Source of the DNA: Stenotrophomonas maltophilia R551-3
Lineage (GTDB): Bacteria > Pseudomonadota > Gammaproteobacteria > Xanthomonadales > Xanthomonadaceae
Direction: 5' to 3'
DNA length: 64,000 bases
Assembly: GCF_000020665.1 (NCBI RefSeq)
Contig: NC_011071.1
Span: 2,284,501-2,348,500, forward strand
Below are positions 1 through 64,000 of this stretch, piece by piece (positions within the stretch are counted from its first letter, which is position 1; each line of letters begins with the position of its first letter). A program made the translations under genes and the position numbers. Under the pieces are notes generated by a model, which was not told the DNA's origin, ran no database searches, and saw only the letters and a program-made list of their open reading frames with translations.

Positions 1-132
1 GCGTGCACCGACCGCAAGGGCTCGCCCGATGCGGCTTCGTTCGAGGTGGTCTTCGAGAAGACCAGCGAGAACCCGAACGTACCCAAGCCGTACTACGTAG
101 ATGGCAAGATGAAGTGCGAACTGCCGGGCTGA
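1..132 (+). CDS. 3' end of an unidentified gene
   Basis: Only the last 43 codons are in the window, read from base 1 in frame 1 to the TGA at 130-132. The tail is hydrophilic, with a Cys near each end and the ending MKCELPG. The codon pattern is that of a high-GC coding region. The fragment is too short to assign a family. The next gene converges on it from the minus strand after 31 bases, and no clear terminator hairpin is visible between them. Confidence 0.6.
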   Translation, partial: ACTDRKGSPDAASFEVVFEKTSENPNVPKPYYVDGKMKCELPG

Positions 133-163
133 AGGGCCCGGCCACGCGATCATCGATAGAGCA

Positions 164-1033
164 TCAAACGCTGGCGGCCGACGTTCGCCGCCGGTACCGC
201 TCGATCCAGTCCAGTGACGGGGCAATGCCGCCGAACGGGAAGAAGTGCGGGCTGATCTGGCCGTGCCCGGCCGTCAGCCCACTCACCAACCGATCCACAA
301 ACACCTCCGGCCCCGCCGTTCCCAGCAGCCGACCGATCGAGATGCCATACCGCGCCAGCATCGATGCACTGGCACCCACGCCGCACATCGCGGCGTAGCG
401 GGCCAACCGCGCAATGCTGGCCGGCCCCGGCACGCCCACCAGCACTGGCACCGTGATGCCACGGGCCCGCAGTGCATCCAGCCAGGCCAGCACGATATCG
501 GCATCGAAGCCGAACTGGGTGATGATCAGCGGTGCCATGCCGCGCGCCTCGATGACCTGGCACTTACGCTCCAGCACGCGCCAACGGTCCTCGGTGTTCA
601 TCACCGGATGCCCTTCCGGATGCCCGCCCATGGCAACAACCTTGATGCCGCAACGTTCAAGAAGGCCGGTCTCGATGATCGAAGTACTGTCGGCATATGG
701 GCCTGCGGGCGTGGAAAGATCACCCGCGATAAGCAGGCACTTCGCTACCCCGGCTTCGCTGGCGGCACGTTCCAGGAACCGCTCAAGCGCTGCACGCGAC
801 CCGATACGGCGGGCAGAGAGATGCGGCATCGGCTCGAAGCCGAGCTCGCGCACCGTGCGAGCGGCCGCCAGCCGGGCATCGTCGTCCTCATTCGCCAGGT
901 AGGGAATCGAGATCGTCGTCCCGGGAGCGATGCGGCCCGCTTCCGCGCGCAGTGCCGGCATGGCCTTGGCGCTCACTTCCAGCGAAAACGTGTTGATGAA
1001 GGCTTCCGCCCGCTGCGATCCGGGTGCGGGCAT
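164..1033 (-). CDS. MetF-like methylenetetrahydrofolate reductase paralogue
   Basis: 289-residue protein of the MTHFR TIM-barrel family, which uses FAD to reduce 5,10-methylene- to 5-methyl-tetrahydrofolate. Family-like stretches include the SLEVSAK start, CLLIAGD, GGHPEGHP and ITQFGFDAD. It is about the length of bacterial MetF. The ATG at 1033 shares one base with the stop of the metR-like gene (TGATG), so the two are co-transcribed; an in-frame TTG one codon upstream is less likely. The gene sits back to back with a mesX/mesD operon, so it probably serves that pathway rather than being the housekeeping metF. Its true substrate is open. Confidence 0.8.
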   Translation of the reverse strand: MPAPGSQRAEAFINTFSLEVSAKAMPALRAEAGRIAPGTTISIPYLANEDDDARLAAARTVRELGFEPMPHLSARRIGSRAALERFLERAASEAGVAKCLLIAGDLSTPAGPYADSTSIIETGLLERCGIKVVAMGGHPEGHPVMNTEDRWRVLERKCQVIEARGMAPLIITQFGFDADIVLAWLDALRARGITVPVLVGVPGPASIARLARYAAMCGVGASASMLARYGISIGRLLGTAGPEVFVDRLVSGLTAGHGQISPHFFPFGGIAPSLDWIERYRRRTSAASV

Positions 1034-1947
1034 CAACGGGCTCCGCCTGCATTGCCGGCAACCGGCGTGCTGTTACGCGCCAGTTCGACGAAGGCCTGCA
1101 GGTAGTCGATACCGATATCGGCCTCGCGCGCGCCCAGGTAGATCTGCTTGGGAATGCCTTTCGCACCCAGGCGCACCGGCACCACGTCCATGCGTGCGGC
1201 ATATTCCTCCACCAGCCAACGCGGCATGGCGGCCACGCCGCGACCGCTGGCCACCATCTGCATCATGATGTCGGTGGTTTCGATGGTCTTGTGGCGCCGC
1301 GGCGTAATGCCCGCCGGCAGCAGGAACTGGTTGTAGATATCCAGGCGCTCGAACGGTACCGGGTAGCTGATCAGCACTTCCTGGCCGAGCTGGCGCGGCT
1401 TTACGTGATCCACCTTGGCCAGGGCGTGATTCCTGGCCACCACCAGCACCTGCTCGTAGTCGAACACGGGCACGAACTTCAGGCCCGGCTTCAGCAGCGG
1501 GTCCGGCGTGACCAGCAGGTCGATCTCGTAGCCGAACAGTGCACCGATGCCGCCGAACTGGAACTTCTGCTTGACGTCCACATCCACGTCCGGCCACGCG
1601 GCCAGGTACGGCGAGACGATCTTCAGCAACCACTGGTAACAGGGATGGCATTCCATGCCGATGCGCAGCGCGCCTCGCTCGCCCTGGGCGAACTGGCCCA
1701 GGCGCTCCTCGGCCAGGTCCAGCTGCGGCAGCACGCGGTTGGCCACCGCCAGCAGGTACTGCCCGGCCTGGGTCAAGCGCAGGCTGCGGCCTTCGCGCAG
1801 CCAGACATCGGTGCCGAGCTGCTGCTCCAGCTTCTTCATGCTGTGGCTGAGGGCTGACTGGGTCAGGTTGAGCACGCCGGCGGCAGCAGTCAGCGAGCCC
1901 TGTTGCTCGACCTGCTGCACGATGCTGAGGTGGATCCGTTCCAACAT
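1033..1947 (-). CDS. MetR-like LysR-type regulator
   Basis: 304-residue LysR regulator. The N-terminal winged helix (about residues 1-60) contains GSLTAAAGVLNLTQSALSHS, followed by the substrate-binding domain. The MECHPCYQWL stretch near residue 116 closely resembles the MetR hallmark ECHSCIQWL, pointing to homocysteine as likely co-inducer. It is divergent from the FMN reductase-mesX-mesD operon across 176 bases and is followed by the MetF-like gene, which is the typical arrangement for a LysR regulator controlling its neighbours. The family call is firm; the ligand is inferred from the motif and the neighbours. Confidence 0.87.
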   Translation of the reverse strand: MLERIHLSIVQQVEQQGSLTAAAGVLNLTQSALSHSMKKLEQQLGTDVWLREGRSLRLTQAGQYLLAVANRVLPQLDLAEERLGQFAQGERGALRIGMECHPCYQWLLKIVSPYLAAWPDVDVDVKQKFQFGGIGALFGYEIDLLVTPDPLLKPGLKFVPVFDYEQVLVVARNHALAKVDHVKPRQLGQEVLISYPVPFERLDIYNQFLLPAGITPRRHKTIETTDIMMQMVASGRGVAAMPRWLVEEYAARMDVVPVRLGAKGIPKQIYLGAREADIGIDYLQAFVELARNSTPVAGNAGGAR

Positions 1948-1952
1948 GACGA

Positions 1953-1965
1953 TGAATACCGCTCA
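1953..1965. promoter_or_regulatory. candidate MetR box
   Basis: TGAA-TACCG-CTCA matches the enterobacterial MetR consensus TGAA-N5-TTCA at 7 of 8 fixed bases. It lies just upstream of the metR-like start in the divergent promoter region. The rest of the gap (to 2123) holds further partial inverted repeats around 1970-2000 (TGGT-N8-ACCA), which could be a second LysR site. The evidence is motif match only. Confidence 0.4.
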
Positions 1966-2123
1966 TGGATTGGTGAAGTAATACCATTTTACGTCATGGA
2001 AGGGCATGACTAGGATCGGGTCATGCCTTCGGTTGCCTGCCAGCCCGGTCACCTCGCCGGCCTGCAGGACTGCGCCCCCGCAGATCGCCCGAAGGAGCTC
2101 CCTCCCCTGCTGAAAGCGAACAG

Positions 2124-2705
2124 ATGACCCGCCCCCTCCGTATCGTCGCCGTTTCCGGCGGACTGCAGCGCCCCTCCAGGGCTGCAACCCTGGCCGAGCA
2201 CCTGCTGGACCTGATCGGCGAGGACGTTGCCTGCGAGCCACACCTGATCGAGCTGGGCGAACTGGCGCCGCAGCTGGCCGGCGCACTGTGGCGCTCGCAG
2301 CTGCCCGATAGCGCGGAGCGGCAGCTGGTGGCCGTTGAACAGGCAGACGTGCTGGTGGTGGCCACGCCGGTCTACCGCGGCTCGTACACTGGCCTGTTCA
2401 AGCACTTCTTCGACTTCATCCACCAGGACGCACTGGTCGACACCCCCATCCTGCTGGCCGCCACCGGCGGCAGCGAGCGCCACGCACTGGTGATCGACCA
2501 TCAGCTGCGGCCGCTCTTCAGCTTCTTCCAGGCGCGCACCCTGCCCTTGGGCGTGTACGCCACCGACCGTGATTTCGCCGAGGGCCGCGTGCACAACGAC
2601 GCCCTGATCCAGCGCGCACGGCTGGCGGTGCAGCGGGCGATGCCCCTGCTTGCCCTGTCCCATCGCGCAGCGCCTGCCACTGCCGAGGCCGCTGCAGTCC
2701 TTTGA
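2124..2705 (+). CDS. msuE: NADH-dependent FMN reductase (MsuE type)
   Basis: 193-residue flavodoxin-fold NAD(P)H:FMN reductase. It opens with the beta-strand and phosphate-binding loop IVAVSGGLQRPSRA, and has the TPVYRGSYTGLFKHFFDFI segment typical of MsuE/SsuE proteins. Such enzymes supply free reduced FMN to a partner flavin monooxygenase. First gene of the plus-strand operon and 58 bases before mesX, so MesX is the obvious partner. ATG at 2124; an AAGGAG lies about 30 bases upstream, so ribosome-binding support for this start is weak. Confidence 0.82.
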   Translation: MTRPLRIVAVSGGLQRPSRAATLAEHLLDLIGEDVACEPHLIELGELAPQLAGALWRSQLPDSAERQLVAVEQADVLVVATPVYRGSYTGLFKHFFDFIHQDALVDTPILLAATGGSERHALVIDHQLRPLFSFFQARTLPLGVYATDRDFAEGRVHNDALIQRARLAVQRAMPLLALSHRAAPATAEAAAVL

Positions 2706-2763
2706 ATGCCGAATGCCAGCGACCCGCATACGGATGTTACCCCCGCAACCCGGAACGCCGCCC

Positions 2764-3741
2764 ATGACGACCGAGAACTTCACCTTCAGCATCACGCGCA
2801 TCCCTTTCAACGAGGACTACCAGCCCGCTGACGGCACGCGCATCACCACCAACTTCGCCAACCTGGCTCGCGGCGAGTCCCGCCAGGAGAACCTGCGCAA
2901 CACGATCAGCATGATCAACAACCGCTTCAACGACCTGGCGCACTGGGACAACCCGAGCGCGGACCGCTACGCCGTCGAGCTGGACATCATCTCGGTGGAG
3001 ATGCACATCGATGGCGGTGGTGGCAGCGATCCGTTCCCGCTGATCGAAGTGCTGCGCCCGACCATTGTCGACACCCGGACCGGCACGCGCACCGAAGGCA
3101 TCGTCGGCAACAATTTCTCGTCCTACGTACGTGACTACGATTTCAGCGTGGTACTTCCGGCCAGCAACGAGGGCAAGGCCAGCTTCGGCATTCCGGAAGG
3201 CTTCGGCGACCTGCACGGCAAGCTGTTCCAGCACTTCCTGGAATCGGAGGCCTACCGTGCCAATTTCAGCAAGGGGCCGGTGATCTGCATCAGCGTCTCC
3301 AGCAGCAAGACCTACCATCGTACCGAGAACCACCATCCGATCCTGGGCGTGGAGTACCGCCAGGGCGAGTCCTCCCCCACCGACCAGTACTTCGACAAGA
3401 TGGGCCTGCAGGTGCGCTACTTCATGCCGCTGGGCAGCGTTGCGCCGCTGGCGTTCTACTTCCAGGGCGACCTGCTGGGCGACTACTCGAACCTGGAACT
3501 GATCGGCACCATCAGCACGATGGAAGCGTTCCAGAAGATCTACCGGCCGGAGATCTACAACGCCAATTCCGTGGCCGGCAAGGTCTACCAGCCCAGCCTG
3601 AAGCACCAGGACTATTCGTCCACCCGCATCGTCTACGACCGCGAAGAGCGCAGCCAGCTGGCGGTCAAGCAGGGCAAGTTCACCGAAGAGCACTTCATCA
3701 AGCCGTACCGCGCCGTGCTTGAGCAGTGGGCTGCCCGCTGA
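2764..3741 (+). CDS. mesX: MesX, DUF1852 putative oxygenase partner of MesD
   Basis: 325-residue DUF1852 protein. Family-like segments include FTFSITRIPFNEDYQPAD, TRITTNFANLARGE, RQENLRNTISMINNRFN and PYRAVLEQWA at the C-terminus. From published work as I recall it, MesX is needed with the core methionine synthase MesD in Acinetobacter, and the activity needs oxygen; the chemistry is unresolved. The ATG at 2764 is chosen because an upstream in-frame ATG at 2650 would overlap the reductase gene. There is no signal peptide, so it is cytoplasmic. The flavin reductase before it and mesD after it make one operon. Confidence 0.88.
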   Translation: MTTENFTFSITRIPFNEDYQPADGTRITTNFANLARGESRQENLRNTISMINNRFNDLAHWDNPSADRYAVELDIISVEMHIDGGGGSDPFPLIEVLRPTIVDTRTGTRTEGIVGNNFSSYVRDYDFSVVLPASNEGKASFGIPEGFGDLHGKLFQHFLESEAYRANFSKGPVICISVSSSKTYHRTENHHPILGVEYRQGESSPTDQYFDKMGLQVRYFMPLGSVAPLAFYFQGDLLGDYSNLELIGTISTMEAFQKIYRPEIYNANSVAGKVYQPSLKHQDYSSTRIVYDREERSQLAVKQGKFTEEHFIKPYRAVLEQWAAR

Positions 3742-3779
3742 TCCACCGATTCCCCATTCGCCCCAGGACACATAACGCA

Positions 3780-4814
3780 ATGTCGACGAAGAAACTGCTC
3801 CCCACCTCCACCGCCGGCAGCCTGCCCAAGCCCTCCTGGCTGGCGGAGCCCGAAAAGCTCTGGTCGCCCTGGAAACTGCAGGATGAAAGCTTGACCGAAG
3901 GCAAGCAGGATGCCCTGCGCCTGTCCCTGCAGGAACAGCAGCACGCCGGCATCGATATCGTCAGCGACGGTGAGCAGACCCGGCAGCACTTCGTTACCAC
4001 GTTCATCGAGCACCTCAACGGCGTCGATTTCGAGAAGCGCGAAACCGTGCGCATCCGCAACCGCTACGACGCCAGCGTGCCGACCGTGGTCGGTGCCGTG
4101 AGCCGCCCGAAGCCGGTGTTCATGGAGGATGCGAAGTTCCTGCGCCGGCAGACCACGCAGCCGATCAAATGGGCACTGCCCGGGCCGATGACCATGATCG
4201 ACACCCTGTACGACGCACACTACAAGAGCCGTGAGAAGCTGGCCTGGGAATTCGCGAAGATCCTCAACGAGGAAGCGAAGGAGCTGGAAGCCGTCGGCGT
4301 GGACATCATCCAGTTCGATGAGCCCGCCTTCAACGTGTTCTTCGACGAAGTGAACGACTGGGGCGTGGCCGCGCTGGAACGTGCGATCGAAGGGCTGAAG
4401 TGCGAGACCGCCGTGCACATCTGTTATGGCTACGGCATCAAGGCCAACACCGACTGGAAGCAGACGCTGGGATCGGAATGGCGCCAGTACGAAGAGTCGT
4501 TCCCGAAGCTGCAGACCTCCAACCTCGACATCATCTCGTTGGAATGCCACAACTCGCACGTGCCGATCGATCTGATCGAGCTGGTGCGCGGCAAGAAGGT
4601 GATGGTCGGCGCCATCGACGTGGCCTCCAGCACGGTGGAGACGGCTGAGGAAGTGGCCAACACCCTGCGCAAGGCCCTGCAGTTCGTGGACGCCGACAAG
4701 CTCTACCCGAGCACCAACTGCGGCATGGCACCACTGGCCCGTGAAGTGGCACGGGGCAAGCTGCGTGCACTCAGCGAAGGGGCAAGGATCGTGCGCGAAG
4801 AACTTTCGGCGTAG
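3780..4814 (+). CDS. mesD: core methionine synthase MesD
   Basis: 344-residue protein equivalent to only the C-terminal catalytic barrel of cobalamin-independent MetE (about 750 residues). It keeps the zinc/homocysteine features: the HICYG segment, DIISLECHNS, and a late Cys in STNCGMAPL. The N-terminal start TSTAGSLPKPSWL is native, so this is a core-MetE enzyme and not a truncated MetE. Together with MesX it fits the MesD class of methionine synthases, which transfer a methyl group to homocysteine independently of the usual folate-binding N-terminal domain. ATG at 3780, preceded by AGGA at good spacing, 38 bases after mesX. Confidence 0.88.
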   Translation: MSTKKLLPTSTAGSLPKPSWLAEPEKLWSPWKLQDESLTEGKQDALRLSLQEQQHAGIDIVSDGEQTRQHFVTTFIEHLNGVDFEKRETVRIRNRYDASVPTVVGAVSRPKPVFMEDAKFLRRQTTQPIKWALPGPMTMIDTLYDAHYKSREKLAWEFAKILNEEAKELEAVGVDIIQFDEPAFNVFFDEVNDWGVAALERAIEGLKCETAVHICYGYGIKANTDWKQTLGSEWRQYEESFPKLQTSNLDIISLECHNSHVPIDLIELVRGKKVMVGAIDVASSTVETAEEVANTLRKALQFVDADKLYPSTNCGMAPLAREVARGKLRALSEGARIVREELSA

Positions 4815-5328
4815 CCCTGGCCGGGAGCGCACTAGCATCCGGCCGTCCGGTTGACGGAGCCTGATCTGGTATCGGCCAGGCTCCACCCCGCCCCGGCACC
4901 TCGGGCCTGGCCAGCATCGCCGGGGGCCGCGGCCCAAGCGCCGCCTTGATCCGCCCCATCTCTCCCGCCCCGGCCTCGGCCAGGCGGCGGGCCTGCTGCC
5001 GCTGCTCCCGCGTAGGCGCCGGAGGTGATAGAGCACCGGTATCTACCAGCCGCGCCACCGCATCGCACAACCGCAACTGCGGGCAAAGCCGGGCGGCACA
5101 CCAGCGCTCGGCGTAGCGCTTGGCCTGGCGAGCATTCACGGCGGCCACGACCTTGGGCTGGGGTGATTTCCGCGCGGCGAGGAACAGGCGGACGCCGAGC
5201 ACGGCATGCGGCACGACGTTGGCCACACAGCGGCCGTCCCACCACAGGTCCCAGCGGTCACCGCTCTGCACCCAGCCGGAGGGCCGGGTAGCGGTCATGA
5301 AATCGGGAAGGCTGGAGGGCGAATGCAT
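4771..5328 (-). CDS. hypothetical protein
   Basis: 185 residues from the ATG at 5328; TTG at 5394 or ATG at 5298 are alternatives, and none has a clear Shine-Dalgarno. The N-terminal half looks protein-like (WDLWWDGRCVANVVPHAVLGVRLF, then an Arg/Ala-rich helix with three Cys). The C-terminal third is Pro/Arg-rich and low in complexity. It converges on mesD and overlaps its last 44 bases. I do not recognise a domain. The 3' part also contains the hairpin at 4856-4884, so the true end may lie earlier. Confidence 0.5.
   Translation of the reverse strand: MHSPSSLPDFMTATRPSGWVQSGDRWDLWWDGRCVANVVPHAVLGVRLFLAARKSPQPKVVAAVNARQAKRYAERWCAARLCPQLRLCDAVARLVDTGALSPPAPTREQRQQARRLAEAGAGEMGRIKAALGPRPPAMLARPEVPGRGGAWPIPDQAPSTGRPDASALPARATPKVLRARSLPLR
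4856..4884. terminator. hairpin after mesD
   Basis: Perfect 8-bp inverted repeat GGAGCCTG / CAGGCTCC with a 13-base loop, 42 bases after the mesD stop. No T-run follows. It is a plausible terminator or mRNA 3' end for the msuE-mesX-mesD operon. Confidence 0.45.
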
Positions 5329-5419
5329 GGCCGGAAGAATACGGTCGGCCGTCGCACGGGCTGAGATTGCGGAGTTGCGCTGGCGACCTCTCAACGCTTC
5401 TGCCGTAGCGAAGCCCTCT

Positions 5420-5632
5420 TCACCACTCTGGGCCGAGCAGCTTCTCCACCTCGGTTTCGAGTTTCTTTGCGGCTTCGGCCTGCGAGGCCACCTTGATGCA
5501 CAGCCCGGATTGCGCGGGACCCGGAGTCAACTGGTAGCGGTTGATGGTGCCGCCGCCGTCGCCATCCAGCTCCACCCGGGCCACCAGGGTTCGGCCGTTG
5601 GCATTGAAGATCCAGTCCCGGTATTCGGACAT
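5420..5632 (-). CDS. small hypothetical protein
   Basis: 70 residues from the ATG at 5632 (GGA at 7-base spacing); an in-frame ATG at 5644 would add four residues. The fold-like start SEYRDWIFNANGRTLVARVELDGDGGG, a central YQLTPG and a C-terminal Lys/Glu helix (AEAAKKLETEVEKLL) suggest a small cytoplasmic alpha/beta protein. No family is recognised and no operon partner is evident. The composition and codon bias look genuine. Confidence 0.5.
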   Translation of the reverse strand: MSEYRDWIFNANGRTLVARVELDGDGGGTINRYQLTPGPAQSGLCIKVASQAEAAKKLETEVEKLLGPEW

Positions 5633-5878
5633 CGTTGATTCCATGCGTGACACTTTGAGTGGCCTTCACTCTAAGCGGAGCGACGGTGAAGAGCGCCCGA
5701 AGAAAACGTTCGCGGAGCGTGGGTGCCGGGGGGCAGGCGGCAAGCAGACGAGCATGGACTGGGCTCCACAGCTCGGGCGCGGCTCACGGAGTATGATGCC
5801 GCCTTCCCCGAACTGCCGTGATTGCAGCGGGCGCGTTCCCGTGAGGTACGCGTCGGCGCCGCTGAGACACCCCGCCCG

Positions 5879-7126
5879 ATGCTCGTTTCCTACTCCCCTT
5901 TCCTCATCTGGGCGGCCGTGGCCGTTGCCACCGTAGGCCTGCTGTTCCGGCCATTCCGCATTCCGGAGTACGTGTGGGCACTGGGGGCTGCCCTTCTGCT
6001 TCCACTGCTGGGAGCGCTGTCGTTCGGCACGACCTGGAACGCGGTGGCCGAGGGCCGCGATGTCTATCTGTTCCTGGTCGGCATGATGGTGCTGGCCGAG
6101 CTGGCCCGGCGCGAGGGCCTGTTCGACTGGCTGGCGCTGTACGCGGTCCGCCACGCAGGCGGCTCGGGACGACGCCTGTTCGACCTCGTGTTCCTGGTCG
6201 GCACGTTGGTGACCGTGTTCCTTTCCAACGATGCCACGGCGGTGGTGCTGACCCCGGCGGTCTACGCAGCCTGCAAGGCGGCCCGTGCCAACCCCCTGCC
6301 CTATCTGTTCGTCTGTGCGTTCATCGCCAATGCGGCCAGCTTCGTGCTGCCCATTTCCAACCCGGCCAACCTGGTGGTGTACGGCCAGCACATGCCGCCG
6401 CTGACGCAGTGGCTGGCTCAGTTCGCGCTGCCGTCGCTGGCCGCGATCGGCGCCACCTATCTGGTGCTGCGCTGGGTGCATCGGCGCGAGATCGCGCAGC
6501 CGCTGGTGGCGGCACCGGCGCATCGCCCGCTGACCGAAGGCGGCCGGCTCAGCGCACTGGGCGTGTTGTTCACCGGCACCGTGCTGCTGGTGACCTCCGC
6601 ACTGAACGGCCCGCTCGGCCTGGCCACGTTCTGCGCAGGCACGCTGAGCGTGGCAGTGGTGGCGATGCGCCAGCGGCGCAGTCCGTTGCCGCTGCTGCGC
6701 CATGTGTCATGGGGCGTACTGCCGCTGGTGGCCGGCCTGTTCGTGCTGGTGGAAGCGGTAGCACAGACCGGTGTCATCCAGACGGCGGCCAGCGCGCTGC
6801 AGGCCGTGGCGCAGGCATCACCGCACCAGGCCAGCTGGCTGGCCGGTGGCGCGGCGGCGTTGCTGAGCAACGTGGCCAACAATCTGCCGGTCGGCTTGGC
6901 CGCTGGCTCGCTGGGCCAGATGGCCGATCTGCCGGCACAGACCCGCGCCGCATTGCTGGTCGGCGTGGACCTGGGCCCCAACCTGTCGGTGACCGGCTCG
7001 TTGGCCACGATGCTGTGGCTGGTGGCACTGCGCCGCGAGGGCGAGCATGTCAGCGCGCTCGACTTCCTGCGCGTGGGCGCGCTGGTGATGCCGCCTGCGC
7101 TGATCGGGGCATTGTTGCTGCTCTAG
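5879..7126 (+). CDS. ArsB/NhaD-family membrane ion transporter
   Basis: 415-residue protein with about 11 hydrophobic segments, of the ArsB / citrate-like ion transporter superfamily. Family features are VAEGRDVYLFLVGMMVLAELAR, FLSNDATAVVLTP and the second repeat LLSNVANNLPVGL; the paired N-D/N-N motifs are the two half-repeats of these pumps. It probably extrudes arsenite or another oxyanion, but no arsR, arsC or arsenic-related gene is nearby, so the substrate is unproven. ATG at 5879 gives a natural membrane start (LVSYSPFLIWAAVAVA); the longer reading from 5822 adds a non-membrane Arg-rich stretch. Confidence 0.75.
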   Translation: MLVSYSPFLIWAAVAVATVGLLFRPFRIPEYVWALGAALLLPLLGALSFGTTWNAVAEGRDVYLFLVGMMVLAELARREGLFDWLALYAVRHAGGSGRRLFDLVFLVGTLVTVFLSNDATAVVLTPAVYAACKAARANPLPYLFVCAFIANAASFVLPISNPANLVVYGQHMPPLTQWLAQFALPSLAAIGATYLVLRWVHRREIAQPLVAAPAHRPLTEGGRLSALGVLFTGTVLLVTSALNGPLGLATFCAGTLSVAVVAMRQRRSPLPLLRHVSWGVLPLVAGLFVLVEAVAQTGVIQTAASALQAVAQASPHQASWLAGGAAALLSNVANNLPVGLAAGSLGQMADLPAQTRAALLVGVDLGPNLSVTGSLATMLWLVALRREGEHVSALDFLRVGALVMPPALIGALLLL

Positions 7127-7160
7127 GTCAGGCGCGGGTCGGTCGCCATGACCAAGCCGC

Positions 7161-8813
7161 TCAGCGATCACCCTCGAGATCAATCACCCGGTCAGTCGGG
7201 CTCACGATGCCTCGCCGATGGGTGATGGCCACCACGGTTACATCATTCGCAAGTGCGCGGATGTGGTCCATGATCTCGCGCTCGGTGGCTTCATCCAGCG
7301 CAGAGCTTGCCTCGTCCAGGAACAGGATCGCTGGCTCGCCATACAGTGCACGGGCTATCGCGATGCGCTGGCGCTCACCGCCGGACAACTTCAGGCCACG
7401 CTCGCCCACCGTCGTTTCAAGGCCCTCGGGCAGCGCCTCGATCAACGGCAGGATCGAGGCCTTGCGTGCGGCATGCCGCAGCCGATCATCATCGCGCGCG
7501 CGCCCCAGCAGGATGTTGTCGGCCAGGCTTTCGTTGAGCAGGATGACATCCTGCGGAACCACTGCGACGGCGGCATGCCACGCCGCACGGTCGATCCGGG
7601 ACAGGTCAACACCATCGACCAGGATCCGGCCACACTGGGGATCGATCGACTTCAGGGCAAGCTTGAACAGGGTCGACTTCCCTGCCCCGGTTGGCCCGAT
7701 CAGGAAATTGATGCCGCCACGTTCGGCCTCGAAGGACATATCACTTACCCCGCGACCGTTGCCATAGCGGTGGCTGACCCGCTCGAACGCCAGCCGGCCG
7801 CTTTCACCCGCAAAGCGCTGGGCATCGGCTGCCTGTCGCTCCTCGGGCGCCGCCCACAAGGTGGAAAGCGGGGCCAGCATGCTCCACGAGCGCGCGACGT
7901 CATCGATCGAACGGGCAATCATCTCGAACGGCATGTTGAGCTGGAGCAGCAGCAGGTTGAACAGGACGATGTCGCCGACGCTCAGGCCGCCGCTCTGGTA
8001 GCGCGGCAGCAACAGGTGGAAGGTAACGATGAACTCGACCGCCAGGCCGATGCCCAGCAGTGCAATGAAGCCGATCCGCTGCAGTACGTAGGCGCGCCAG
8101 CTGTCGCGCACCTCCTGGGCCTTCTGCTCGAAGCGCTGCACCATCCAGGCGCTGCCGCCGAACTGGCGCAGCGTCTCCATGGCATTCATGGCATTGCCGA
8201 CGAAGCGCGCGTTCTGCTGCCCGGCCTCGACCGCCGCTTCGCGATGGATGCGTGCACGCCGGGTAGCGATGGCGGAAAGCGTGACGGCTACCGTGCCGTA
8301 GGCCAGCACGATGGCCACCACCTGCAGGTTGATCAACGCACCCAACGTTATCAGCGTCAACAGGATCTGCAGCGCACTGGGAATGAAGGCCACCAGCCCC
8401 AGCTGCACCACGATCTTCAGCGCGCCACGGCCTTTCTCCCCTGCCACCTGCAGCTCGGCGGCGTTGTAGTCCAGGAAGAAGCTGTTGGTCTTCTTCAGCA
8501 GACGGGCGAAGTAGCGGGTACTGGTGATGAAGCCGAGGTTCTCGCCGCTGAGGAACGACAGGTACTGCACCGTGTTCTGCAGGGCACTGCCCGCGCCCAG
8601 GATGAAGGCGTAGAGCAGGAATCCCCCCGCCAGGGCACTGGCCCCGTCGATGGGCAACCGGTCGATCAGGCGCGAGAAAAGGTACGGCGCAGCAACGCTG
8701 GCCAGGCTGGACAACAGGACACTGCCGGCGATGAGCAGCAGCAGCCTGCGGTCAGCCTTCCAGTACGCGCCCAGGATTTCAGCGACGGGCGGCGGAACAG
8801 CAGTCTTCTTCAT
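7161..8813 (-). CDS. lasso peptide ABC exporter (D-type, TMD-NBD)
   Basis: 550-residue half-transporter: six-helix export domain (residues about 15-300), then an ATPase domain with Walker A GPTGAGKST, signature LSGGERQRIAIARAL, Walker B ILFLDEASSALD and H-loop AITHR. Half-transporters of this type (McjD, CapD) export the mature lasso peptide and give self-immunity. The ATG at 8813 is chosen because the longer frame would run through the divergent promoter; AAGG precedes it at close spacing. It is divergent from the TonB receptor operon, with the shared AT-rich element between them. The assignment to the lasso pathway comes from cluster context. Confidence 0.8.
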   Translation of the reverse strand: MKKTAVPPPVAEILGAYWKADRRLLLLIAGSVLLSSLASVAAPYLFSRLIDRLPIDGASALAGGFLLYAFILGAGSALQNTVQYLSFLSGENLGFITSTRYFARLLKKTNSFFLDYNAAELQVAGEKGRGALKIVVQLGLVAFIPSALQILLTLITLGALINLQVVAIVLAYGTVAVTLSAIATRRARIHREAAVEAGQQNARFVGNAMNAMETLRQFGGSAWMVQRFEQKAQEVRDSWRAYVLQRIGFIALLGIGLAVEFIVTFHLLLPRYQSGGLSVGDIVLFNLLLLQLNMPFEMIARSIDDVARSWSMLAPLSTLWAAPEERQAADAQRFAGESGRLAFERVSHRYGNGRGVSDMSFEAERGGINFLIGPTGAGKSTLFKLALKSIDPQCGRILVDGVDLSRIDRAAWHAAVAVVPQDVILLNESLADNILLGRARDDDRLRHAARKASILPLIEALPEGLETTVGERGLKLSGGERQRIAIARALYGEPAILFLDEASSALDEATEREIMDHIRALANDVTVVAITHRRGIVSPTDRVIDLEGDR

Positions 8814-8847
8814 CGGCCTTGTTCCGGCGTGGACTACACCCTTGAAT

Positions 8848-8865
8848 GATATGCTATAACATATC
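8848..8865. promoter_or_regulatory. AT-rich operator/promoter element of the lasso cluster
   Basis: Inverted repeat GATATG-N6-CATATC between the divergent ABC exporter and TonB receptor genes. It contains TATAACATAT (8855-8864), which recurs exactly at 17787-17796 in the other divergent promoter of the cluster. No good -35 hexamer is seen at normal spacing, so activator dependence is likely. Confidence 0.5.
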
Positions 8866-8905
8866 CATTCAGGAGCGACGTCGCCACGTCGCAGGCCACT
8901 TTCGG

Positions 8906-11317
8906 ATGGGATTGATGGACCGGGGAATGACGAACGTATCCGCTGCCATGCCACGCGCGCTCATGGCCCTCAGCATTGCCGCTGCACTGCTGCCCAGCCT
9001 GCCCGCACTGGCCCAGAACTCCGGCAATGACCGCGGTTCGAAAGCGGCTGGCGCAGCGCCCCAGGCACCGACTGCGACCCTGGATCAGGTACTGGTGGTC
9101 GGCAGCAACATCCGCGATGCCATTGGCGGCGGCGCATCCCCGATCATCGTGATCGACAAGGAGGCCATCGACCGCACCGGCGTGGCTACCGTGCAGCAGC
9201 TGTTCGAGAAACTGCCACAGAACTTCGGCGGAGGCGCCAATGGTGCGAACGTCGCCAACCTTGGCGTCGACCGCGATACCGGCAACAACTTCGGCCAGGG
9301 CACCGCCATCAACCTGCGTGGCCTGGGAACCGGCACCACGTTGACCCTGATCAACGGCCATCGCGTGACCTCGTCGAACCGCTACCAGTACGTAGACGTC
9401 TCGCTGATACCGCTGAGTGCGGTGGAACGCGTTGAGATCCTCACCGATGGTGCCTCGGCCATCTACGGCACCGACGCCGTCGGTGGTGTGGTCAACATCA
9501 TCCTGCGCCGCGACTTCACCGGGTATGAGACCGCTGTGCGCTACGGCACCGTCACCGCCGGTGGCATGGAGGAGTACCAGGCATCGCAGTCGGCAGGCTG
9601 GTCGTGGGATGGCGGCCATGTGCTGGCCAGCTACGAGTTCCTGAAGCAGAGCAACCTGCCGGCGGTGGACAAGGACTTCTCGAAGAATGTGCGGGTCAAA
9701 CCGTACGACCTTTACCCCGGTTCGAAGCGCCACAGCCTGTATGTGGACGGCGTCCAGCAGCTCAGCGATGTGCTGACCCTGAACGTGACCGGCTCGTTCG
9801 CCAAGCGCGAGATGGATACCACCATTTCCGGCACCGCCGACGAAACCCGGCTGTTCCCGCACACGCGGCAGTTCGACCTGTTCGCCGGACTCACGCTGGA
9901 TCTTCCGCGCCAGTGGCAGGCGCGCCTGAATTCCGGGTTCGGCAGGAGTGACGTTTCCTATCAGCGCACCACCATCACCGGCAGTTCGGCCAGTACGGCG
10001 CCACCGACCGATACGAACTCCGAATCCCGCTACCTTGATGTGGTCGCCGACGGCGAGTTGTTCAGCCTGCCCGCCGGGCCGATACGCGCGGCGTTCGGCG
10101 CGGGCTACCGCCGCGATGGCTATGAGCTGATCGATCATCGCGGCCTGGAAAAGCCACTCGACCTGCATCGAACGATCAGGTCCGCCTTCGGCGAGCTCAA
10201 CATCCCGCTGCTGAAGGACATGCCGGGCGTGCGCAGCCTGTCCTTCACTGCGGCAGCGCGCTATGACGATTACAGCGATTTCGGTTCCACGCTGAATCCC
10301 AAGCTCGGCCTGCTGTGGGAGGCGACCCAGGGGCTTTCGTTCCGTACCAGCTATGGTCGTTCCTACCGGGCGCCGGTGTACCAGGACATGCAGTTGAACA
10401 ACACCGTGGTGGTGGCGAATGTGCCCAACCCGAGCGCAGCCAATGGCAACACCATCCTGATGATGCTCTCCAATGGCAACCCCGACCTGGGCCCCGAACG
10501 GGCCAAGACCTGGACCGGCGGTTTCTCATTCGCGCCGCCGTCGCTGCCGGGGCTCAAGATCGATGCGAACTACTACCACATCGAATACGCCGACCGGATC
10601 GGCAGTGGCTTCGGCGGCAGCTTCCCGTCGCTGTTCCTGCAGTCCACGGCACCCTACGCGGACATCCTGACCAGCAATCCGACCCAGCAGCAGATCCAGC
10701 AGGCGCGCCAGCTGGGCATCTCGGGGCTGGGCCTGTTCGTCTCGCGCGTGGGGCCGTATGCGCTGCCACCGGGAACGGACGAAACCAACAGCCGGGTGAT
10801 CCTGGACAACCGCTTCCGCAACAACGCCTTCACCCAGCAGCGCGGTGTCGATTTCAGCGCCGGCTATGACGTTGATGCCGGCCAGACCCGCATCGCGATG
10901 AGCCTGGCCGGGCAGTACATCATCGAATCAAAGCGTCGTGTGACCAGTACGTCGCCCGAGGTGGATGCGGTGAATTCGGTGTACTACCCGGTGGATCTCA
11001 AGATGCGCGGTGGCATCGCGCTGAGCCGGCAACAGGCCGCGGCGGGGATCTTCGTGAACTACGTGGACAGTTACCGCGACCCCGCCAATGTCGCCCGGCC
11101 CCACGTCAGCTCCTGGACGACGGTCGATCTGAACCTCGCCTACCACTTCGGTGCGTCAGCGGACCCGCAGCGTGGCACCTCGCTTGCGTTCAACGTGCAG
11201 AACCTGTTCGACCGGGATCCGCCGTTCATCGTCAACAGCATCAACACCGGCTACGACCCCACCAATGCGACAGCGCTGGGCCGCTTCCTGTCCATGTCGC
11301 TGACCCACCGCTGGTAG
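8906..11317 (+). CDS. TonB-dependent receptor of the lasso cluster
   Basis: About 803 residues: signal peptide (MPRALMALSIAAALLPSLPALAQ), TonB-box-like TLDQVLVVGS, plug domain (SPIIVIDKEAIDRTG, INLRGLGTGTTLTLINGHRV, YGTDAVGGVVNIIL) and a beta-barrel ending in aromatic THRW. It acts in the outer membrane for energised uptake. An in-frame ATG at 8846 is rejected because it overlaps the shared promoter element. ATGs at 8906, 8915 and 8927 are all possible, with weak ribosome sites. First gene of an operon with a split ABC transporter. Ligand unknown: the lasso peptide itself or a metal complex are options. Confidence 0.85.
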   Translation: MGLMDRGMTNVSAAMPRALMALSIAAALLPSLPALAQNSGNDRGSKAAGAAPQAPTATLDQVLVVGSNIRDAIGGGASPIIVIDKEAIDRTGVATVQQLFEKLPQNFGGGANGANVANLGVDRDTGNNFGQGTAINLRGLGTGTTLTLINGHRVTSSNRYQYVDVSLIPLSAVERVEILTDGASAIYGTDAVGGVVNIILRRDFTGYETAVRYGTVTAGGMEEYQASQSAGWSWDGGHVLASYEFLKQSNLPAVDKDFSKNVRVKPYDLYPGSKRHSLYVDGVQQLSDVLTLNVTGSFAKREMDTTISGTADETRLFPHTRQFDLFAGLTLDLPRQWQARLNSGFGRSDVSYQRTTITGSSASTAPPTDTNSESRYLDVVADGELFSLPAGPIRAAFGAGYRRDGYELIDHRGLEKPLDLHRTIRSAFGELNIPLLKDMPGVRSLSFTAAARYDDYSDFGSTLNPKLGLLWEATQGLSFRTSYGRSYRAPVYQDMQLNNTVVVANVPNPSAANGNTILMMLSNGNPDLGPERAKTWTGGFSFAPPSLPGLKIDANYYHIEYADRIGSGFGGSFPSLFLQSTAPYADILTSNPTQQQIQQARQLGISGLGLFVSRVGPYALPPGTDETNSRVILDNRFRNNAFTQQRGVDFSAGYDVDAGQTRIAMSLAGQYIIESKRRVTSTSPEVDAVNSVYYPVDLKMRGGIALSRQQAAAGIFVNYVDSYRDPANVARPHVSSWTTVDLNLAYHFGASADPQRGTSLAFNVQNLFDRDPPFIVNSINTGYDPTNATALGRFLSMSLTHRW

Positions 11318-11325
11318 GCCTTCGC

Positions 11326-12789
11326 ATGCGCGCCGGCTTCCCTGCCCTGTCCAGGCCCGCGATGGCGATCCAGCAGACGCTGGGTGTCGCCGCGACCCAG
11401 CTCACGCTGATGTGGCGCGAGCGACGCGTGCTGTGGCTCGCTCTTGCCCTGCTGCTGCTCGCGGGTGCATCGGTAGCCAGCGGCGCCGCGCGCCTGTCGT
11501 TGCAGGCGCAGGAGCGCCAAGCGATGAGTGAAGAAGAAGCGCGGCTCTGGGACAGCCAGGGCACCATCGATCCGCATGCTGCCGCCCATGTGGGCCGAGC
11601 CATCCCCGCACCAGTGCGGCCACTGGCGGCGCTGGATCCGGGGCTCACGGATTTCCTGGGGACCTCGGTGTTCATCGAGGGCCACGCGCAGAACCCGGCC
11701 CGGCACCGCGCGACGGAGGCTGGCACTGCGCTCAGCCGCTTCGATGGCTTCTCCGCGGCGTGGGCGCTGCAGGTCGTGGCGCCACTGCTGATCATCCTGG
11801 CCGGGTTCGCGATGCTGTCCGGCGACGTCGCCCGCGAGACGCTGCGCCAGGAGCTCGGCACCGGTGCCTCGGCCGGCGTGCTGATCGGCGGGCGCTTGAT
11901 CGCCCTGGCAACCACATCGCTGCTGCTGGTGCTGGCCATGCTGGTGTTCAGTCTTCCCGGCATGGCAGGCCTGCACGGCGGCATGGCGGACCTTGCAGCA
12001 CTGTTTGCCATGGCCGCTGCCTACGCTGTGTATCTGCTGGTGTTCTGCGCGCTCACGGTCGGGGTATCGGCACTTGCCAGTTCGGCACGGACGTCGCTGG
12101 TAATTCTGCTGGGGTTCTGGGTGGTGTCCACCCTGCTGGTGCCACGGGTGGCGCCGGCGGTGGCCGAGTCGTTGCACCCCACTCCGTCCGCACCCTCGTT
12201 CCGGGCCACCGTCACCGAAGAAGCGGAGAACGGCGTGGATGGCCATGATCCGGCAGACCAGCGCCTGGATGCCCTGCGCGCGGCGTTGATGGCCCGCTAC
12301 CAGGTCGAGAAGGTGGACGACCTGCCGGTGAACTTCCGCGGCGTCGCCCTGGAGTTTGCCGAGGCGAATTCCACGCAGACCTACAACCGCCACTTTGATC
12401 GCCTGCATGCCAGCTACCAGCAGCAGGACGCGACGCAGCGCCTGTTCGCCGTCCTTTCCCCAACCCTGGCCCTGCAGTCATGGTCGCGCGCATTCGCGCG
12501 CACGGATTTCTCCGCGCATCTGGCGTTCCTGCGCGGCGTGGAGGACTACCGCTACCGATTGATCCAGGCACTCAACCAGGACGTGAAGCGGCACAAGGCA
12601 CCGCCGGGCGGGAAACATGTTGCCGATATCGCGACCATCACCCGTTCGGTGCCCTACCGCCCCCAGCAGCAGCGCCTGGCTGACATCTTCGCGGCGCAGG
12701 CGGTGAGCTTCGCCATTCTGCTTGCCTGGGTGCTGCTGGCATGCGGCGTGGTCGTGGTGTCGGCGCGGCGCCTGGGAACACGCCCATGA
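11326..12789 (+). CDS. ABC transporter permease, DUF3526-type (first subunit)
   Basis: 487 residues with an N-terminal membrane anchor (LWLALALLLLAGASVASG), a large extracytoplasmic loop, then a block of five hydrophobic segments (LQVVAPLLIILAGFAMLSGDVARE and onward), a second soluble loop, and a C-terminal helix. This matches the ABC-2 / DUF3526 layout. The SGDVARETLRQELGTGAS motif is the usual cytoplasmic coupling segment. It starts 8 bases after the receptor stop, and its own stop overlaps the next permease start by 4 bases, so the subunits are translationally coupled. The substrate is unknown. Confidence 0.75.
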   Translation: MRAGFPALSRPAMAIQQTLGVAATQLTLMWRERRVLWLALALLLLAGASVASGAARLSLQAQERQAMSEEEARLWDSQGTIDPHAAAHVGRAIPAPVRPLAALDPGLTDFLGTSVFIEGHAQNPARHRATEAGTALSRFDGFSAAWALQVVAPLLIILAGFAMLSGDVARETLRQELGTGASAGVLIGGRLIALATTSLLLVLAMLVFSLPGMAGLHGGMADLAALFAMAAAYAVYLLVFCALTVGVSALASSARTSLVILLGFWVVSTLLVPRVAPAVAESLHPTPSAPSFRATVTEEAENGVDGHDPADQRLDALRAALMARYQVEKVDDLPVNFRGVALEFAEANSTQTYNRHFDRLHASYQQQDATQRLFAVLSPTLALQSWSRAFARTDFSAHLAFLRGVEDYRYRLIQALNQDVKRHKAPPGGKHVADIATITRSVPYRPQQQRLADIFAAQAVSFAILLAWVLLACGVVVVSARRLGTRP

Positions 12790-14144
12790 GCGCCTTGTCG
12801 ATTGCCGGCCATGAGATCCGCCGCCTGCTGCGAGATCGAGCGCTGCCGATCCTGCTGGTGCTGTTGCTGGCGCTGGGTGCCTATGCGGCATGGAATGGCC
12901 GGGTGTGGGTCGACCAGCGCGAAACCGCCATCGGCCTGATCAAGGTGGAGGAGCAGCAGACCAGGGACCGCAGCCGGGTCTTCGTCGGCAAGGCGCCCTC
13001 GGTGCTGCCTCGTGCGCAGCCGGTGCTGCCGCCCACGGCCATGGCGCCGCTGTCGATCGGCCAGGCGGATGCCTATCCCTATACCGCCGATGTGGTCGCA
13101 CTGGGCGATCCGACCCAGCTGCTCAAGCATGTGTGGGCCGACATCGGCAATCCCGCGGCACGCGCTGCGGGCCGGTTCGATCTGGCCTTCGTCATCGTCT
13201 TCCTGTTGCCGCTGGTCGTCCTGGTGGCCACCTATGACCTGTGGTCCCGCGAGCGCGAGCGCGGCATCGCGGCGCTGGTGCTGTCGCAGCCGGTTGCGGT
13301 GGCGCAGCTGCTTGTGGTCAAGGTGCTGGCCCGTGGTGTCGTCGTACTGCTGCCGGCGCTGGCCATCATCCTCGTGGTGGCGGCCTGGTCCGGTGCCCGG
13401 AGCGCTGCAGGCCTGGCCATGCTGGCCCTGACCGTGCTCGCCTATGGTGGCTTCTGGCTGGCGCTGGCGCTGCTGATCGGGTGCTTCGCCCGCCGCACCA
13501 CCGAGGCCGCCATCTCTGCCGGTGCGCTGTGGCTGCTGATCGTGGTCATGGCGCCGTCGATGACCCTGGCCGCGGTGAACCTGATCGCACCGCCACCGTC
13601 ACAGATGCGGTTCGCCACCGAAGTGAAGGCGACGCTTGCCGATATCAGCAAGCGTCAGCAGCGCGAGCACCTCGCTCATCCCGCGCCGCTGCGTTCGCCA
13701 CCTCCGGTCATCCCCGACGCAGCGCGGCAGGCCTACGCCGACCGGGTCGCCGCCGACCGTGAGCTGGCGCCCCTGATCGCATCGCATGCACAGGCCGAAG
13801 CGGCACGCCGTCGCCTGCTCGACAGGGTGCGGCTGCTGCTGCCGTCTGTGGCGGCACAGGACGCGCTTGATCGCATCGCCGGATCCGACGCCGACCGCGC
13901 ACTCGCCTTCCAGCAGCAGGTCGACGCGTTCTGGCAGGCACGCCGGCTGTTGCATCAAGGCTATCTGGACCGCGACGCGCCACAGACCCTCGATGAGTAC
14001 GAGGCACTGCCCCACTTCCAGTTCCACGAAGCAGCCGGCGTCGCCCAGCGCGGTGTCCTCGCCGATCTCGCCGCACTGATCATCGGCACCCTGATTGTCC
14101 TGGTTGCGGCCGGTGCGCTGCGTGGCCGGCTGGCAACGCCCTGA
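12786..14144 (+). CDS. ABC transporter permease, DUF3526-type (second subunit)
   Basis: 452 residues and a paralogue of the preceding gene: N-terminal anchor (ILLVLLLALGAYAAWNGR), soluble loop, FDLAFVIVFLLPLVVLVATYDLWSRE membrane segment, SRERERGIAALVLSQPV coupling motif, further helices, soluble loop rich in Ala/Arg, and a last C-terminal helix. The start ATG at 12786 overlaps the previous stop (ATGA). Two homologous permeases suggest a heterodimeric ABC-2 channel driven by the ATPase that follows. Confidence 0.75.
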   Translation: MSALSIAGHEIRRLLRDRALPILLVLLLALGAYAAWNGRVWVDQRETAIGLIKVEEQQTRDRSRVFVGKAPSVLPRAQPVLPPTAMAPLSIGQADAYPYTADVVALGDPTQLLKHVWADIGNPAARAAGRFDLAFVIVFLLPLVVLVATYDLWSRERERGIAALVLSQPVAVAQLLVVKVLARGVVVLLPALAIILVVAAWSGARSAAGLAMLALTVLAYGGFWLALALLIGCFARRTTEAAISAGALWLLIVVMAPSMTLAAVNLIAPPPSQMRFATEVKATLADISKRQQREHLAHPAPLRSPPPVIPDAARQAYADRVAADRELAPLIASHAQAEAARRRLLDRVRLLLPSVAAQDALDRIAGSDADRALAFQQQVDAFWQARRLLHQGYLDRDAPQTLDEYEALPHFQFHEAAGVAQRGVLADLAALIIGTLIVLVAAGALRGRLATP

Positions 14145-14156
14145 GGAGCCTCCCCC

Positions 14157-14867
14157 ATGTTGTCTGCAAAAAACCTGGTCAAGCAACACGGTGCGCATCG
14201 AGCGCTGGATGACGTCAGCTTCGAGGTGCGGCCCGGCGAGATCTTCTGCCTGCTGGGCGCCAACGGTGCCGGCAAGTCGACCACCATCAAGCTGTTCCTT
14301 GGCTTCCTGAAACCCACCTCCGGCGCAGCCGAGGTGGACGGACTCAGCGTGCACCAGCAACCACAGGAGGTACGCCGCCGGCTGTTGTACATCCCCGAGA
14401 CCGTGGCGCTGTACGACGAGCTGACTGGCTACGAGAATCTGGACTACTTCGCGCGCCTGGCCGGTGTCGAGGAACGCTCGCCTGCGCGGTTGAAGGACGC
14501 ACTCAGGTCCGCCGGGCTGGCAACCGACGCATTCGGGCGACGCGTGGGTCTCTATTCCAAGGGCATGCGGCAGAAGGTCGGTATCGCACTGGCCATCGTC
14601 AAGGAAGCCAGGGCACTGCTGCTCGATGAACCCACCTCGGGCCTGGATCCTACGGCGTCAGCCGAGTTCCACGAGCTGATCGTGCGGCAGCGTGATCGCG
14701 GCACGGCGATCCTGATGGCCACCCACGATCTGTTCCGCGCCCGGGAAGTGGCTACCACGATCGGTCTGATGCGGGCCGGCCGCCTGCGCAGGACGCTGGA
14801 TGCCAGCACGATCACCGCGAACGATCTTGAGAGCCTGTACCTGGAAGAGATGAGCCGCAGTACCTAG
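14157..14867 (+). CDS. ABC transporter ATP-binding subunit
   Basis: 236-residue ATPase with Walker A GANGAGKST (near residue 40), signature YSKGMRQKVGIA (a variant of LSGGQ, common in ABC-2 exporters), Walker B ALLLDEPTSGLDP and H-loop ATHD. It completes the receptor-permease-permease-ATPase operon and starts 12 bases after the second permease, preceded by a GAGGAG-like site. Its stop overlaps that of the convergent cyclase gene in the sequence CCTAGG, so no terminator fits between them. Likely role: efflux or immunity, by analogy with ABC-2 exporters in bacteriocin loci. Confidence 0.85.
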   Translation: MLSAKNLVKQHGAHRALDDVSFEVRPGEIFCLLGANGAGKSTTIKLFLGFLKPTSGAAEVDGLSVHQQPQEVRRRLLYIPETVALYDELTGYENLDYFARLAGVEERSPARLKDALRSAGLATDAFGRRVGLYSKGMRQKVGIALAIVKEARALLLDEPTSGLDPTASAEFHELIVRQRDRGTAILMATHDLFRAREVATTIGLMRAGRLRRTLDASTITANDLESLYLEEMSRST

Positions 14868-16705
14868 GCCACCGCGGCCGCCTGCGGGCCATGCCCGCCT
14901 GACCAGCGCCGCAGCCACGCCTCGATGTTGATCTGCGGGCCGAAGATGCCCAGCACCTGCGACGAGTGGTCCGGGCTGACCTGCTGGATGCCCGCATCGG
15001 CCAGCGCGCTGTCGAGATAGCCGCGCTTGGCCAGCATGCCGTCAACCAGCAGATTCCTTATGAACTGCTGGTGCCCCTGGGTGACCGCCACGGAGTGATC
15101 ATCCAGATAGGATTTCACCTTCCGCGACAGCAGCGCATCCGGTAACAGTCCCTTCATGGCACGCCGCGCGATGGTGCGGTCTTCTGCGTCTGCGATGAGC
15201 AGGTTCAGCGGAATGCGCGCGAACAGTTCAACAAGCGGCTGCGCACTGATCGGCGATACACCATGCCAGTTGCCGGCGCCTTCGAACGGATCAAGGACGC
15301 TGGTCGGGAACACCATCCGGCCGATATGGGCCAGCTTGTAGGGTGATACGCGATGGCCCTGCGCCTGCGCATGCCGCAACCAGGCCGGCTGCAGACCGTC
15401 CTGTTCGGACAGGTCCACCCGCACCCATGGGCAGGGCTTGCCCCAACGGCCATTGATGCTGCCCGGTCGCTTCAGCAGGCCATGCACGGCCGCGTCCTTC
15501 AGTACACCGTACAGAGAATCGCCAGACTGCGCGGTTTCGAACGCCACGCGAAAGAACGTCCGGTCGATGCCACGTCGCCAGGCGTAGTCGATCGCAGCGG
15601 CATTGCCCTTGAAACGCAGGAACACCGCATCACCACCGACGCCGGTGAACTGCACGGTGTTGCCGTCGAAGTCCACGTCATGGCGATGGAGCAGATAGCC
15701 GGAGCAATGCGCCGGCCGAGCCGTGCGCGGGAAGGCCATGATCTCTTCCAGCGCGCAGTGTGGCTGCCGCCGGTACTCGATGAATTCGCAGCGCCTGCCC
15801 GAGGATTCAGCAGCCCCCTGCACCGCCATCCGCGCGAACATCCGTTCGTCGGCGCCAATGCCGTCATCGTAGTGATGGATGCATGTCACCTCCGGTGCTG
15901 ACGGTGCATGCAGCAAGCCGGCCAGGATGATCGACGAATCCAGTCCACCCGACAGTTGCAGCTGGATGCGCCGGTGCTGGCTGGCCAGTGCGCCGATGCA
16001 CCCCAGCAGCGTGGTACGGGCCAGCGACACGGCCTCTTCCAGATCCTCGATCGGTTGGTCGCGGGCAAGCCGCACCACGTCCCACGGGCAGTACCGGCCC
16101 ACCGGCTCACCATCACGGATTGAAACCGCCTCGCCCGCTTCGACCGCCGTGACCTCCTGGAAGCAGGTCTGCAGGCCATCACGAAACGGGTACAGCAGCG
16201 AGTACGACAGGAAGGACCAGTCGACGCTGAAATCGCGCAGGCCCAGCATCAGGCAGTCTTCCATGTTGGAGAAGACCAACGTCAGCTGACCCACTGTGGT
16301 CATGTAGCACGGGATCTCCGCAGTGGGATCGCGCAGGACGAACCAGCTCGAAGTTTCCTGCTGGAAGCCCAGCGCCACGTAGCGGCCCCAGCACCGTTCG
16401 ACGATGCTGCGCCCCTGGCTGCTGCAGGCTTCGTCCGCTGTTTCGGCGTCCAGGTTCACGCAGCCAGGCACGGTGCCTGCGCCGAAATCCTTGTGGAACA
16501 GCTTGCCGAGTACTACCAGGGAGTTCGCACGGCGGCATTCGAAATAGCCGTGGTTGTCACTCTGCGCATGGATCGCTGCGCCATTGCCGTTCATCACGCA
16601 GGCGATGCCGGGCAGCCTGGCGCCGATCCTTTCCACGATCCGTTCCGCCTGCGCCGTCGCGGATTCCGAGTGGGTGTTCCAAAGCACGGCGATGTATCGG
16701 TACAT
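14864..16705 (-). CDS. lasso peptide cyclase (C, asparagine-synthetase-like)
   Basis: 613 residues. The N-terminal half resembles the glutaminase domain but lacks the catalytic Cys2 (starts MYRYIAVLWN), as in lasso cyclases. The C-terminal synthetase domain has the ATP-pyrophosphatase motif SGGLDSS at residues 252-258. The family adenylates the Asp/Glu side chain of the core and closes the macrolactam on residue 1. The start at 16705 is 11 bases after the B gene stop; the longer frame would overlap B. It converges on the ABC ATPase gene. The length fits McjC-type enzymes. Confident because precursor and protease are adjacent. Confidence 0.92.
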   Translation of the reverse strand: MYRYIAVLWNTHSESATAQAERIVERIGARLPGIACVMNGNGAAIHAQSDNHGYFECRRANSLVVLGKLFHKDFGAGTVPGCVNLDAETADEACSSQGRSIVERCWGRYVALGFQQETSSWFVLRDPTAEIPCYMTTVGQLTLVFSNMEDCLMLGLRDFSVDWSFLSYSLLYPFRDGLQTCFQEVTAVEAGEAVSIRDGEPVGRYCPWDVVRLARDQPIEDLEEAVSLARTTLLGCIGALASQHRRIQLQLSGGLDSSIILAGLLHAPSAPEVTCIHHYDDGIGADERMFARMAVQGAAESSGRRCEFIEYRRQPHCALEEIMAFPRTARPAHCSGYLLHRHDVDFDGNTVQFTGVGGDAVFLRFKGNAAAIDYAWRRGIDRTFFRVAFETAQSGDSLYGVLKDAAVHGLLKRPGSINGRWGKPCPWVRVDLSEQDGLQPAWLRHAQAQGHRVSPYKLAHIGRMVFPTSVLDPFEGAGNWHGVSPISAQPLVELFARIPLNLLIADAEDRTIARRAMKGLLPDALLSRKVKSYLDDHSVAVTQGHQQFIRNLLVDGMLAKRGYLDSALADAGIQQVSPDHSSQVLGIFGPQINIEAWLRRWSGGHGPQAAAVA

Positions 16706-16716
16706 GGCAGGTTTCG

Positions 16717-17418
16717 TTACAGCACCAGAATGGGAACCATCCGGCGCAGGTTGAAGGGAATGTCGGTCAGCACCTGATCGCCATGCTGCAGCCAGCAATG
16801 CGCGGCGAACGGCTGGGTTCTGACCGCGAACACCCAGCGCGGAACGATGCCGTACTTCGACAGGAACTCGCGCATCGCCAGGCAGTAGAGAAAGCACTCA
16901 TCAGTTTTCCTGAAGGCCAGGGGTCGTAGCCAGTCGAACACCCGAACCCGCGACGCCAGTTCTTCGATGCTCACGTGCGTGCAGTGGTCGTGATCCGTTC
17001 GACGGCGCGCGGCAGACACCGTGGCACTGAAAGGAAGGAATGTTCTGCTGCAGGCGGCATAGGCACACGAGACAATGAAACGACGCAGGTCCCGCGCCAT
17101 GATCGGTGGACGGCCACGAGGCGCGCCCTCGCGCACCCAATGCCGTGGCAGCGTAATGGCAGGGCTGGCGGCGGATTTGCCCTGCAGCGGGTCTGCTGTG
17201 ATCAAACGGCGGTCGATCAGGGCCTGCAGAAGCGTGGGAATGCTTGCGCCATCGGACCGCAGCGGCCAATCGAGAATGAGGTTGCCAAGGCCTGCGGCGC
17301 CGCGTCTTTCAAGGGAAAGATACCTGCCCGTGGCCTGATCCAGGATCACCATGGCATCGCCGGTGACGCAGACGTGGGCGTGCTTTGACAGGAAATACGG
17401 GGCGGCAGCCTGCTCCAT
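16717..17418 (-). CDS. lasso peptide leader protease (B, fused RRE-transglutaminase fold)
   Basis: 233 residues. Residues about 1-80 are a PqqD-like leader-recognition domain (VTGDAMVILDQATGRYLSLE). The rest is a transglutaminase-like Cys protease with the apparent triad Cys175 (KTDECFLYCLA), His207 (FAAHCWL) and Asp219 (QVLTDI). The single-chain B form is usual in proteobacteria. It removes the leader ahead of residue 1 of the core. ATG at 17418 has AGGAG at 6-base spacing; the adjacent ATG at 17421 is possible. It lies 75 bases after the precursor stop. Confidence 0.92.
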   Translation of the reverse strand: MEQAAAPYFLSKHAHVCVTGDAMVILDQATGRYLSLERRGAAGLGNLILDWPLRSDGASIPTLLQALIDRRLITADPLQGKSAASPAITLPRHWVREGAPRGRPPIMARDLRRFIVSCAYAACSRTFLPFSATVSAARRRTDHDHCTHVSIEELASRVRVFDWLRPLAFRKTDECFLYCLAMREFLSKYGIVPRWVFAVRTQPFAAHCWLQHGDQVLTDIPFNLRRMVPILVL

Positions 17419-17493
17419 CATGCGCTCCTGCGCCGGAACCGGAGAAGCGGTGCATGCAGGGCATGCACCGCAGATGCGACATTGCGCGGTAGA

Positions 17494-17655
17494 TCAGGGC
17501 GACGTGGTCGGGAACACGCCATCCCACAACGTGCCGTGGTTGTGCGCCTTCGTTTCCGAAACCACCGAGCCCAGCTCGATCAGTTCGCCACCCACACCCT
17601 GATCCTCAGGGTTCTGCTGTCCTGCCACTACACCCAGCTCAATCAGCTCGTTCAT
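17494..17655 (-). CDS. lasso peptide precursor (A)
   Basis: 53-residue precursor. Start ATG at 17655 with GAGGAG at 6-base spacing (an ATG at 17661 abuts the ribosome site and is unlikely); stop TGA ends at 17494. Thr35 is the conserved penultimate leader residue, giving a 36-residue leader and the 17-residue core AHNHGTLWDGVFPTTSP. Asp9 of the core (residue 45) is the only acidic residue in the core, so a 9-residue ring Ala1-Asp9 is forced. The leader has no YxxP motif but repeats ELIELG at residues 3-8 and 24-29. Calculated by hand, the lasso monoisotopic mass is about 1817.85 Da. Not known to me from the literature. Confidence 0.88.
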   Translation of the reverse strand: MNELIELGVVAGQQNPEDQGVGGELIELGSVVSETKAHNHGTLWDGVFPTTSP

Positions 17656-17687
17656 GAACATCTCCTCTAGTCAGTGGATGTATCCAT

Positions 17688-17717
17688 GCGTTGCGTTGGA
17701 TCGCGTTGCATTGGATA
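17688..17717. repeat. tandem 15-bp repeat in the precursor 5' region
   Basis: Two adjacent 15-base units on the plus strand, GCGTTGCGTTGGATC and GCGTTGCATTGGATA, differing at two positions. They lie 33-62 bases upstream of the precursor ATG, in its probable untranslated leader. This may be a regulator site or mere slippage. Confidence 0.4.
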
Positions 17718-17777
17718 CGGAGCAGCCAAGCCACCATCGCCGCCACATTGCGGGGCGATTGCCGCCAAGGCATCGAA

Positions 17778-17796
17778 ATGTTACGATATAACATAT
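17778..17796. promoter_or_regulatory. AT-rich operator/promoter element between precursor and ParB-like gene
   Basis: Contains inverted repeat ATGTTA-N5-TAACAT (17778-17794) and the 10-mer TATAACATAT (17787-17796) that also occurs at 8855-8864. It is a strongly AT-rich island in a high-GC region, between the divergent lasso precursor and the unknown gene at 17861. It is the likely shared control point of the cluster. Confidence 0.5.
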
Positions 17797-17860
17797 TATT
17801 TTGGCGTGACGAATGACGCCAGTGGCCCGTTGTCGATATGACCTACGAGAGGCGAGAGGG

Positions 17861-18787
17861 ATGAGCAGCGAGATCAGAGACGACGGCCTGGATCCCACGC
17901 TTCTGCTGAAAGGGATGTTTCCCTTGCCGAAGTTCATCCGTTTCGTACGGGAGCGTTGCCCACCGGGACGCTTCGACGAGGCTGCGCTGGTGGAGGAATG
18001 GCGGACGGCACGTGCCGAGGTGCTGAGGCTGCAGCAGGAGGAAGCCGGTGAGGCCGACGCCATCAATGTCCATGCGTTACCGGATGAGATGCTGCCGCTG
18101 GCTGAGCAGGCGCTGCGACAACCCTCGATGCACCGGATGACGAGTGTTCTGCCACGCAGTTGGCAGATGGTCGAGATCGATCGACTGGTGATCTTCCAGG
18201 AGTGCATCAACCTGCGTCACATCGATCAGTTGGCGGCATCCCTGACCGCCTCGCCCAGCGCGCAGGAGGTCATGCAGCTTGTCGCGCGCAGCGGCAGCCA
18301 TGCACATCCGGAAGTGCGCTTCACCCAGTCCGATGGCAGCTACACCTTCGCGTCCACCTCGAACGACCTGCGCTTCCTCGATGTGGCGACCCTCGATCCG
18401 GCTGCCATCGCCGACTACGAGCCGTTCGGCGCAGCCAGCCACGCCGTCGTCATCTATCTGGGTTTCAGTGACAACCTGATCAGTGCCACCCGGTTCGGCA
18501 ACCGCACGGTCCTGACCAACGGCTCCCACCGCCTGTACCTGCTGCGCAAGCTCGGCTTCCGCCATGCACCCTGCATCGTGACCGATGCCACCGACAGCGA
18601 TCTCAGCGAGGTTCTGCTGCCGGCAGCGGTCAAGCAGGATCGCGCGTTCTATCTGTCTTCGCCGCGGCCACCGCTGTTCAAGGACTATGTCGACCCGCGC
18701 CTGACCTGCGTGGTACCGGTCACCCGCAAGCACTACGCCCTGCGGGCCAAGCTCGATCTGCAAAGGATCACGGTTCCGGCGTTGTAG
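17861..18787 (+). CDS. uncharacterised lasso-cluster protein with ParB-like segment
   Basis: 308 residues and no signal peptide. The only recognisable piece is TVLTNGSHRLYLLRKLGFRHAPCIV (residues about 220-245), which resembles the ParB/sulfiredoxin-fold motif GxHRxxAxxxxG. An N-terminal helical region (LPKFIRFVRERCPPGRFDEAALVEEWRTAR) precedes it. The start ATG at 17861 follows GAGAGGG directly; the longer start at 17813 lies nearer the operator element. It is divergent from the lasso precursor and shares its promoter region, which suggests a dedicated role (tailoring, regulation or immunity). The function is not known. Confidence 0.7.
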   Translation: MSSEIRDDGLDPTLLLKGMFPLPKFIRFVRERCPPGRFDEAALVEEWRTARAEVLRLQQEEAGEADAINVHALPDEMLPLAEQALRQPSMHRMTSVLPRSWQMVEIDRLVIFQECINLRHIDQLAASLTASPSAQEVMQLVARSGSHAHPEVRFTQSDGSYTFASTSNDLRFLDVATLDPAAIADYEPFGAASHAVVIYLGFSDNLISATRFGNRTVLTNGSHRLYLLRKLGFRHAPCIVTDATDSDLSEVLLPAAVKQDRAFYLSSPRPPLFKDYVDPRLTCVVPVTRKHYALRAKLDLQRITVPAL

Positions 18788-18921
18788 CTCACGCCCACGT
18801 GGTGATTGCCTGGCCCGGCTGCGGATATGGCCGGATTGGTGAATCACCTGGCGGAACTGTCGAATGACGCCCTTCGGCTTGCCGCCTACGCTACCGGTCC
18901 TCGAACAGAGAGGATGCCAAC
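18788..18921. other. non-coding gap with inverted repeat
   Basis: Between the ParB-like gene and the AraC gene there are about 300 bases without a firm gene. GGTGATT (18801-18807) and AATCACC (18842-18848) form a 7-bp inverted repeat enclosing GC-rich partial stems. This is possibly the terminator of the ParB-like gene. Nothing else is clear apart from the small open frame at 18922. Confidence 0.3.
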
Positions 18922-19044
18922 GTGAGCGAGAAAGCACTTGCTGCCGAAGCAGGAAGGACGGATCCACCCATCATCCATGTCCTGATGGGGCTGATCTGTG
19001 TCTGGCACAGGCGCGAAGCGGTGTCGGCACGCGATGACGAGTAA
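18922..19044 (+). CDS. possible 40-residue small protein
   Basis: GTG start with AGAGAGGA about 8 bases upstream, 40 residues to TAA at 19042-19044. The central IIHVLMGLICVWH is hydrophobic, flanked by charged ends (SEKALAAEAGR and RREAVSARDDE), so it could be a small single-pass membrane protein. It sits 44 bases before the AraC-type gene. A chance frame cannot be excluded without conservation data. Confidence 0.3.
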   Translation: MSEKALAAEAGRTDPPIIHVLMGLICVWHRREAVSARDDE

Positions 19045-19088
19045 GCGCCGCCGTACTGCCCGGCGTAGCTCTGAGTCGTAGGTCCGGC

Positions 19089-19937
19089 GTGGAGATTTCG
19101 ATTGCGGGGCTGAGCGAGGTTGGGCCCGACTATCCGGACCGTGTCGATCTTCCGGTGATGGTGCTTGGGCTGGACCCCATTCCAGATGCCTGGCAGATGC
19201 CCTTCCATGCGCACCGGAAGGCACAGCTGCTGGTTGCCACGCGCGGCTTGATCATGCTGGAGACCGCAGCCGGCCTGTGGGTGGTTCCCCCGCAGGGCGC
19301 GATCTGGATTCCCGGTGGCCTTTCCCATCGGGCCAGCAGCAGTGGGCGGCCGCATGGGTTCGTGGTGTTCGTGGAACCCGGTGTCGTGCCGGGGCTGCCG
19401 ACGCACTGCGCTGCAATGGCGATCACCCCGTTCATGCAGGCCCTGCTGGAGCGGGCATCCGCCCTTCCCGGGCACTACGAGCCTGGCAGCGCGCAGGACC
19501 GCCTGATGGCCGTGTTCCTGGATGAGCTGATCGCCGCGCCACCGGAGTGGCTCCATCTGCCCATGCCATCCGATGCAAGGTTGCGCCGGCTGGCCAACGC
19601 AATGCTGGACACGCCAGCCGAACGGGCAACGCTTGAAGTCTGGGCGAGCCGGATTGGAATGAGCGAGCGCAACATGTCGCGCCTGTTCTCTGGAGAAACC
19701 GGTTTAAGCGTAAGGCGCTGGCGCAGGCAGCTGCATGTGGTGGTCGCGCTGCCGCTGCTGGCCAAAGGCAGGACAGTACAGGCCGTTGCGGACCACCTGG
19801 GATACGACAGTGCCGGAGCGTTCGTGACCATGTTCCGCAAGACCGTGGGTGCACCACCCAAGCGCTTCCTCGCGGAACGAGGCACTCGACAGCCAGTATC
19901 GGACGCCGACGATCAGCGGCCGCAGGAGCCACGTTGA
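19089..19937 (+). CDS. AraC-family transcriptional regulator
   Basis: 282 residues: N-terminal cupin sensor domain (MPFHAHRKAQLLVATRGLIML, GAIWIPGGLSHR) and C-terminal double helix-turn-helix (LEVWASRIGMSERNMSRLF and VQAVADHLGYDSAGAFVTMFRK). It looks like the NimR/YdiP group that senses small ligands. The start is GTG at 19089. It lies next to the lasso cluster on the same strand as the ParB-like gene, so it is a candidate regulator of that cluster, but it could equally act on an unlinked target. It is followed by a bidirectional hairpin. Confidence 0.82.
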   Translation: MEISIAGLSEVGPDYPDRVDLPVMVLGLDPIPDAWQMPFHAHRKAQLLVATRGLIMLETAAGLWVVPPQGAIWIPGGLSHRASSSGRPHGFVVFVEPGVVPGLPTHCAAMAITPFMQALLERASALPGHYEPGSAQDRLMAVFLDELIAAPPEWLHLPMPSDARLRRLANAMLDTPAERATLEVWASRIGMSERNMSRLFSGETGLSVRRWRRQLHVVVALPLLAKGRTVQAVADHLGYDSAGAFVTMFRKTVGAPPKRFLAERGTRQPVSDADDQRPQEPR

Positions 19938-19941
19938 CCGA

Positions 19942-19964
19942 TGTGGGAGCGCGTGGCTCCCGCA
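19942..19964. terminator. bidirectional terminator hairpin
   Basis: 9-bp stem TGTGGGAGC / GCTCCCGCA (one T-G pair) with loop GCGTG. It lies 5 bases after the AraC stop and 23 bases before the end of the convergent esterase gene. Confidence 0.6.
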
Positions 19965-19986
19965 CCGGCAAGGATTGCCCTTCCCC

Positions 19987-20991
19987 TCAGCGCTGGTAGT
20001 CCTTCAGGAACAGCCAGGTGATCAGCGTGGCATCCGGCCCCTTCGGGTCGGTGAACGGCAAGCCGGACTGGCTGCCGCTCCACGCGTGGCCCATGCCCTG
20101 CACCACATAGTGCTGCACCAGCGTCCTGCCACCGTAGGCGTAGGTATCCACCGTATACGCACGTCCACCCGGCACCTGGCCGTGATAGGTGCTGGTCGGC
20201 ACGTACTTCACCGAGTCGTTGTCCAGGCCGTCGTCGGCCAGATCATTGGTCTGCAGGAACTGGCGCACGGCCTGCTGGCCGTTCACCGGATTGACGGTGA
20301 GATCGGCGCTGCCATGGAACACCAGCACCGGCAGCGGTCGCGGCGACGGCGATCCCGAGCACTGCCAGGCCAGACGGCCATTGCTGTCCGGCGAATAGAT
20401 GCTGCCGGCCAGCAACGCATAGGCGCTACCGGAAATCGTGGTCGCACCCTTGAACATGCCACCGGAATGGATGGCGCCGGCAGCGAACACATCCGAATAG
20501 CAGGCCAGCATGATCGAGGTCATCGCGCCGCCCGCGGAAATGCCGGTGACATAGACACGGTGCGGATCCACGCTGTAGCCCGCTTTCACCTTGTCCACGA
20601 TGCCGGCCAGGATCGAGGCTTCGCCGCTGTCGCGGGCCTGGTTGATCGGCAGCTGCCAGTTCCAGCAGCGGGCCGGATTGGAGGTGACGTTCTGCCGGGG
20701 GTAGACCACGATGAACCCCTCCGTGTCGGCCACATCATTGAAGCCTGACGCCTCGCCCATCAGGTTCGGCCCGGTCACACAGCCATGCAGCACCAGCAGC
20801 AGCGGCAGCGGCTGGCTGTCGTCATAGCCGGCCGGCACCCATACCTGGTACTCGCGGGCGCCGAACAGATTGCCGTAAAGGCCGATATCCCAATGACCGG
20901 CCGGGCCAGCGGCAACCGCGCTGCCCGCCATCGCCAGCCAGCTGCACAACACCAGCAGTACCGCCTTGATCGAATCGATTCCGGATTTCAT
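19987..20991 (-). CDS. secreted PHB depolymerase-type esterase
   Basis: 334 residues with a signal peptide (IKAVLLVLCSWLAMAGSAVAA). Alpha/beta hydrolase of the extracellular short-chain-length PHA depolymerase / feruloyl esterase family: oxyanion LLLVLHGC near residue 70, nucleophile elbow GISAGGA, late catalytic His in GMGHAWSG. It lacks the long substrate-binding C-terminal domains of classical depolymerases. The start ATG at 20991 has GAGGATC upstream. It is divergent from the TonB receptor across about 200 bases that hold the ACCTAGGT palindrome. Likely substrates are PHA oligomers or other polyesters; an aryl ester remains possible. Confidence 0.78.
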   Translation of the reverse strand: MKSGIDSIKAVLLVLCSWLAMAGSAVAAGPAGHWDIGLYGNLFGAREYQVWVPAGYDDSQPLPLLLVLHGCVTGPNLMGEASGFNDVADTEGFIVVYPRQNVTSNPARCWNWQLPINQARDSGEASILAGIVDKVKAGYSVDPHRVYVTGISAGGAMTSIMLACYSDVFAAGAIHSGGMFKGATTISGSAYALLAGSIYSPDSNGRLAWQCSGSPSPRPLPVLVFHGSADLTVNPVNGQQAVRQFLQTNDLADDGLDNDSVKYVPTSTYHGQVPGGRAYTVDTYAYGGRTLVQHYVVQGMGHAWSGSQSGLPFTDPKGPDATLITWLFLKDYQR

Positions 20992-21089
20992 GGCCAGATC
21001 CTCGTGCGTGAGTCGTGGATGAAGGAGTACCGGGGACCGCTTCCGGTTGGGGGCGCGCCCAGTATCCGCATCCACGGGCCGCTGCCGAC

Positions 21090-21103
21090 TGGACCTAGGT
21101 CCA
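21090..21103. promoter_or_regulatory. 14-bp palindrome with ACCTAGGT core
   Basis: Perfect palindrome TGGACCTAGGTCCA, 86 bases before the TonB receptor start and 99 bases before the divergent esterase start. Its core ACCTAGGT recurs in the palindrome at 28860-28871. It is the predicted binding site of the CrbR-like response regulator encoded at 28145-28819. Confidence 0.6.
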
Positions 21104-21188
21104 CTCGCTGCTTGCCCATGACACCGCTAGCCTTGGCTGCAGGGGTGGCAATGGGCCATCCGCACGCTCATGCCTGGGGGAGGACCGA

Positions 21189-23375
21189 ATGAAACGGAAT
21201 TGTTTGAGTCTCATGATCGGCGCGCTGCTGGCCACGGGGCCGGTACTGGCACAGGAATCACCGACGGCAGGCAGATCCGCTTCGCCGACCAACCTGGACA
21301 GCATCAAGGTCACCGCGCGCAAGCGTGAGGAAACCCTGCAGGAAGTGCCGGTGGCAGTCACCGCCTTTACCTCGGAGGCGCTGGACAGGATGAATGTCCA
21401 GGACATCAGCGACCTGGACGCGCAGGTGCCCAACCTGACCATCTACGCGGCGCGCGGCGCCAGCAGCACGGTCACCGCCTACATCCGAGGCATCGGCCAG
21501 TCCGATCCCACCTGGGGCGCCGATCCGGGCGTAGGCATCTACCTGGATGACGTCTACATCGCGCGCCCGCAGGGTGCGCTGCTGGATGTGTTCGATGTCT
21601 CGCGTATCGAGGTGCTCCGCGGCCCGCAGGGCACGCTCTACGGCAAGAACACCATCGGCGGCGCGATCAAGTACATCTCGCGCGGCCTGCCCACCCAGAC
21701 CGAGGGCTTCGCCCAGATCACCGTGGGCAACTACAGCCAGCTGGATGCGAAGGCGGCCATCGGCGGCCCGATTGGCGGCGCCGACAGTGGCCTGCGCGCC
21801 CGTGTGGCGGTGGCCAGCATGAACCACGACGGGTTTGGCGAGAACACCTTCAACGGCCAGCCGGTCAGCGACAAGCAGATCAATGCCGCACGACTGAACG
21901 TCGGCGCGTACGCGGGCGATGACTTCGACGTGCAGTTCGCACTGGACTGGATCGATGACCAGTCCGGCATGCGCGGTTCGAAGATGCTGGCGCCCAATCC
22001 GTTCCTGCGCGCATACCCGCCGATGGACAGCCGCTATGACATCCGCTCGGGCATGCGCAACCTCAACAACGTGGAGAGCAAGGGTGCCTCGGCCACGGTG
22101 AACTGGCGGCCGAACGACGACATTGCACTGAAGTACGTGGTCGCCAAGCGTGAATCGGACAGCGAGGCCAACATCGACTTCGATACCGCGCCGGTCAAGC
22201 TGGCCGACGTGGGTGGCACCTATCACGACGACCAGGTCAGCAACGAAGTGCAATTGAACTACGATGCCGGCGGCCGGGTGCGCGGTGTGGTCGGCCTGTA
22301 CCAGTTCAGTGGCGAGGCGGGCGGCCAGATCCAGAACAGCTACTTCAGTGCGCAGTTCGCCGACAACCAGGGCAAGGTGTTGACCGACAGCATCGCGCTG
22401 TACGCGGACTGGACCTTCGACCTGACCAGCAAACTCAAGCTGGATGTGGGCGCCCGTTACACCGACGAGGACAAGCGCGCGATCGTGCTGAACCGCCTGT
22501 ACGCCGACCCGGGTTTCAGCCGGCCGGTGGCGGTGACCGCGGACTTCGACAAGAAGACCAACTTCAAGAACGTCTCGCCCAAGGTCTCGCTGGACTACCA
22601 GATCACTCCGGACATCATGGTCTACGGCCTGGCCACGCGTGGCTTCAAGTCCGGTGGCTACAACATCCGCGCCAACGCTGTGGCCGTGCCACGCTCGGCC
22701 GAGCCGTTCGACGACGAGACCGTGGACAGCTACGAGGTCGGCAGCAAGATGGCCTTCCTCGACCAGCGCCTGTTCCTCAATCTGTCGGCCTTCTACAACA
22801 AGTACAAGGACATCCAGTTGTCGGTGTTCACCGGCCTGGATACCAATGGCGATGGCGTCGATGACTCCTTCTTCGGTGATTTCACCAATGCCGGCGCAGG
22901 TACGGTCAAAGGCCTGGAAGTCGAGTACCAGTACCTGCCCAGCCAGCACTGGCTGATTTCCGGCAACCTGGCGTGGCTGGATACCAAGTACGACGAGTAC
23001 ATGGATCGTGGCGTCAACGTGGCCAGGCAGATGAAGTTCACCAACGCGCCGGAGTTCTCGGGCGCGTTCAACGTGGAGTACCGCACCGAGCTGGCCAATG
23101 GCAGCAACCTGTCGGCACGGGTGAGCTACAGCTACCAGAGCGAGGTGTGGCCGACCACCGACCTGAGCCCGGTGATCCGCCAGCAGGGCTACGGGCTGGT
23201 CAATGCCGGCGTCATCTGGCGCCTGGATGATGCGTGGACCTTCTCGCTGCAGGGCACCAACCTGGCCGACAAGGAATACCGCACCACCGGCTACAACATC
23301 CCGGCGGTCGGCACGCTGATTGGCTTCTATGGTCCGCCACGCCAATATAGCCTCAGCGTCCGTTACGATTTCTAG
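21189..23375 (+). CDS. TonB-dependent receptor
   Basis: 728 residues: signal peptide ending LATGPVLAQ, TonB box DSIKVTARKREETLQ, plug domain (VPVAVTAFTSEALDRM, AYIRGIGQSD, GIYLDDVYIARPQG, VLRGPQGTLYGKNTIGGAI) and a barrel ending SLSVRYDF. This is the group typical of sphingomonads and xanthomonads that import hydrophobic or aromatic small molecules. GGGGGAGGA precedes the ATG. Two soluble enzymes follow at once. The ligand is unknown; the neighbours suggest a carboxylate or an ester oligomer. Confidence 0.88.
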   Translation: MKRNCLSLMIGALLATGPVLAQESPTAGRSASPTNLDSIKVTARKREETLQEVPVAVTAFTSEALDRMNVQDISDLDAQVPNLTIYAARGASSTVTAYIRGIGQSDPTWGADPGVGIYLDDVYIARPQGALLDVFDVSRIEVLRGPQGTLYGKNTIGGAIKYISRGLPTQTEGFAQITVGNYSQLDAKAAIGGPIGGADSGLRARVAVASMNHDGFGENTFNGQPVSDKQINAARLNVGAYAGDDFDVQFALDWIDDQSGMRGSKMLAPNPFLRAYPPMDSRYDIRSGMRNLNNVESKGASATVNWRPNDDIALKYVVAKRESDSEANIDFDTAPVKLADVGGTYHDDQVSNEVQLNYDAGGRVRGVVGLYQFSGEAGGQIQNSYFSAQFADNQGKVLTDSIALYADWTFDLTSKLKLDVGARYTDEDKRAIVLNRLYADPGFSRPVAVTADFDKKTNFKNVSPKVSLDYQITPDIMVYGLATRGFKSGGYNIRANAVAVPRSAEPFDDETVDSYEVGSKMAFLDQRLFLNLSAFYNKYKDIQLSVFTGLDTNGDGVDDSFFGDFTNAGAGTVKGLEVEYQYLPSQHWLISGNLAWLDTKYDEYMDRGVNVARQMKFTNAPEFSGAFNVEYRTELANGSNLSARVSYSYQSEVWPTTDLSPVIRQQGYGLVNAGVIWRLDDAWTFSLQGTNLADKEYRTTGYNIPAVGTLIGFYGPPRQYSLSVRYDF

Positions 23376-23407
23376 CGCATCCGTTACGATCTCCAGGAAG
23401 CTTCTGC

Positions 23408-24286
23408 ATGACGCAGTCTTACGACGACCTTTACTGGAACAGCAATGATGGGTTGCGCCTGCACGCGCGCGACCATGCACCCGGTGCGGGGCAGGCAGCG
23501 CGTGGCACGGTGGTCTGCATTCCCGGGCTGACCCGCAATGGCGCCGATTTCGATGCGCTTGCCGATGTGCTCACCGCCGAGGGCTGGCGCGTGATCGCGG
23601 TCGACCTGCGCGGTCGCGCAGGCTCGGAACGCGCATATGACCCGTCCAGCTACAACCCGCGTGCCTATGCGGATGACATGGTTGCGCTGCTGCGCTCGCA
23701 GAACATCGCCAAGGCGGTATTCGTCGGCACCTCGCTGGGCGTGCTGGTGACCATCACCCTCGCCTCGCGTGAGCCTGAGCGGATTGCCGGGGCAGTGCTC
23801 AATGATGCTGGCCCCAAGGTGCCTCGTGAAGCGCTGGCGCGGATTGGAAAGTACGCCGGCAAGCCGGTGCCGCCGATGGATCTGGAACAAGCCACGGCCT
23901 ACGTGGCGTCGATCGGCAAGGCCGCCTTCCCGCGTTTCAGCAGCGATGACTGGCGGGCAATGGCGGTGCGCACCTTCCGCCCACGCAGCGATGGCCTGCT
24001 GGAGCTGGACTATGACCCGGCGGTGATCCGTACCACGCGGCCGTGGCTGCTATGGTTGCTGCGGCCGGTGCTGTGGCGTGCCGTTCGCGGGCTGACCGCA
24101 CGGGTGCCGGTACTGGTAGTCCGGGGTGCGCTGTCGGACATCCTGCCGGCCGATGTCGCGCGGCAGATGGCCGCGACCTCGGAAAGCGCCCGCCTGGTCG
24201 AAGTGCCGGATGTCGGTCATGCGCCGATGCTGTCCGAACCCGAGGCGCGAGACGCGATCCTGGCGCTGCTGGAGCGTCTGCGGTGA
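23408..24286 (+). CDS. alpha/beta hydrolase
   Basis: 292 residues, cytoplasmic. Alpha/beta hydrolase fold: VCIPGLTRNGADFDAL oxyanion region, nucleophile elbow GTSLGVL (Ser near residue 102), acid in the RGALSDIL region and catalytic His in DVGHAPML. AGGAAG precedes the ATG at 7 bases. Its TGA overlaps the GTG of the MaoC gene. It may cleave an imported ester or oligomer into free acids for the acyl-CoA synthetase of the same locus; that link is inference. Confidence 0.82.
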   Translation: MTQSYDDLYWNSNDGLRLHARDHAPGAGQAARGTVVCIPGLTRNGADFDALADVLTAEGWRVIAVDLRGRAGSERAYDPSSYNPRAYADDMVALLRSQNIAKAVFVGTSLGVLVTITLASREPERIAGAVLNDAGPKVPREALARIGKYAGKPVPPMDLEQATAYVASIGKAAFPRFSSDDWRAMAVRTFRPRSDGLLELDYDPAVIRTTRPWLLWLLRPVLWRAVRGLTARVPVLVVRGALSDILPADVARQMAATSESARLVEVPDVGHAPMLSEPEARDAILALLERLR

Positions 24287-24768
24287 GTGCCGGGGCTCCG
24301 ATCGACGCGCTACCCACTGCCTTGCAGGCGCTGCGGCAATGGGCAGCAAGCGAGCGCTTGAGCGCCGGCACACCCATCACGCAATCGCGCATCGACACTT
24401 TCGCCGACGCCACCGGTGACCACAACTGGATCCACGTCGATCCGCTGCGGGCACGGGCCGAGCTGCCCGGCGGGCAGACCATCGCGCACGGCTTCCTGCT
24501 GCTGTCGCTCACCGTGGAAGACGATGTTGCAGCCCTCACCGGCTTCCCCGGCATCGCCCATGTGCTCAACTACGGCCTCAACAAGGTCCGCTTCCTGGCG
24601 CCGGTACCCAGCGGGTCCGGGGTGCGGGTGCGCTCGCAGCTGCTGTCACTGGAGGCGCGCCAGCCCGGCCAGTGGCTGCTGACCCAGCGCAAGGCCGTCG
24701 AGCGGGTTGCCGATGGCGAGCTGGCACTGGTCGCTGAGCAGCTGTCACTGATCGTGGTCGTCCCCTAG
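24283..24768 (+). CDS. MaoC-like (R)-specific enoyl-CoA hydratase/dehydratase
   Basis: 161 residues, single hot-dog domain. The hydratase-2 motif is clear: FADATGDHNWIHVDP carries the catalytic Asp and His, followed by GQTIAHGFLLLSL. Proteins of this size (PhaJ type) interconvert (R)-3-hydroxyacyl-CoA and trans-2-enoyl-CoA. The GTG start at 24283 overlaps the hydrolase stop by 4 bases (GTGA), so the two are coupled. This activity is what links PHA-type hydroxy acids to beta-oxidation. Confidence 0.85.
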   Translation: MSAGAPIDALPTALQALRQWAASERLSAGTPITQSRIDTFADATGDHNWIHVDPLRARAELPGGQTIAHGFLLLSLTVEDDVAALTGFPGIAHVLNYGLNKVRFLAPVPSGSGVRVRSQLLSLEARQPGQWLLTQRKAVERVADGELALVAEQLSLIVVVP

Positions 24769-24804
24769 CACCACCCTGCCCGGTTCTCTGCCTACACTGG
24801 AGCG

Positions 24805-27800
24805 ATGTTGACGCCCTCCGTCGTTCTGTTCGCCTGTATTGCGTGGACCGTACTGCTGTTTGGCGTGGCCCTCTGGGGCGAGCGCCGGGGGCATCGGCTT
24901 TCGAAGGTGTGGCCGCTCATCTATGCGCTGTCGCTGGCAGTGCACTGCACCGCGTGGACCTATTACGGCGCGGCGTCGCAGGGCCTGCAATGGGGCTTCC
25001 CGATTCCACCGACCCTGGCGGGCATGGCGCTGATATTTGCGTTCGGCCTGCCGTTCCTGCTCCGCCTGGGGCGGCTGGCCAAGCAGCACAACAGTGCCAC
25101 CATCGCCGATCTGGTTGTCGCGCGGCTGCGTGCGGATCGGGGACTCGGGTTCACCATCACCCTGGTCGCGCTGTTCGGCATCATTCCCTACATCGCCCTG
25201 CAGCTGAAGGCTGTCAGCCAGGGCCTGGGCGCTCTGCTCGGTGATCGCTTCGCGCCTGCCGGCGCGCAGCTGGACATGTCGTTCTGGTTCGCGTTGACGA
25301 TGGCCGCGTTCACGCTGCTGTTCGGCGCACGCAAGGCGTCGGCCACCGAACCCAATCGTGGCATCGTGGTCGCGCTGGGGCTGGAGTCGCTATTGAAGCT
25401 GGTGGCGCTGCTGGCCATCGGCCTCTACGCGGCGCTGTCGGTGCGCCAGGCGGGCACGCCTTTGCTGGAGAAGATGGCACAGCTTCCACCACCGGCCATC
25501 ATGCCGGACTACCTCACCATGGTCGCGCTGGGAGCAATCTCCGCGTTCACCCTGCCCCACCAGTTCCATGTCGGCGTGGTCGAGCTGCGCCAGACCTCGG
25601 ACCTGAAGACGGCGCGCTGGCTGTTCCCGGTCTACCTGCTGCTGATCGGGCTGCCGTCGGTGCCGATGGCGCTGGCCGGTGCCGCGCAGCTGCCCGCATC
25701 GGTGTCGCCCGACCTGTACGTGCTGGCGCTGCCGCAGGCCGGTGGCCACCACCTGCTGGCCCTGCTGGCTTACCTGGGCAGCCTGAGCGCCGCCACCGGC
25801 ATGATGATCCTTTCCGGGCTGACCCTGTCGATCATGCTCGGCAACCATGGCTTCGGTTCGAGGCTGCTGGACGGCATTGCCGGCGGCGCGGCGGCAGCTG
25901 ACCTGCGTCCGCGCGTGCTGGCCTTCCGCCGCGCCGGCATCCTGGCCGTGTTCCTGATGTCGTGGCTGTACAGCCGGGCGATGAGTGACACCGAGGCACT
26001 CAGCGATTTCGGTCTGATGTCCTTCACTGCCCTCTCGCAGCTGGCACCGGCGGTGCTGCTGGCGGTGTATCGCCCGCGCACGCCCTCCCCGGCCATCATC
26101 GCCGGCATCGTGCTGGGGTCGCTGGCCTGGTTGTGGCTGGTACTGCTGCCGATGGTGGTCCCCGCCGCGCCGGCGTCGACCGCCCCTGACGGACTGCATT
26201 GGTTGGCCGTGGTCTCGCTGCGCCCGCAGCCGGGCCATATCGCCATCAGCATGGGCGCCAGCCTGGCGGTGAACCTCCTGACGATTGCGCTGGTGTCGCG
26301 CGCGGTGCGCCCTTCGTTGCCGCGACGACGGGATGCGGTGGCGGCCGCCTCGCTGCGCAAGACGGCCGGACGCTTCCTCGGCCAGGAGCGGGCCCGGCAA
26401 CTGATGGACGGGCATGCCGGGCAGCTGCTGGATGACGACCGGGTCATCACCATCGAACGCGAACTGACCGCCGTGGTCGGTGCGGGCATGGCGAGGCTGC
26501 TGGTGGAGGCCGCTCGCGACGGCGGCACTGCGCCACTGGACGCGGTGACCCGTGCAGTCGGCGAAGCAACCCAGGTGCTGCGCTTCAACCAGCGCCTGCT
26601 GGAGGCGGCGCTGGAGAACATGAGCCAGGGCATCAGCGTGGTCGACGCGCAGCTGCAGCTGGTGGCCTGGAACAGCCGCTACGCCGCGTTGTTCAAGTTT
26701 CCGCCCGAGTTGCTGCAGGTCGGGCAGCCGGTGGTCAATCTGACAGCGTGGGCGCTGGCCGAACTGAAGATCGGCGACGGCCCTGGTGACTCTCGCGACA
26801 AGGCCCTGCAGCGTCGCGCCGCACACATGCGGCGTGGCACGCCGCATCTGTCCGAACGGATCTTCCCCGACAACACCATCGTCGAGATCCGTGGCAATCC
26901 GATGCCCGGCGGTGGCTACGTGGCCACCTTCACCGACGTCACCGCCTTCCGCCGCGCCGAGGAAGCGCTCAAGCGCAGCAATGAAACCCTGGAGCGCCGC
27001 GTACAGGACCGCACCGCACGGCTGGAACAGGCAGTGCACGAAGCCGAGCGCGCGAACGTTGCCAAGACACGCTTCCTGACGGCGGTCGGCCACGACCTGA
27101 TCCAGCCACTGCATGCGGCGCAGCTGCTGACCGATGCGATGTCGCAGCACATCGAATCGGAGTTCCTCGACAGTTTCCTGCGCCAGATCCGTGGTGCGCT
27201 GGACTCCACCGACGACCTGCTGTCCGGGCTGCTGGATATCTCCCGGCTTGAGGCGGGCGGGCTGGTCGCCGATCCGCGCCCCTTCGCGCTGTCGACCGTC
27301 CTGGATCCGCTCGCGCAGGAGTTCGCGGTACTTGCGGCGGCGCGCGGCCTGCAGTTCCGCCATGTGCGGAGCCAGGCCTGGGTCCATAGCGACCCCCTGC
27401 TGCTGCGCCGGGTGCTGCAGAACTTCCTGGCCAATGCCATTCGTTACACCCGCCATGGCGGTGTGTTGCTCGGTGTGCGCCGCCAGGGACAGGCACTGCT
27501 GATCGGTGTGCATGACACCGGCCCCGGCATTGCTCCGGAGCAGCAGGCGGTGGTGTTCGAGGAGTTCCACCGGGTCGATCGCAGCAACGGCCAGGGACTG
27601 GGCCTGGGCTTGACCATCGCGCACCGCATCGCCGACCTGCTGCATGCGCCGCTGCAGTTGCGCAGCGTGCTCGATCACGGCTCGGCGTTCTCGATCAGCG
27701 TGGTGCGGGCAGCACCGCCGGCAGCCCCGCGCGCGGAGTCCACCGCAGCGGGCACCAGCACCATCAAGGGCATCCGCGTGCTGGTGGTCGACAACGACGC

Positions 27801-28140
27801 GGACGCGCTGGAGGCGATGCGGCAGATGCTGCTGGCCTGGGGCTGCGAAGTGGTCGCGGTGCGCGCCGCCAGCGAGGTCGGCGCGTCGGCACATGTGGCC
27901 GCACTGTGGTTGTTCGACTACCACCTGGATGATGGCGATACCGGCGTGGCGCTCTGGCAGCGGCTGCAAGCCGAGCATGGGCAGCGGCCGACAGTGATCC
28001 TCAGCGCCGATACCGGCAGCGATACGCGCGAGGCGGTGCGTGCGGCAGGGCTTTCACTGTTGAACAAGCCCTTCAAGCCACTGGCGCTGCGCTGGGCGAT
28101 CAACCATCTGCTGGCAGCACCTGGCACAGCAACATCCTGA
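24805..28140 (+). CDS. SSS-transporter/hybrid histidine kinase, CrbS/MxtR-like
   Basis: 1111 residues. N-terminal sodium:solute-symporter domain with about 13 helices (residues 1-500), PAS domain (LLEAALENMSQGISVVDAQ), coiled coil, HisKA with VGHDLIQPL, HATPase (NFLANAIRYTR, DTGPGIAPEQ, GLGLGLTIAHRIADLL) and a C-terminal receiver (VLVVDNDADALEAM; phospho-Asp in LFDYHLDD). This is the CrbS/MxtR architecture that senses acetate or related carboxylates and controls acyl-CoA synthetase genes through a LuxR-type regulator. That partner is encoded convergently, 4 bases away. Confidence 0.88.
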   Translation: MLTPSVVLFACIAWTVLLFGVALWGERRGHRLSKVWPLIYALSLAVHCTAWTYYGAASQGLQWGFPIPPTLAGMALIFAFGLPFLLRLGRLAKQHNSATIADLVVARLRADRGLGFTITLVALFGIIPYIALQLKAVSQGLGALLGDRFAPAGAQLDMSFWFALTMAAFTLLFGARKASATEPNRGIVVALGLESLLKLVALLAIGLYAALSVRQAGTPLLEKMAQLPPPAIMPDYLTMVALGAISAFTLPHQFHVGVVELRQTSDLKTARWLFPVYLLLIGLPSVPMALAGAAQLPASVSPDLYVLALPQAGGHHLLALLAYLGSLSAATGMMILSGLTLSIMLGNHGFGSRLLDGIAGGAAAADLRPRVLAFRRAGILAVFLMSWLYSRAMSDTEALSDFGLMSFTALSQLAPAVLLAVYRPRTPSPAIIAGIVLGSLAWLWLVLLPMVVPAAPASTAPDGLHWLAVVSLRPQPGHIAISMGASLAVNLLTIALVSRAVRPSLPRRRDAVAAASLRKTAGRFLGQERARQLMDGHAGQLLDDDRVITIERELTAVVGAGMARLLVEAARDGGTAPLDAVTRAVGEATQVLRFNQRLLEAALENMSQGISVVDAQLQLVAWNSRYAALFKFPPELLQVGQPVVNLTAWALAELKIGDGPGDSRDKALQRRAAHMRRGTPHLSERIFPDNTIVEIRGNPMPGGGYVATFTDVTAFRRAEEALKRSNETLERRVQDRTARLEQAVHEAERANVAKTRFLTAVGHDLIQPLHAAQLLTDAMSQHIESEFLDSFLRQIRGALDSTDDLLSGLLDISRLEAGGLVADPRPFALSTVLDPLAQEFAVLAAARGLQFRHVRSQAWVHSDPLLLRRVLQNFLANAIRYTRHGGVLLGVRRQGQALLIGVHDTGPGIAPEQQAVVFEEFHRVDRSNGQGLGLGLTIAHRIADLLHAPLQLRSVLDHGSAFSISVVRAAPPAAPRAESTAAGTSTIKGIRVLVVDNDADALEAMRQMLLAWGCEVVAVRAASEVGASAHVAALWLFDYHLDDGDTGVALWQRLQAEHGQRPTVILSADTGSDTREAVRAAGLSLLNKPFKPLALRWAINHLLAAPGTATS

Positions 28141-28144
28141 GAGA

Positions 28145-28819
28145 TCAGGTGTCCTGGGTACCTTCAATCTGCCGGGACGGATCGGCCAATCCCATTTCGT
28201 GCAGCACGCGGATCGCCTGTGCACGGTTGCGGACTCCCAGCCGCTCCATGATGCGGGTCATGTGCGCCTTGACGGTGCGCAGCTGTACACCCAGCCGGTC
28301 GGCAATCTGCTTGTTGAGCAGCCCTTCGGCCACCAGGCTCAGCACCTTGTACTGATGTGCGGACAGGCTGGCCAGGCGCGCAGCGAGGTCGGCATCCTTG
28401 CTGAAGGGCGCCACCCGCGCCACTGGCTCACGCAGCAGTGCAGGAATCCAGCGTTCGCCCTCCAGTACCGACTGCAGCGCAGACTGCAGCTCGTTCAGCC
28501 CGGAACTTTTGGGCAGGTAGCCGGCCGCGCCCAGGTCGACTGCGCGGCGGATCACCTGCGGCTCTTCGTTGGCCGAGACGATGATGATCGCCAGTCCGGG
28601 CTGCAATGCACGGATGGTTGCAAGGCCGGCAAGCCCATGGTTGCCGGGCATGTGCAGGTCCAGCAGCATCAGGTCGATCTGCTGGTGTTCCAGGACCTCG
28701 AGCACGCTGTCCAGCGAGTCGGCCTCGCTGATCTGCAGATCGGCCACTGCCTCTTCGGCCGCACGATGCAGTGCCGCGCGGAACAAGGGATGGTCATCGG
28801 CGATGAGCAGGGTCGGCAT
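28145..28819 (-). CDS. LuxR/NarL-family response regulator, CrbR-like
   Basis: 224 residues: receiver domain with acidic pair Asp8-Asp9, phospho-acceptor Asp54 (LLDLHMPG) and Lys104 (LPKSSG), then a C-terminal LuxR helix-turn-helix (LVAEGLLNKQIADRLGVQLRTVKAHM). It is the evident partner of the convergent hybrid kinase. It is divergent from the acyl-CoA synthetase gene, with the ACCTAGGT palindrome 41 bases before its own start, so autoregulation is likely. Confidence 0.9.
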   Translation of the reverse strand: MPTLLIADDHPLFRAALHRAAEEAVADLQISEADSLDSVLEVLEHQQIDLMLLDLHMPGNHGLAGLATIRALQPGLAIIIVSANEEPQVIRRAVDLGAAGYLPKSSGLNELQSALQSVLEGERWIPALLREPVARVAPFSKDADLAARLASLSAHQYKVLSLVAEGLLNKQIADRLGVQLRTVKAHMTRIMERLGVRNRAQAIRVLHEMGLADPSRQIEGTQDT

Positions 28820-28859
28820 GTCCAGGCGAGAGTAGCAAATCGTCCGCGGTTGGACAGGG

Positions 28860-28871
28860 GTACCTAGGTAC
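28860..28871. promoter_or_regulatory. 12-bp palindrome with ACCTAGGT core
   Basis: Perfect palindrome GTACCTAGGTAC between the response regulator gene and the acyl-CoA synthetase, 78 bases before the synthetase start. It shares its 8-base core with the site at 21090-21103. The TACC...GGTA form resembles inverted NarL-type half-sites. Confidence 0.6.
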
Positions 28872-28948
28872 GCTGGCGCGCTCAGGCGGGATTGCTAGTG
28901 TGGACGAATGAAGACCGGCCACTGACAGGCCACCCACGAGGTCACCCC

Positions 28949-30589
28949 ATGTCATTCGCTCCCGATGCCTCTGCCTATCCGCTGCTGATCAAGCAACTGC
29001 TGCACACGCCGCTTGCGGTGAATCCTGACCAGGAGATCGTCTACGGCGATTCGGTCCGCTTCGACTACCGCACCCTGCAGGCGCGCATCTGCCAGTTGGC
29101 CGGACTGCTGACTTCGTTGGGGGTGAAGCACGGCGATACGGTTGCGGTGATGGACTGGGACAGCAACCGCTATCTGGAAGCGTACTTCGCCGTGCCGATG
29201 ATCGGCGCGGTGCTGATGATGGTGAACGTGCGCCTGGCGCCCGAGCAGATCGCCTATACGCTGAACCACAGCGGTGCACGGGTGATCCTCGCCAACCGTG
29301 AGTTCCTGCCGATACTGGAAGGCATCGACGGACAGTTGCCAGACCTGCGCACGCGCATCCTGCTGGACGATGCCGGCGGCCCGTTGCCAGACGGTTTCGT
29401 GACCGAGTACGAAGCCGGTCTGCGGACTGCCACTGCGACCACCGATTTCCCGGACTTCGACGAGAACACCCGCGCAACGGTGTTCTACACCACCGGCACC
29501 ACCGGCCTGCCCAAAGGCGTCTACTTCAGCCATCGGCAACTGGTCCTGCATTCGCTGGCAGGGATGGCGGCGCTGGGCAGCGCGGCCAGCCAGGGGCGCC
29601 TGCACCGCGGTGATGTCTACATGCCGATCACCCCCATGTTCCATGTGCACGCCTGGGGCCTGCCGTATGTGGCGACACTGCTGGGCATCAAGCAGGTCTA
29701 CCCCGGCCGCTATCTGCCAGCCAGCCTGCTGGCATTGATCGCCCGCGAGAAAGTGACCTTCTCGCACTGCGTGCCGACCATCCTGCATATGCTGCTGGAG
29801 CACCCGCTCGCGGCGGAGACGGACCTGGGCAACTGGAAGGTGATCATCGGCGGCGCGGCCCTACCGCGGGCATTGGCGCAGCGGGCACTGGCACGCGGCA
29901 TCGACATCTTCGGTGGCTACGGCATGTCCGAGACCTGCCCGCTGCTGACCCTGGCGCAAATCGATGCGGATGCCGTGACCGATACGGATGAGGTTCTTTC
30001 GCTGCGCACCAAAGCCGGCATTCCGGTACCGCTGGTTGACCTGCGCATTGTCGATCCAGACATGAAGGATGTGGCACACGATGGCATGGCCACCGGCGAG
30101 GTCGTGGTGCGGGCGCCCTGGCTCACCCAGGGTTACCTGCACAATCCGGATGCATCGGCGGCATTGTGGGCAGGCGGCTACCTGCACACCGGGGACATCG
30201 GCAACATCGACAGCGGCGGCTACCTGCGCGTGACCGACCGCATCAAGGATGTGATCAAGACCGGTGGCGAGTGGATCTCATCGCTTGCGCTGGAGGACAT
30301 CATCGCGCTGCATCCGGCGGTCAGCGAGGTCGCGGTGATCGGTATCGCCGACACGAAATGGGGCGAGCGGCCGTTGCCGCTGGTGGTCAGGCAGCCTGGC
30401 AGTGAGGTGACCGAAGCGGAGATCATCGAACTGGTCGCTGCGCGAAGCCGCTCAGGGGACATCTCACGGTATGCGATTCCGGAACGGGTCAGTTTCGTGG
30501 AATCGATCGAGCGGACCAGCGTGGGCAAGATCAACAAGAAGAAGCTGCGTGGGTTGCATGACCCAGCGACTGGCTCGGGCCGTGGGTGA
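28949..30589 (+). CDS. acyl-CoA synthetase (AMP-forming)
   Basis: 546-residue adenylate-forming ligase. Motifs in order: phosphate loop VFYTTGTTGLPKGV, A5 region GYGMSET, GYLHTGDIGNID, hinge TDRIKDVIKTGGEWIS, and the catalytic C-terminal Lys in GKINKKKL. It belongs to the medium/long-chain fatty acid CoA ligase group and activates free acids to acyl-CoA in the cytoplasm. The ATG at 28949 is preferred over the 28892 extension, which runs close to the palindrome. It is divergent from the CrbR-like regulator, as acs is from its regulator in other bacteria. Confidence 0.88.
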   Translation: MSFAPDASAYPLLIKQLLHTPLAVNPDQEIVYGDSVRFDYRTLQARICQLAGLLTSLGVKHGDTVAVMDWDSNRYLEAYFAVPMIGAVLMMVNVRLAPEQIAYTLNHSGARVILANREFLPILEGIDGQLPDLRTRILLDDAGGPLPDGFVTEYEAGLRTATATTDFPDFDENTRATVFYTTGTTGLPKGVYFSHRQLVLHSLAGMAALGSAASQGRLHRGDVYMPITPMFHVHAWGLPYVATLLGIKQVYPGRYLPASLLALIAREKVTFSHCVPTILHMLLEHPLAAETDLGNWKVIIGGAALPRALAQRALARGIDIFGGYGMSETCPLLTLAQIDADAVTDTDEVLSLRTKAGIPVPLVDLRIVDPDMKDVAHDGMATGEVVVRAPWLTQGYLHNPDASAALWAGGYLHTGDIGNIDSGGYLRVTDRIKDVIKTGGEWISSLALEDIIALHPAVSEVAVIGIADTKWGERPLPLVVRQPGSEVTEAEIIELVAARSRSGDISRYAIPERVSFVESIERTSVGKINKKKLRGLHDPATGSGRG

Positions 30590-30640
30590 TCTCCGCCCGA
30601 TTGCCGAGGTCAATGCTCGCACGCCAAGGTATGAAGCGGC

Positions 30641-30666
30641 GCCCCGGGACGATGATCTCCCGGGGC
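30641..30666. terminator. bidirectional terminator hairpin
   Basis: Perfect 9-bp stem GCCCCGGGA / TCCCGGGGC with an 8-base loop, between the convergent acyl-CoA synthetase and the secreted hypothetical gene. No T-run is visible. Confidence 0.65.
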
Positions 30667-30716
30667 ACCACTGCTGTGCAGCAGACCTGGTTCAGTTCCG
30701 CCAGGACCGGTCACCC

Positions 30717-31208
30717 TCAGTCGATGCAAGGTCCCTTCGCAGCGATCTCCGTGCCGGATCCCTTCGCACCGATGCTGGCCGGGCCCTGGCATGCATCAAA
30801 GCTGTACTTGATCAGCTTCCACGACCCACTCGACCATCGGTATGTCCACGACTCGGAAGCACCGCTCGGCAAGGTATTGGAGATCGAGATGACCTCGCCC
30901 TCCACACCGCGTGCAGGCAATGGAACAGGCGGGCCCGCCGCACCGGCCGGCTTCAGGCTGCCAGCAGACTGATAGCTGTGCGAGATGGCCAGTTCGCCCG
31001 TCTGCAACGCCGGCGCGTAGGCGGGCGAATTCCGTTTGATCCAATCGACGATGTAGCCGGCTTCCAGCGAATCCGACGCGTACGTGGCCTTCGTAACTAC
31101 AGTGGCGGTCGCGGTGCCCGCGATCGGTCCTGCATTGACGCCCCCACCGGGGACTCCACTCAGTGCCAGCACCAATGGCAGCGCCGCGCCCAACAGCGAG
31201 AACTTCAT
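30717..31208 (-). CDS. hypothetical secreted protein
   Basis: 163 residues from the ATG at 31208 (AAGGAG at 6 bases). Signal peptide LLGAALPLVLALSGVPGGGVNA, then a mature domain with a Thr-rich start, GYIVDWIKRNSPAYAPAL, a Gly/Ser/Tyr-rich middle and a probable Cys pair at the C-terminus (FDACQG, KGPCID). It is monocistronic, with a terminator hairpin on its 3' side. No family is recognised; a small periplasmic or surface beta-protein is the best description. Confidence 0.65.
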   Translation of the reverse strand: MKFSLLGAALPLVLALSGVPGGGVNAGPIAGTATATVVTKATYASDSLEAGYIVDWIKRNSPAYAPALQTGELAISHSYQSAGSLKPAGAAGPPVPLPARGVEGEVISISNTLPSGASESWTYRWSSGSWKLIKYSFDACQGPASIGAKGSGTEIAAKGPCID

Positions 31209-31386
31209 ACCCTGCTCCTTGTGTGTATGCAGCTTTCTCAACGGGCCGTCTATGACCCGCGGGCAGTGTAGGCATTGCGGACAGGTTGGGCATCGGCGCA
31301 GTCATGCCCATTTCTCATATCCATCAGGCTTCGAGCGCGAGCTGCCCTGCTGAAGGTCGCAGCGCCGATTGTGTTGAACGCGGCGC

Positions 31387-32130
31387 TCAGATCCGCGTCG
31401 TTGCCATGAACCGTTCGCGGTCCTGCTGCGTACGGCGGCGGATCTCCTCCAGCGCCTGGCTTTCGGTGGCCTGCAGCATCGCTTCGAACAGGCGCTGGAA
31501 GTGATGGCGCATCGCATTGCGTGCCGCCACCGGATCACGGGCGCGCAGCGCTTCGAAGATGGCCATGTGCTCATCGGCACGGCTGGCGCCATCGTCATGG
31601 CAGACCCGCGAATAGACCTCGGTGACGCGCGGCAGCTCGCTGCGCATGCGCCAGATCTGCTGCACGAAGTACTCCACTACCGGATTGCCTGACAGGCGGG
31701 CAATGGTCAGATGGAAACGGCGATCGTACTCACCGGCTTCCTCGTCGCTCAGGTCGCGACGGCACAGCGCTTCGGCCAGCCCCTGCAGTTCGGCGATGCC
31801 GGCATCATCCAGGTTGCTGGCGGCCAGCGCGGCAGCCTCGGCCTCGAATACCGCGCGGGCAGCGGTGAGGTCGAAGGCACTGACATCCGGCAACCCACCC
31901 GGGACCTGCGTCGGCCGCGGCTTCACATGCACGCCGGAGCCGATGCGGATGGCGATCCAACCCTGTGCTTCCAGTGCGATCTCGGCCTCGCGGATGGTCA
32001 CCCGGCTGACGCCGAACCGTTCAGCCAGCTCACGCTCGCCCGGCAGGCGCGAGCCCGGCGGAAACTCGCCGTCCTCGATCAGCTTGCGGAGCTTGGCGGC
32101 GATGGTCTGGTAAAGGCGGTTGGCGGACAT
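31387..32130 (-). CDS. GntR/FadR-family regulator of the alginate locus
   Basis: 247 residues: GntR winged helix (FPPGSRLPGERELAERFGVSRVTIREA) and an all-helical FCD ligand domain with conserved Asp/His metal ligands. FCD regulators commonly sense sugar acids. It lies downstream of the TonB receptor gene on the same strand (about 100 bases) and next to the lyase operon, so it most likely represses the alginate genes until a lyase product such as DEH or KDG appears. Candidate operators lie at 35204-35318. Confidence 0.82.
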   Translation of the reverse strand: MSANRLYQTIAAKLRKLIEDGEFPPGSRLPGERELAERFGVSRVTIREAEIALEAQGWIAIRIGSGVHVKPRPTQVPGGLPDVSAFDLTAARAVFEAEAAALAASNLDDAGIAELQGLAEALCRRDLSDEEAGEYDRRFHLTIARLSGNPVVEYFVQQIWRMRSELPRVTEVYSRVCHDDGASRADEHMAIFEALRARDPVAARNAMRHHFQRLFEAMLQATESQALEEIRRRTQQDRERFMATTRI

Positions 32131-32232
32131 GCGGCTGACCCTTGGCGATTCCCTCCGGGCCCCTGCCCTGCCACCGCGGCCGGCAAGGGTCCGGTTGGAG
32201 CGACGGCGCGACCACTGGCCGCGCCGCCCTGT

Positions 32233-35124
32233 TCAGAACTTGTATCGTACACCGAAATACGCACGCCGCCCGTAGGTCACCACTTCGCGGAAGTTCCCAT
32301 AAAGCGGCTGGTAGGCCACGCGCGGCTCGTTGGTCAGGTTCATCAGTTCCAGCGACAGCGACAACTGCTTGTTCACCCGGTAACGCAGGCGCAGGTCGAC
32401 GCTGGTGTTGTCGTCGTAGTAGCGGTTCTGCTGAGCGGTATTGCCAGTGAAGTCCTGGTAATAGTGCGAGCGGAACTTGCCGATGGCCTGGATGTTGAAG
32501 CGCCCAACGTCCCAGTAGATCGAACCGGACAGCACGTGCCGCGAGAAACCGCTCAGACCCGCCGGTGGCACGATGGCCGGAATGATCGTGCCATCACTGG
32601 CCAGCTGCTCGCCCAGCCGCGAATCCTGGGTGTGGTAGTCGGCATCGGCGTAGTTGTAGCTGACCTTGAAGCCCAGCCCGTCGAACGGCTTGGGCAGGTA
32701 CGACAGTCGATGGGTAGCGCTCAGCTCGAAGCCGGTCAGCGTGCTGTCTTCGTCGGTGGTCACCTGCTGCCGCACCGGCACGGTCACGCTCTGTCCATCG
32801 ATGGTGTAGGTCTCCGGCACCAGCGCCGTGGCGGTGCCGCCGTTGAACTGTTTCCAGTACACCGCACCGGCCAGCAGGGTGTCCGGGTTCGGGTACCACT
32901 CCAGCGACAGGTCTCCGTTCCAGGACATCAGGGGTTGTGCAGCTGGGTTGCCACTGGCGCTGATGTCGTCCAGCGCATCGGCCAGATTGCCGTAGGTGGC
33001 ATCGCTGCTGACGTTGATGGTGCGCCCTGCGCCCAGCGCGGCGATATCCGGCCGTGACATCGCGCGGTAGGCGCCGACCCGCAGCAACAGGTCCGGCCGC
33101 AGTTCGAAAGCCGCGTTCAGGCTGGGCAGCAGCTTGTCGTTGCCCGCCTTGAACACCTGGGTGCTGTAGTCGCCGGTGGGCTGCAGACGGATCGTACCGT
33201 CTCCGTTGTCTTCAATGCGCAGGCCGGTACGCACCCCTTCGGAACGCACATCGGTCTTCACCCAGCGCAGGCCAAGGTTGCCGGTCACCGGCAGCCCAAA
33301 CAGCGTGCTGCTGAACTCGCCCATCAGGTAGAGCGCGCGGGTCTTCTCGGTGATATCGACATTGTTCGGATCCTGGAAGCCCGGATCGAGGCCGCTGTCC
33401 AGGCTGCCACGGAACGACTGGTACAGGCAGTTCGGATCGAAGTACGCCCAGGACGAAATCGTGTTGCCGCTGGCCGCATCCATGAAGTCATCCTGCGGGA
33501 ACGGCGCGCGGCAGGCCTGGTTGGCGGCGATGATCTTCGCTTTGTCGGCCGCCACGCGCTGGTCGTAGTCGGTTACCAGGGTGTTGTCGCGCAGGCGGTA
33601 GTCGGCCTGGCTGGCGCGCACGCCGCCTTTGATGCGGGTGAAGAAACCGGACTCCGGCATGAAGCTGGCATCGAAGCGGCCGGCCTTGATCCTGTGGTCG
33701 TTCTCCGTTGCGCTGGAGGTGACGCGCGCCGCGCCGGTGTAGGCGTCCCAGTTGTTGGGGTCGAAGTTCGGCGCCAGGGCAACACTGGGCACTTCGCCAT
33801 GCCAGTCCCAGTCGTAGTCCACGTACCCGGTGGCGCCACTGCTGATGCCGGGAACGATGGCATTGTTGACGTCGCGCTGGTTGGCGCGCAGCCGGGTCAT
33901 GCGCTCGCTGTCGAGACGATTGGTGTGCGAGTAGGAAAGATCGGTGGACAGTTCCCACGCCGCGCTTGGCCGCAGGATCAGATTCAGGCCACCACCGGTG
34001 TATTCCTCACCGCGCCAATAGCGGTTGGAGGTGGAATCGATCGAAGTGCTGCCATGCAGGTGGCGCACGATACCCTCGTCGTCCACCTCGCGCTGGGTAA
34101 TGCCGCGGCGCGCATTGGACAGGCTCAGGTCACTGCGGTTCTCGTACCAGTTGCGCTGGGTGTGCTCAAAGTCGACATTCAATTCGACCACGTCATTGGG
34201 CCGCCACTGCAGTGCGGCGAACTCGCTCTGCCGATCGTTGCGCTCCTGCTTGAGGCGGTAGATGCGGCTGCTCGGCACCAGGTAATACGGCGCACCGTTG
34301 GCGATGGCCTGTGCACTGACTTCGCCACAGTTGGCATTGGCCACGTTCTGCGTGCCATCGCAGGCATACCAGGTGGAACCGCTGGTGATGCTTTCTTCCG
34401 GATCGGTACCTTCCAGGCGCTGGAAGCCCAGCGATATGCCCAGCTTCTGCCCGTTGCCGAACTCGAACTGGTCGATGTAGCTGGCGGTGCCACGGTAGCC
34501 GATGCCGTCGTCGTCGCGGTACTTCTTGTCATACTCGGCCCAGCTGCCACGCATATCGATCTGCGCCGAGCGCTTGCCGTACTCCAATGGACGTACCGTT
34601 TCCAGGCCGATGGTGCCAGCCACGCCACCTTCGATGATGTCGGCGCGCTGGCTCTTGTAGATGGCCACGGTGTTGATCAGCTCAGCCGGGAACATATTGA
34701 AGTTCACCGAGCGGTCGCCACTGCCGTTGGTGATCTCGCGGCCGTTGAAATTGGTGCTGCTGAGGAAGGCGCCCAGGCCACGGATCGAGATTTCCGAGGC
34801 ACCGGTCTTGTCGCGGGTCGAGGCGGCACCGGTCAGGGTCTCGATGGCATCGGCCAGCGACGGCGCCGGCAGGTCGCCGATGTCGTCGGCGGAGAGCACA
34901 TCGGCAATGACCGTATCGTCGCGCTTCTTGTTGATCGAACTCTGCATGGACTCGCGGATGCCGGTGACCTGCACCTGGTCCAGCGTGGTGGGATCCTGCC
35001 CTGCCGCGTCCTTGCTGGATTGCGCCTGGGCCGTGGGCAGGCCCGCCAGCACGGCGAGCAGCGCCACGATCAGGGGTGTGGGGGACAACGAGATGCTGTG
35101 CACTGCTCCGGCGGGTCGCCGCAT
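32233..35124 (-). CDS. TonB-dependent receptor for alginate oligosaccharides
   Basis: 963 residues from the ATG at 35124 (GGGAGGAGG upstream). Signal peptide ending LPTAQA, TonB box TLDQVQVTGIRESMQSSI, plug (VIADVLSADDIGDLPAPSLADAIETL, ISIRGLGAFLSSTNFNGRE) and a long barrel ending YFGVRYKF. This is the large carbohydrate-type receptor found in xanthomonad polysaccharide utilisation loci. Its gene is divergent from the PL6-PL17 lyase operon, so the cargo is most likely alginate oligomers released by the PL6 enzyme. Confidence 0.87.
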   Translation of the reverse strand: MRRPAGAVHSISLSPTPLIVALLAVLAGLPTAQAQSSKDAAGQDPTTLDQVQVTGIRESMQSSINKKRDDTVIADVLSADDIGDLPAPSLADAIETLTGAASTRDKTGASEISIRGLGAFLSSTNFNGREITNGSGDRSVNFNMFPAELINTVAIYKSQRADIIEGGVAGTIGLETVRPLEYGKRSAQIDMRGSWAEYDKKYRDDDGIGYRGTASYIDQFEFGNGQKLGISLGFQRLEGTDPEESITSGSTWYACDGTQNVANANCGEVSAQAIANGAPYYLVPSSRIYRLKQERNDRQSEFAALQWRPNDVVELNVDFEHTQRNWYENRSDLSLSNARRGITQREVDDEGIVRHLHGSTSIDSTSNRYWRGEEYTGGGLNLILRPSAAWELSTDLSYSHTNRLDSERMTRLRANQRDVNNAIVPGISSGATGYVDYDWDWHGEVPSVALAPNFDPNNWDAYTGAARVTSSATENDHRIKAGRFDASFMPESGFFTRIKGGVRASQADYRLRDNTLVTDYDQRVAADKAKIIAANQACRAPFPQDDFMDAASGNTISSWAYFDPNCLYQSFRGSLDSGLDPGFQDPNNVDITEKTRALYLMGEFSSTLFGLPVTGNLGLRWVKTDVRSEGVRTGLRIEDNGDGTIRLQPTGDYSTQVFKAGNDKLLPSLNAAFELRPDLLLRVGAYRAMSRPDIAALGAGRTINVSSDATYGNLADALDDISASGNPAAQPLMSWNGDLSLEWYPNPDTLLAGAVYWKQFNGGTATALVPETYTIDGQSVTVPVRQQVTTDEDSTLTGFELSATHRLSYLPKPFDGLGFKVSYNYADADYHTQDSRLGEQLASDGTIIPAIVPPAGLSGFSRHVLSGSIYWDVGRFNIQAIGKFRSHYYQDFTGNTAQQNRYYDDNTSVDLRLRYRVNKQLSLSLELMNLTNEPRVAYQPLYGNFREVVTYGRRAYFGVRYKF

Positions 35125-35203
35125 GGTTTCCTCCTCCCAAAGGATCGCCTGCATGCCAGGCGTGGGATGCAGCTTCGGCACGACGACATGAAAATGTCAA
35201 CCA

Positions 35204-35318
35204 ATTGGTATGCGATTTCGTAAATGCCTTTTATCTATACCACTTGGCCGCCATTTAATGTGCTTTTGCAGCATGACTTTGCGCCAACTCTGGCTTACAA
35301 AGGACCCCGAAGTGGTAT
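35204..35318. promoter_or_regulatory. candidate GntR operator cluster
   Basis: ATACCACTT (35237-35245) and its exact reverse complement AAGTGGTAT (35310-35318) flank the promoter region of the PL6 gene. A third related site, ATTGGTATGC, is at 35204-35213, and GGTATGC is common to the first and last. The stretch is AT-rich compared with its surroundings. These are probable sites for the FCD-type regulator encoded at 31387-32130. Confidence 0.5.
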
Positions 35319-35365
35319 GCAAGCCCACCCTGAAACGACGGCACGGCCGCCTCTGGAAGGATCTC

Positions 35366-36805
35366 ATGCGCATTCGCTCGACTCACCAACCAGGATCCAG
35401 TTGTTTCATCGCGACGTGCCTGACCACTGGTCTGGCACTCTGCCTGACCACTCAGCCAGCGTCTGCGGCAAGCTGGCTGGTTCACGACATGGCCGAATTT
35501 GCGACGGCTTCGGCATCCCTGCAGCCAGGGGATGAAATCGTGCTGGCGGATGGCACCTGGACCGACGCCCGCCTCCTGCTGAAAGGCCAAGGCACGGACG
35601 CAGCACCGATCGTGCTGCGTGCGCAGACCCCGGGCAACGTGATCCTCAGCGGGCGCTCCGACCTGCGCCTGGCCGGCCGCTACCTGCAGGTGTCCAATCT
35701 GGTGTTCCGCAACGGCTACGCACCCGGCGACGCGGTGGTGGCGTTCCGCGAATCCAGCAAGGCGGTCGCCAGCAGCAGCCGCGTCACCGGCCTGGTGATC
35801 GACGACTACACCAACCCCGATGCCAGCGACCAGGACTACTGGGTTTCCTTCTATGGCAGCCACAACCGCCTCGACCACAGCCAGCTGCGCGGCAAGACCA
35901 ATGCCGGCCCCACCGTGGTGGTGGTGCGCGATGCCACCCAGGGCCTGGACAACCAGCACCGTATCGATCACAACTGGTTCGGGCCGCGCCCGGCACTGGG
36001 CGTCAACGGTGGCGAAACGATACGCGTCGGCACCAGTGATAGCTCACTGAGCGACTCCAACAGTACGGTGGAGAACAACTGGTTCGAAGGCTGCGACGGC
36101 GAGACCGAGATCATCAGCAACAAGTCCGGCGGCAATACCTACCGCGGCAACGTGTTCTACCGTTCGGCCGGCGCGCTCACGCTACGCCATGGCAACGGCA
36201 ACCGGGTGATCGACAACGTGTTCCTGGGCGACGACAAGGCCGGCACCGGCGGCGTGCGCATCATCAATGCCGACCAGACCGTCAGCAACAATTACTTCGA
36301 ACGATTGGCCGGCTCCAGCAACCGTTCCGCGCTGGCGGTGATGGACGCGCAGGCCGATCCGCCGCTGTCCGGCTATGCGCCGGTGGTGAATGCCACGATC
36401 AGCCGCAATACCTTCGTGGATGTGGCGAAGATCAGTTTCGGCGTGGGCCATGACGAGGCCAAGGGCATCGTGGTGGCCGCGAGCAACAGTCGCTTCACCG
36501 GCAACCTGATCGTCAACCGCACCAGCAGGAACCCGCCCGATGCCGCCAGTTCGCTGGCCGGCATCAGCTTCAGCGGCAACCTGCAGTCGCCGCAGGCCAG
36601 CCCGGTGTTCCCCGGCGGTATCGAAGGCCGTGCGGTCACCCTGCAGCAGTCCGCCAATGAGTTGTGGGTACCTGCGCCCGCCCTGCCCACTGTCGGCGCC
36701 GATCCCGGCCTGGCGATGACGGCGCGCACAGCAACCGGCGTGGACTGGTATCCCAAGGTGGGCGAGGTTGCCCTGTCACGCACCAGCACCGGAGTCGATC
36801 GATGA
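35366..36805 (+). CDS. PL6 alginate lyase
   Basis: 479 residues with a signal peptide (CLTTGLALCLTTQPASA). Right-handed parallel beta-helix lyase of family PL6: the catalytic Lys sits in IISNKSGGNTYRGNVF and the catalytic Arg in ALTLRHGNGNRV, both as in known PL6 enzymes. It cleaves alginate by beta-elimination in the periplasm or outside. The start ATG at 35366 follows GGAAGG; upstream in-frame ATGs would extend into the operator region. First gene of the lyase operon; its stop overlaps the PL17 start (ATGA). Confidence 0.9.
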   Translation: MRIRSTHQPGSSCFIATCLTTGLALCLTTQPASAASWLVHDMAEFATASASLQPGDEIVLADGTWTDARLLLKGQGTDAAPIVLRAQTPGNVILSGRSDLRLAGRYLQVSNLVFRNGYAPGDAVVAFRESSKAVASSSRVTGLVIDDYTNPDASDQDYWVSFYGSHNRLDHSQLRGKTNAGPTVVVVRDATQGLDNQHRIDHNWFGPRPALGVNGGETIRVGTSDSSLSDSNSTVENNWFEGCDGETEIISNKSGGNTYRGNVFYRSAGALTLRHGNGNRVIDNVFLGDDKAGTGGVRIINADQTVSNNYFERLAGSSNRSALAVMDAQADPPLSGYAPVVNATISRNTFVDVAKISFGVGHDEAKGIVVAASNSRFTGNLIVNRTSRNPPDAASSLAGISFSGNLQSPQASPVFPGGIEGRAVTLQQSANELWVPAPALPTVGADPGLAMTARTATGVDWYPKVGEVALSRTSTGVDR

Positions 36806-39036
36806 GGTTGCAACCGCTGTCCGTTTCCCTGGTCCTGGCCCTGGCCGTTCCGTTCGCCCTGCTTCCCGCAGCGCCGCTGCTGGCGGCACCCGCCGCAGCC
36901 ACTCGCCAGGCCGATACCGAACCAGTGCTGGTGACTGCCACGCAATGGCAGCAGATGGCCAGCGAAGGTAGCCGTTACCCGTGGTTTGCCAAGGAACAGG
37001 CACGCACGCAGAAGACCCTGCAGAAGATGATGAAGGCAGGTATCGACGTGCCGGTGCCCAAGGACAAAGGCGGCGGCCGCACCCATGAACAGCACAAGCG
37101 CAACTACCAGGCACTGCTGGCGGCCGGCACGCTGTACCGGCTGACCGGCGACAAGGCTTATGCTGATTACGCGCGTGACATGCTGCTGCAGTACGCCAAG
37201 CTCTACCCCACGCTTGGGCCGCATCCGGAAGGCCGCGGGCAGATTCCCGGCCGCGTGTTCTGGCAGGTACTGAACGATTCGGTGTGGCTGGTCAACGCCA
37301 TCCAAGGCTATGACGCGATCCGTGATGCGCTGTCTGCCGAGGACCGCAACACCATCGAATCGAAGGTGTTGCGGCCGATGGCGGAGTTCCTGGTGAGCGA
37401 ACCGAAGAACTACGACCAGATCCACAACCATGCGACCTGGGCGGTAGCTGCGACCGGCATGACCGGCTACGTGCTGCGCGACCCGGAGCTGGTGGAGAAA
37501 TCCCTGCGTGGCAGCCAGAAGAACGACCAGTTCGGCTTCCTGCGCCAGATCGACCTGCTGTTCTCGCCCGATGGCTATTACGAGGAAGGCCCCTACTACC
37601 AGCGCTATGCGTTGGCGCCGTTCCTGCTGTTCGCCAACGCCATCGAGCGCAACGAGCCGCAGCGGAAGATCTTCCAGCGTCGCGATGGCGTACTGCTGAA
37701 GGCCGTGGACGTGTTGGTGCAGACCAGCTACGGCGGTCTGCTCTTCCCGATCAACGACGCCATCCTCGACAAAGGCATCGATACCGAGGAACTGGTGGCT
37801 GGCATCGGCATTGCTTACGCACGCACCGGTGACGACCGCCTGTTGTCGGTGGCCCAGCAGCAGAAACGCCTGCTGTTGTCCCCCGAGGGACTGCAGGTGG
37901 CGCAGGCACTGGCCGCCAACAAGGCCAAGCCCTTCGATTACCGTCCGATGCTGCTGCGCGATGGCCCGGACGGCGACCGCGGTGGCCTGGCGATCCTGCG
38001 CATGAACGGCGAACGCGGCCAGGCGCTGGTGCAGAAGGACACGATGCAGGGCATGGGCCATGGCCACTTCGACAAACTCAACTGGCTGTTCTACGACAAC
38101 GGCAATCCGGTGGTGACCGACTACGGCGCTGCCCGCTTCCTCAACGTGGAAGCCAAGCGGGGTGGCATCTACCTGGCCGAGAACCGCAGCTGGGCCAAAC
38201 AGACCGTGGCCCACAACACCCTGGTGGTGGACGAACAGAGCCACTTCAAGGGCGACTGGAAGCGCGGCGAGGAGCATGCCCCGCAGGTGCGCTTCTTCCA
38301 GGCCGATGCCGATACCCAGGTTGCCTCGGCGACCATGCGCGATGCCTACCCCGGCGTGGTGTTCACCCGCACCCAGGCGCTGCTGCGCCACCCCGACCTG
38401 GGCCTGCCGGTGGTGCTGGACCTGCTGCAGGTGCACGGCGACAAGGCCGCGCGCTACGACCTGCCGCTGCACTTCAACGGCCACATCGTCACCACCGGCT
38501 TCGAGGCAGAACACTTCCCCACCCAGCGCCCGGTGCTGGGCAAGGACAACGGCTACCAGCACCTGTGGCTGGATGCACGCAGCACGCCCGGCAGCGAATC
38601 GCGTTCCCTGGCGTGGCTGCTGGATGGGCGCTTCTACACCTACCGCTTCGGCAGCAGTGCGCCGGCACAGGCGCTGCTGGTGGAAAGTGGTGCCAACGAT
38701 CCCGAGTTCAACCTGCGCCGTGAACCGGCCCTGCTGCAGCGCGTGGAAGGCCAGAAGGACGTGACCTTCTTCAGTGTGCTGGAGCCGCATGGCGAGTACA
38801 ACGGCACCGCCGAGTACGTGCACGGCGCGGACAGCCGCATCAAGGACATCGTGCGCAGCCGGGGCAGCGATGCAGAGGTGATCGAACTGCGCCTGGCCAG
38901 CGGTGCACGCATCGCCCTCGGCGTGGCCGACGACAGCAGCGCCAAGGGCGAGCACAGCGTGACCGTGGACGGCCATGCCTACCGCTGGAGCGGCAGCCAT
39001 GCACGCATGGACCGCAGCAAGGGTGACGGAAAATGA
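36802..39036 (+). CDS. PL17 oligoalginate lyase
   Basis: 744 residues with a signal peptide (LSVSLVLALAVPFALLPAAPLLA). N-terminal alpha/alpha toroid with IHNHATWAVAATGMTGY (Asn-His active-site pair), then a heparinase II/III-like beta-sandwich (GMGHGHFDKLNWLFYDNGNPVVTDYG). PL17 enzymes are exolytic and release the monomer DEH from alginate oligomers. Coupled by 4-base overlaps to PL6 before it and the MFS gene after it. Confidence 0.9.
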   Translation: MRLQPLSVSLVLALAVPFALLPAAPLLAAPAAATRQADTEPVLVTATQWQQMASEGSRYPWFAKEQARTQKTLQKMMKAGIDVPVPKDKGGGRTHEQHKRNYQALLAAGTLYRLTGDKAYADYARDMLLQYAKLYPTLGPHPEGRGQIPGRVFWQVLNDSVWLVNAIQGYDAIRDALSAEDRNTIESKVLRPMAEFLVSEPKNYDQIHNHATWAVAATGMTGYVLRDPELVEKSLRGSQKNDQFGFLRQIDLLFSPDGYYEEGPYYQRYALAPFLLFANAIERNEPQRKIFQRRDGVLLKAVDVLVQTSYGGLLFPINDAILDKGIDTEELVAGIGIAYARTGDDRLLSVAQQQKRLLLSPEGLQVAQALAANKAKPFDYRPMLLRDGPDGDRGGLAILRMNGERGQALVQKDTMQGMGHGHFDKLNWLFYDNGNPVVTDYGAARFLNVEAKRGGIYLAENRSWAKQTVAHNTLVVDEQSHFKGDWKRGEEHAPQVRFFQADADTQVASATMRDAYPGVVFTRTQALLRHPDLGLPVVLDLLQVHGDKAARYDLPLHFNGHIVTTGFEAEHFPTQRPVLGKDNGYQHLWLDARSTPGSESRSLAWLLDGRFYTYRFGSSAPAQALLVESGANDPEFNLRREPALLQRVEGQKDVTFFSVLEPHGEYNGTAEYVHGADSRIKDIVRSRGSDAEVIELRLASGARIALGVADDSSAKGEHSVTVDGHAYRWSGSHARMDRSKGDGK

Positions 39037-40337
39037 ACGGCCCTGCCGTGGTGGCCAACCTGCGCAAGGTGCCGGTGCGTTCAGCAGTGCGCTGGTTGAT
39101 CGTGGGCCTGATCGCCGTCGCTACGGTCATCAACTACATCGACCGCAATGCACTGGCGGTGATGTGGCCGGAAATCGCCAGGGAAGTAGGCGCGACCAAG
39201 GACGACTATGCCCTGCTGGTAACGGTGTTCATGCTGTTCTACGCCGCCGGCCAGTTCCTGTTCGGGCGCCTGTTCGACATGATCGGCACGCGGCTGGGTT
39301 TCGCGCTGTCGATCAGCGTGTGGTCGATCTCCATCGCGCTGCATGCGGTCACCCACTCCATCCTGTCCTTCAGCCTGGTGCGCGCGATGCTGGGCATCAG
39401 CGAGGCAGGCGCATGGCCAGGCGCGGTCAAGGCCAATGCCGAATGGTTCCCGGCGCGCGAGCGCGCACTGGCACAAGGCGTGTTCAATGCAGGCGCATCG
39501 GTCGGCGCGATCATTTCCGCACCGGCCATCGCCGGCCTGTATCTGTGGCTGGGCTGGCGCGGCACCTTCGTGTTGGTTGGTGCCATCGGCTTTCTGTGGT
39601 TGCTGCCGTGGCTGTTTGTCTACCGCGCCGGGCCGGACAAGCATCCGTGGGTGAGCGATGCGGAGCGGCGCCTGATCCAGGAAGACCAGGCCGGTCAACA
39701 GACGGAGGCGGCTCCGAAAGCCAGCGTGCGCGAGCTGCTGGCCCATCGCCAGAGCTGGGGCATGCTCGCCTGCCGCTTCCTGCTGGATCCCATCTGGTGG
39801 CTGTTCGTGTCCTGGCTGCCGATCTACCTGGCTGAAACGTTCGGCTTCGACATCAAGCAGATCGGACTGTTCGCCTGGGTACCCTTCGTCGGCGCGATGC
39901 TGGGCAGCCTCAGTGGTGGCTGGCTGTCGGGTCGCATGATCCGCGCCGGGCACAGCGTGGACCGCGCCCGCAAGCTGGCCATCACGCTGGGCTGCGTGAT
40001 CATGGCCCCTGCCCTGCTGGGTGCTGTGCTGGCCAACCAGCCGCTGCTGGCGGTGCTGGCGATCGCTGCGGTGCTGTTCGGATTCCAGGTGGCCATCGGC
40101 AACATCCAGACCCTGCCCGGCGACCTGTTCGACGGCCGTTCGGTGGGCACGCTGGCGGGCCTGGGTGGCCTGGCGGCGGTCGCCGGCACCTTGATCACCA
40201 CCTGGCTGGTGCCGGTGCTGACCCGCCACTCCTATGCCCCGATCTTCATCCTCGTCGCCGCGCTGGTGCCGCTGTCGCTGGCTGCACTGTGGTGGTGGAC
40301 CGGGCCGATCCACAAGCTCGACCGTCGCGGCGGCTGA
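39033..40337 (+). CDS. MFS transporter for DEH/hexuronate
   Basis: 434 residues, 12 membrane segments, anion:cation symporter group (hexuronate/galactonate type): VINYIDRNALAVMWPEI start, LGISEAGAWPGAVKANAEWFP, and the central loop to about residue 240. It moves the unsaturated uronate produced by PL17 from periplasm to cytoplasm. ATG at 39033 overlaps the PL17 stop, so it is the third gene of the operon. Confidence 0.87.
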   Translation: MNGPAVVANLRKVPVRSAVRWLIVGLIAVATVINYIDRNALAVMWPEIAREVGATKDDYALLVTVFMLFYAAGQFLFGRLFDMIGTRLGFALSISVWSISIALHAVTHSILSFSLVRAMLGISEAGAWPGAVKANAEWFPARERALAQGVFNAGASVGAIISAPAIAGLYLWLGWRGTFVLVGAIGFLWLLPWLFVYRAGPDKHPWVSDAERRLIQEDQAGQQTEAAPKASVRELLAHRQSWGMLACRFLLDPIWWLFVSWLPIYLAETFGFDIKQIGLFAWVPFVGAMLGSLSGGWLSGRMIRAGHSVDRARKLAITLGCVIMAPALLGAVLANQPLLAVLAIAAVLFGFQVAIGNIQTLPGDLFDGRSVGTLAGLGGLAAVAGTLITTWLVPVLTRHSYAPIFILVAALVPLSLAALWWWTGPIHKLDRRGG

Positions 40338-40397
40338 GCCTGGCCCTCCTTCTCTTCCAAGTACATCCATTCCCCCGCAAACCAAGGAGTTTTCCGC

Positions 40398-41150
40398 ATG
40401 TCGTTCCAGGACAAGGTGGCCATTGTCACCGGCGGTGGCCGCGATATCGGCCGCGCCGTCTCGATCAAGCTGGCCGCTGCAGGCGCCCGTGTCTGCCTCA
40501 ATTACGCCAATGACGAAGCCAGTGCACTGGAGACGCTGGCGATGATCGAGGCTGCCGGCGGCCAGGCTATCGCCCATCGCGCCGATGTCACCGATGCCGC
40601 TGCAGTGGCCGGCCTGGTAGCTGCAGCACAGGCGGCGTTCGGCCAGCGCATCGACCTGCTGGTGAACGTGGCCGGTGGCATGGTGCAGCGTCGCCCGCTG
40701 GCCGACATCGACCCGGCGTTCTTCCACGCCGTGATGGACCTGAATCTGACCTCGACCTACCTGACCACGCACGCGGTGGTGCCGCACATGCGCGACGGCG
40801 CGGCCATCGTCAACTTCGCCTCGCAGGCAGGTCGTGATGGCGGTGGCCCGGGCGCATCGATCTACGCCACCGCCAAGGCGGCAGTGATGACCTTCACCCG
40901 TGCCATGGCCAAGGAGCTGGGGCCGAAGGGCATCCGCGTGAATGCACTGTGCTGCGGCATGATCGCCACCCGCTTCCATGATGAGTTCACCAAGCCGGAA
41001 GTGCGCACCGCGGTGGCGGGCGCCACCCCGCTGCGCCGCCAGGGTCTGCCAGAAGAAGCGGCGGATGCGGCGGTCTACCTGGCGTCGGATGCGGCGGCGT
41101 TCATCACCGGTGCGAATCTGGATGTCAACGGCGGCACCTACTTCTCCTGA
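40398..41150 (+). CDS. SDR-family DEH reductase
   Basis: 250-residue classical short-chain dehydrogenase: cofactor motif TGGGRDIGRAV, catalytic Ser in NFASQAG, Tyr-Lys in YATAKAAV, NVAGG after strand four. In alginate loci this position is held by the NAD(P)H-dependent reductase that turns DEH (4-deoxy-L-erythro-5-hexoseulose uronate) into 2-keto-3-deoxygluconate, the substrate of the kinase two genes on. AAGGAG precedes the ATG. The substrate is inferred from context. Confidence 0.85.
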   Translation: MSFQDKVAIVTGGGRDIGRAVSIKLAAAGARVCLNYANDEASALETLAMIEAAGGQAIAHRADVTDAAAVAGLVAAAQAAFGQRIDLLVNVAGGMVQRRPLADIDPAFFHAVMDLNLTSTYLTTHAVVPHMRDGAAIVNFASQAGRDGGGPGASIYATAKAAVMTFTRAMAKELGPKGIRVNALCCGMIATRFHDEFTKPEVRTAVAGATPLRRQGLPEEAADAAVYLASDAAAFITGANLDVNGGTYFS

Positions 41151-41171
41151 TACCTGACCGGACTCCTGCCC

Positions 41172-42359
41172 ATGCAGCGCTGGACACTTCTGCTTTCATT
41201 GACACTCTGTTCCGTCATGACCGCCCCCGCCGCATGGGCGGCGCCGGTCTGGGTCACCGCATGGACCGCGTCACCGGCGCCCGACCGCAGGGACGGAACG
41301 CCCGAGGCCCCCGTACAGTTCGCCGCGCAGACCGTGCGCCAGGACATGCGCATCGGCAGCCGTGGCGACGCGTTGCGGCTGCGCATCAGCAACGAACTCG
41401 GCACGGCGCCGTTACGGGTCGAGGACCTGCGCGCAGGAGTGAAAAACGGCGATTCCGCCCCTCTGCCGGTAACGGTGGATGGCCGCGCGGTCATCGAGGT
41501 GCCGGTGGGTGCCGCGCTGCTGAGCGACCCGGTACCGATGCCGGTGGCGGCGCTGCAGGAGATCAGCGTAACGGCCTACTTCCCGCAGCCTACCCATCCC
41601 GCCGTGCGCCGCACCGAAGTGCGGGTAGCGGACGGCAGGCAGACATCGGTTGCCGACAGCGTGCGGCTGAGCTACCAGCAGAACGTGTTCTCGGCGGTGA
41701 TGGTGCAGCGCGCTGATCGTCCCCAGGTGATCGTGGCACTCGGCGATTCCATCACGGAAGGTGCCACCGCCCGTCGCGGAACCTTCAACCAGTGGCCGGA
41801 GCGATTGGCGCAGCGCCTGCAGCAAGCCTGCCCGAACCGGTTCGTGGTACTCAATCAGGGCATCAGCGGCAACAAGCTGCTTGACCATGGCCGCAGCCAC
41901 AGCGCCCTGTCACGATTGGATCGCGATGTGATCGCGGTGGCCGATGCCGATCAGGTCATCCTGTTCGAGGGCATCAATGACATCCGCCACGGTGGTGACA
42001 CGCAGCCGCTGCCTGGACGCAGTGCGGCGGACATGCTGCTGGGCTATCAGCAGGTTGCAGCGCGACTGCATGCGCACGGCATCCGCGCCTGGCTGGGTAC
42101 GTTGACCCCATTCGGTGGTTCCGAGCGCTACGAGCCCGTGTCCGCAGCGACCCGCACCTCGATCAACCAGTGGGCACGCGGTGGGAAGACCGGGTTCGAT
42201 GGCATCATCGATTTCGATGCCGCGCTGCGTGACCCGAAGGCCGTGGAATCGTTGCCCAACGACATCACCCGCGACCACCTGCACCCCAATGACGAAGGCT
42301 ACCGGCGCATGGCCGATGCCATCGATCTGCGCATGCTGGGCTGCACCCCCACCGAATGA
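41172..42359 (+). CDS. secreted SGNH/GDSL esterase in the alginate operon
   Basis: 395 residues with a signal peptide ending TAPAAWAA. An N-terminal beta-sandwich (QDMRIGSRGDALRLRISNELG) is followed by an SGNH hydrolase: block I VALGDSITEG, Gly in SGNKLLDHG, block III GINDI, and Asp/His in DHLHPNDEGY. It is secreted and sits between reductase and kinase, which suggests removal of O-acetyl groups from alginate; only bacterial alginate is acetylated. That substrate is inference; other ester substrates are possible. Confidence 0.82.
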   Translation: MQRWTLLLSLTLCSVMTAPAAWAAPVWVTAWTASPAPDRRDGTPEAPVQFAAQTVRQDMRIGSRGDALRLRISNELGTAPLRVEDLRAGVKNGDSAPLPVTVDGRAVIEVPVGAALLSDPVPMPVAALQEISVTAYFPQPTHPAVRRTEVRVADGRQTSVADSVRLSYQQNVFSAVMVQRADRPQVIVALGDSITEGATARRGTFNQWPERLAQRLQQACPNRFVVLNQGISGNKLLDHGRSHSALSRLDRDVIAVADADQVILFEGINDIRHGGDTQPLPGRSAADMLLGYQQVAARLHAHGIRAWLGTLTPFGGSERYEPVSAATRTSINQWARGGKTGFDGIIDFDAALRDPKAVESLPNDITRDHLHPNDEGYRRMADAIDLRMLGCTPTE

Positions 42360-42369
42360 GAGAGAACCG

Positions 42370-43389
42370 ATGAGCCGCGTCGTTTGTTTCGGTGAACTGC
42401 TGCTGCGCCTTGGCGCACCCGGTCGTGAACTGCTGCTGCAGACACCGCAGCTGCAGGTCCACGTGGGGGGCGCCGAGGCCAATGTGGCGGTCTCACTGGC
42501 CTGTTTCGGCCACGATGTGCAGATGGTCAGTACGGTGCCCGGCAACGCGCTGGGCCGGCATGCCGTGGCCGAGCTGCGGCGGCATGGTGTGGGCGTGGCA
42601 GGTCTGCGTGAAGTCGACCGAGACCGCATGGGCCTGTATTTCCTGGCCACCGGCGCGCTGCAGCGCGCCAGTGAAGTGGTGTATGACCGGGCAGGTTCGG
42701 CATTCGCCAACACTGCACTTGCCGACCATGACTGGCCAACGCTGTTGCGTGATGCGCAGTGGCTGCACCTTTCCGGCGTCAGTCCGGCGCTGGGCGCCAA
42801 TGTGGCCGAATCCGTCTTGAGCGCTGCACGGGCCGCACGCAGGTCAGGCGTGCGTGTGTCCTTCGACGGCAACTACCGACCTTCGCTCTGGCAGCGTTGG
42901 GGCGGCAACGCCGCCGCCATCCTGCGGGAGCTGTTCGCCGAAGCGGATATCGTCTTTGCCGATCATCGCGATATTGAACTGGTGCTGGGACTGCGCTTCG
43001 CTCAGGACACCCCCATCGCGCGCACGTCGGCCGCTGCAGCGGCCGCGTTTGCCGCGTTCCCGCAGCTGCAGTGGCTGGCCTGCACCCAGCGCGAGCTGGT
43101 CAGTGCCGACCATCACGTACTGGGCGCACTGCTGCTGGGGCGCGACGGCACCCGCGCACAGGCACCCTCGCGACCACTGCCCGGCATCGTTGACAGGATT
43201 GGTGGCGGCGATGCATTTGCGGCCGGCATCCTGCATGGCCTGGTGTCTGGGTTCGATGCAGAGAGCACCGTCCGTTTCGGTCTGGCCGCAGGCGCATTGA
43301 AGCACTCCATTCCCGGGGACTTCAGTCCCGTGCGCGAGGCCGAGGTCCGGGCGCTGCTGGAGAGCGAGCAGTTCGACGTCCGGCGCTGA
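42370..43389 (+). CDS. kdgK: 2-keto-3-deoxygluconate kinase
   Basis: 339-residue PfkB/ribokinase-family sugar kinase. N-terminal motif VGGAEANVAVSLACFG and C-terminal signature with the catalytic Asp, IVDRIGGGDAFAAG. KDG kinases make KDPG, which is split by the Entner-Doudoroff aldolase (not in this window). The start at 42370 is 10 bases after the esterase gene. It ends the alginate operon; the next gene converges after 17 bases. Confidence 0.85.
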   Translation: MSRVVCFGELLLRLGAPGRELLLQTPQLQVHVGGAEANVAVSLACFGHDVQMVSTVPGNALGRHAVAELRRHGVGVAGLREVDRDRMGLYFLATGALQRASEVVYDRAGSAFANTALADHDWPTLLRDAQWLHLSGVSPALGANVAESVLSAARAARRSGVRVSFDGNYRPSLWQRWGGNAAAILRELFAEADIVFADHRDIELVLGLRFAQDTPIARTSAAAAAAFAAFPQLQWLACTQRELVSADHHVLGALLLGRDGTRAQAPSRPLPGIVDRIGGGDAFAAGILHGLVSGFDAESTVRFGLAAGALKHSIPGDFSPVREAEVRALLESEQFDVRR

Positions 43390-43406
43390 TCGGACCGGTA
43401 GCCCGA

Positions 43407-44300
43407 TTACTCTGCAGTCCGCGCCGCAGTGCCCTGATTGAGCCGAAGGTAGACGCTGCCGGTGCGGGTATCGAGCAGGAGATTGAACTGCTGCAGCGCC
43501 TCGCTGCCAAGAATTCCTTCACCGCCGGAGCCATCGTCATCAAGGGTGATCGAGGCCTTGGCATCTTTCAGCTGCAGGCTTGAAATGGTCGCCACAGGCA
43601 CGCGCACGTCCACCGCCCTGATCCTGCGGCCCGCGCTGCCGCTGAACTGTGATGTTCCCAACCGCTCCGGGAACGCCGCCTGCAGATCATGGGTAGCACC
43701 GAATGCATAGGCCAGATCGATGCTGCCATTGCTGCCCGTGTCCAGTGCAAGCCAAGGCATGAAGGTACGACTGCCGTTGCTGAGCGCTACCTGGATGGCC
43801 GGGGTATTGTCGATCCAGCGCACGTTGGCCCTGACATACCCGACGAGTTCGGGAAGATCGTCATGCACGCGCAGCACGCTGCGGTCGTAGTCGATCTCCA
43901 GAACACTTCCCAGGAAGAAGGTCCAGCCCAGCACCGCATCGAAGGGTCTCCCCTGGTAGTTGATCACTACGGCTCCCATCGGTCGTCGCATGGCGCCGAT
44001 CTGGACGGAGTTATGCGTGCTGTAGTCTAGAAAAGTCACTCCGTCGGAGCCGGTATTCTCGCTCTGGTCGTCAATGACCAGCTTTGCATCCCGTTGAACG
44101 TGCTTGGCAACCGCCAGCGCCGATGCGCCGGTATCGATGAGGAAGCGAAGCGGGCGCGAACCGTTGATTGAGCCTTCAACGTAGATCCGATGGTCTTTGC
44201 CCAGTTCGAAGGGAATCTCGGTGACCGCAGCGCTGGCCGTGAGCGGCCCCAGCAGGATCAGCACCATGCATCGGAATGCTGCGCGAGGAATTGCATGCAT
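43407..44300 (-). CDS. secreted retropepsin-like aspartic protease
   Basis: 297 residues from the ATG at 44300 (AAGGAGCC upstream), with a signal peptide (CMVLILLGPLTASA). It has two aspartic protease half-domains: LIDTGASALAV near residue 50 and LALDTGSNGSID near residue 165, each followed by the typical LG...G loop (AVLGWTFF; GILGSEALQQFN). Both lobes are in one chain, unlike single-lobe bacterial retropepsins. It is periplasmic or secreted, and the target is unknown. The gene is monocistronic. Confidence 0.75.
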   Translation of the reverse strand: MHAIPRAAFRCMVLILLGPLTASAAVTEIPFELGKDHRIYVEGSINGSRPLRFLIDTGASALAVAKHVQRDAKLVIDDQSENTGSDGVTFLDYSTHNSVQIGAMRRPMGAVVINYQGRPFDAVLGWTFFLGSVLEIDYDRSVLRVHDDLPELVGYVRANVRWIDNTPAIQVALSNGSRTFMPWLALDTGSNGSIDLAYAFGATHDLQAAFPERLGTSQFSGSAGRRIRAVDVRVPVATISSLQLKDAKASITLDDDGSGGEGILGSEALQQFNLLLDTRTGSVYLRLNQGTAARTAE

Positions 44301-44421
44301 TGAGAGGCTCCTTCCCAAAGCGTGGCGCAGCGGGCGCTGTGCCCATCGCAGCTTGGATGCAGATACCGATGAAAAGGTTTAACGCTCCTGTGCAGTTGAT
44401 TACCGAGCCGTCAGGCCCGGA

Positions 44422-45873
44422 TCATTTGCCCGATATCCATGCTTCCAGTGCCGCAGTGTCTCTCATGTCGCCCTCATACCGGCGATGGGGAACGTGCGGT
44501 TGATTCGAACCACGCACCCGTCCCCGAAAAACCTTCATCGGCACCGAGATCCTGGCCAGCCCGCTGGGCAGCCGTTCCGGCCGTACATCCATGTAAAGGC
44601 TGTCGGCCGAGGTCTCCACGCCTACCTGCTCCGCACCCAGCTGCTTCCACAGGTCCAGTGCATCCAGGCAGGCCGAGCCACACGAGGCATCGGCCAGTAC
44701 CACTACCCTGCCGCTGCGCATTGATCCGGCACGGACCGGCTTCGATGCCTCACCTGCCGGGATGCTGGAAGGGTCGTGCCACAGCGCCTCCCCTCTCCCA
44801 GCTGCCTGCACCATTCCCGCCGTCACGGTTTCCAGCATACGCAGCAGCTCGGGCGAGGCGTCGGGCGCCTGCTTCAACTTCTGCAGGAAACCGCGCAGCT
44901 GCGCGATGTTGGCATCGGACGTCCGCCATTCGACCCAGCTGTGGTCAGGCAGCGCATCCACGGCATCGCGGCCCCAGATCAACCGCGCCAGCTCGATGCT
45001 CCAATGCGAAGCACCGCCACTGTTGCCACGTACGTCGAGCACCACCAGCGGCGCCTGCTGCAGCGCCTCGGCTTTCAGCGAAAGCTGTTCAAGCAGGCCG
45101 GTCAGTTGCCTGAAATTCTGCTCGGTCGGGTCGGCGTTGAAGCTGCTGGTAATGATCCAGTAGCCGCCATCGGGCATCGTGTGCCAGCCGTTGGCCGGGC
45201 GGAAACTGCGGCGGGTGTCGGCCAGGCGCTCCTTGCGCTGTGCTGCCTGCAGCGGCTGCCACCGCAGCGCATAGGCCTTCTCATGCCCACCCACTCCGAA
45301 CATGCAGGTGTGCAGCGTAGTCACGAACGGATTGCCCTGGTCCAGCATCACTTCGCCACCGGTCAGGATGCGGCTGGCCTGCAGGTTCCAGCGCCCGCTG
45401 AAGTCACCCACCCGGCGTGCAGCCAGTGTTTGTGCATCACTGCCATCACACGACAGCAACCGTGCCCCCAGCGGCGGATGGCCCGGGCCACCGTCCACGG
45501 TCATGACCAACTGCCTGTCGCCGTCGAAGCCGGTCAGGAAACCGGGCCAACGCGTTGGCAGCTCCGGCGCGCCGGCAAGTGCATTGAGGCTGACATGACC
45601 ATCATTGAACGCCGCCGCATAGCCCTTCATCGCCCACCAGTACCCGGCGAAACTGCCGACCTTGCCGGTGCGTGAGCGTGCAAGCGCCAACGCATCGTCC
45701 AGCTGCGCAACGAAACCGGGATTCTGCCGGTCAACCATGCCTGGATGACTGCCGCGCATGGCCGCGTCGGCGGCATCCAGATCCTTCATCAGCGTGGCCG
45801 ACCAGTCGGTCGGCGCATCCTGCGCGCCCGGTGCAGCAAGCAGCGCACCGATCAGCAGCCCTGCGATGGTCAT
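44422..45873 (-). CDS. secreted S41-family-like peptidase
   Basis: 483 residues from the ATG at 45873, with a short signal peptide (TIAGLLIGALLAAPGAQ). The N-terminal helical domain resembles S41 (C-terminal processing/tricorn-like) peptidases; the core strand LVVLDVRGNSGGASHW is typical of the family, and the probable nucleophile is the Ser in ADASCGSACLDAL. The PDZ domain is not obvious. Function in the cell is unknown. It follows the CocE-like hydrolase on the same strand, separated by a strong hairpin. Confidence 0.72.
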   Translation of the reverse strand: MTIAGLLIGALLAAPGAQDAPTDWSATLMKDLDAADAAMRGSHPGMVDRQNPGFVAQLDDALALARSRTGKVGSFAGYWWAMKGYAAAFNDGHVSLNALAGAPELPTRWPGFLTGFDGDRQLVMTVDGGPGHPPLGARLLSCDGSDAQTLAARRVGDFSGRWNLQASRILTGGEVMLDQGNPFVTTLHTCMFGVGGHEKAYALRWQPLQAAQRKERLADTRRSFRPANGWHTMPDGGYWIITSSFNADPTEQNFRQLTGLLEQLSLKAEALQQAPLVVLDVRGNSGGASHWSIELARLIWGRDAVDALPDHSWVEWRTSDANIAQLRGFLQKLKQAPDASPELLRMLETVTAGMVQAAGRGEALWHDPSSIPAGEASKPVRAGSMRSGRVVVLADASCGSACLDALDLWKQLGAEQVGVETSADSLYMDVRPERLPSGLARISVPMKVFRGRVRGSNQPHVPHRRYEGDMRDTAALEAWISGK

Positions 45874-45926
45874 CGATTCAACCCTACCCTGGATCAATCT
45901 GCAGTCTGGCAGCTTTCCCGCATGCT

Positions 45927-45956
45927 GTGCCGCGCCCGCCGCAACGGGCGCGGCAC
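45927..45956. terminator. strong hairpin between two minus-strand hydrolase genes
   Basis: Perfect 12-bp stem GTGCCGCGCCCG / CGGGCGCGGCAC with a 6-base loop, just after the stop of the gene at 45961-47535 (minus strand). It is a likely terminator, or an mRNA-stabilising stem if the two genes are co-transcribed. Confidence 0.65.
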
Positions 45957-45960
45957 CCCA

Positions 45961-47535
45961 TCAATGCAGCGGCACCTTCAGTACCGAAGGTGCGTTGGCG
46001 GGCGAACTGAAGGTCACCGCACCACCCAGCTGGCTGATGCCGGCATAGCGCAGATCCACCGTATCGACCACCAGGGTCAGGCGGCTGCCGGCCGGAATGT
46101 TCCAGCTGCTTGCTTCGAGGCGCAGGTCGAGCGTCTTCGGCTCGCCCGGCGTGGCACCACGCAGCGTGTAGGGCTTGTGGCTGATCAGCTGGCCATTGCC
46201 CAGCACATCTTCCGCATACAGGTAGGCATACAGCGTGGTGTTGGCGCGGCTGGGGGTGACGGTCACGCGCACTTCGGGGGCACCATCCAGGCGCCGGGCG
46301 CTCCAGTAGATCGGCCCCTGCCAGACACCGGCGGCATTGCGTCCCACGAACGGCACATAGGCCCCCGGTGGCAGATTGATCATCTGCAGCGCGCCAGACG
46401 CCATCGCGATGCCGGAGTTGGCCGCCGTCAGCAGGCCACTGCCGATGCGATAGTTCCAGCCCGTGGTACGCCCGTTCTCTGCCAGGCCACCAGTGGGCAG
46501 CAGCAACCCGCCCGGTGCGGTCAGCCCGTAGCTGACGGCGCCACTGTTGGTGGCCTGCCAGTCCGGATAGCGGCCCCAGCTGCCCTTCTGCGACTTCAAC
46601 TGCACTGCCGCCTGGCGCTCGATCCCATTGGGCGTGCCTTTCAGGTAGTGATCGAACCACGCCCCCACCTGGTCATAGACCTCATTGGGAATTCCCAGCG
46701 CACCGAAGGCCTCGTTGAGTGCGTGGTCGCCGTGGCGCAGCTGCAGCTGCTTGGGGCCCTTCAGGCGATTGAAGAAATCCACCAGCTGGCCCGGCGGGAA
46801 CAGGCTGTCGTTGAACGCGTTGGCCAGGAAAACGGCTGGCTGGTTGGCGTTGATCTCGTCGATGCTGGCGCCGGGGCTGCGCTGGGCCGCAACCGGCAAC
46901 AGCGAATCCACCGCACCCTGGTAGTTGCCCAGCAGCACGCTGCGGTTGATGGTGGCCAGCTCCGCACCTGGGCGCCCCGTGGCCAGCCCGGCTGCCACCA
47001 GCAGGGCGATGCCCTGTGCGCTGGGGGTGTCGTTGCTGTACAGCGACGCCTGCAGGTCGGCCCAACCGCTCAGGGCCGCCACGGCCTTGATGCGCGGATC
47101 GCGCGCCGCCGCCAGCAGGCTGGTGCCGGCGCCGTAGGAGATGCCGGAGACGCCGATCCGCGCCGGATCAGCCCGGGTGTTGTCCAGCGCCCAGTCGATC
47201 AGGGCGCTGACATCTTCGACAGTGGCCGGCCCGGCAATGTCGATGGCGCCGCCCGATTCCCAGAATCCGCGCGAACTGTAGCTTATGACCACGTAGCCAC
47301 GTCGCGCCAATGACTGTGCCACGCCCACATATTCGACGCTCGGAACTGCCCAGCTGCTGGGCATCACCAGCAGCGGATAGCGACCGCTGCCTGCGTCCTG
47401 CGGTTCGATGACGAAGGCCCCGAGAGGGGTTCCATCCCAGCTGGGAATGGTGCGGTGGGTGGTCTTGACCGTGGCCGCCCAGGCGGTGGGCGCCAGCCCG
47501 GTCAGCAGGATCAACAGCAGCAATACCTTGCGCAT
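45961..47535 (-). CDS. secreted CocE/X-Pro dipeptidyl-peptidase-like acyl hydrolase
   Basis: 524 residues with a signal peptide (VLLLLILLTGLAPTAWA). N-terminal alpha/beta hydrolase (GVSGISYGAGTSLLAA elbow; His in LRHGDHALNEAF) and a C-terminal jelly-roll like the X-Pro dipeptidyl-peptidase C-domain (YWSARRLDGAPEVRVTVTP). This two-domain layout matches CocE/NonD hydrolases (S15 clan). The start ATG at 47535 follows the usual n-region. The substrate, a peptide or an ester, is unknown. Confidence 0.78.
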   Translation of the reverse strand: MRKVLLLLILLTGLAPTAWAATVKTTHRTIPSWDGTPLGAFVIEPQDAGSGRYPLLVMPSSWAVPSVEYVGVAQSLARRGYVVISYSSRGFWESGGAIDIAGPATVEDVSALIDWALDNTRADPARIGVSGISYGAGTSLLAAARDPRIKAVAALSGWADLQASLYSNDTPSAQGIALLVAAGLATGRPGAELATINRSVLLGNYQGAVDSLLPVAAQRSPGASIDEINANQPAVFLANAFNDSLFPPGQLVDFFNRLKGPKQLQLRHGDHALNEAFGALGIPNEVYDQVGAWFDHYLKGTPNGIERQAAVQLKSQKGSWGRYPDWQATNSGAVSYGLTAPGGLLLPTGGLAENGRTTGWNYRIGSGLLTAANSGIAMASGALQMINLPPGAYVPFVGRNAAGVWQGPIYWSARRLDGAPEVRVTVTPSRANTTLYAYLYAEDVLGNGQLISHKPYTLRGATPGEPKTLDLRLEASSWNIPAGSRLTLVVDTVDLRYAGISQLGGAVTFSSPANAPSVLKVPLH

Positions 47536-47782
47536 CGTCGTCTGTCCCCGTCGGTTGTGATGCAACGGGTTGGACCGTACCAGTGCGAATGGTGGGTGGC
47601 ACCTTGCGACGCAACATGACGCATCGCGGCTTCACGCGGATCGAGACTGTGACGCTCCTTCTCACTTAAGGATGGATGGACGTCAACATGCCTCATTCCC
47701 CATCAGTGGGGGTGAGACACGGCGGCGCAACGGCGACTTTCAACAGGCCCTTCCAGCTGAGTGAACGCAGCGCATGCCAACA

Positions 47783-49267
47783 TCAGAAGACAGAGCAATT
47801 GACCTTGTGTTCCACCGCTGAAGTTTCCAGACCGGACGCATCCTTGAGCGAGCTCTGCAGAATGGCGGTAATGGGTGGGCTATCCCACCAGAGTCCTTCG
47901 ATGAGCGCACAGGACCAGGCGTACACAAATGGCGTCTGGGTCTTCTCAGGGAAGTCGAAGGACCACGTTCCGCATGGCTGCGACGGAAGGCAGTTGACAG
48001 AGGTGATGGAGAGCGTCAGCGGAAACTTGGGTTTACCCCGAAAGTCGATCTCCACGGGAATGTTCGATGCATAGCGCCCTGACACTTCGTCGATTTTCTC
48101 GATATCGAACGATTCGGTGAGTACCGTCAGACCCAGGGACGAGATGCGCTCGATGGGCATGTAGAACAGATCATTCCTGTAAGCCGTTCCCGGGTCGCCG
48201 CGCCCGTGGATGATGCCGACCGCTGCGTTCCCTACGAACACCGGGCCACCGCTGTCGCCTCCTACTGACATCGCATCGCCTGTCGTGCTAGTGGCGCGGA
48301 TGTAATTGCCGATCGCATTATTATGGTTCGAGTGCGAATTCTTGTCGATTATCGTGCCGCACATGTAGCTGCCGGCATATCCGCTCTTGCAGACTGACGC
48401 GCCCACTGGAAGAGAAGTGGATGGCAGGGTGCTGGTAATGTCCAGTGTCGGAGTCGGCCCGGCAACCAGTTCGATCTGATTCTTCTGGGCATGGCGTGCG
48501 CCCGAACTCGGCTCTTTGTGCCACTGTACATCGTAGTCCCCTTGATTGTTCTCGGACTGGAATACAAGTGGTGAAGAAAGGCCAACGTAGGTTGCCACGT
48601 TGTCGCAGTGACCGGCAGTTGTAATGCCAAGATCGTTATCGGCATCGAAGACGTTGAAGCCAGTGGTGCAGCGTTGGGGAGACCCATTGATCCGGTGCCC
48701 TCCGGAAATGGTGGTGGTCTCCACAAAGCCGGTGGTGGGCAATAGCTCGACGAAGTCAACTGCGCGCAGTAGACGCCACATTGCACGGGTTGCTCTGTCA
48801 ACATCCTTGACGTGGAATGTGACCATGGATCGCTTGATGTCGATGCCCGACATAAACTCGATGCCTGCGGAGCGCAACTGTGCGTCTCCTTCGTCTTGCA
48901 CCGCGTGCATCATCTCCATTGATTGAGGGGCGATCACAGCTGTATAGCGTGAATCCGTCGTGAAACTTCGCAGGGTCTGTATCGGCGTGGAAGTGAGTTT
49001 CACCACTACGCGGAAGTCAGGCACATGCTCGATGTAAAGACCCGCAAACGTCTCAGGATGCAGGGCCTGTAACTGTCTTTCGAGCTGCCCCGCCCTCATC
49101 GTAGCCGTTTGTCGCTGGGCCGCTTCCCTTTCTGTCACGCCATAGGCGCGCGAATAGGAGTAGATCGTTGGATCGATATCGCCGGGTTTGGCAGACACCG
49201 AAAAGCCCAGTGTCGTCAGAAGCAATCCCACCAGCCCACGCATCTTCCTCCAGCGTTGCTTGTGCAT
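47783..49267 (-). CDS. secreted chymotrypsin-fold serine protease with pro-domain
   Basis: 494 residues from the ATG at 49267 (GAGGAG upstream): signal peptide (MRGLVGLLLTTLGFSVSA), about 170-residue pro-region, then a streptogrisin/alpha-lytic-like catalytic domain with His in ITTAGHCDN, Asp in QGDYDVQWHK and Ser in VGGDSGGPVF. A C-terminal extension of about 110 residues with several Cys follows. Base composition is visibly lower in GC than the neighbours, suggesting later acquisition. It is probably self-processing and secreted; the role could be nutrition or virulence. Confidence 0.85.
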   Translation of the reverse strand: MHKQRWRKMRGLVGLLLTTLGFSVSAKPGDIDPTIYSYSRAYGVTEREAAQRQTATMRAGQLERQLQALHPETFAGLYIEHVPDFRVVVKLTSTPIQTLRSFTTDSRYTAVIAPQSMEMMHAVQDEGDAQLRSAGIEFMSGIDIKRSMVTFHVKDVDRATRAMWRLLRAVDFVELLPTTGFVETTTISGGHRINGSPQRCTTGFNVFDADNDLGITTAGHCDNVATYVGLSSPLVFQSENNQGDYDVQWHKEPSSGARHAQKNQIELVAGPTPTLDITSTLPSTSLPVGASVCKSGYAGSYMCGTIIDKNSHSNHNNAIGNYIRATSTTGDAMSVGGDSGGPVFVGNAAVGIIHGRGDPGTAYRNDLFYMPIERISSLGLTVLTESFDIEKIDEVSGRYASNIPVEIDFRGKPKFPLTLSITSVNCLPSQPCGTWSFDFPEKTQTPFVYAWSCALIEGLWWDSPPITAILQSSLKDASGLETSAVEHKVNCSVF

Positions 49268-49357
49268 CGTCCGCTCCTCTTTTCTCGAAACGTGGAACAT
49301 CATCATCGCGCCCGTGCTGTTGGGCCGAAGTTCACGCAATGAAGGTGATTGGATATG

Positions 49358-49630
49358 TCAACGCGGCTCGTCGACCAACACGACGCGGATGAGTGCATTT
49401 GCACTCATGGACAATTGCGAAGATAGGGTTGTGCAGGTTGTCCAATGAGCGGATTCGCATCGTCGACAGAGGCTCAATGGAGCTCGACCCGACGATGTTA
49501 TCGGCCGGATGGGACCGAGCACTCGGCCTGATGCCGCCCTTGGGTGAGAGACGCTGAAGGGGATCAGGCCAAAGCCACCCAAGATGGCGGCCACCGGCGC
49601 TGCGTACGACGCGGCCTTCGAACTGCGCAT
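49358..49630 (-). CDS. possible small hypothetical protein
   Basis: 90 residues from the ATG at 49630 (AAGGAG about 9 bases upstream). The N-terminal SYAAPVAAILGGFGLIPFSV looks like a weak signal or membrane segment, but the rest is Arg/Ser-rich and unlike a folded domain. It overlaps the palindrome at 49389-49408. It may be a decayed or chance frame. If it is not real, 49268-50081 is an 800-base region without genes. Confidence 0.25.
   Translation of the reverse strand: MRSSKAASYAAPVAAILGGFGLIPFSVSHPRAASGRVLGPIRPITSSGRAPLSLCRRCESAHWTTCTTLSSQLSMSANALIRVVLVDEPR
49389..49408. promoter_or_regulatory. 20-bp near-perfect palindrome upstream of the protease
   Basis: Arms ATGAGTGCA and TGCACTCAT are exact reverse complements around a TT centre, 122 bases upstream of the protease start. 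The dimeric-operator form suggests control of the protease gene or of the reverse-strand small frame. Confidence 0.45.
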
Positions 49631-49726
49631 ATGTCCAAGCTCCTTCCCTGTATGCACCTGGCCCGCTTTGCGCGGCCCATCGGTGCTGGCAGCCCGACTT
49701 CCCCAGCCGCAGCTTAGCCTGGCCAC

Positions 49727-50081
49727 CTGAATAGAAATGCGACCTTAATCCCAGATTGGTGATGGCTCAAATCTGGCGGGGGAAGGGCACAGCCTGCACG
49801 TTGCGAGGCGCGTCTGCAGTAGCATGCGCTCGTTTCAGTCTCCGCCTCCTGATCTGACACATCTCCAGTGCTTGCGGGCGGTCACAGCTTCGCCTTTTCG
49901 TCGTTGACCGAAAGGCGACAGCTTGTGACGCTTACGACACCGCAGGGCCTGCACGGCCCGACCCGTGCGGCCAGGTCCTACCGCAATCCGCAGCACCCGA
50001 CTCCGCAACGTCTCCACATGACCTCGCCCCGGCATGGTCGTGGCGGACGGCTGCGCCCTGAACTTCTGCTGGAGAACCGCA
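49727..50081. other. 355-base non-coding region upstream of the nuclease
   Basis: No convincing gene. It holds a 7-bp hairpin CCAGATT (49751-49757) / AATCTGG (49770-49776) and the long hairpin at 49881-49929. The nuclease promoter should lie in the last 150 bases, but no clear -35/-10 pair stands out. Confidence 0.4.
49881..49929. repeat. 49-base near-perfect hairpin
   Basis: Outer arms GTCACA / TGTGAC and inner arms TCGCCTTT / AAAGGCGA pair across an 8-10 base loop, with small bulges between. It lies 153 bases before the nuclease ATG. It could be a terminator, a REP-like element or a structured RNA leader. Confidence 0.5.
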
Positions 50082-50822
50082 ATGCGCCTTGCAAGCTTCT
50101 TCTTCGCGTTCGTCCTCAGCGCCTTCGCTGGCGCTGCCCAGGCCCAGGTCGTTACCCTCAACAAGGGCGGCTTCGTGCTCACCTACGACTGCAGCATCCA
50201 CAGCGCCACCCGCTACGAGTACACGCTCACCGCCGACACCGGCTCCGCCGCGCGCCCGTCCAGCTTCTACAAGGACCCCGACCTGCCGGCCGGTTGCCTC
50301 GGCCAGAACAGCACCGCGTCGTATGCCAGCATCCGTAGCGGCTATGACCGCGGCCATCTGGTGACCTCCAACCACATGGACTACAACGCGACCTACATCC
50401 GTCGCGCCAACTACATGAGCAACATCGTCCCGCAGGTGTCCAGCTTCAACCAGGGCATCTGGGTGAAGGCCGAGAACGTGGCCGAGTGCTACCGCGACAT
50501 CGCGCCGGTGGATGTCTACGGCGGCGTGGTCTACGGCGACGCGTCCAACGATTACTTCCTGGCCAGCCACGGCATTCCGACCCCGGAATTCTTCTGGAAG
50601 ACCGTCATCACCCGTGACCCGAACACCGGTACCGCCAAGGCGATCAGCTGGATCATCCCCAATGAGGCCAACCTCGGCAGCCTGGACAACTATCTGGTGA
50701 CCATCGCCGACCTGGAAGAGCTGCTCGGTGCCAGCTACGTGGCCATCAACGCACCGGCTTCGCTGAAGAACATGCTGCCGGCCACCACCTGGCCGCAGCC
50801 GGCGGGCTGTGATCTGGGCTGA
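50082..50822 (+). CDS. secreted DNA/RNA non-specific endonuclease
   Basis: 246 residues with a signal peptide (LASFFFAFVLSAFAGAAQA). NUC1/Serratia-nuclease family: the catalytic DRGH motif with general-base His in GYDRGHLVTSNHMD, and the metal-site Asn in the SNIVPQVSSFNQGIW region. It degrades extracellular DNA and RNA, which can serve phosphate nutrition or biofilm turnover. The ATG at 50082 is preferred over 50034, which has no signal peptide directly after it. GGAG precedes at good spacing. Confidence 0.9.
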   Translation: MRLASFFFAFVLSAFAGAAQAQVVTLNKGGFVLTYDCSIHSATRYEYTLTADTGSAARPSSFYKDPDLPAGCLGQNSTASYASIRSGYDRGHLVTSNHMDYNATYIRRANYMSNIVPQVSSFNQGIWVKAENVAECYRDIAPVDVYGGVVYGDASNDYFLASHGIPTPEFFWKTVITRDPNTGTAKAISWIIPNEANLGSLDNYLVTIADLEELLGASYVAINAPASLKNMLPATTWPQPAGCDLG

Positions 50823-50840
50823 ACATCCTGTTGGATGGAC

Positions 50841-50873
50841 GCGGGGCGCTCGGCATGGCCACGGGTGCCCCGC
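50841..50873. terminator. terminator hairpin after the nuclease
   Basis: 7-bp stem GCGGGGC / GCCCCGC with a 19-base loop, 18 bases after the nuclease stop. No T-run follows. Confidence 0.45.
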
Positions 50874-50932
50874 TTGCGCGGCTGTGGGAAAATGGCCGGT
50901 GATTGCCCCGCTGCATTGCCCAGGAGCTGTAG

Positions 50933-51628
50933 ATGTCCCGTTTTCCCTTCGATGCCGTGCTGTTCGACTGCGATGGCGTACTCGTTGATTCCGAACCGCT
51001 GGTAGCCCGCGTGCTCTCGGAAATGCTGACCGAGCGCGGCTGGGCACTCACCCCTGCGCAGGCGGGTGAAGTCTTCCTCGGCCAGTCCGTGGCCCATCTG
51101 GCCGGGCTGATCGAAGAGCGCACCGGCAAGCTGTTCACCGAGGAATGGCTGGAAGAGTTCCGCCAGCAGCGCAACCGGGCATTGGAACGCGACCTGGTTG
51201 CGATCCAGGGTGCGCCCGAGGCCGTGCGTGCGATCGCCGCCGCCACCGGCGGGAGGATCGCCTGCGCGTCCGGTGCGGACCTGCACAAGGTGAAGCTGCA
51301 ACTGGGCAAGGTCGGCATCCTTGATGCCTTCGGTGCCCACGTGTTCAGCGGCCAGGACATGCCGCACACCAAACCGCATCCGGATGTCTATCTGGCTGCC
51401 GCTGCAGCGCTGGGCGTGGACCCGAAACGCTGCGCGGTGATCGAAGACACCGTGACCGGCGCAACGGCCGGTGTGGCCGCTGGCGCAACCGTATTCGGTT
51501 TCAGCGAAGGCGGTCCGCACCACAGTACGCCGGAGGCCCTGCGTGCCGCGGGTGCGCAGGTGATCTTCCAGCGCATGGAAGACCTGCCCGCCCTGCTTGC
51601 CGCCCATGCGGTCGACGCAGTCGCCTGA
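50933..51628 (+). CDS. HAD-superfamily phosphatase/phosphomutase-like
   Basis: 231-residue HAD hydrolase of the beta-phosphoglucomutase/phosphoglycolate phosphatase group. Motif I FDAVLFDCDGVLVDSE (nucleophile Asp), Lys motif in HTKPHPDVYL, and motif IV CAVIEDTVTGATAG. The helical cap lies between. It is a cytoplasmic sugar-phosphate or house-cleaning phosphatase; the exact substrate cannot be read. It stands alone, with a good ribosome site (AGGAGC) at spacing 7. Confidence 0.87.
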   Translation: MSRFPFDAVLFDCDGVLVDSEPLVARVLSEMLTERGWALTPAQAGEVFLGQSVAHLAGLIEERTGKLFTEEWLEEFRQQRNRALERDLVAIQGAPEAVRAIAAATGGRIACASGADLHKVKLQLGKVGILDAFGAHVFSGQDMPHTKPHPDVYLAAAAALGVDPKRCAVIEDTVTGATAGVAAGATVFGFSEGGPHHSTPEALRAAGAQVIFQRMEDLPALLAAHAVDAVA

Positions 51629-51635
51629 TCCGTTC

Positions 51636-51866
51636 TCAGCCCGCAGCGCCCAGCGAGGCGCTGCGGCGCTTGCCTGCGTAATGCAGGGCAAACAGATACA
51701 GGCCGGTCAACAGCTGCAGGAACAAGGGTGGCAGCGGCGCATAGGTAATCCACGCCGATGGCTCGCCCTGCCCCATCGCACGCGCCACGAAATTGGCGAC
51801 CACCGCAAGCGTGAACACGATCGATGTCCAGCGGTGCACAGGCCGTGCCCAGTGGCCGCGATTCAT
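51636..51866 (-). CDS. small two-helix membrane protein
   Basis: 76 residues with two hydrophobic helices (TSIVFTLAVVANFVARAMG and PPLFLQLLTGLYLFALHYA) and basic ends. It resembles small integral membrane proteins annotated only as hypothetical. Its ATG overlaps the stop of the VOC gene by 4 bases, so the two are co-transcribed. No function can be assigned. Confidence 0.7.
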   Translation of the reverse strand: MNRGHWARPVHRWTSIVFTLAVVANFVARAMGQGEPSAWITYAPLPPLFLQLLTGLYLFALHYAGKRRSASLGAAG

Positions 51867-52288
51867 TGCTGGCGCCTCGCCTCGGAGCGCGCTTCGATCA
51901 TTTTCCAGCCATTGCCGGATGGATCACGGAATCCTGCATCCACCGCACCATAGCGTTCGATCGGCTCCTGGGTGAACTCAACGCCTTTGGCCTGCCATTC
52001 CACATGGCGCGCCCGGCAGTTCTCCACCGCCAGCACCAGCGGTGGCATCGCGCCCTTGGCCACCAGCTGCTGCAGCGCCAGAGCCGTAGCCGCGTCATGG
52101 GTGGGCGGGCCTGGCACGAACAGACCCAGCTGGAAACCGTCCTGGCCGGGGCTGCGTACGGTAAGCCAGCGATAGCTGCCATTGCGTACGTCGGTATGCA
52201 CCTCAAAGCCAAGCGTGTCGACGTAGAACGCAAGCGCTTCATCTTGGTCGCGCACATATAGGCCGACCGTGTTCACAGTGTTTGTCAT
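51863..52288 (-). CDS. VOC-family protein (glyoxalase/dioxygenase fold)
   Basis: 141 residues: two beta-alpha-beta-beta-beta modules, with VGLYVRDQDEALAFYVDTLGFE at the start and FRDPSGNGWKMIEA at the end. This is the form shared by glyoxalase I, fosfomycin-resistance and extradiol dioxygenase proteins. The metal ligands are not all evident, so the activity is open. The ATG at 52288 has GGGAGGT upstream; the longer frame to 52405 runs into the promoter region of the divergent fusion gene. Confidence 0.8.
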   Translation of the reverse strand: MTNTVNTVGLYVRDQDEALAFYVDTLGFEVHTDVRNGSYRWLTVRSPGQDGFQLGLFVPGPPTHDAATALALQQLVAKGAMPPLVLAVENCRARHVEWQAKGVEFTQEPIERYGAVDAGFRDPSGNGWKMIEARSEARRQQ

Positions 52289-52396
52289 GGGACCTCCCTC
52301 AGGTGCGGTCCACGTTAGCAATCCGTTGCCGGCAGCGCTTCTCCAAAACTGCGGTATCGGCCGGCGACCGTCCCCATGAATGCGGGAATGCGTGAT

Positions 52397-52447
52397 AGTG
52401 CGCATTTTCCAGAAATATTAAGTGCGCATTATGTGATATCAATCACT
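52397..52447. promoter_or_regulatory. control region of the fusion gene: direct repeats and Clp/CRP-like site
   Basis: Two exact copies of AGTGCGCATT (52397-52406 and 52421-52430), 24 bases apart. They are followed by TGTGA-TATCAA-TCACT (52432-52447), which differs by one base from the CRP consensus TGTGA-N6-TCACA that the xanthomonad regulator Clp also binds. All lie 79-129 bases before the fusion gene start in an AT-rich island. Confidence 0.55.
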
Positions 52448-52525
52448 CAAAGCGTTTCAGCAGGCGTGCGATAAGGGCCGCGACTCCCCACCCCGCTGCA
52501 CTTCTGCACCTCCCTGGAGCGCGCC

Positions 52526-55003
52526 ATGCAGGATGTCTCGCCGCACCAATGCAAGGTGGTATCCGAACGAAACTGGTCGCTCAGCACCTTCATGGAATTC
52601 TATGAGCGCGTGCTGAGCCCACGAATATTCCGTCCTTACGGAAAACTGCTGGCGCAGGAGATCGCTGCGGACATCCGTGCCGCACCGGGTGCTACCGACA
52701 TCCTGGAGGTCGCCTGCGGAACAGGGGTAATAACGGCCAACCTGTACCAGGACCTGGCCAAGCCGCTGGGCCTCAATCTGGTCGCCACGGACCTGTCGGC
52801 GATCGCGGTGGACGTGGCCCGGAGCGTATTGAGCGCCGAGCTTCAACATGACGTCCCACTGCTTTCCGACGTCGACATGGCCGAGCTGCCCTTCGCGGAC
52901 AACAGCTTCGACATCATCGTGTGTGGTTTCGGCTTGATGTTCCCTCCCGACAAGGCCAGGGTTGCCCGCGAATTCAGGCGCGTACTTCGCCCAGGAGGCA
53001 GGGTCTATGCTACGGCGTTCCACTACAACCAGTTGTTTGAACTGGCACGCCAGCAGTCGCAGAGGCACTTTGGCATGCCATCGCGACTGATGGATGCGGC
53101 CCTGAGCCTGACCGATCCGTCCCCCATCACGCGCGCCTTCGCGATCGAGGGGCTGGATCGCAGCGACGGCGAATGCGCCGCGCTGCGCCCGCTCGCGTTC
53201 TCGCTTGGCGAAGCTGATGTCCGCGAGTTCCTCTTCAACGCGTGCATCCTGCTGGAGGAGTTCAATCAGTGCGATACCCCCAGCCGGGAACGCTACCTCG
53301 ATGCGATGATGGAGGCGATCCATGTACAGGTCCCAGACCAGTGCTATCGGGTGGAGGCCTGGCTGATAAGCGGCAGGATGGATCCGACGGGTGTGGCCCT
53401 GCCAACGGTCATTCCGCCCGCTGATTTCCGGCCCTTGCTCGAGTTCCGCAACCTCTCGCGCCTGACGACGTCGCCGTGCCCTGTGGGCTCGCAAGCTCCA
53501 TCCTGCGCGCAGGCCGTGGCAGCCTTCCACGATGCCAGGGTGCAGTTCCTCGCCGACCATCCCGCTTATCCCGAGCACCAGGTCGAGACAATGCGCCAGC
53601 ATGAGTACGCGCGGCTGGATGAGCAACAAGTGACCTACCTGGATCATGTTGGCGGAACGCTGCCACCTGACAGCCTGCTTGAGCAGGACTGCCAGGCGCT
53701 CAAGAAGACCATTCTCGGTAATCCGCACAGCGGATCGAAGGCGTCCCATGCTGCCTACCAGAAGGCCTGCGATGAGATCTACGCCTTCTTCGGATGCACG
53801 TCGGAGGAGTACGAGATCATCTTTACCGCCAATGCCAGCAGTGCGATTCGGCTGGTGGCCGAATCATTCCCCTTCCAGCAGGGTTCGCAGCTACTGCTGA
53901 CCAAGGACAACCACACATCGGTGCATGGCTTGCGGGAGTACGCCACCTCAAAGGGGGCGATGGTGAAGTACATCCCCCTGGACGATGACCTGCTGCTGCA
54001 TGACGGGCTGATGGAGCGTGCGTTGCAACGGCTCCAGCGCGGTGCGCCGCACCTGCTGGCATTCCCGGCGCAGTCCAATGCGACCGGCGTCCGCCACGAT
54101 CTGGCGTGGATCGGGAAGGCCCAGCAGCAGGGCGCGTGGGTGCTGTGTGATGCGGCGGCCTGGGTTCCGCAATCACGGCTGGACTGCACGATCCATCGTC
54201 CCGACTTTGTCGTAGCGTCCTTCTACAAGATCTTCGGCTACCCCACCGGCGCAGGTTGCCTGCTCGCCCGGCGGGCCGCCCTCGGCATGCTAAAGCCACC
54301 CTCCTTCGCGGGCGGAGGCGTCTGCTACTACTCGGGACCGTGGTCGCCCACCGATCGCCTGCTCTACCGCGACGCCGGCCAGCGTTTCGAAGTGGGCACG
54401 CCCAACTATGCGGCCTTCCCGGCGATCGCCAGAGGCTTCGAGTTCATCGCCGCGATGGGCGGCGTAGAAGCGCTGGCCAAGCGCTCAAGCGCCCTGGCGG
54501 CGTGGACAGACACGCGATTGTCATCCCTTCGCCACCGCATCAAGGGTGACCTGCCGCTGTGCCGGATCTATGGGCCGCCTCCCGCGCTAAAGGGTGCAAC
54601 ACTGATGCTGAACTTCTTCGACTGCTATGGCTCGATCATGCCGCACGCACGCATCAAGCGCGCCGCAGAGCGTTTCGGCATAACCCTGCGCAACGGCTGT
54701 TTCTGCAACCTCGGTGCCGTGCAGCAGGCGACCTACGCGACGGCAGGCGCCGAACACTGCGAACTGGACAAGACCGGGAAGATCCTCGACTGCAAGACCT
54801 TCGACGAGAAGATCCTCGAGAAGGGAGATTGTGGTGCGGTCAGGATTTCATTCGGGCTTGGATCCAATTTCGCCGACGCCTACCGCTTCTGCCTGTTCGC
54901 CAGCTGCCTGCTGGATACTGATGTTTCCGGGCTGGAGGACCCGGCAGAGGAGACGCCAGCGGAGACGGCGGACACGCTGATCGCCGGCACCGTGCCAGCC
55001 TGA
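52526..55003 (+). CDS. SAM methyltransferase fused to MOCOS-like class V PLP enzyme
   Basis: 825 residues, cytoplasmic. Residues about 20-290 are a class I methyltransferase (motif I ILEVACGTG at 59-67, DVDMAELPFADNSFDIIVCG at 115-134, LRPGGRV). Residues about 355-800 are a class V aminotransferase/desulfurase resembling molybdenum cofactor sulfurase: YLDHVGG, GNPHSGSK, PLP-ring Asp542, Schiff-base Lys568 in SFYKIFGYPTG, and the likely sulfur-carrying Cys pair in NGCFCN (725 and 727). Usual MOCOS proteins carry a MOSC domain instead. The product is unknown; sulfur mobilisation plus methylation is inferred. GGAG lies close to the ATG. Confidence 0.85.
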   Translation: MQDVSPHQCKVVSERNWSLSTFMEFYERVLSPRIFRPYGKLLAQEIAADIRAAPGATDILEVACGTGVITANLYQDLAKPLGLNLVATDLSAIAVDVARSVLSAELQHDVPLLSDVDMAELPFADNSFDIIVCGFGLMFPPDKARVAREFRRVLRPGGRVYATAFHYNQLFELARQQSQRHFGMPSRLMDAALSLTDPSPITRAFAIEGLDRSDGECAALRPLAFSLGEADVREFLFNACILLEEFNQCDTPSRERYLDAMMEAIHVQVPDQCYRVEAWLISGRMDPTGVALPTVIPPADFRPLLEFRNLSRLTTSPCPVGSQAPSCAQAVAAFHDARVQFLADHPAYPEHQVETMRQHEYARLDEQQVTYLDHVGGTLPPDSLLEQDCQALKKTILGNPHSGSKASHAAYQKACDEIYAFFGCTSEEYEIIFTANASSAIRLVAESFPFQQGSQLLLTKDNHTSVHGLREYATSKGAMVKYIPLDDDLLLHDGLMERALQRLQRGAPHLLAFPAQSNATGVRHDLAWIGKAQQQGAWVLCDAAAWVPQSRLDCTIHRPDFVVASFYKIFGYPTGAGCLLARRAALGMLKPPSFAGGGVCYYSGPWSPTDRLLYRDAGQRFEVGTPNYAAFPAIARGFEFIAAMGGVEALAKRSSALAAWTDTRLSSLRHRIKGDLPLCRIYGPPPALKGATLMLNFFDCYGSIMPHARIKRAAERFGITLRNGCFCNLGAVQQATYATAGAEHCELDKTGKILDCKTFDEKILEKGDCGAVRISFGLGSNFADAYRFCLFASCLLDTDVSGLEDPAEETPAETADTLIAGTVPA

Positions 55004-55046
55004 TGCTCTTCGAGGGCACTCCCTCAGGCGCATCGCGGGAGGTTGC

Positions 55047-55508
55047 TTACGCGGAGCGTTCGCTGGCAACTGCGGCGCGACGGCGCTTTTCCAGCACCGC
55101 AATGTTCAAGTCCGGGCGCTGCGCGGCACGTACGTGGCATTCCGGCACGGTGGCGGGTAGCGATTGGCCGGCGCGCTCGCGCTCCCGCACATTGCCCGGA
55201 CTATCGCCGGTGATGTCACGGAAGATGCGGCCGAACGTACCCAGGCTGGACCAGCCGGTCTGGGCGGCGATCTCGGTCACCGGCAGATCGGTGTCGCGCA
55301 GCATGGCCACCGCCCGCTCGATGCGGCGGCTGAGCAGGTAGCGGTGTGGCGGCAGCCCGAAGGCCTGCTTGAACGAGCGCGCGAAGTGCGCTGGCGATAC
55401 CGCACTGACCTCGGCCAGGCGCGCGACTGACCACTCTTCGTGGCTGGCGCGGTCCATCCGGTCCTTGGCGCGCAGCAGGCGCCGCAGTAGTTCGGGGCTC
55501 TGGTTCAT
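55047..55508 (-). CDS. short AraC-family regulator (DNA-binding domain only)
   Basis: 153 residues: an AraC/XylS double helix-turn-helix at residues about 8-105 (VARLAEVSAVSPAHFARSFKQAFG and VTEIAAQTGWSSLGTFGRIFRD) and a short Arg-rich tail, with no N-terminal sensor domain. The ATG at 55508 overlaps the LysR stop by 4 bases, so the two regulators form one unit. It converges on the fusion gene (44 bases apart). The target is unknown. Confidence 0.82.
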   Translation of the reverse strand: MNQSPELLRRLLRAKDRMDRASHEEWSVARLAEVSAVSPAHFARSFKQAFGLPPHRYLLSRRIERAVAMLRDTDLPVTEIAAQTGWSSLGTFGRIFRDITGDSPGNVRERERAGQSLPATVPECHVRAAQRPDLNIAVLEKRRRAAVASERSA

Positions 55509-56431
55509 GGCGTCACCGCTTTGGCCAGATGATGACGTGCTGCACGTCGTGCCTCAGCCGCCTGCTCGCCAAGCCAATCGCGGAACGCGCTGACCTTGAT
55601 GCTGCCGCTGCGCGCAGTTGGTGCCACGAACCAGAAACTGCGGCCGTCACTGGCCACACCTGGATGAGCCTGTACCAGTCGCCCGCTGTCCAGCTCTGCC
55701 TGGAACAGGATCGGCGAACCAATGGCGATCCCCTGCCCCGCAATCGCCGCACCGATGTCCAGGTGCTCGACAGCAAATGGTGCAACAAAATTCTCCCGCG
55801 CCGGCGGTGGAATCTGTCCATGAGCGGAGAACCACACTGCCCACCAGTCTGGTCGCCCGAGCAGCGCGACATCCAGCCCGCCACGACCCAGGTCACGTGC
55901 GGCTGGCAGCAGCGACGGTGCGCACAGCGGTGTGAATACGCTGGGAAACAGGGGCGTGGCCTGCAAGCCGGGCCAGTCCCCATGCCCGTTGCGGATGGCC
56001 GCGTCGAAGCGACCCGCTGCCAGGTCCTGCGGTTCCGCCGATAGATCCAGCTCCAGTACAAGCTCCCGGTGACGCGCGCGGAAGCCGCCCAGTCGCGGCG
56101 TCAACCAACTGGTGCCCAGCGTTGGCAATACGGACAGGCGCAGTCGCGCTGCATCCATGTCCCCAGCGCGCATGAAACTGGCACGAAGTGCATCGAACGC
56201 CCTTGTAGCCTCCTGCGCGATGCTGGCACCGGCAACCGTCAGTTCCACATGCTGTGCGTGGCGCAGGAACAGGCAGGTACCAGTCTGGGCCTCCAGACGC
56301 CGCACGTGGTAGCTCACTGATGCCGCAGTGGTGTCGAGCTCTTCGGCGGCACGCGCGAAGCTGCCCAGCCGCGCCGCCGCCTCGAAGGCGCGGATGGCGG
56401 CAAGCGATGGCAGCTGGCGTTGGGTGACCAT
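55505..56431 (-). CDS. LysR-family regulator (GcvA-like)
   Basis: 308 residues with N-terminal winged helix (LPSLAAIRAFEAAARLGSFARAAEEL, VSYHVRRLEAQTG) and LysR substrate domain. The opening motif is that of the GcvA/AmpR subgroup. It is divergent from the duplicated-domain Tat protein across 90 bases, which is therefore a candidate target, and is co-transcribed with the short AraC gene. The ligand is unknown. Confidence 0.85.
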   Translation of the reverse strand: MVTQRQLPSLAAIRAFEAAARLGSFARAAEELDTTAASVSYHVRRLEAQTGTCLFLRHAQHVELTVAGASIAQEATRAFDALRASFMRAGDMDAARLRLSVLPTLGTSWLTPRLGGFRARHRELVLELDLSAEPQDLAAGRFDAAIRNGHGDWPGLQATPLFPSVFTPLCAPSLLPAARDLGRGGLDVALLGRPDWWAVWFSAHGQIPPPARENFVAPFAVEHLDIGAAIAGQGIAIGSPILFQAELDSGRLVQAHPGVASDGRSFWFVAPTARSGSIKVSAFRDWLGEQAAEARRAARHHLAKAVTP

Positions 56432-56521
56432 AAGTGTGACTTAGCCTGAGCCCCGATATCTGCGTGGTCAATCCCCCGCGCACCCGCAACGATGGAGGCC
56501 CTTCGGTAGGGGATCACGCAC

Positions 56522-57562
56522 ATGGATCGACGGCAGTTCCTGGCCACCCTGACCGCTACGGCGGCGTCCAGCGTCCTGCCCTCCGGGTGGGCCCTGGCCA
56601 GCCACAGCGAAGACTGGAAATGGCTGCAGGGCAACTGGCATGTCCGGCACCAACGCCTCAAGGAGCGCCTGGCCGGCGATACCCGTTGGGAGTCCTTCAC
56701 TGGCTCCAGCGCGGTCTGGCTGACCCTGGGCGGACTCGGCACCATCGATGACAACGTCATGGCGCTGCCTTCGGGCCCCTACAGGGGCCTGGGCGTGCGT
56801 GCGTTTGATCCGGTGTCTTCCATGTGGTCGATCTGGTGGATCGATGGCCGCAACCCTGCCCACATCGAAGCCCCCGTGCGCGGCGCTTTCGAGGGCGATG
56901 CCGGCAGCTTTCGCGGCACCGACCGGATCGACGGGCGCCCGATCGACGTGTGGTTCCGCTGGCATGACATCCACGGCGAGGAGCCGTGGTGGGAACAGGC
57001 ATTCTCCGACGATGCCGGTGCGCACTGGGAAGTGAACTGGCGCAACTGGTTTCGCCGCACTGCGGCGGCCCCCTCTCCACTTCCGAGGCTGCCGAATGCA
57101 CCGGGCGATTTTGATTTCCTGGTGGGCCATTGGAACGTGCGCCATCGTCGCCTGCGCGCTCGGCTGGCAGGCAGCGATGCTTGGGACGTGTTCAACGGCA
57201 CCCTGCACAACTGGCCGGTACTGGGAGGCTTCGGCAACGTGGGTGACAATCTGATGCACGTACCTGGAGCGCCGCTGCGCGGCATGGGCATCCGCGCCTG
57301 GAACGCGGCTGAGCGGCACTGGCTGAGCTGGTGGCTGGATGGCCGCGAGCCGACCCGGATCGGCGTACCACTGCGCGGTGGTTTCGAGGCCGAAGTCGGC
57401 CGCTTCTTCGGCGAAGACCAGCACGACGGGCGAGCGATCCAGACGCGGGTGATCTGGTCACGCATCACACCGCGTTCGGCGCGCTGGGAACAGGCGGCCT
57501 CGACCGATGGTGGGCGCAGTTGGGAAACCAACTGGGTCAGCGATTTCGAGCGACAGGCATGA
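56522..57562 (+). CDS. Tat-exported protein with two copies of a DUF1579-like domain
   Basis: 346 residues. The N-terminus DRRQFLATLTATAASS is a twin-arginine signal. The mature part is a tandem duplication: WLQGNWHVRHQRLKERLAGD (about 34-53) recurs as FLVGHWNVRHRRLRARLAGS (about 199-218), followed in each copy by matching segments such as VRAFDPVSSMWSIWWIDGR and IRAWNAAERHWLSWWLDGR. The repeats are beta-barrel-like, possibly lipocalin-fold, and Trp-rich. The stop overlaps the PD40 gene start, so the two exported proteins probably work together. Function unknown. Confidence 0.75.
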   Translation: MDRRQFLATLTATAASSVLPSGWALASHSEDWKWLQGNWHVRHQRLKERLAGDTRWESFTGSSAVWLTLGGLGTIDDNVMALPSGPYRGLGVRAFDPVSSMWSIWWIDGRNPAHIEAPVRGAFEGDAGSFRGTDRIDGRPIDVWFRWHDIHGEEPWWEQAFSDDAGAHWEVNWRNWFRRTAAAPSPLPRLPNAPGDFDFLVGHWNVRHRRLRARLAGSDAWDVFNGTLHNWPVLGGFGNVGDNLMHVPGAPLRGMGIRAWNAAERHWLSWWLDGREPTRIGVPLRGGFEAEVGRFFGEDQHDGRAIQTRVIWSRITPRSARWEQAASTDGGRSWETNWVSDFERQA

Positions 57563-58440
57563 AGGCGCTGCTGGCCGTGATGCTGCTGGTTTCTGCGTCG
57601 CCTCCCGCGTCTCCATCAAGGGTGCTGCAGATCGTCGGCCCCGGCCAACGCTTTGCCCCGGGCGTTGCCTCCACGCAGTACGACGAGATTCGACTGACCT
57701 TGACCCCGGACGGAAAAACCGCACTGTGGTTCAGCCGCAACCGGCCCGGAGGTCCGGGTGGGTATGACATCTGGGTCTCGCGCCACGACGGGCAGCGCTG
57801 GCGACCGGCGACGCCGGTCTCGTTCAACACGCCGGGACGTGAGTTCGATCCCGCGTTCTCCGCCAATGGCCGTGTGGTGTACTTCTGTTCGGATCGTGCA
57901 GGCGGCCAGGGCGGCGACGATCTGTATCGGGTCAGCATGGGTAGCGAGGGTCGATTCGGGGAGCCGGTCAATCTTGGCCCCGCAGTGAACAGCGCGGCCG
58001 ATGAGTTCGCGCCAATGCTCTCGCCGGACGCAGGCACACTGCTGTTCTCCAGCAATCGTGCAGGCGGTGCGGGCGGCCATGACCTCTACGTCGCAGCGAT
58101 GGTCCGTGGCGTGGCGCAGCCCGCGCGGCCGCTGCCCGGAGACCTCAACACCGCGGCACAGGAGTTCGATGCCACCTTCCTGGGCGACGGCCGAACGGTA
58201 GTGTTTGCCCGCGCTCTGGACTTCGGCAATGCACCGGTGCGCCAGTTCATTGCCTACGCTCGTGGGGGCCGTTATGACGCGGGCCATGCGTTGCCGGCCC
58301 CCTTGAACGAGGCCTCCGGCGACAGTTACGGCGCAATGCTCGATGGCTCGCAACCCGGCACGTTGACCTATTCGGCGCGGCGCGCGGACGGCACAGGGCT
58401 GGATCTGTACCGCATCCGCTACCAGATGAAGCGCCCTTGA
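57559..58440 (+). CDS. secreted TolB-like PD40 repeat protein
   Basis: 293 residues with a signal peptide (LLAVMLLVSASPPASPS). At least four WD40-like PD40 blades: LTPDGKTALWFSRNRPGGPGG, FSANGRVVYFCSDRAGGQGG, LSPDAGTLLFSSNRAGGAGG, FLGDGRTVVFARAL. This beta-propeller type usually binds peptides or scaffolds envelope complexes. ATG at 57559 overlaps the preceding stop (ATGA). The partner is presumably the duplicated-domain Tat protein. Confidence 0.8.
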   Translation: MKALLAVMLLVSASPPASPSRVLQIVGPGQRFAPGVASTQYDEIRLTLTPDGKTALWFSRNRPGGPGGYDIWVSRHDGQRWRPATPVSFNTPGREFDPAFSANGRVVYFCSDRAGGQGGDDLYRVSMGSEGRFGEPVNLGPAVNSAADEFAPMLSPDAGTLLFSSNRAGGAGGHDLYVAAMVRGVAQPARPLPGDLNTAAQEFDATFLGDGRTVVFARALDFGNAPVRQFIAYARGGRYDAGHALPAPLNEASGDSYGAMLDGSQPGTLTYSARRADGTGLDLYRIRYQMKRP

Positions 58441-58508
58441 CGGTGGATGTTGTCGATTTCCGCAGCCCCGGTTCGTCGAGAGAATGAATACCCCAGGAGA
58501 AAATGTAG

Positions 58509-59045
58509 ATGCCCTCCCATCAGTCCCTCGCCTGCGCCTGCGGCCAGGTCCGCCTGACCGCCACGGGCCAGCCCATTGCCACCGTCGAATGCTGCTGCGA
58601 CAGCTGCCGCAAGGCCGGCGCCATGCTGCAGTCGATGCCTCGAGCACCGGACGTACTGGGCCCGCATGGCCAGACGCATTTCGTAATGCATCGCAAGGAT
58701 CGCGTCAGCATCGATGCAGGACATCCCTTGCTGCGCGCGTTGCGGTTGTCCAGCAGGGGCGGCAGCCGCCGCGTCCTGGCGAGCTGCTGCAATACGCCGC
58801 TTTTCCTGGAGTTCAGCGGCGGCCATTGGCTGAGTCTGTATGGCCTGTTGTGGCCGGCATCGACAAGACCCGCCGTGGAGATGCGGACGATGGTCAGTGA
58901 TCTTGCTGATGCGTCTGCCCTTCCCGACGATGTGCCGAACCTGAAGACCCGATCACTGCGGTTCTATGCCCGGTTGATGAAGGCGTGGATCGCCATGGGC
59001 TTCCGCAGCCCACGCATCGAGGTCGCCGGAGACAGCCATGTCTGA
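58509..59045 (+). CDS. GFA-like zinc-binding protein
   Basis: 178 residues with a glutathione-dependent formaldehyde-activating (GFA/CENP-V) fold: zinc ligands in LACACGQVRL, TVECCCDSCRKAGA and ASCCNTPLFLEF. Those enzymes bind zinc through Cys clusters, but many family members have no known activity. The ATG at 58509 has AGGAG about 10 bases upstream. It overlaps the next gene by 8 bases, forming a two-gene unit. Confidence 0.75.
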   Translation: MPSHQSLACACGQVRLTATGQPIATVECCCDSCRKAGAMLQSMPRAPDVLGPHGQTHFVMHRKDRVSIDAGHPLLRALRLSSRGGSRRVLASCCNTPLFLEFSGGHWLSLYGLLWPASTRPAVEMRTMVSDLADASALPDDVPNLKTRSLRFYARLMKAWIAMGFRSPRIEVAGDSHV

Positions 59046-59346
59046 GCCCGAGCGGATCGAGATCGAAAGCATCACCACGCCCGGTCACATCCAGCGCGTG
59101 GATCGCGCCAAGTATCTCGCCATGCGCCACGCCTTGCTCTTGAGCTTGCCTGCGCAACCGCCGGGCCTGACGGTTGCGCAGGCGAAACAGGCGCTGTTGC
59201 CGCACCTGCCCGCCTCCCTGTTCCCGGCAGGGGCCACCGCCGGTTGGTGGTTGAAGGCGGTGCAGCTTGACCTGGAAGCCAAGGGCGTGATCGAGCGCGT
59301 CGCGGGCAAGCCGTTGCGCCTGTTCAAGCACCTGCCGGCCGGCTGA
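59038..59346 (+). CDS. small winged-helix-like hypothetical protein
   Basis: 102 residues, cytoplasmic. It has a helical layout with DRAKYLAMRHALLLSLPAQP, GLTVAQAKQALLPHL, and GWWLKAVQLDLEAKGVIERVAG followed by a basic strand. This matches the small DUF6958-type proteins that look like winged helices. It is coupled to the GFA-like gene by overlap, and its stop directly abuts the stop of the convergent sigma-54 regulator. Function unknown. Confidence 0.7.
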   Translation: MSEPERIEIESITTPGHIQRVDRAKYLAMRHALLLSLPAQPPGLTVAQAKQALLPHLPASLFPAGATAGWWLKAVQLDLEAKGVIERVAGKPLRLFKHLPAG

Positions 59347-60702
59347 TCAGCGCTGCGCAGGCAGTTCCAGCCGGTGCTTGCGGCACAGCCGATACACCGT
59401 GACCCGCGAGATCTGCATCTGCCGCGCGCACTCGGAGACGTTGTAGCCGGTCTGGCGCAGGGTCTGCAGCAGCACATCGCGCTCGGCCTGGCCGCGTGCG
59501 TCGTGCAGCATCGCACCCGGCAAGCTCGGGGCCGGTGCGCCCAGTTCCAGATCGCGCTCGCTGATCAGCTCGCCCTCGGCCATGATCGCCGCCCGCTGCA
59601 CGCGATTGAGCAGTTCGCGTACGTTGCCGGGCCAGTCGAAGCGCCGCAGGGCCTGCAACGCTGCCGGGGCGAAGCCACGTGCGCGCACCGCATGGCGCAG
59701 GCGGAAGCAGCGCAGGAAGTGCTCGGCCAACAGCTGCACGTCGCCTCCGCGCTCGCGCAGCGGCGGCATCGGCAGCCGCAACACGTTGAGCCGGTAGTAA
59801 AGATCACTGCGGAACCGCCCCTGCGCCACTGCCTGCTCCAGCTCTACATGGGTCGCGGCAAGCACCCGCACATCGGCGCGCAGGGGCTGGCTGCTGCCGA
59901 CACGCTCGAAGGTGCCCTCCTGCAGCACCCGCAGCAGGCTGGTCTGTGCTTCGGCGGGCAGGTCGCCCACCTCATCGAGGAAGACGGTGCCACCATGGGC
60001 CGACTCGAACACGCCAATCTGGCGCTTGTCGGCACCGGTGAAGGAACCGCGCTCGTGCCCGAACAGTTCCGATTGCACCAGGTTGGCCGGGATCGCACCG
60101 CAGTTGACCGCAATGAACGGCCTGCCGGCGCGGCCTGACAGCGCGTGCAGTGCATGCGCTGCCAGCTCCTTGCCGGTGCCGGTCTCGCCGGTGACCAGCA
60201 CCGGCAATTCGACCGGTGCAAACTTGTGCAGGACGGTACGCACCGCGTGCAGTGCCGGGCTCTCGCCGATCAGTGCACGTGGCGTGCTGCCATTGCACGC
60301 TTCATCCGGCGGCGGGTCGTCAGCATCGAACTGCTGGCGCATTGCGCTGACCATGTCCTGCAGCCCGAACGGCAACGTAAAACGTGCCAGGCAGCGCTGC
60401 AGCAACGGCAACCACGCGGGCGGAGCGGCACCTGGACTCGGCGGCATTACCGCCAGACATGGCAGGTGCTGATGTTGTTCGATCCACGGCAGCAGCAGTT
60501 GCAGCGCGGCTGCATCCAGGTGCCGTAGATCAAGCACGGCGAGCAATCGATCGCGTCCGCGCAGGCCGATCGCCATGGCCGGATCAGGATGGATGCTGCG
60601 CACATACCAGCCCGCCGCAGCCAGCGCACTGCGCTCGCTGGCCGACGGCTCACCAAACCACAGCACGCAACGTGATGTAGAAGCTTCCGGGACCGCTGCC
60701 AT
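59347..60702 (-). CDS. VpsR-like sigma-54-dependent activator
   Basis: 451 residues. An N-terminal receiver-like VpsR-type domain (about 1-125; no canonical acidic pair), AAA+ domain with Walker A GETGTGKE, loop 1 ERGSFTGA (Ser in place of Ala of GAFTGA), Walker B GGTVFLDEVGD and the arginine-finger region, then a Fis-type helix-turn-helix (NVSECARQMQISRVTVYRLC). VpsR relatives control biofilm matrix genes, often in response to c-di-GMP. It is divergent from the amyloid operon, which has a good -24/-12 promoter, so it is the evident activator. Confidence 0.87.
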   Translation of the reverse strand: MAAVPEASTSRCVLWFGEPSASERSALAAAGWYVRSIHPDPAMAIGLRGRDRLLAVLDLRHLDAAALQLLLPWIEQHQHLPCLAVMPPSPGAAPPAWLPLLQRCLARFTLPFGLQDMVSAMRQQFDADDPPPDEACNGSTPRALIGESPALHAVRTVLHKFAPVELPVLVTGETGTGKELAAHALHALSGRAGRPFIAVNCGAIPANLVQSELFGHERGSFTGADKRQIGVFESAHGGTVFLDEVGDLPAEAQTSLLRVLQEGTFERVGSSQPLRADVRVLAATHVELEQAVAQGRFRSDLYYRLNVLRLPMPPLRERGGDVQLLAEHFLRCFRLRHAVRARGFAPAALQALRRFDWPGNVRELLNRVQRAAIMAEGELISERDLELGAPAPSLPGAMLHDARGQAERDVLLQTLRQTGYNVSECARQMQISRVTVYRLCRKHRLELPAQR

Positions 60703-61050
60703 GCTTCCCCCAGCATCCGGACACCGTCGGCGGACTGTCAGCCAATCACCGGCGTGCCACCCTCCGCCGGGACCTCTACGGCCACCGCGGCGGCCTTTGT
60801 TGGGCGGATCCTAGCGCTTCGCTAAACGGCAGCGCAATGAGCGCCGCGTCAAGGAATGCACGGCTGAAGCCGCACCGTTGCAGTCCGCGCCGACACCTGT
60901 AACAACAATGCGACAGTCCGCCGGGCGCCTTGCCCTGCGGCGCTTGGCGCGGCGCAATCGCAACATTTCTTCGACGTGCCTGTAACACCCTGGCAGCAGC
61001 GATGCCTCGCACCGTGTCCGCCCCGTGTTGCCTGGTGGGCCTTCTGCAGT
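60703..61050. other. 348-base upstream region of the amyloid operon
   Basis: There is no gene here. Two copies of CCTGTAACA (60896-60904 and 60979-60987, 83 bases apart) lie about 180 and 100 bases before the expected transcription start, the usual distance for sigma-54 activator sites. They are candidate enhancers for the adjacent VpsR-like protein. Confidence 0.45.
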
Positions 61051-61066
61051 TGGCACGGTTGATGCG
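61051..61066 (+). promoter_or_regulatory. sigma-54 promoter of the amyloid operon
   Basis: TGGCACG-GTTG-ATGCG against consensus TGGCACG-N4-TTGCW: the -24 element is perfect, and the -12 element keeps the essential GC, 12 bases from the GG. The expected start is near 61077, just before the first gene (ATG 61099). Confidence 0.75.
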
Positions 61067-61098
61067 TGGTTCCGCCGCACCCATCGTGGGAGATCGGC

Positions 61099-61632
61099 AT
61101 GGACGGTGTCACCCCAGTTCTTCGCAGACTCGGCCCCTCAGTGGCCGTCCTGCTGTTGCTGCTGCCGGGGGTTGCGGCAGCATCGGGCGCCCGCCAAGGG
61201 GTGAAGCCGCAACCGGGCGAAATCGTCCTGTTGCGCGATGTCTCGGCACGTCCGGCCTATCGCATGGCGCCACCGGGGATGGCATTGATTGCCGACCCGA
61301 AGCCGCAGCGCGAGATCGCCGCGGCCCTCGGCAGCGGTGGCGCCTCGACCGGCATGGACGAGCTCAGCGACGACGACTATGCCGGGATGGGTGCAGGCCA
61401 CACTGCCATGGTCGCGGCGCCTGGCGGCACAACGGTAGAGCGCGTGACCCAACAGGCCCTGGGCAGCACCCTGGGGCGTGGCGGCGATGGCATGGTCGGC
61501 AGCAGCCTGGGCGGCGCCATGAGCGGCCCGCTGGGCGCGGTCGGCAACAGCACCCGCGGCATCGGCGATACGGTGCGCGGCGCGTTGGCCCAGTTCCCGC
61601 TGCAGGGCACGGCCCCGGCAGGTGGAAAATGA
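61099..61632 (+). CDS. amyloid operon protein 1 (exported, FapA-position)
   Basis: 177 residues with a signal peptide (LGPSVAVLLLLLPGVAAAS). The mature part is low in complexity: a Pro-rich segment, DELSDDDYAGMGAGHTAMV, then Gly/Ser/Thr-rich sequence (GRGGDGMVGSSLGGAMSGPLG). It has no amyloid repeats and no clear homology. The ATG at 61099 is chosen because the in-frame GTG at 61066 lies in the promoter. Its stop overlaps the next start (ATGA). By position it may play the part of FapA, a periplasmic helper, but that is inference. Confidence 0.65.
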   Translation: MDGVTPVLRRLGPSVAVLLLLLPGVAAASGARQGVKPQPGEIVLLRDVSARPAYRMAPPGMALIADPKPQREIAAALGSGGASTGMDELSDDDYAGMGAGHTAMVAAPGGTTVERVTQQALGSTLGRGGDGMVGSSLGGAMSGPLGAVGNSTRGIGDTVRGALAQFPLQGTAPAGGK

Positions 61633-62246
61633 AGGCCCTGCACGGGTTACTTCTGCTGCTCGCTGCAGCGCCCTGGGCGACCCGGGCCGATGACTACAGC
61701 GGCATGCTCGCCTATCTCGACGTCGCCCGCATCGACGGCCACGCACTGGCTGGCGCCAGCGGTGCCATCGCCGTGAACCAGGCCGCCGGCGACCTCAACC
61801 TGCAGGCCAATCTGCGCGGCATCGCCCACGGCGAACGCGCCGAAGTAGCGATCAGCGCCCAGCAGCTGCAGCGCGGCAACCGGGCGTTGTCGGCGCCGAT
61901 GGAGGCGTCCGCGCTCATCGGCGGTAACGCACTGGCCGGTGCCAGCGGCATCGCTTCGATCAACCAGGCCAGCGGCATCGCCAACACGACGCTCAACGTC
62001 GTCAGCGCGACGCTGGCCAGACAGGGCATACGCGAATCCGACGACACGGCACTGGCCGCCGAAGGTTCCGCGTTGGCAGGGGGGCGGGACGACGCCGGTC
62101 GCGGCGTTGCGACGGGGACCCGCAGCGCCGGTGTAGCCAGCACCGCACTGCGGGGATTCGACGGGGTCCTGCAACTCAATCAGATCGCGGGCAGCGGCAA
62201 CGACACAGCCAACGTGCTTGGCCTGGTCGTGCAGGACCGCCCGTGA
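61629..62246 (+). CDS. FapB-like minor amyloid subunit
   Basis: 205 residues with a signal peptide (ALHGLLLLLAAAPWATRA). Three imperfect amyloid-type repeats: GASGAIAVNQAAGDLNLQAN (42-61), GASGIASINQASGIANTTLN (104-123) and DGVLQLNQIAGSGNDTANV (178-196). The pattern NQAxGxxNxxxN resembles Fap fibre repeats. Smaller than the following protein and placed before it, as FapB (nucleator) is before FapC. Coupled by ATGA overlap to the gene before. Confidence 0.7.
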   Translation: MKALHGLLLLLAAAPWATRADDYSGMLAYLDVARIDGHALAGASGAIAVNQAAGDLNLQANLRGIAHGERAEVAISAQQLQRGNRALSAPMEASALIGGNALAGASGIASINQASGIANTTLNVVSATLARQGIRESDDTALAAEGSALAGGRDDAGRGVATGTRSAGVASTALRGFDGVLQLNQIAGSGNDTANVLGLVVQDRP

Positions 62247-62289
62247 CAACCACCCAACCGATGCACCACCTGATGAGAGAGAGGGCACC

Positions 62290-63606
62290 ATGAAAGCGAC
62301 CGTCAAACAGACCATGCTCGCCATGGCGATTGCCACTGCCTCGACCGCCGCTGCGGCCAATGGCTGGGACAACCAGAACGCCAATGCGAACATCAACCAC
62401 AACCACACCGTCAGCGAAACCCGCAACGACACCCACAACCATACCGACAACGACGTACGCAACCGCACCGTCAACGTCAATGTGCAGAAGCACAGCAACA
62501 TCCAGGCCGACGAACGCAAGGAAAAGAACAACCACGGCGTCGACGTGAACCTGGAGAAGGACCTGCGCCTGAGTACCGACATCAACTTCTCCGGTGACCC
62601 GAACATCACCGGCGACATTGATCTCGACTCGGCCGCCATCGCGGTGATCGACAACCGGCAGTCGATCAGCAACAACGCCACCAGCAACAGCCTTGTCACC
62701 AACAGTGCCTCCATCGGCGACAGTGTCGGTGCCGGCGCTTCGGGCAACCTCGGCTTCAACGTGGTGTCCGGCGACAACAACGCCCAGGACAACGCCGCGT
62801 CGCTGTCTGCGGCCGATGCATCCTTCAGCTTCGGCATGGCCGATGCCGAAGTGTTCGTGAACCAGGCCGGATTCGGCAACGCCACCATGAACTCCGGCGT
62901 CACCAACGCCGCAGGCCTCGGCGGCAACGCCTTCGGTGGTGCTTCGGGCAACATCGGCGTGAACATCGCCTCGGGCAACAACAACGAGCAGAAGAACGCG
63001 CTCGCGGCCTCGGTGGCGACCACCGCAGTGGCGCAGTCGAGCATCAGCTCCAACCAGGTCTCCACCGGCAACACGGTCAGCAACGCCGGCTTCGTGCAGT
63101 CCTACACCGACACCGTGCAGGTCGGCATGCGTGGCGGCGTCAGCGGCCTGACCCTGGCCTACGGTGCCGGCACCTACCGCGGCACCGGCAACGCCTACCA
63201 GATGGCCAATTACTACCTGGACACCTGGAATGGCGAGCTACCGCACCCGGGCGGCAACAGCACCGGCCACATCGACCTGGACAACGAAATCCAGAACGCC
63301 ACGATGAACCCCAACCGGCCGGGGGTGGGCGGCCTGGGCTTCGATACGCGTGAGAGCGGTACCAGCCAGTTCGTCGAACTGGGCGTGGCCGATCTGTACG
63401 CCAGCCTCAGTGGCACGGTCAGCACCACGCGCTGGGTGAACGTCAACGCGACCAACACCTCGGCGTTGTCCGGCAGTGCCTTCTCTGGCGCCTCCGGCAA
63501 CATCGGCGTGAACGTGGCAGCGGGCACCGGCAACCTGCAGGCCAACAGCCTGGCCCTGGCTGTCGCCCAGCCCAGCACCGGTGGCGGTGGTGGCAGCGGC
63601 GAGTAA
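62290..63606 (+). CDS. FapC-like major functional amyloid subunit
   Basis: 438 residues with a signal peptide ending ASTAAAA. An Asn/His-rich head is followed by three repeats of about 55 residues, with cores GASGNLGFNVVSGDNNAQDN (149-168), GASGNIGVNIASGNNNEQKN (217-236) and GASGNIGVNVAAGTGNLQAN (400-419). The linkers are short, then long, giving the R1-L1-R2-L2-R3 plan of FapC. The GVNxAxGxxNxQxN core is that of Pseudomonas Fap fibres. Unlike FapC, it ends in a Gly-rich tail and has no C-terminal CxxC. GAGAGAGGG precedes the ATG. Confidence 0.75.
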   Translation: MKATVKQTMLAMAIATASTAAAANGWDNQNANANINHNHTVSETRNDTHNHTDNDVRNRTVNVNVQKHSNIQADERKEKNNHGVDVNLEKDLRLSTDINFSGDPNITGDIDLDSAAIAVIDNRQSISNNATSNSLVTNSASIGDSVGAGASGNLGFNVVSGDNNAQDNAASLSAADASFSFGMADAEVFVNQAGFGNATMNSGVTNAAGLGGNAFGGASGNIGVNIASGNNNEQKNALAASVATTAVAQSSISSNQVSTGNTVSNAGFVQSYTDTVQVGMRGGVSGLTLAYGAGTYRGTGNAYQMANYYLDTWNGELPHPGGNSTGHIDLDNEIQNATMNPNRPGVGGLGFDTRESGTSQFVELGVADLYASLSGTVSTTRWVNVNATNTSALSGSAFSGASGNIGVNVAAGTGNLQANSLALAVAQPSTGGGGGSGE

Positions 63607-63615
63607 GCGCAACAC

Positions 63616-63685
63616 CCCGGCCGTCCGCCAATGGCCGGGTTCCCGGGAGCCCCTGTTCCTCCTCCCCCTTGGGACAGGGGCTCCC
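63616..63685 (+). terminator. tandem hairpins between amyloid subunit and peptidase genes
   Basis: First stem CCCGGCC / GGCCGGG (63616-63639). The second is a perfect 12-bp stem GGGAGCCCCTGT / ACAGGGGCTCCC (63645-63685), extended by a T-G pair and two more pairs. No T-run follows. It is probably an attenuator or mRNA stabiliser that sets high subunit and low peptidase levels. Confidence 0.65.
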
Positions 63686-63704
63686 CCCTGCTGCCGGAGA
63701 ACGT

Positions 63705-64000
63705 GATGATCCGTTGCCGCCTCTCGATGCACCTGCTCGCGATGCTGTTGCTGCTGGGTACCACTTCCGCGTCGGCGGGCGAGGTGCGCTTCAGCAGCGT
63801 ACTGCCCAATGGCGCGTTGCTGCAGCAGAAGGTGGAGAGCATGCAGGAGCGGCGCTACCGCAACGTGGTGCGCCAGCACACCGATTACAGCTGTGGGGCG
63901 GCTGCGCTGGCCACCATCCTGCGCCACGCCTACCACCTCGATACCGACGAGGCGACGGTGATCGAGGGGATGATGGGGGTCTCCGATCCCGCACTGGTGG
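63705..64000 (+). CDS. FapD-like C39 family peptidase (5' part)
   Basis: Only the first 98 codons are in the window. The signal peptide (MHLLAMLLLLGTTSASAG) is followed by RNVVRQHTDYSCGAAALATILRHAY, the typical C39 start with Gln and the catalytic Cys. In fap operons FapD is a periplasmic C39-type protease needed for fibre export, and it directly follows FapC, as here. The gene continues past the window; the catalytic His/Asp cannot be seen. GGAG precedes the ATG. Confidence 0.8.

Follow-up and report, generated by a model that had tools for sequence, protein, structure and literature searches.

The window analysed here, a 64,000-nucleotide stretch of DNA from Stenotrophomonas maltophilia R551-3, contains a small gene, A, whose product carries the motif ELIELG twice, and it raises two questions: what does the gene encode, and why does the motif occur twice? 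A sequence-only reading had proposed a lasso precursor with an Ala1–Asp9 ring and Thr at –2 and, for the repeat, two binding registers on the B protein. The former proposal is borne out by conservation of these residues in relatives and by the genes for B, C and an exporter that stand beside A; the latter we reinterpret. We consider it probable that A is a class II lasso precursor processed by B and C and exported by D, that its N-terminal part stems from a tandem duplication, and that the first motif has been kept by selection.

The precursor gene and its neighbourhood

The features discussed below are as follows:

7161..8954, minus strand: ABC exporter (ABC_membrane and ABC_tran), probable D protein
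8846..11317, plus strand: TonB-dependent receptor
11326..12789, plus strand: ABC-2 permease with DUF3526
12741..14144, plus strand: ABC-2 permease with DUF3526
14157..14867, plus strand: ABC transporter ATPase, convergent with C
14864..16705, minus strand: C protein, Asn-synthetase-like macrolactam synthetase, 613 aa from a conserved Met (PF00733, SGGLDS)
16717..17421, minus strand: B protein, with a predicted N-terminal RRE (PqqD-like) and a transglutaminase-like leader peptidase
17494..17655, minus strand: precursor gene A, 53 aa (36-residue leader and core), stop included, identified from the ORF, the RBS and 52 intact homologues
17497..17547, minus strand: core peptide, predicted Ala1–Asp9 macrolactam, tail with conserved TTSP
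17569..17586, minus strand: second ELIELG motif (residues 24–29; L25 is –12 and G29 is –8), the copy of the leader that is in register with the core
17632..17649, minus strand: first ELIELG motif (residues 3–8), most likely the retained part of a decayed first leader–core copy
17861..18787, plus strand: conserved divergent gene, unannotated, 308 aa, with a predicted ParB/sulfiredoxin/SerK fold (distant match); candidate tailoring kinase

Translation of the ORF gives 53 codons and a stop on the minus strand, with the leader MNELIELGVVAGQQNPEDQGVGGELIELGSVVSETK followed by the core AHNHGTLWDGVFPTTSP, and the two motifs are found where they had been reported, 21 residues apart. An alternative in-frame ATG at 17661 would yield 55 aa; we prefer the shorter product because an AGGAG lies 6 nt ahead of the ATG at 17655 but abuts that at 17661. 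The core has no acidic residue besides Asp9, so that the ring can close, as had been claimed, on this residue only, and a Thr occupies position –2 of the leader. The YxxP motif is indeed absent from positions –17 to –14, where Gly20 and Gly23 take the places of Y and P, but its lack is ordinary here. Against Pfam Subterisin (PF24178; 16.4 versus a cut-off of 27) and NCBIfam benenodin (NF033522; 16.9 versus 33), the precursor gives matches below the cut-off that cover residues 22–36. A scan of 17400–17900 found no promoter-like site; on the plus strand, a single terminator-like site falls within A, at 17530–17546 (mean of 0.2 in shuffles).

B scores above the cut-offs of both Pfam Transglut_core3 and NCBIfam lasso_biosyn_B2, and is the sole match to NF033537 found in the genome. 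C carries SGGLDS and reaches 68.6 bits against PF00733 (cut-off 21), although it falls far short of the specific lasso cyclase model NF033535 (22.5 versus 525); its longest frame begins with a GTG at 16897, inside B, and conservation in Xanthomonas-type loci runs mostly from the Met at 16705. In sequence searches of the PDB, B returned one chance-level hit (E 0.078) and C none; Foldseek gave no match under E 0.001 for either of the models behind the RRE and sulfiredoxin (Srx) assignments, which are based on rank, probability and VIA Z. No lasso isopeptidase (NF033523) was found among the 13 window proteins scanned with NCBIfam: the one score obtained, 22.8 against a cut-off of 400, belongs to a protein resembling PHB depolymerases that lies beyond the conserved block. 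A further frame, hyp_7218, was rejected as a gene because it runs antisense to the ABC exporter at 8954..7161.

The block that runs from the divergent gene to the permeases is present in nine of 11 loci (L022–L030; eight Stenotrophomonas and one Xanthomonas pisi), and in all seven further precursor-bearing loci examined (L050–L056), giving 15 distinct loci together. The two exceptions, L031 (Brevundimonas) and L032 (Sphingopyxis), are different lasso clusters and were set aside; weak partial matches to B in other genomes (L013, L015–L021) were not counted. The TonB receptor accompanies all seven extended loci L050–L056. Additionally, a relative of the exporter, whose domain content was checked in L051 only, adjoins the divergent gene in six Xanthomonas-type loci (L030, L051, L052, L055, L056 and L054, the last of which repeats the X. 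pisi locus L030). Some loci, but not all, are also flanked by another TonB receptor together with an AraC regulator and a PHB-depolymerase-like esterase (window 21189–23375).

Relatives of the precursor and the predicted product

Two protein-database searches, admitting E up to 10, listed 19 and 57 proteins, or 57 distinct ids together; the profile search accepted proteins from about 31 to 99 residues long. By reading, 52 of these were assigned as intact family members, 46 of them long and six short, with a single motif; the benenodin-type outgroups P0054, P0056 and P0057 had been left out before the count, as had P0015 and P0017. In the latter pair the leader motif is intact and the core is gone or out of frame, so that they are either natural non-producers or sequencing errors. 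Among the short forms, P0037, P0040, P0049 and P0052 were retrieved with E of 1e-7 or better, whereas P0053 (E 0.3) and P0055 (E 2.7) are weak hits, and both lack the His pair of the ring.

A check of the homologues for Thr(–2) and Asp9 had been proposed. Thr at –2 is found in all 52 intact homologues (the two weak hits included), and the residue at core position 9 is acidic in every one, Asp in 49 and Glu in three (44 and two of the long forms, five and one of the short). The script's pattern required Thr (or Pro) at –2; since its skip list contains no further sequence, no homologue was lost for want of this Thr. Within the long forms, H2, H4 and G5 of the core are invariant, and position 1 is Ala in 36 and Gly in ten. 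The Ala start is therefore real, as had been noted, but its supposed rarity is not: it is the majority state of the long forms, and Ala stands beside Gly, Cys and Ser as a residue observed at position 1 of lasso peptides in the part of the literature account available to us (PMC12670498). The HxH of the predicted ring (in the core at window 17497–17547), together with the nearby TonB receptor, might suggest that the peptide binds metal, although P0053 and P0055, as said, have no such His pair.

A further pattern involves cysteines. Cys3 of the ring is accompanied by a tail Cys in 13 of 13 cases (P0026, P0027, P0033, P0035, P0041–P0044 and P0046–P0050, all with an HCH ring), whereas three precursors have the tail Cys without Cys3 and 36 have neither (Fisher 9e-10, computed on related sequences; 12 pairs were found by script and P0047 by eye). 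In these 13 the tail Cys lies two residues ahead of TT, and its position varies from 12 to 16, as does, therefore, the length of the loop from residue 9. Such pairs are what a ring–tail disulfide in a threaded peptide would be expected to produce, and their pairing lends indirect support to threading; in the core of the window, the corresponding places would be Asn3 and Phe12. No precursor with two intact cores was seen among the 57 proteins listed (read by eye).

A genus-wide search gave a precursor hit in 15 of 91 genomes (14 strong, including the genome of the window itself, and one dropped at E 0.009), and a sample of the taxonomic family gave hits in 15 of 395 (12 strong, and three dropped at E 0.003–0.009). 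A class-wide search with the precursor query (A3) found two of 369 genomes, the window's own and one other of the same genus, and a search of plasmids found no match to the precursor.

Judged from sequence, the product is likely a lasso peptide with an Ala1–Asp9 ring. Presumably, the RRE of B would hold the leader copy adjacent to the core, L(–12)xxLG(–8)xxxxxT(–2), and the peptidase domain of B would cut after Lys(–1); C would then link the amine of Ala1 to the side-chain of Asp9 around the tail, giving a 17-residue lasso with a calculated [M+2H]2+ of 909.93, for export by D. An unthreaded, branched-cyclic peptide would look much the same at this level, as threading is unreadable from sequence and C is distant from the curated lasso cyclases; we nevertheless regard such a product as very unlikely, given that lasso-type B and C adjoin each other and that the Cys3-associated tail Cys keeps its distance from TT in 13 of 13 precursors, wherever in the tail it falls.

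Origin and retention of the repeated motif

That the motif is duplicated had been read correctly, but the repeat looks more like the remains of a tandem duplication of leader plus core than like two docking motifs. The clearest case is P0027, in which a complete leader (ELIELGLVVAETK) and about ten core residues are doubled, the layout being MNELIELGLVVAETK-APNHGDLRDG-ELIELGLVVAETK-GHCHGTLPDAGPCYTTSPPY. Similarly, the linker of P0016 contains AHNHGDL, and in P0026 EAKAHD stands opposite ETKAHC. For 46 long precursors (the window included, and the near-identical P0001 left out), the stretch that follows motif 1 was aligned without gaps to the stretch that follows motif 2, at the offset set by the motifs, and the match was tested against 20,000 shuffles per precursor: p was below 0.05 in 33, of which three were at the floor of 5e-5, and 13 were not significant. 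The window precursor itself gave p 0.017, with two of 15 residues identical. Column profiles of the 24 precursors whose period is exactly 23 residues (13 of leader and ten of core) score z 6.95 at offset 0, with p at the floor of 5e-6; the similarity extends 17 columns beyond the motif, and the eight other offsets tried were all below zero. The signal persists when P0016 and P0027 are removed (z 6.15 at offset 0), and when the nine closest-matching ids are (eight of them in the set, 16 members being left; z 5.38, p 1e-5). The period is 18 or 21 in Stenotrophomonas forms and 19 or 20 in most Xanthomonas forms; we read periods shorter than 23 as later deletions.

Chance, or convergence on the same short motif, might also place ELIELG twice in one leader, and the 13 long precursors that lack a significant match past the motif (P0008, P0009, P0013, P0020 and P0021, for example) would fit such an account. 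It is, however, extremely improbable, as the period-23 members are alike for those 17 columns past the motif and at offset 0 only, and an exact repeat of at least six residues, such as that at offset 21 in A, arose in just 21 of 200,000 leader shuffles. Hence, the N-terminal half of the A precursor is most likely a decayed tandem copy of leader and core, to judge from these comparisons.

As for the direction of the change, the outgroups have a single motif, which is thus probably the ancestral state. In the short forms, for example MDELIELGMVTSETK-AHNHGWFWDWILPTTSP, the single motif lies in a leader of 15 residues, below the 20–40 that are general for lasso leaders according to the available portion of a review (PMC13352647); the upstream extension of P0037 has no first motif. 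We envisage that an ancestral short leader–core gene of about 32 aa was duplicated in tandem to give the N-terminal part of A, and that the first core and its cut site then decayed while selection kept the first ELIELG, most likely as an extra contact that lengthens an unusually short 15-residue leader.

The pattern of substitution agrees with this retention. Over 16 A genes, pN/pS is 0.081 in codons 2–8, 0.84 in the next six codons, 0.055 in motif 2 and 0.084 in core positions 1–9; this contrast suggests that selection on the protein has preserved motif 1, whereas the cut site and core that belonged to it have drifted. Being under purifying selection, the first ELIELG probably does something. 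It is, moreover, the less strictly kept of the two: G8 of motif 1 is lost in three of the 46 long forms, whereas motif 2 has L(–12) and G(–8) in all 46, and L(–9) in 45 with Ile in one.

What motif 1 does is a matter of weighing several readings. A constraint on the DNA or on the start of translation might conserve the N-terminus, in that motif 1 follows the start codon and the 20 nt ahead of the start are also alike across loci, but this is highly improbable: synonymous differences within motif 1 are as frequent as in the linker or core (pS 0.78 between 11 Stenotrophomonas and five other genes, against a pN of 0.06). The RRE of B might bind the leader in two registers, alternately or through two B molecules, as the motifs are near-identical and both under purifying selection, and L25 of motif 2, at –12, falls in the YxxPxL leader register in the excerpt of a report on other lasso leaders (PMC10368454). 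We consider this unlikely all the same, for the six short relatives have one motif only, P0010, P0014 and P0021 carry a degraded motif 1, and in the leader–B model residues 1–82 have pLDDT under 50 everywhere except at 29–41. A somewhat better, if still doubtful, candidate is a dock for another protein of the cluster, be it C, the exporter or the enzyme encoded at 17861–18787. All 15 loci contain the 17861 gene, and by eye the 20 contigs that apparently pair hits to the precursor and to this gene all have long precursors and none a short one; the missing short-form pairs mean little, however, because only the longest contig per cluster is among the matches listed, and the X. codiaei precursor has a degraded motif 1, yet its locus keeps the gene (in two frames). 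That the candidate kinase in particular docks on the first ELIELG, a single duplicated leader thereby serving two enzymes, seems quite unlikely. Overall, we favour the extra leader contact left by a tandem duplication.

The divergent gene and comparison with known systems

The protein encoded by the divergent gene combines a predicted ParB/Srx fold with a GxHR box, which places it in that superfamily. Where we would expect the catalytic Cys of sulfiredoxins, the box has Ser, His or Tyr in the 14 of 55 rows listed, which sets the protein apart from sulfiredoxins. A PDB sequence search with a 324-aa reading of the gene gave no hit. In L052 (9402–10375) and L056 (9394–10315) the 308-aa gene is split in two frames, by a frameshift or an assembly error.

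Relatives of the gene on four plasmids directly follow genes for Ser-rich peptides (L070:6736–7888, L071:6599–7816, L072:6686–7918 and L073:1334–2593). These peptides have a GA-leader and Ser-rich repetitive cores, and lie near HlyD and ABC exporters with a peptidase domain; the loci are possibly a new RiPP type. Because of this association, the divergent-gene product becomes a candidate for a peptide kinase that would modify the TTS of the tail (the calculated [M+2H]2+ of a product with one phosphate is 949.91). We suggest, tentatively, that it belongs to a family of RiPP-tailoring Ser/Thr peptide kinases with a predicted ParB/sulfiredoxin/SerK fold, which would phosphorylate the tail TTS here and, in alphaproteobacterial relatives, would act on repeat peptides rich in Ser that leave the cell through ABC transporters of the peptidase type. 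A phylum-wide search with the divergent-gene query (A6) gave hits in five of 398 genomes: the window's own, two others of the same genus, and two (G972 and G1003) that we rejected as relatives, only about 40 positions being matched and the genes appearing by eye to be ordinary ParB-type genes in a mobile-element setting. Among the matches listed in our literature searches (titles and the starts of abstracts), we found no description of a ParB/sulfiredoxin protein in a lasso cluster, nor of a precursor of this kind or a duplicated lasso leader; none joined lasso peptides with sulfiredoxin, and none that joined them with ParB was relevant.

The locus thus offers a traceable case of growth of a lasso leader, in which a short leader–core gene would have doubled and its first core died while the recognition motif stayed under selection. 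Leader requirements could be tested with natural intermediates: single forms of 32 aa, near-perfect doubles like P0027, and decayed forms. In addition, the Cys3/tail-Cys pairs predict a branch of the family with a ring–tail disulfide, and the neighbour with the predicted ParB/sulfiredoxin fold, relatives of which recur on plasmids downstream of genes for Ser-rich peptides, hints at a tailoring enzyme for which we found no description in the literature searched.

Among known systems, the benenodin/subterisin type (PF24178, NF033522) shares the leader sequence LIELGSVxxETK immediately before the core (P0054, P0056); the window precursor differs in its AHxHG...TTSP core and duplicated leader, and in scoring under both cut-offs. 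Clusters of the astexin, sphingopyxin and caulosegnin types have an isopeptidase, in the accessible part of one account (PMC5067487), where the window has an ABC exporter instead. StcA from Stenotrophomonas acidaminiphila and the xanthomonins come from the same genus or family and have a single-motif leader without YxxP, but they lack the AHxHG core and have a predicted seven-residue ring with Gly1, as far as the portion of the source at hand describes them (PMC4675943); in the StcA-similar locus L010, B is only 26% identical to that of the window. The microcin J25 type (mcjABCD) shares A, B, C and an ABC exporter D, according to the same partial account (PMC5067487), to which the window adds the TonB receptor, the ABC/DUF3526 set, the ParB/Srx-fold gene and the duplication of the leader. 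The divergent-gene protein resembles the free serine kinase SerK, SbnI, sulfiredoxin and ParB, for which structures have been solved, in its predicted fold and GxHR box, and differs from them in having an extra N-terminal region and in sitting in peptide gene clusters. The lasso-peptide kinases PadeK, ThcoK, PsmK and BsfK have a fold other than ParB/sulfiredoxin/SerK, whereas a fold of that kind is predicted for the window's candidate. What the two would have in common is a tailoring enzyme beside A and conserved core hydroxyls, here TTS, as can be seen from the available parts of the reports on those kinases (PMC9266682, PMC10368454).
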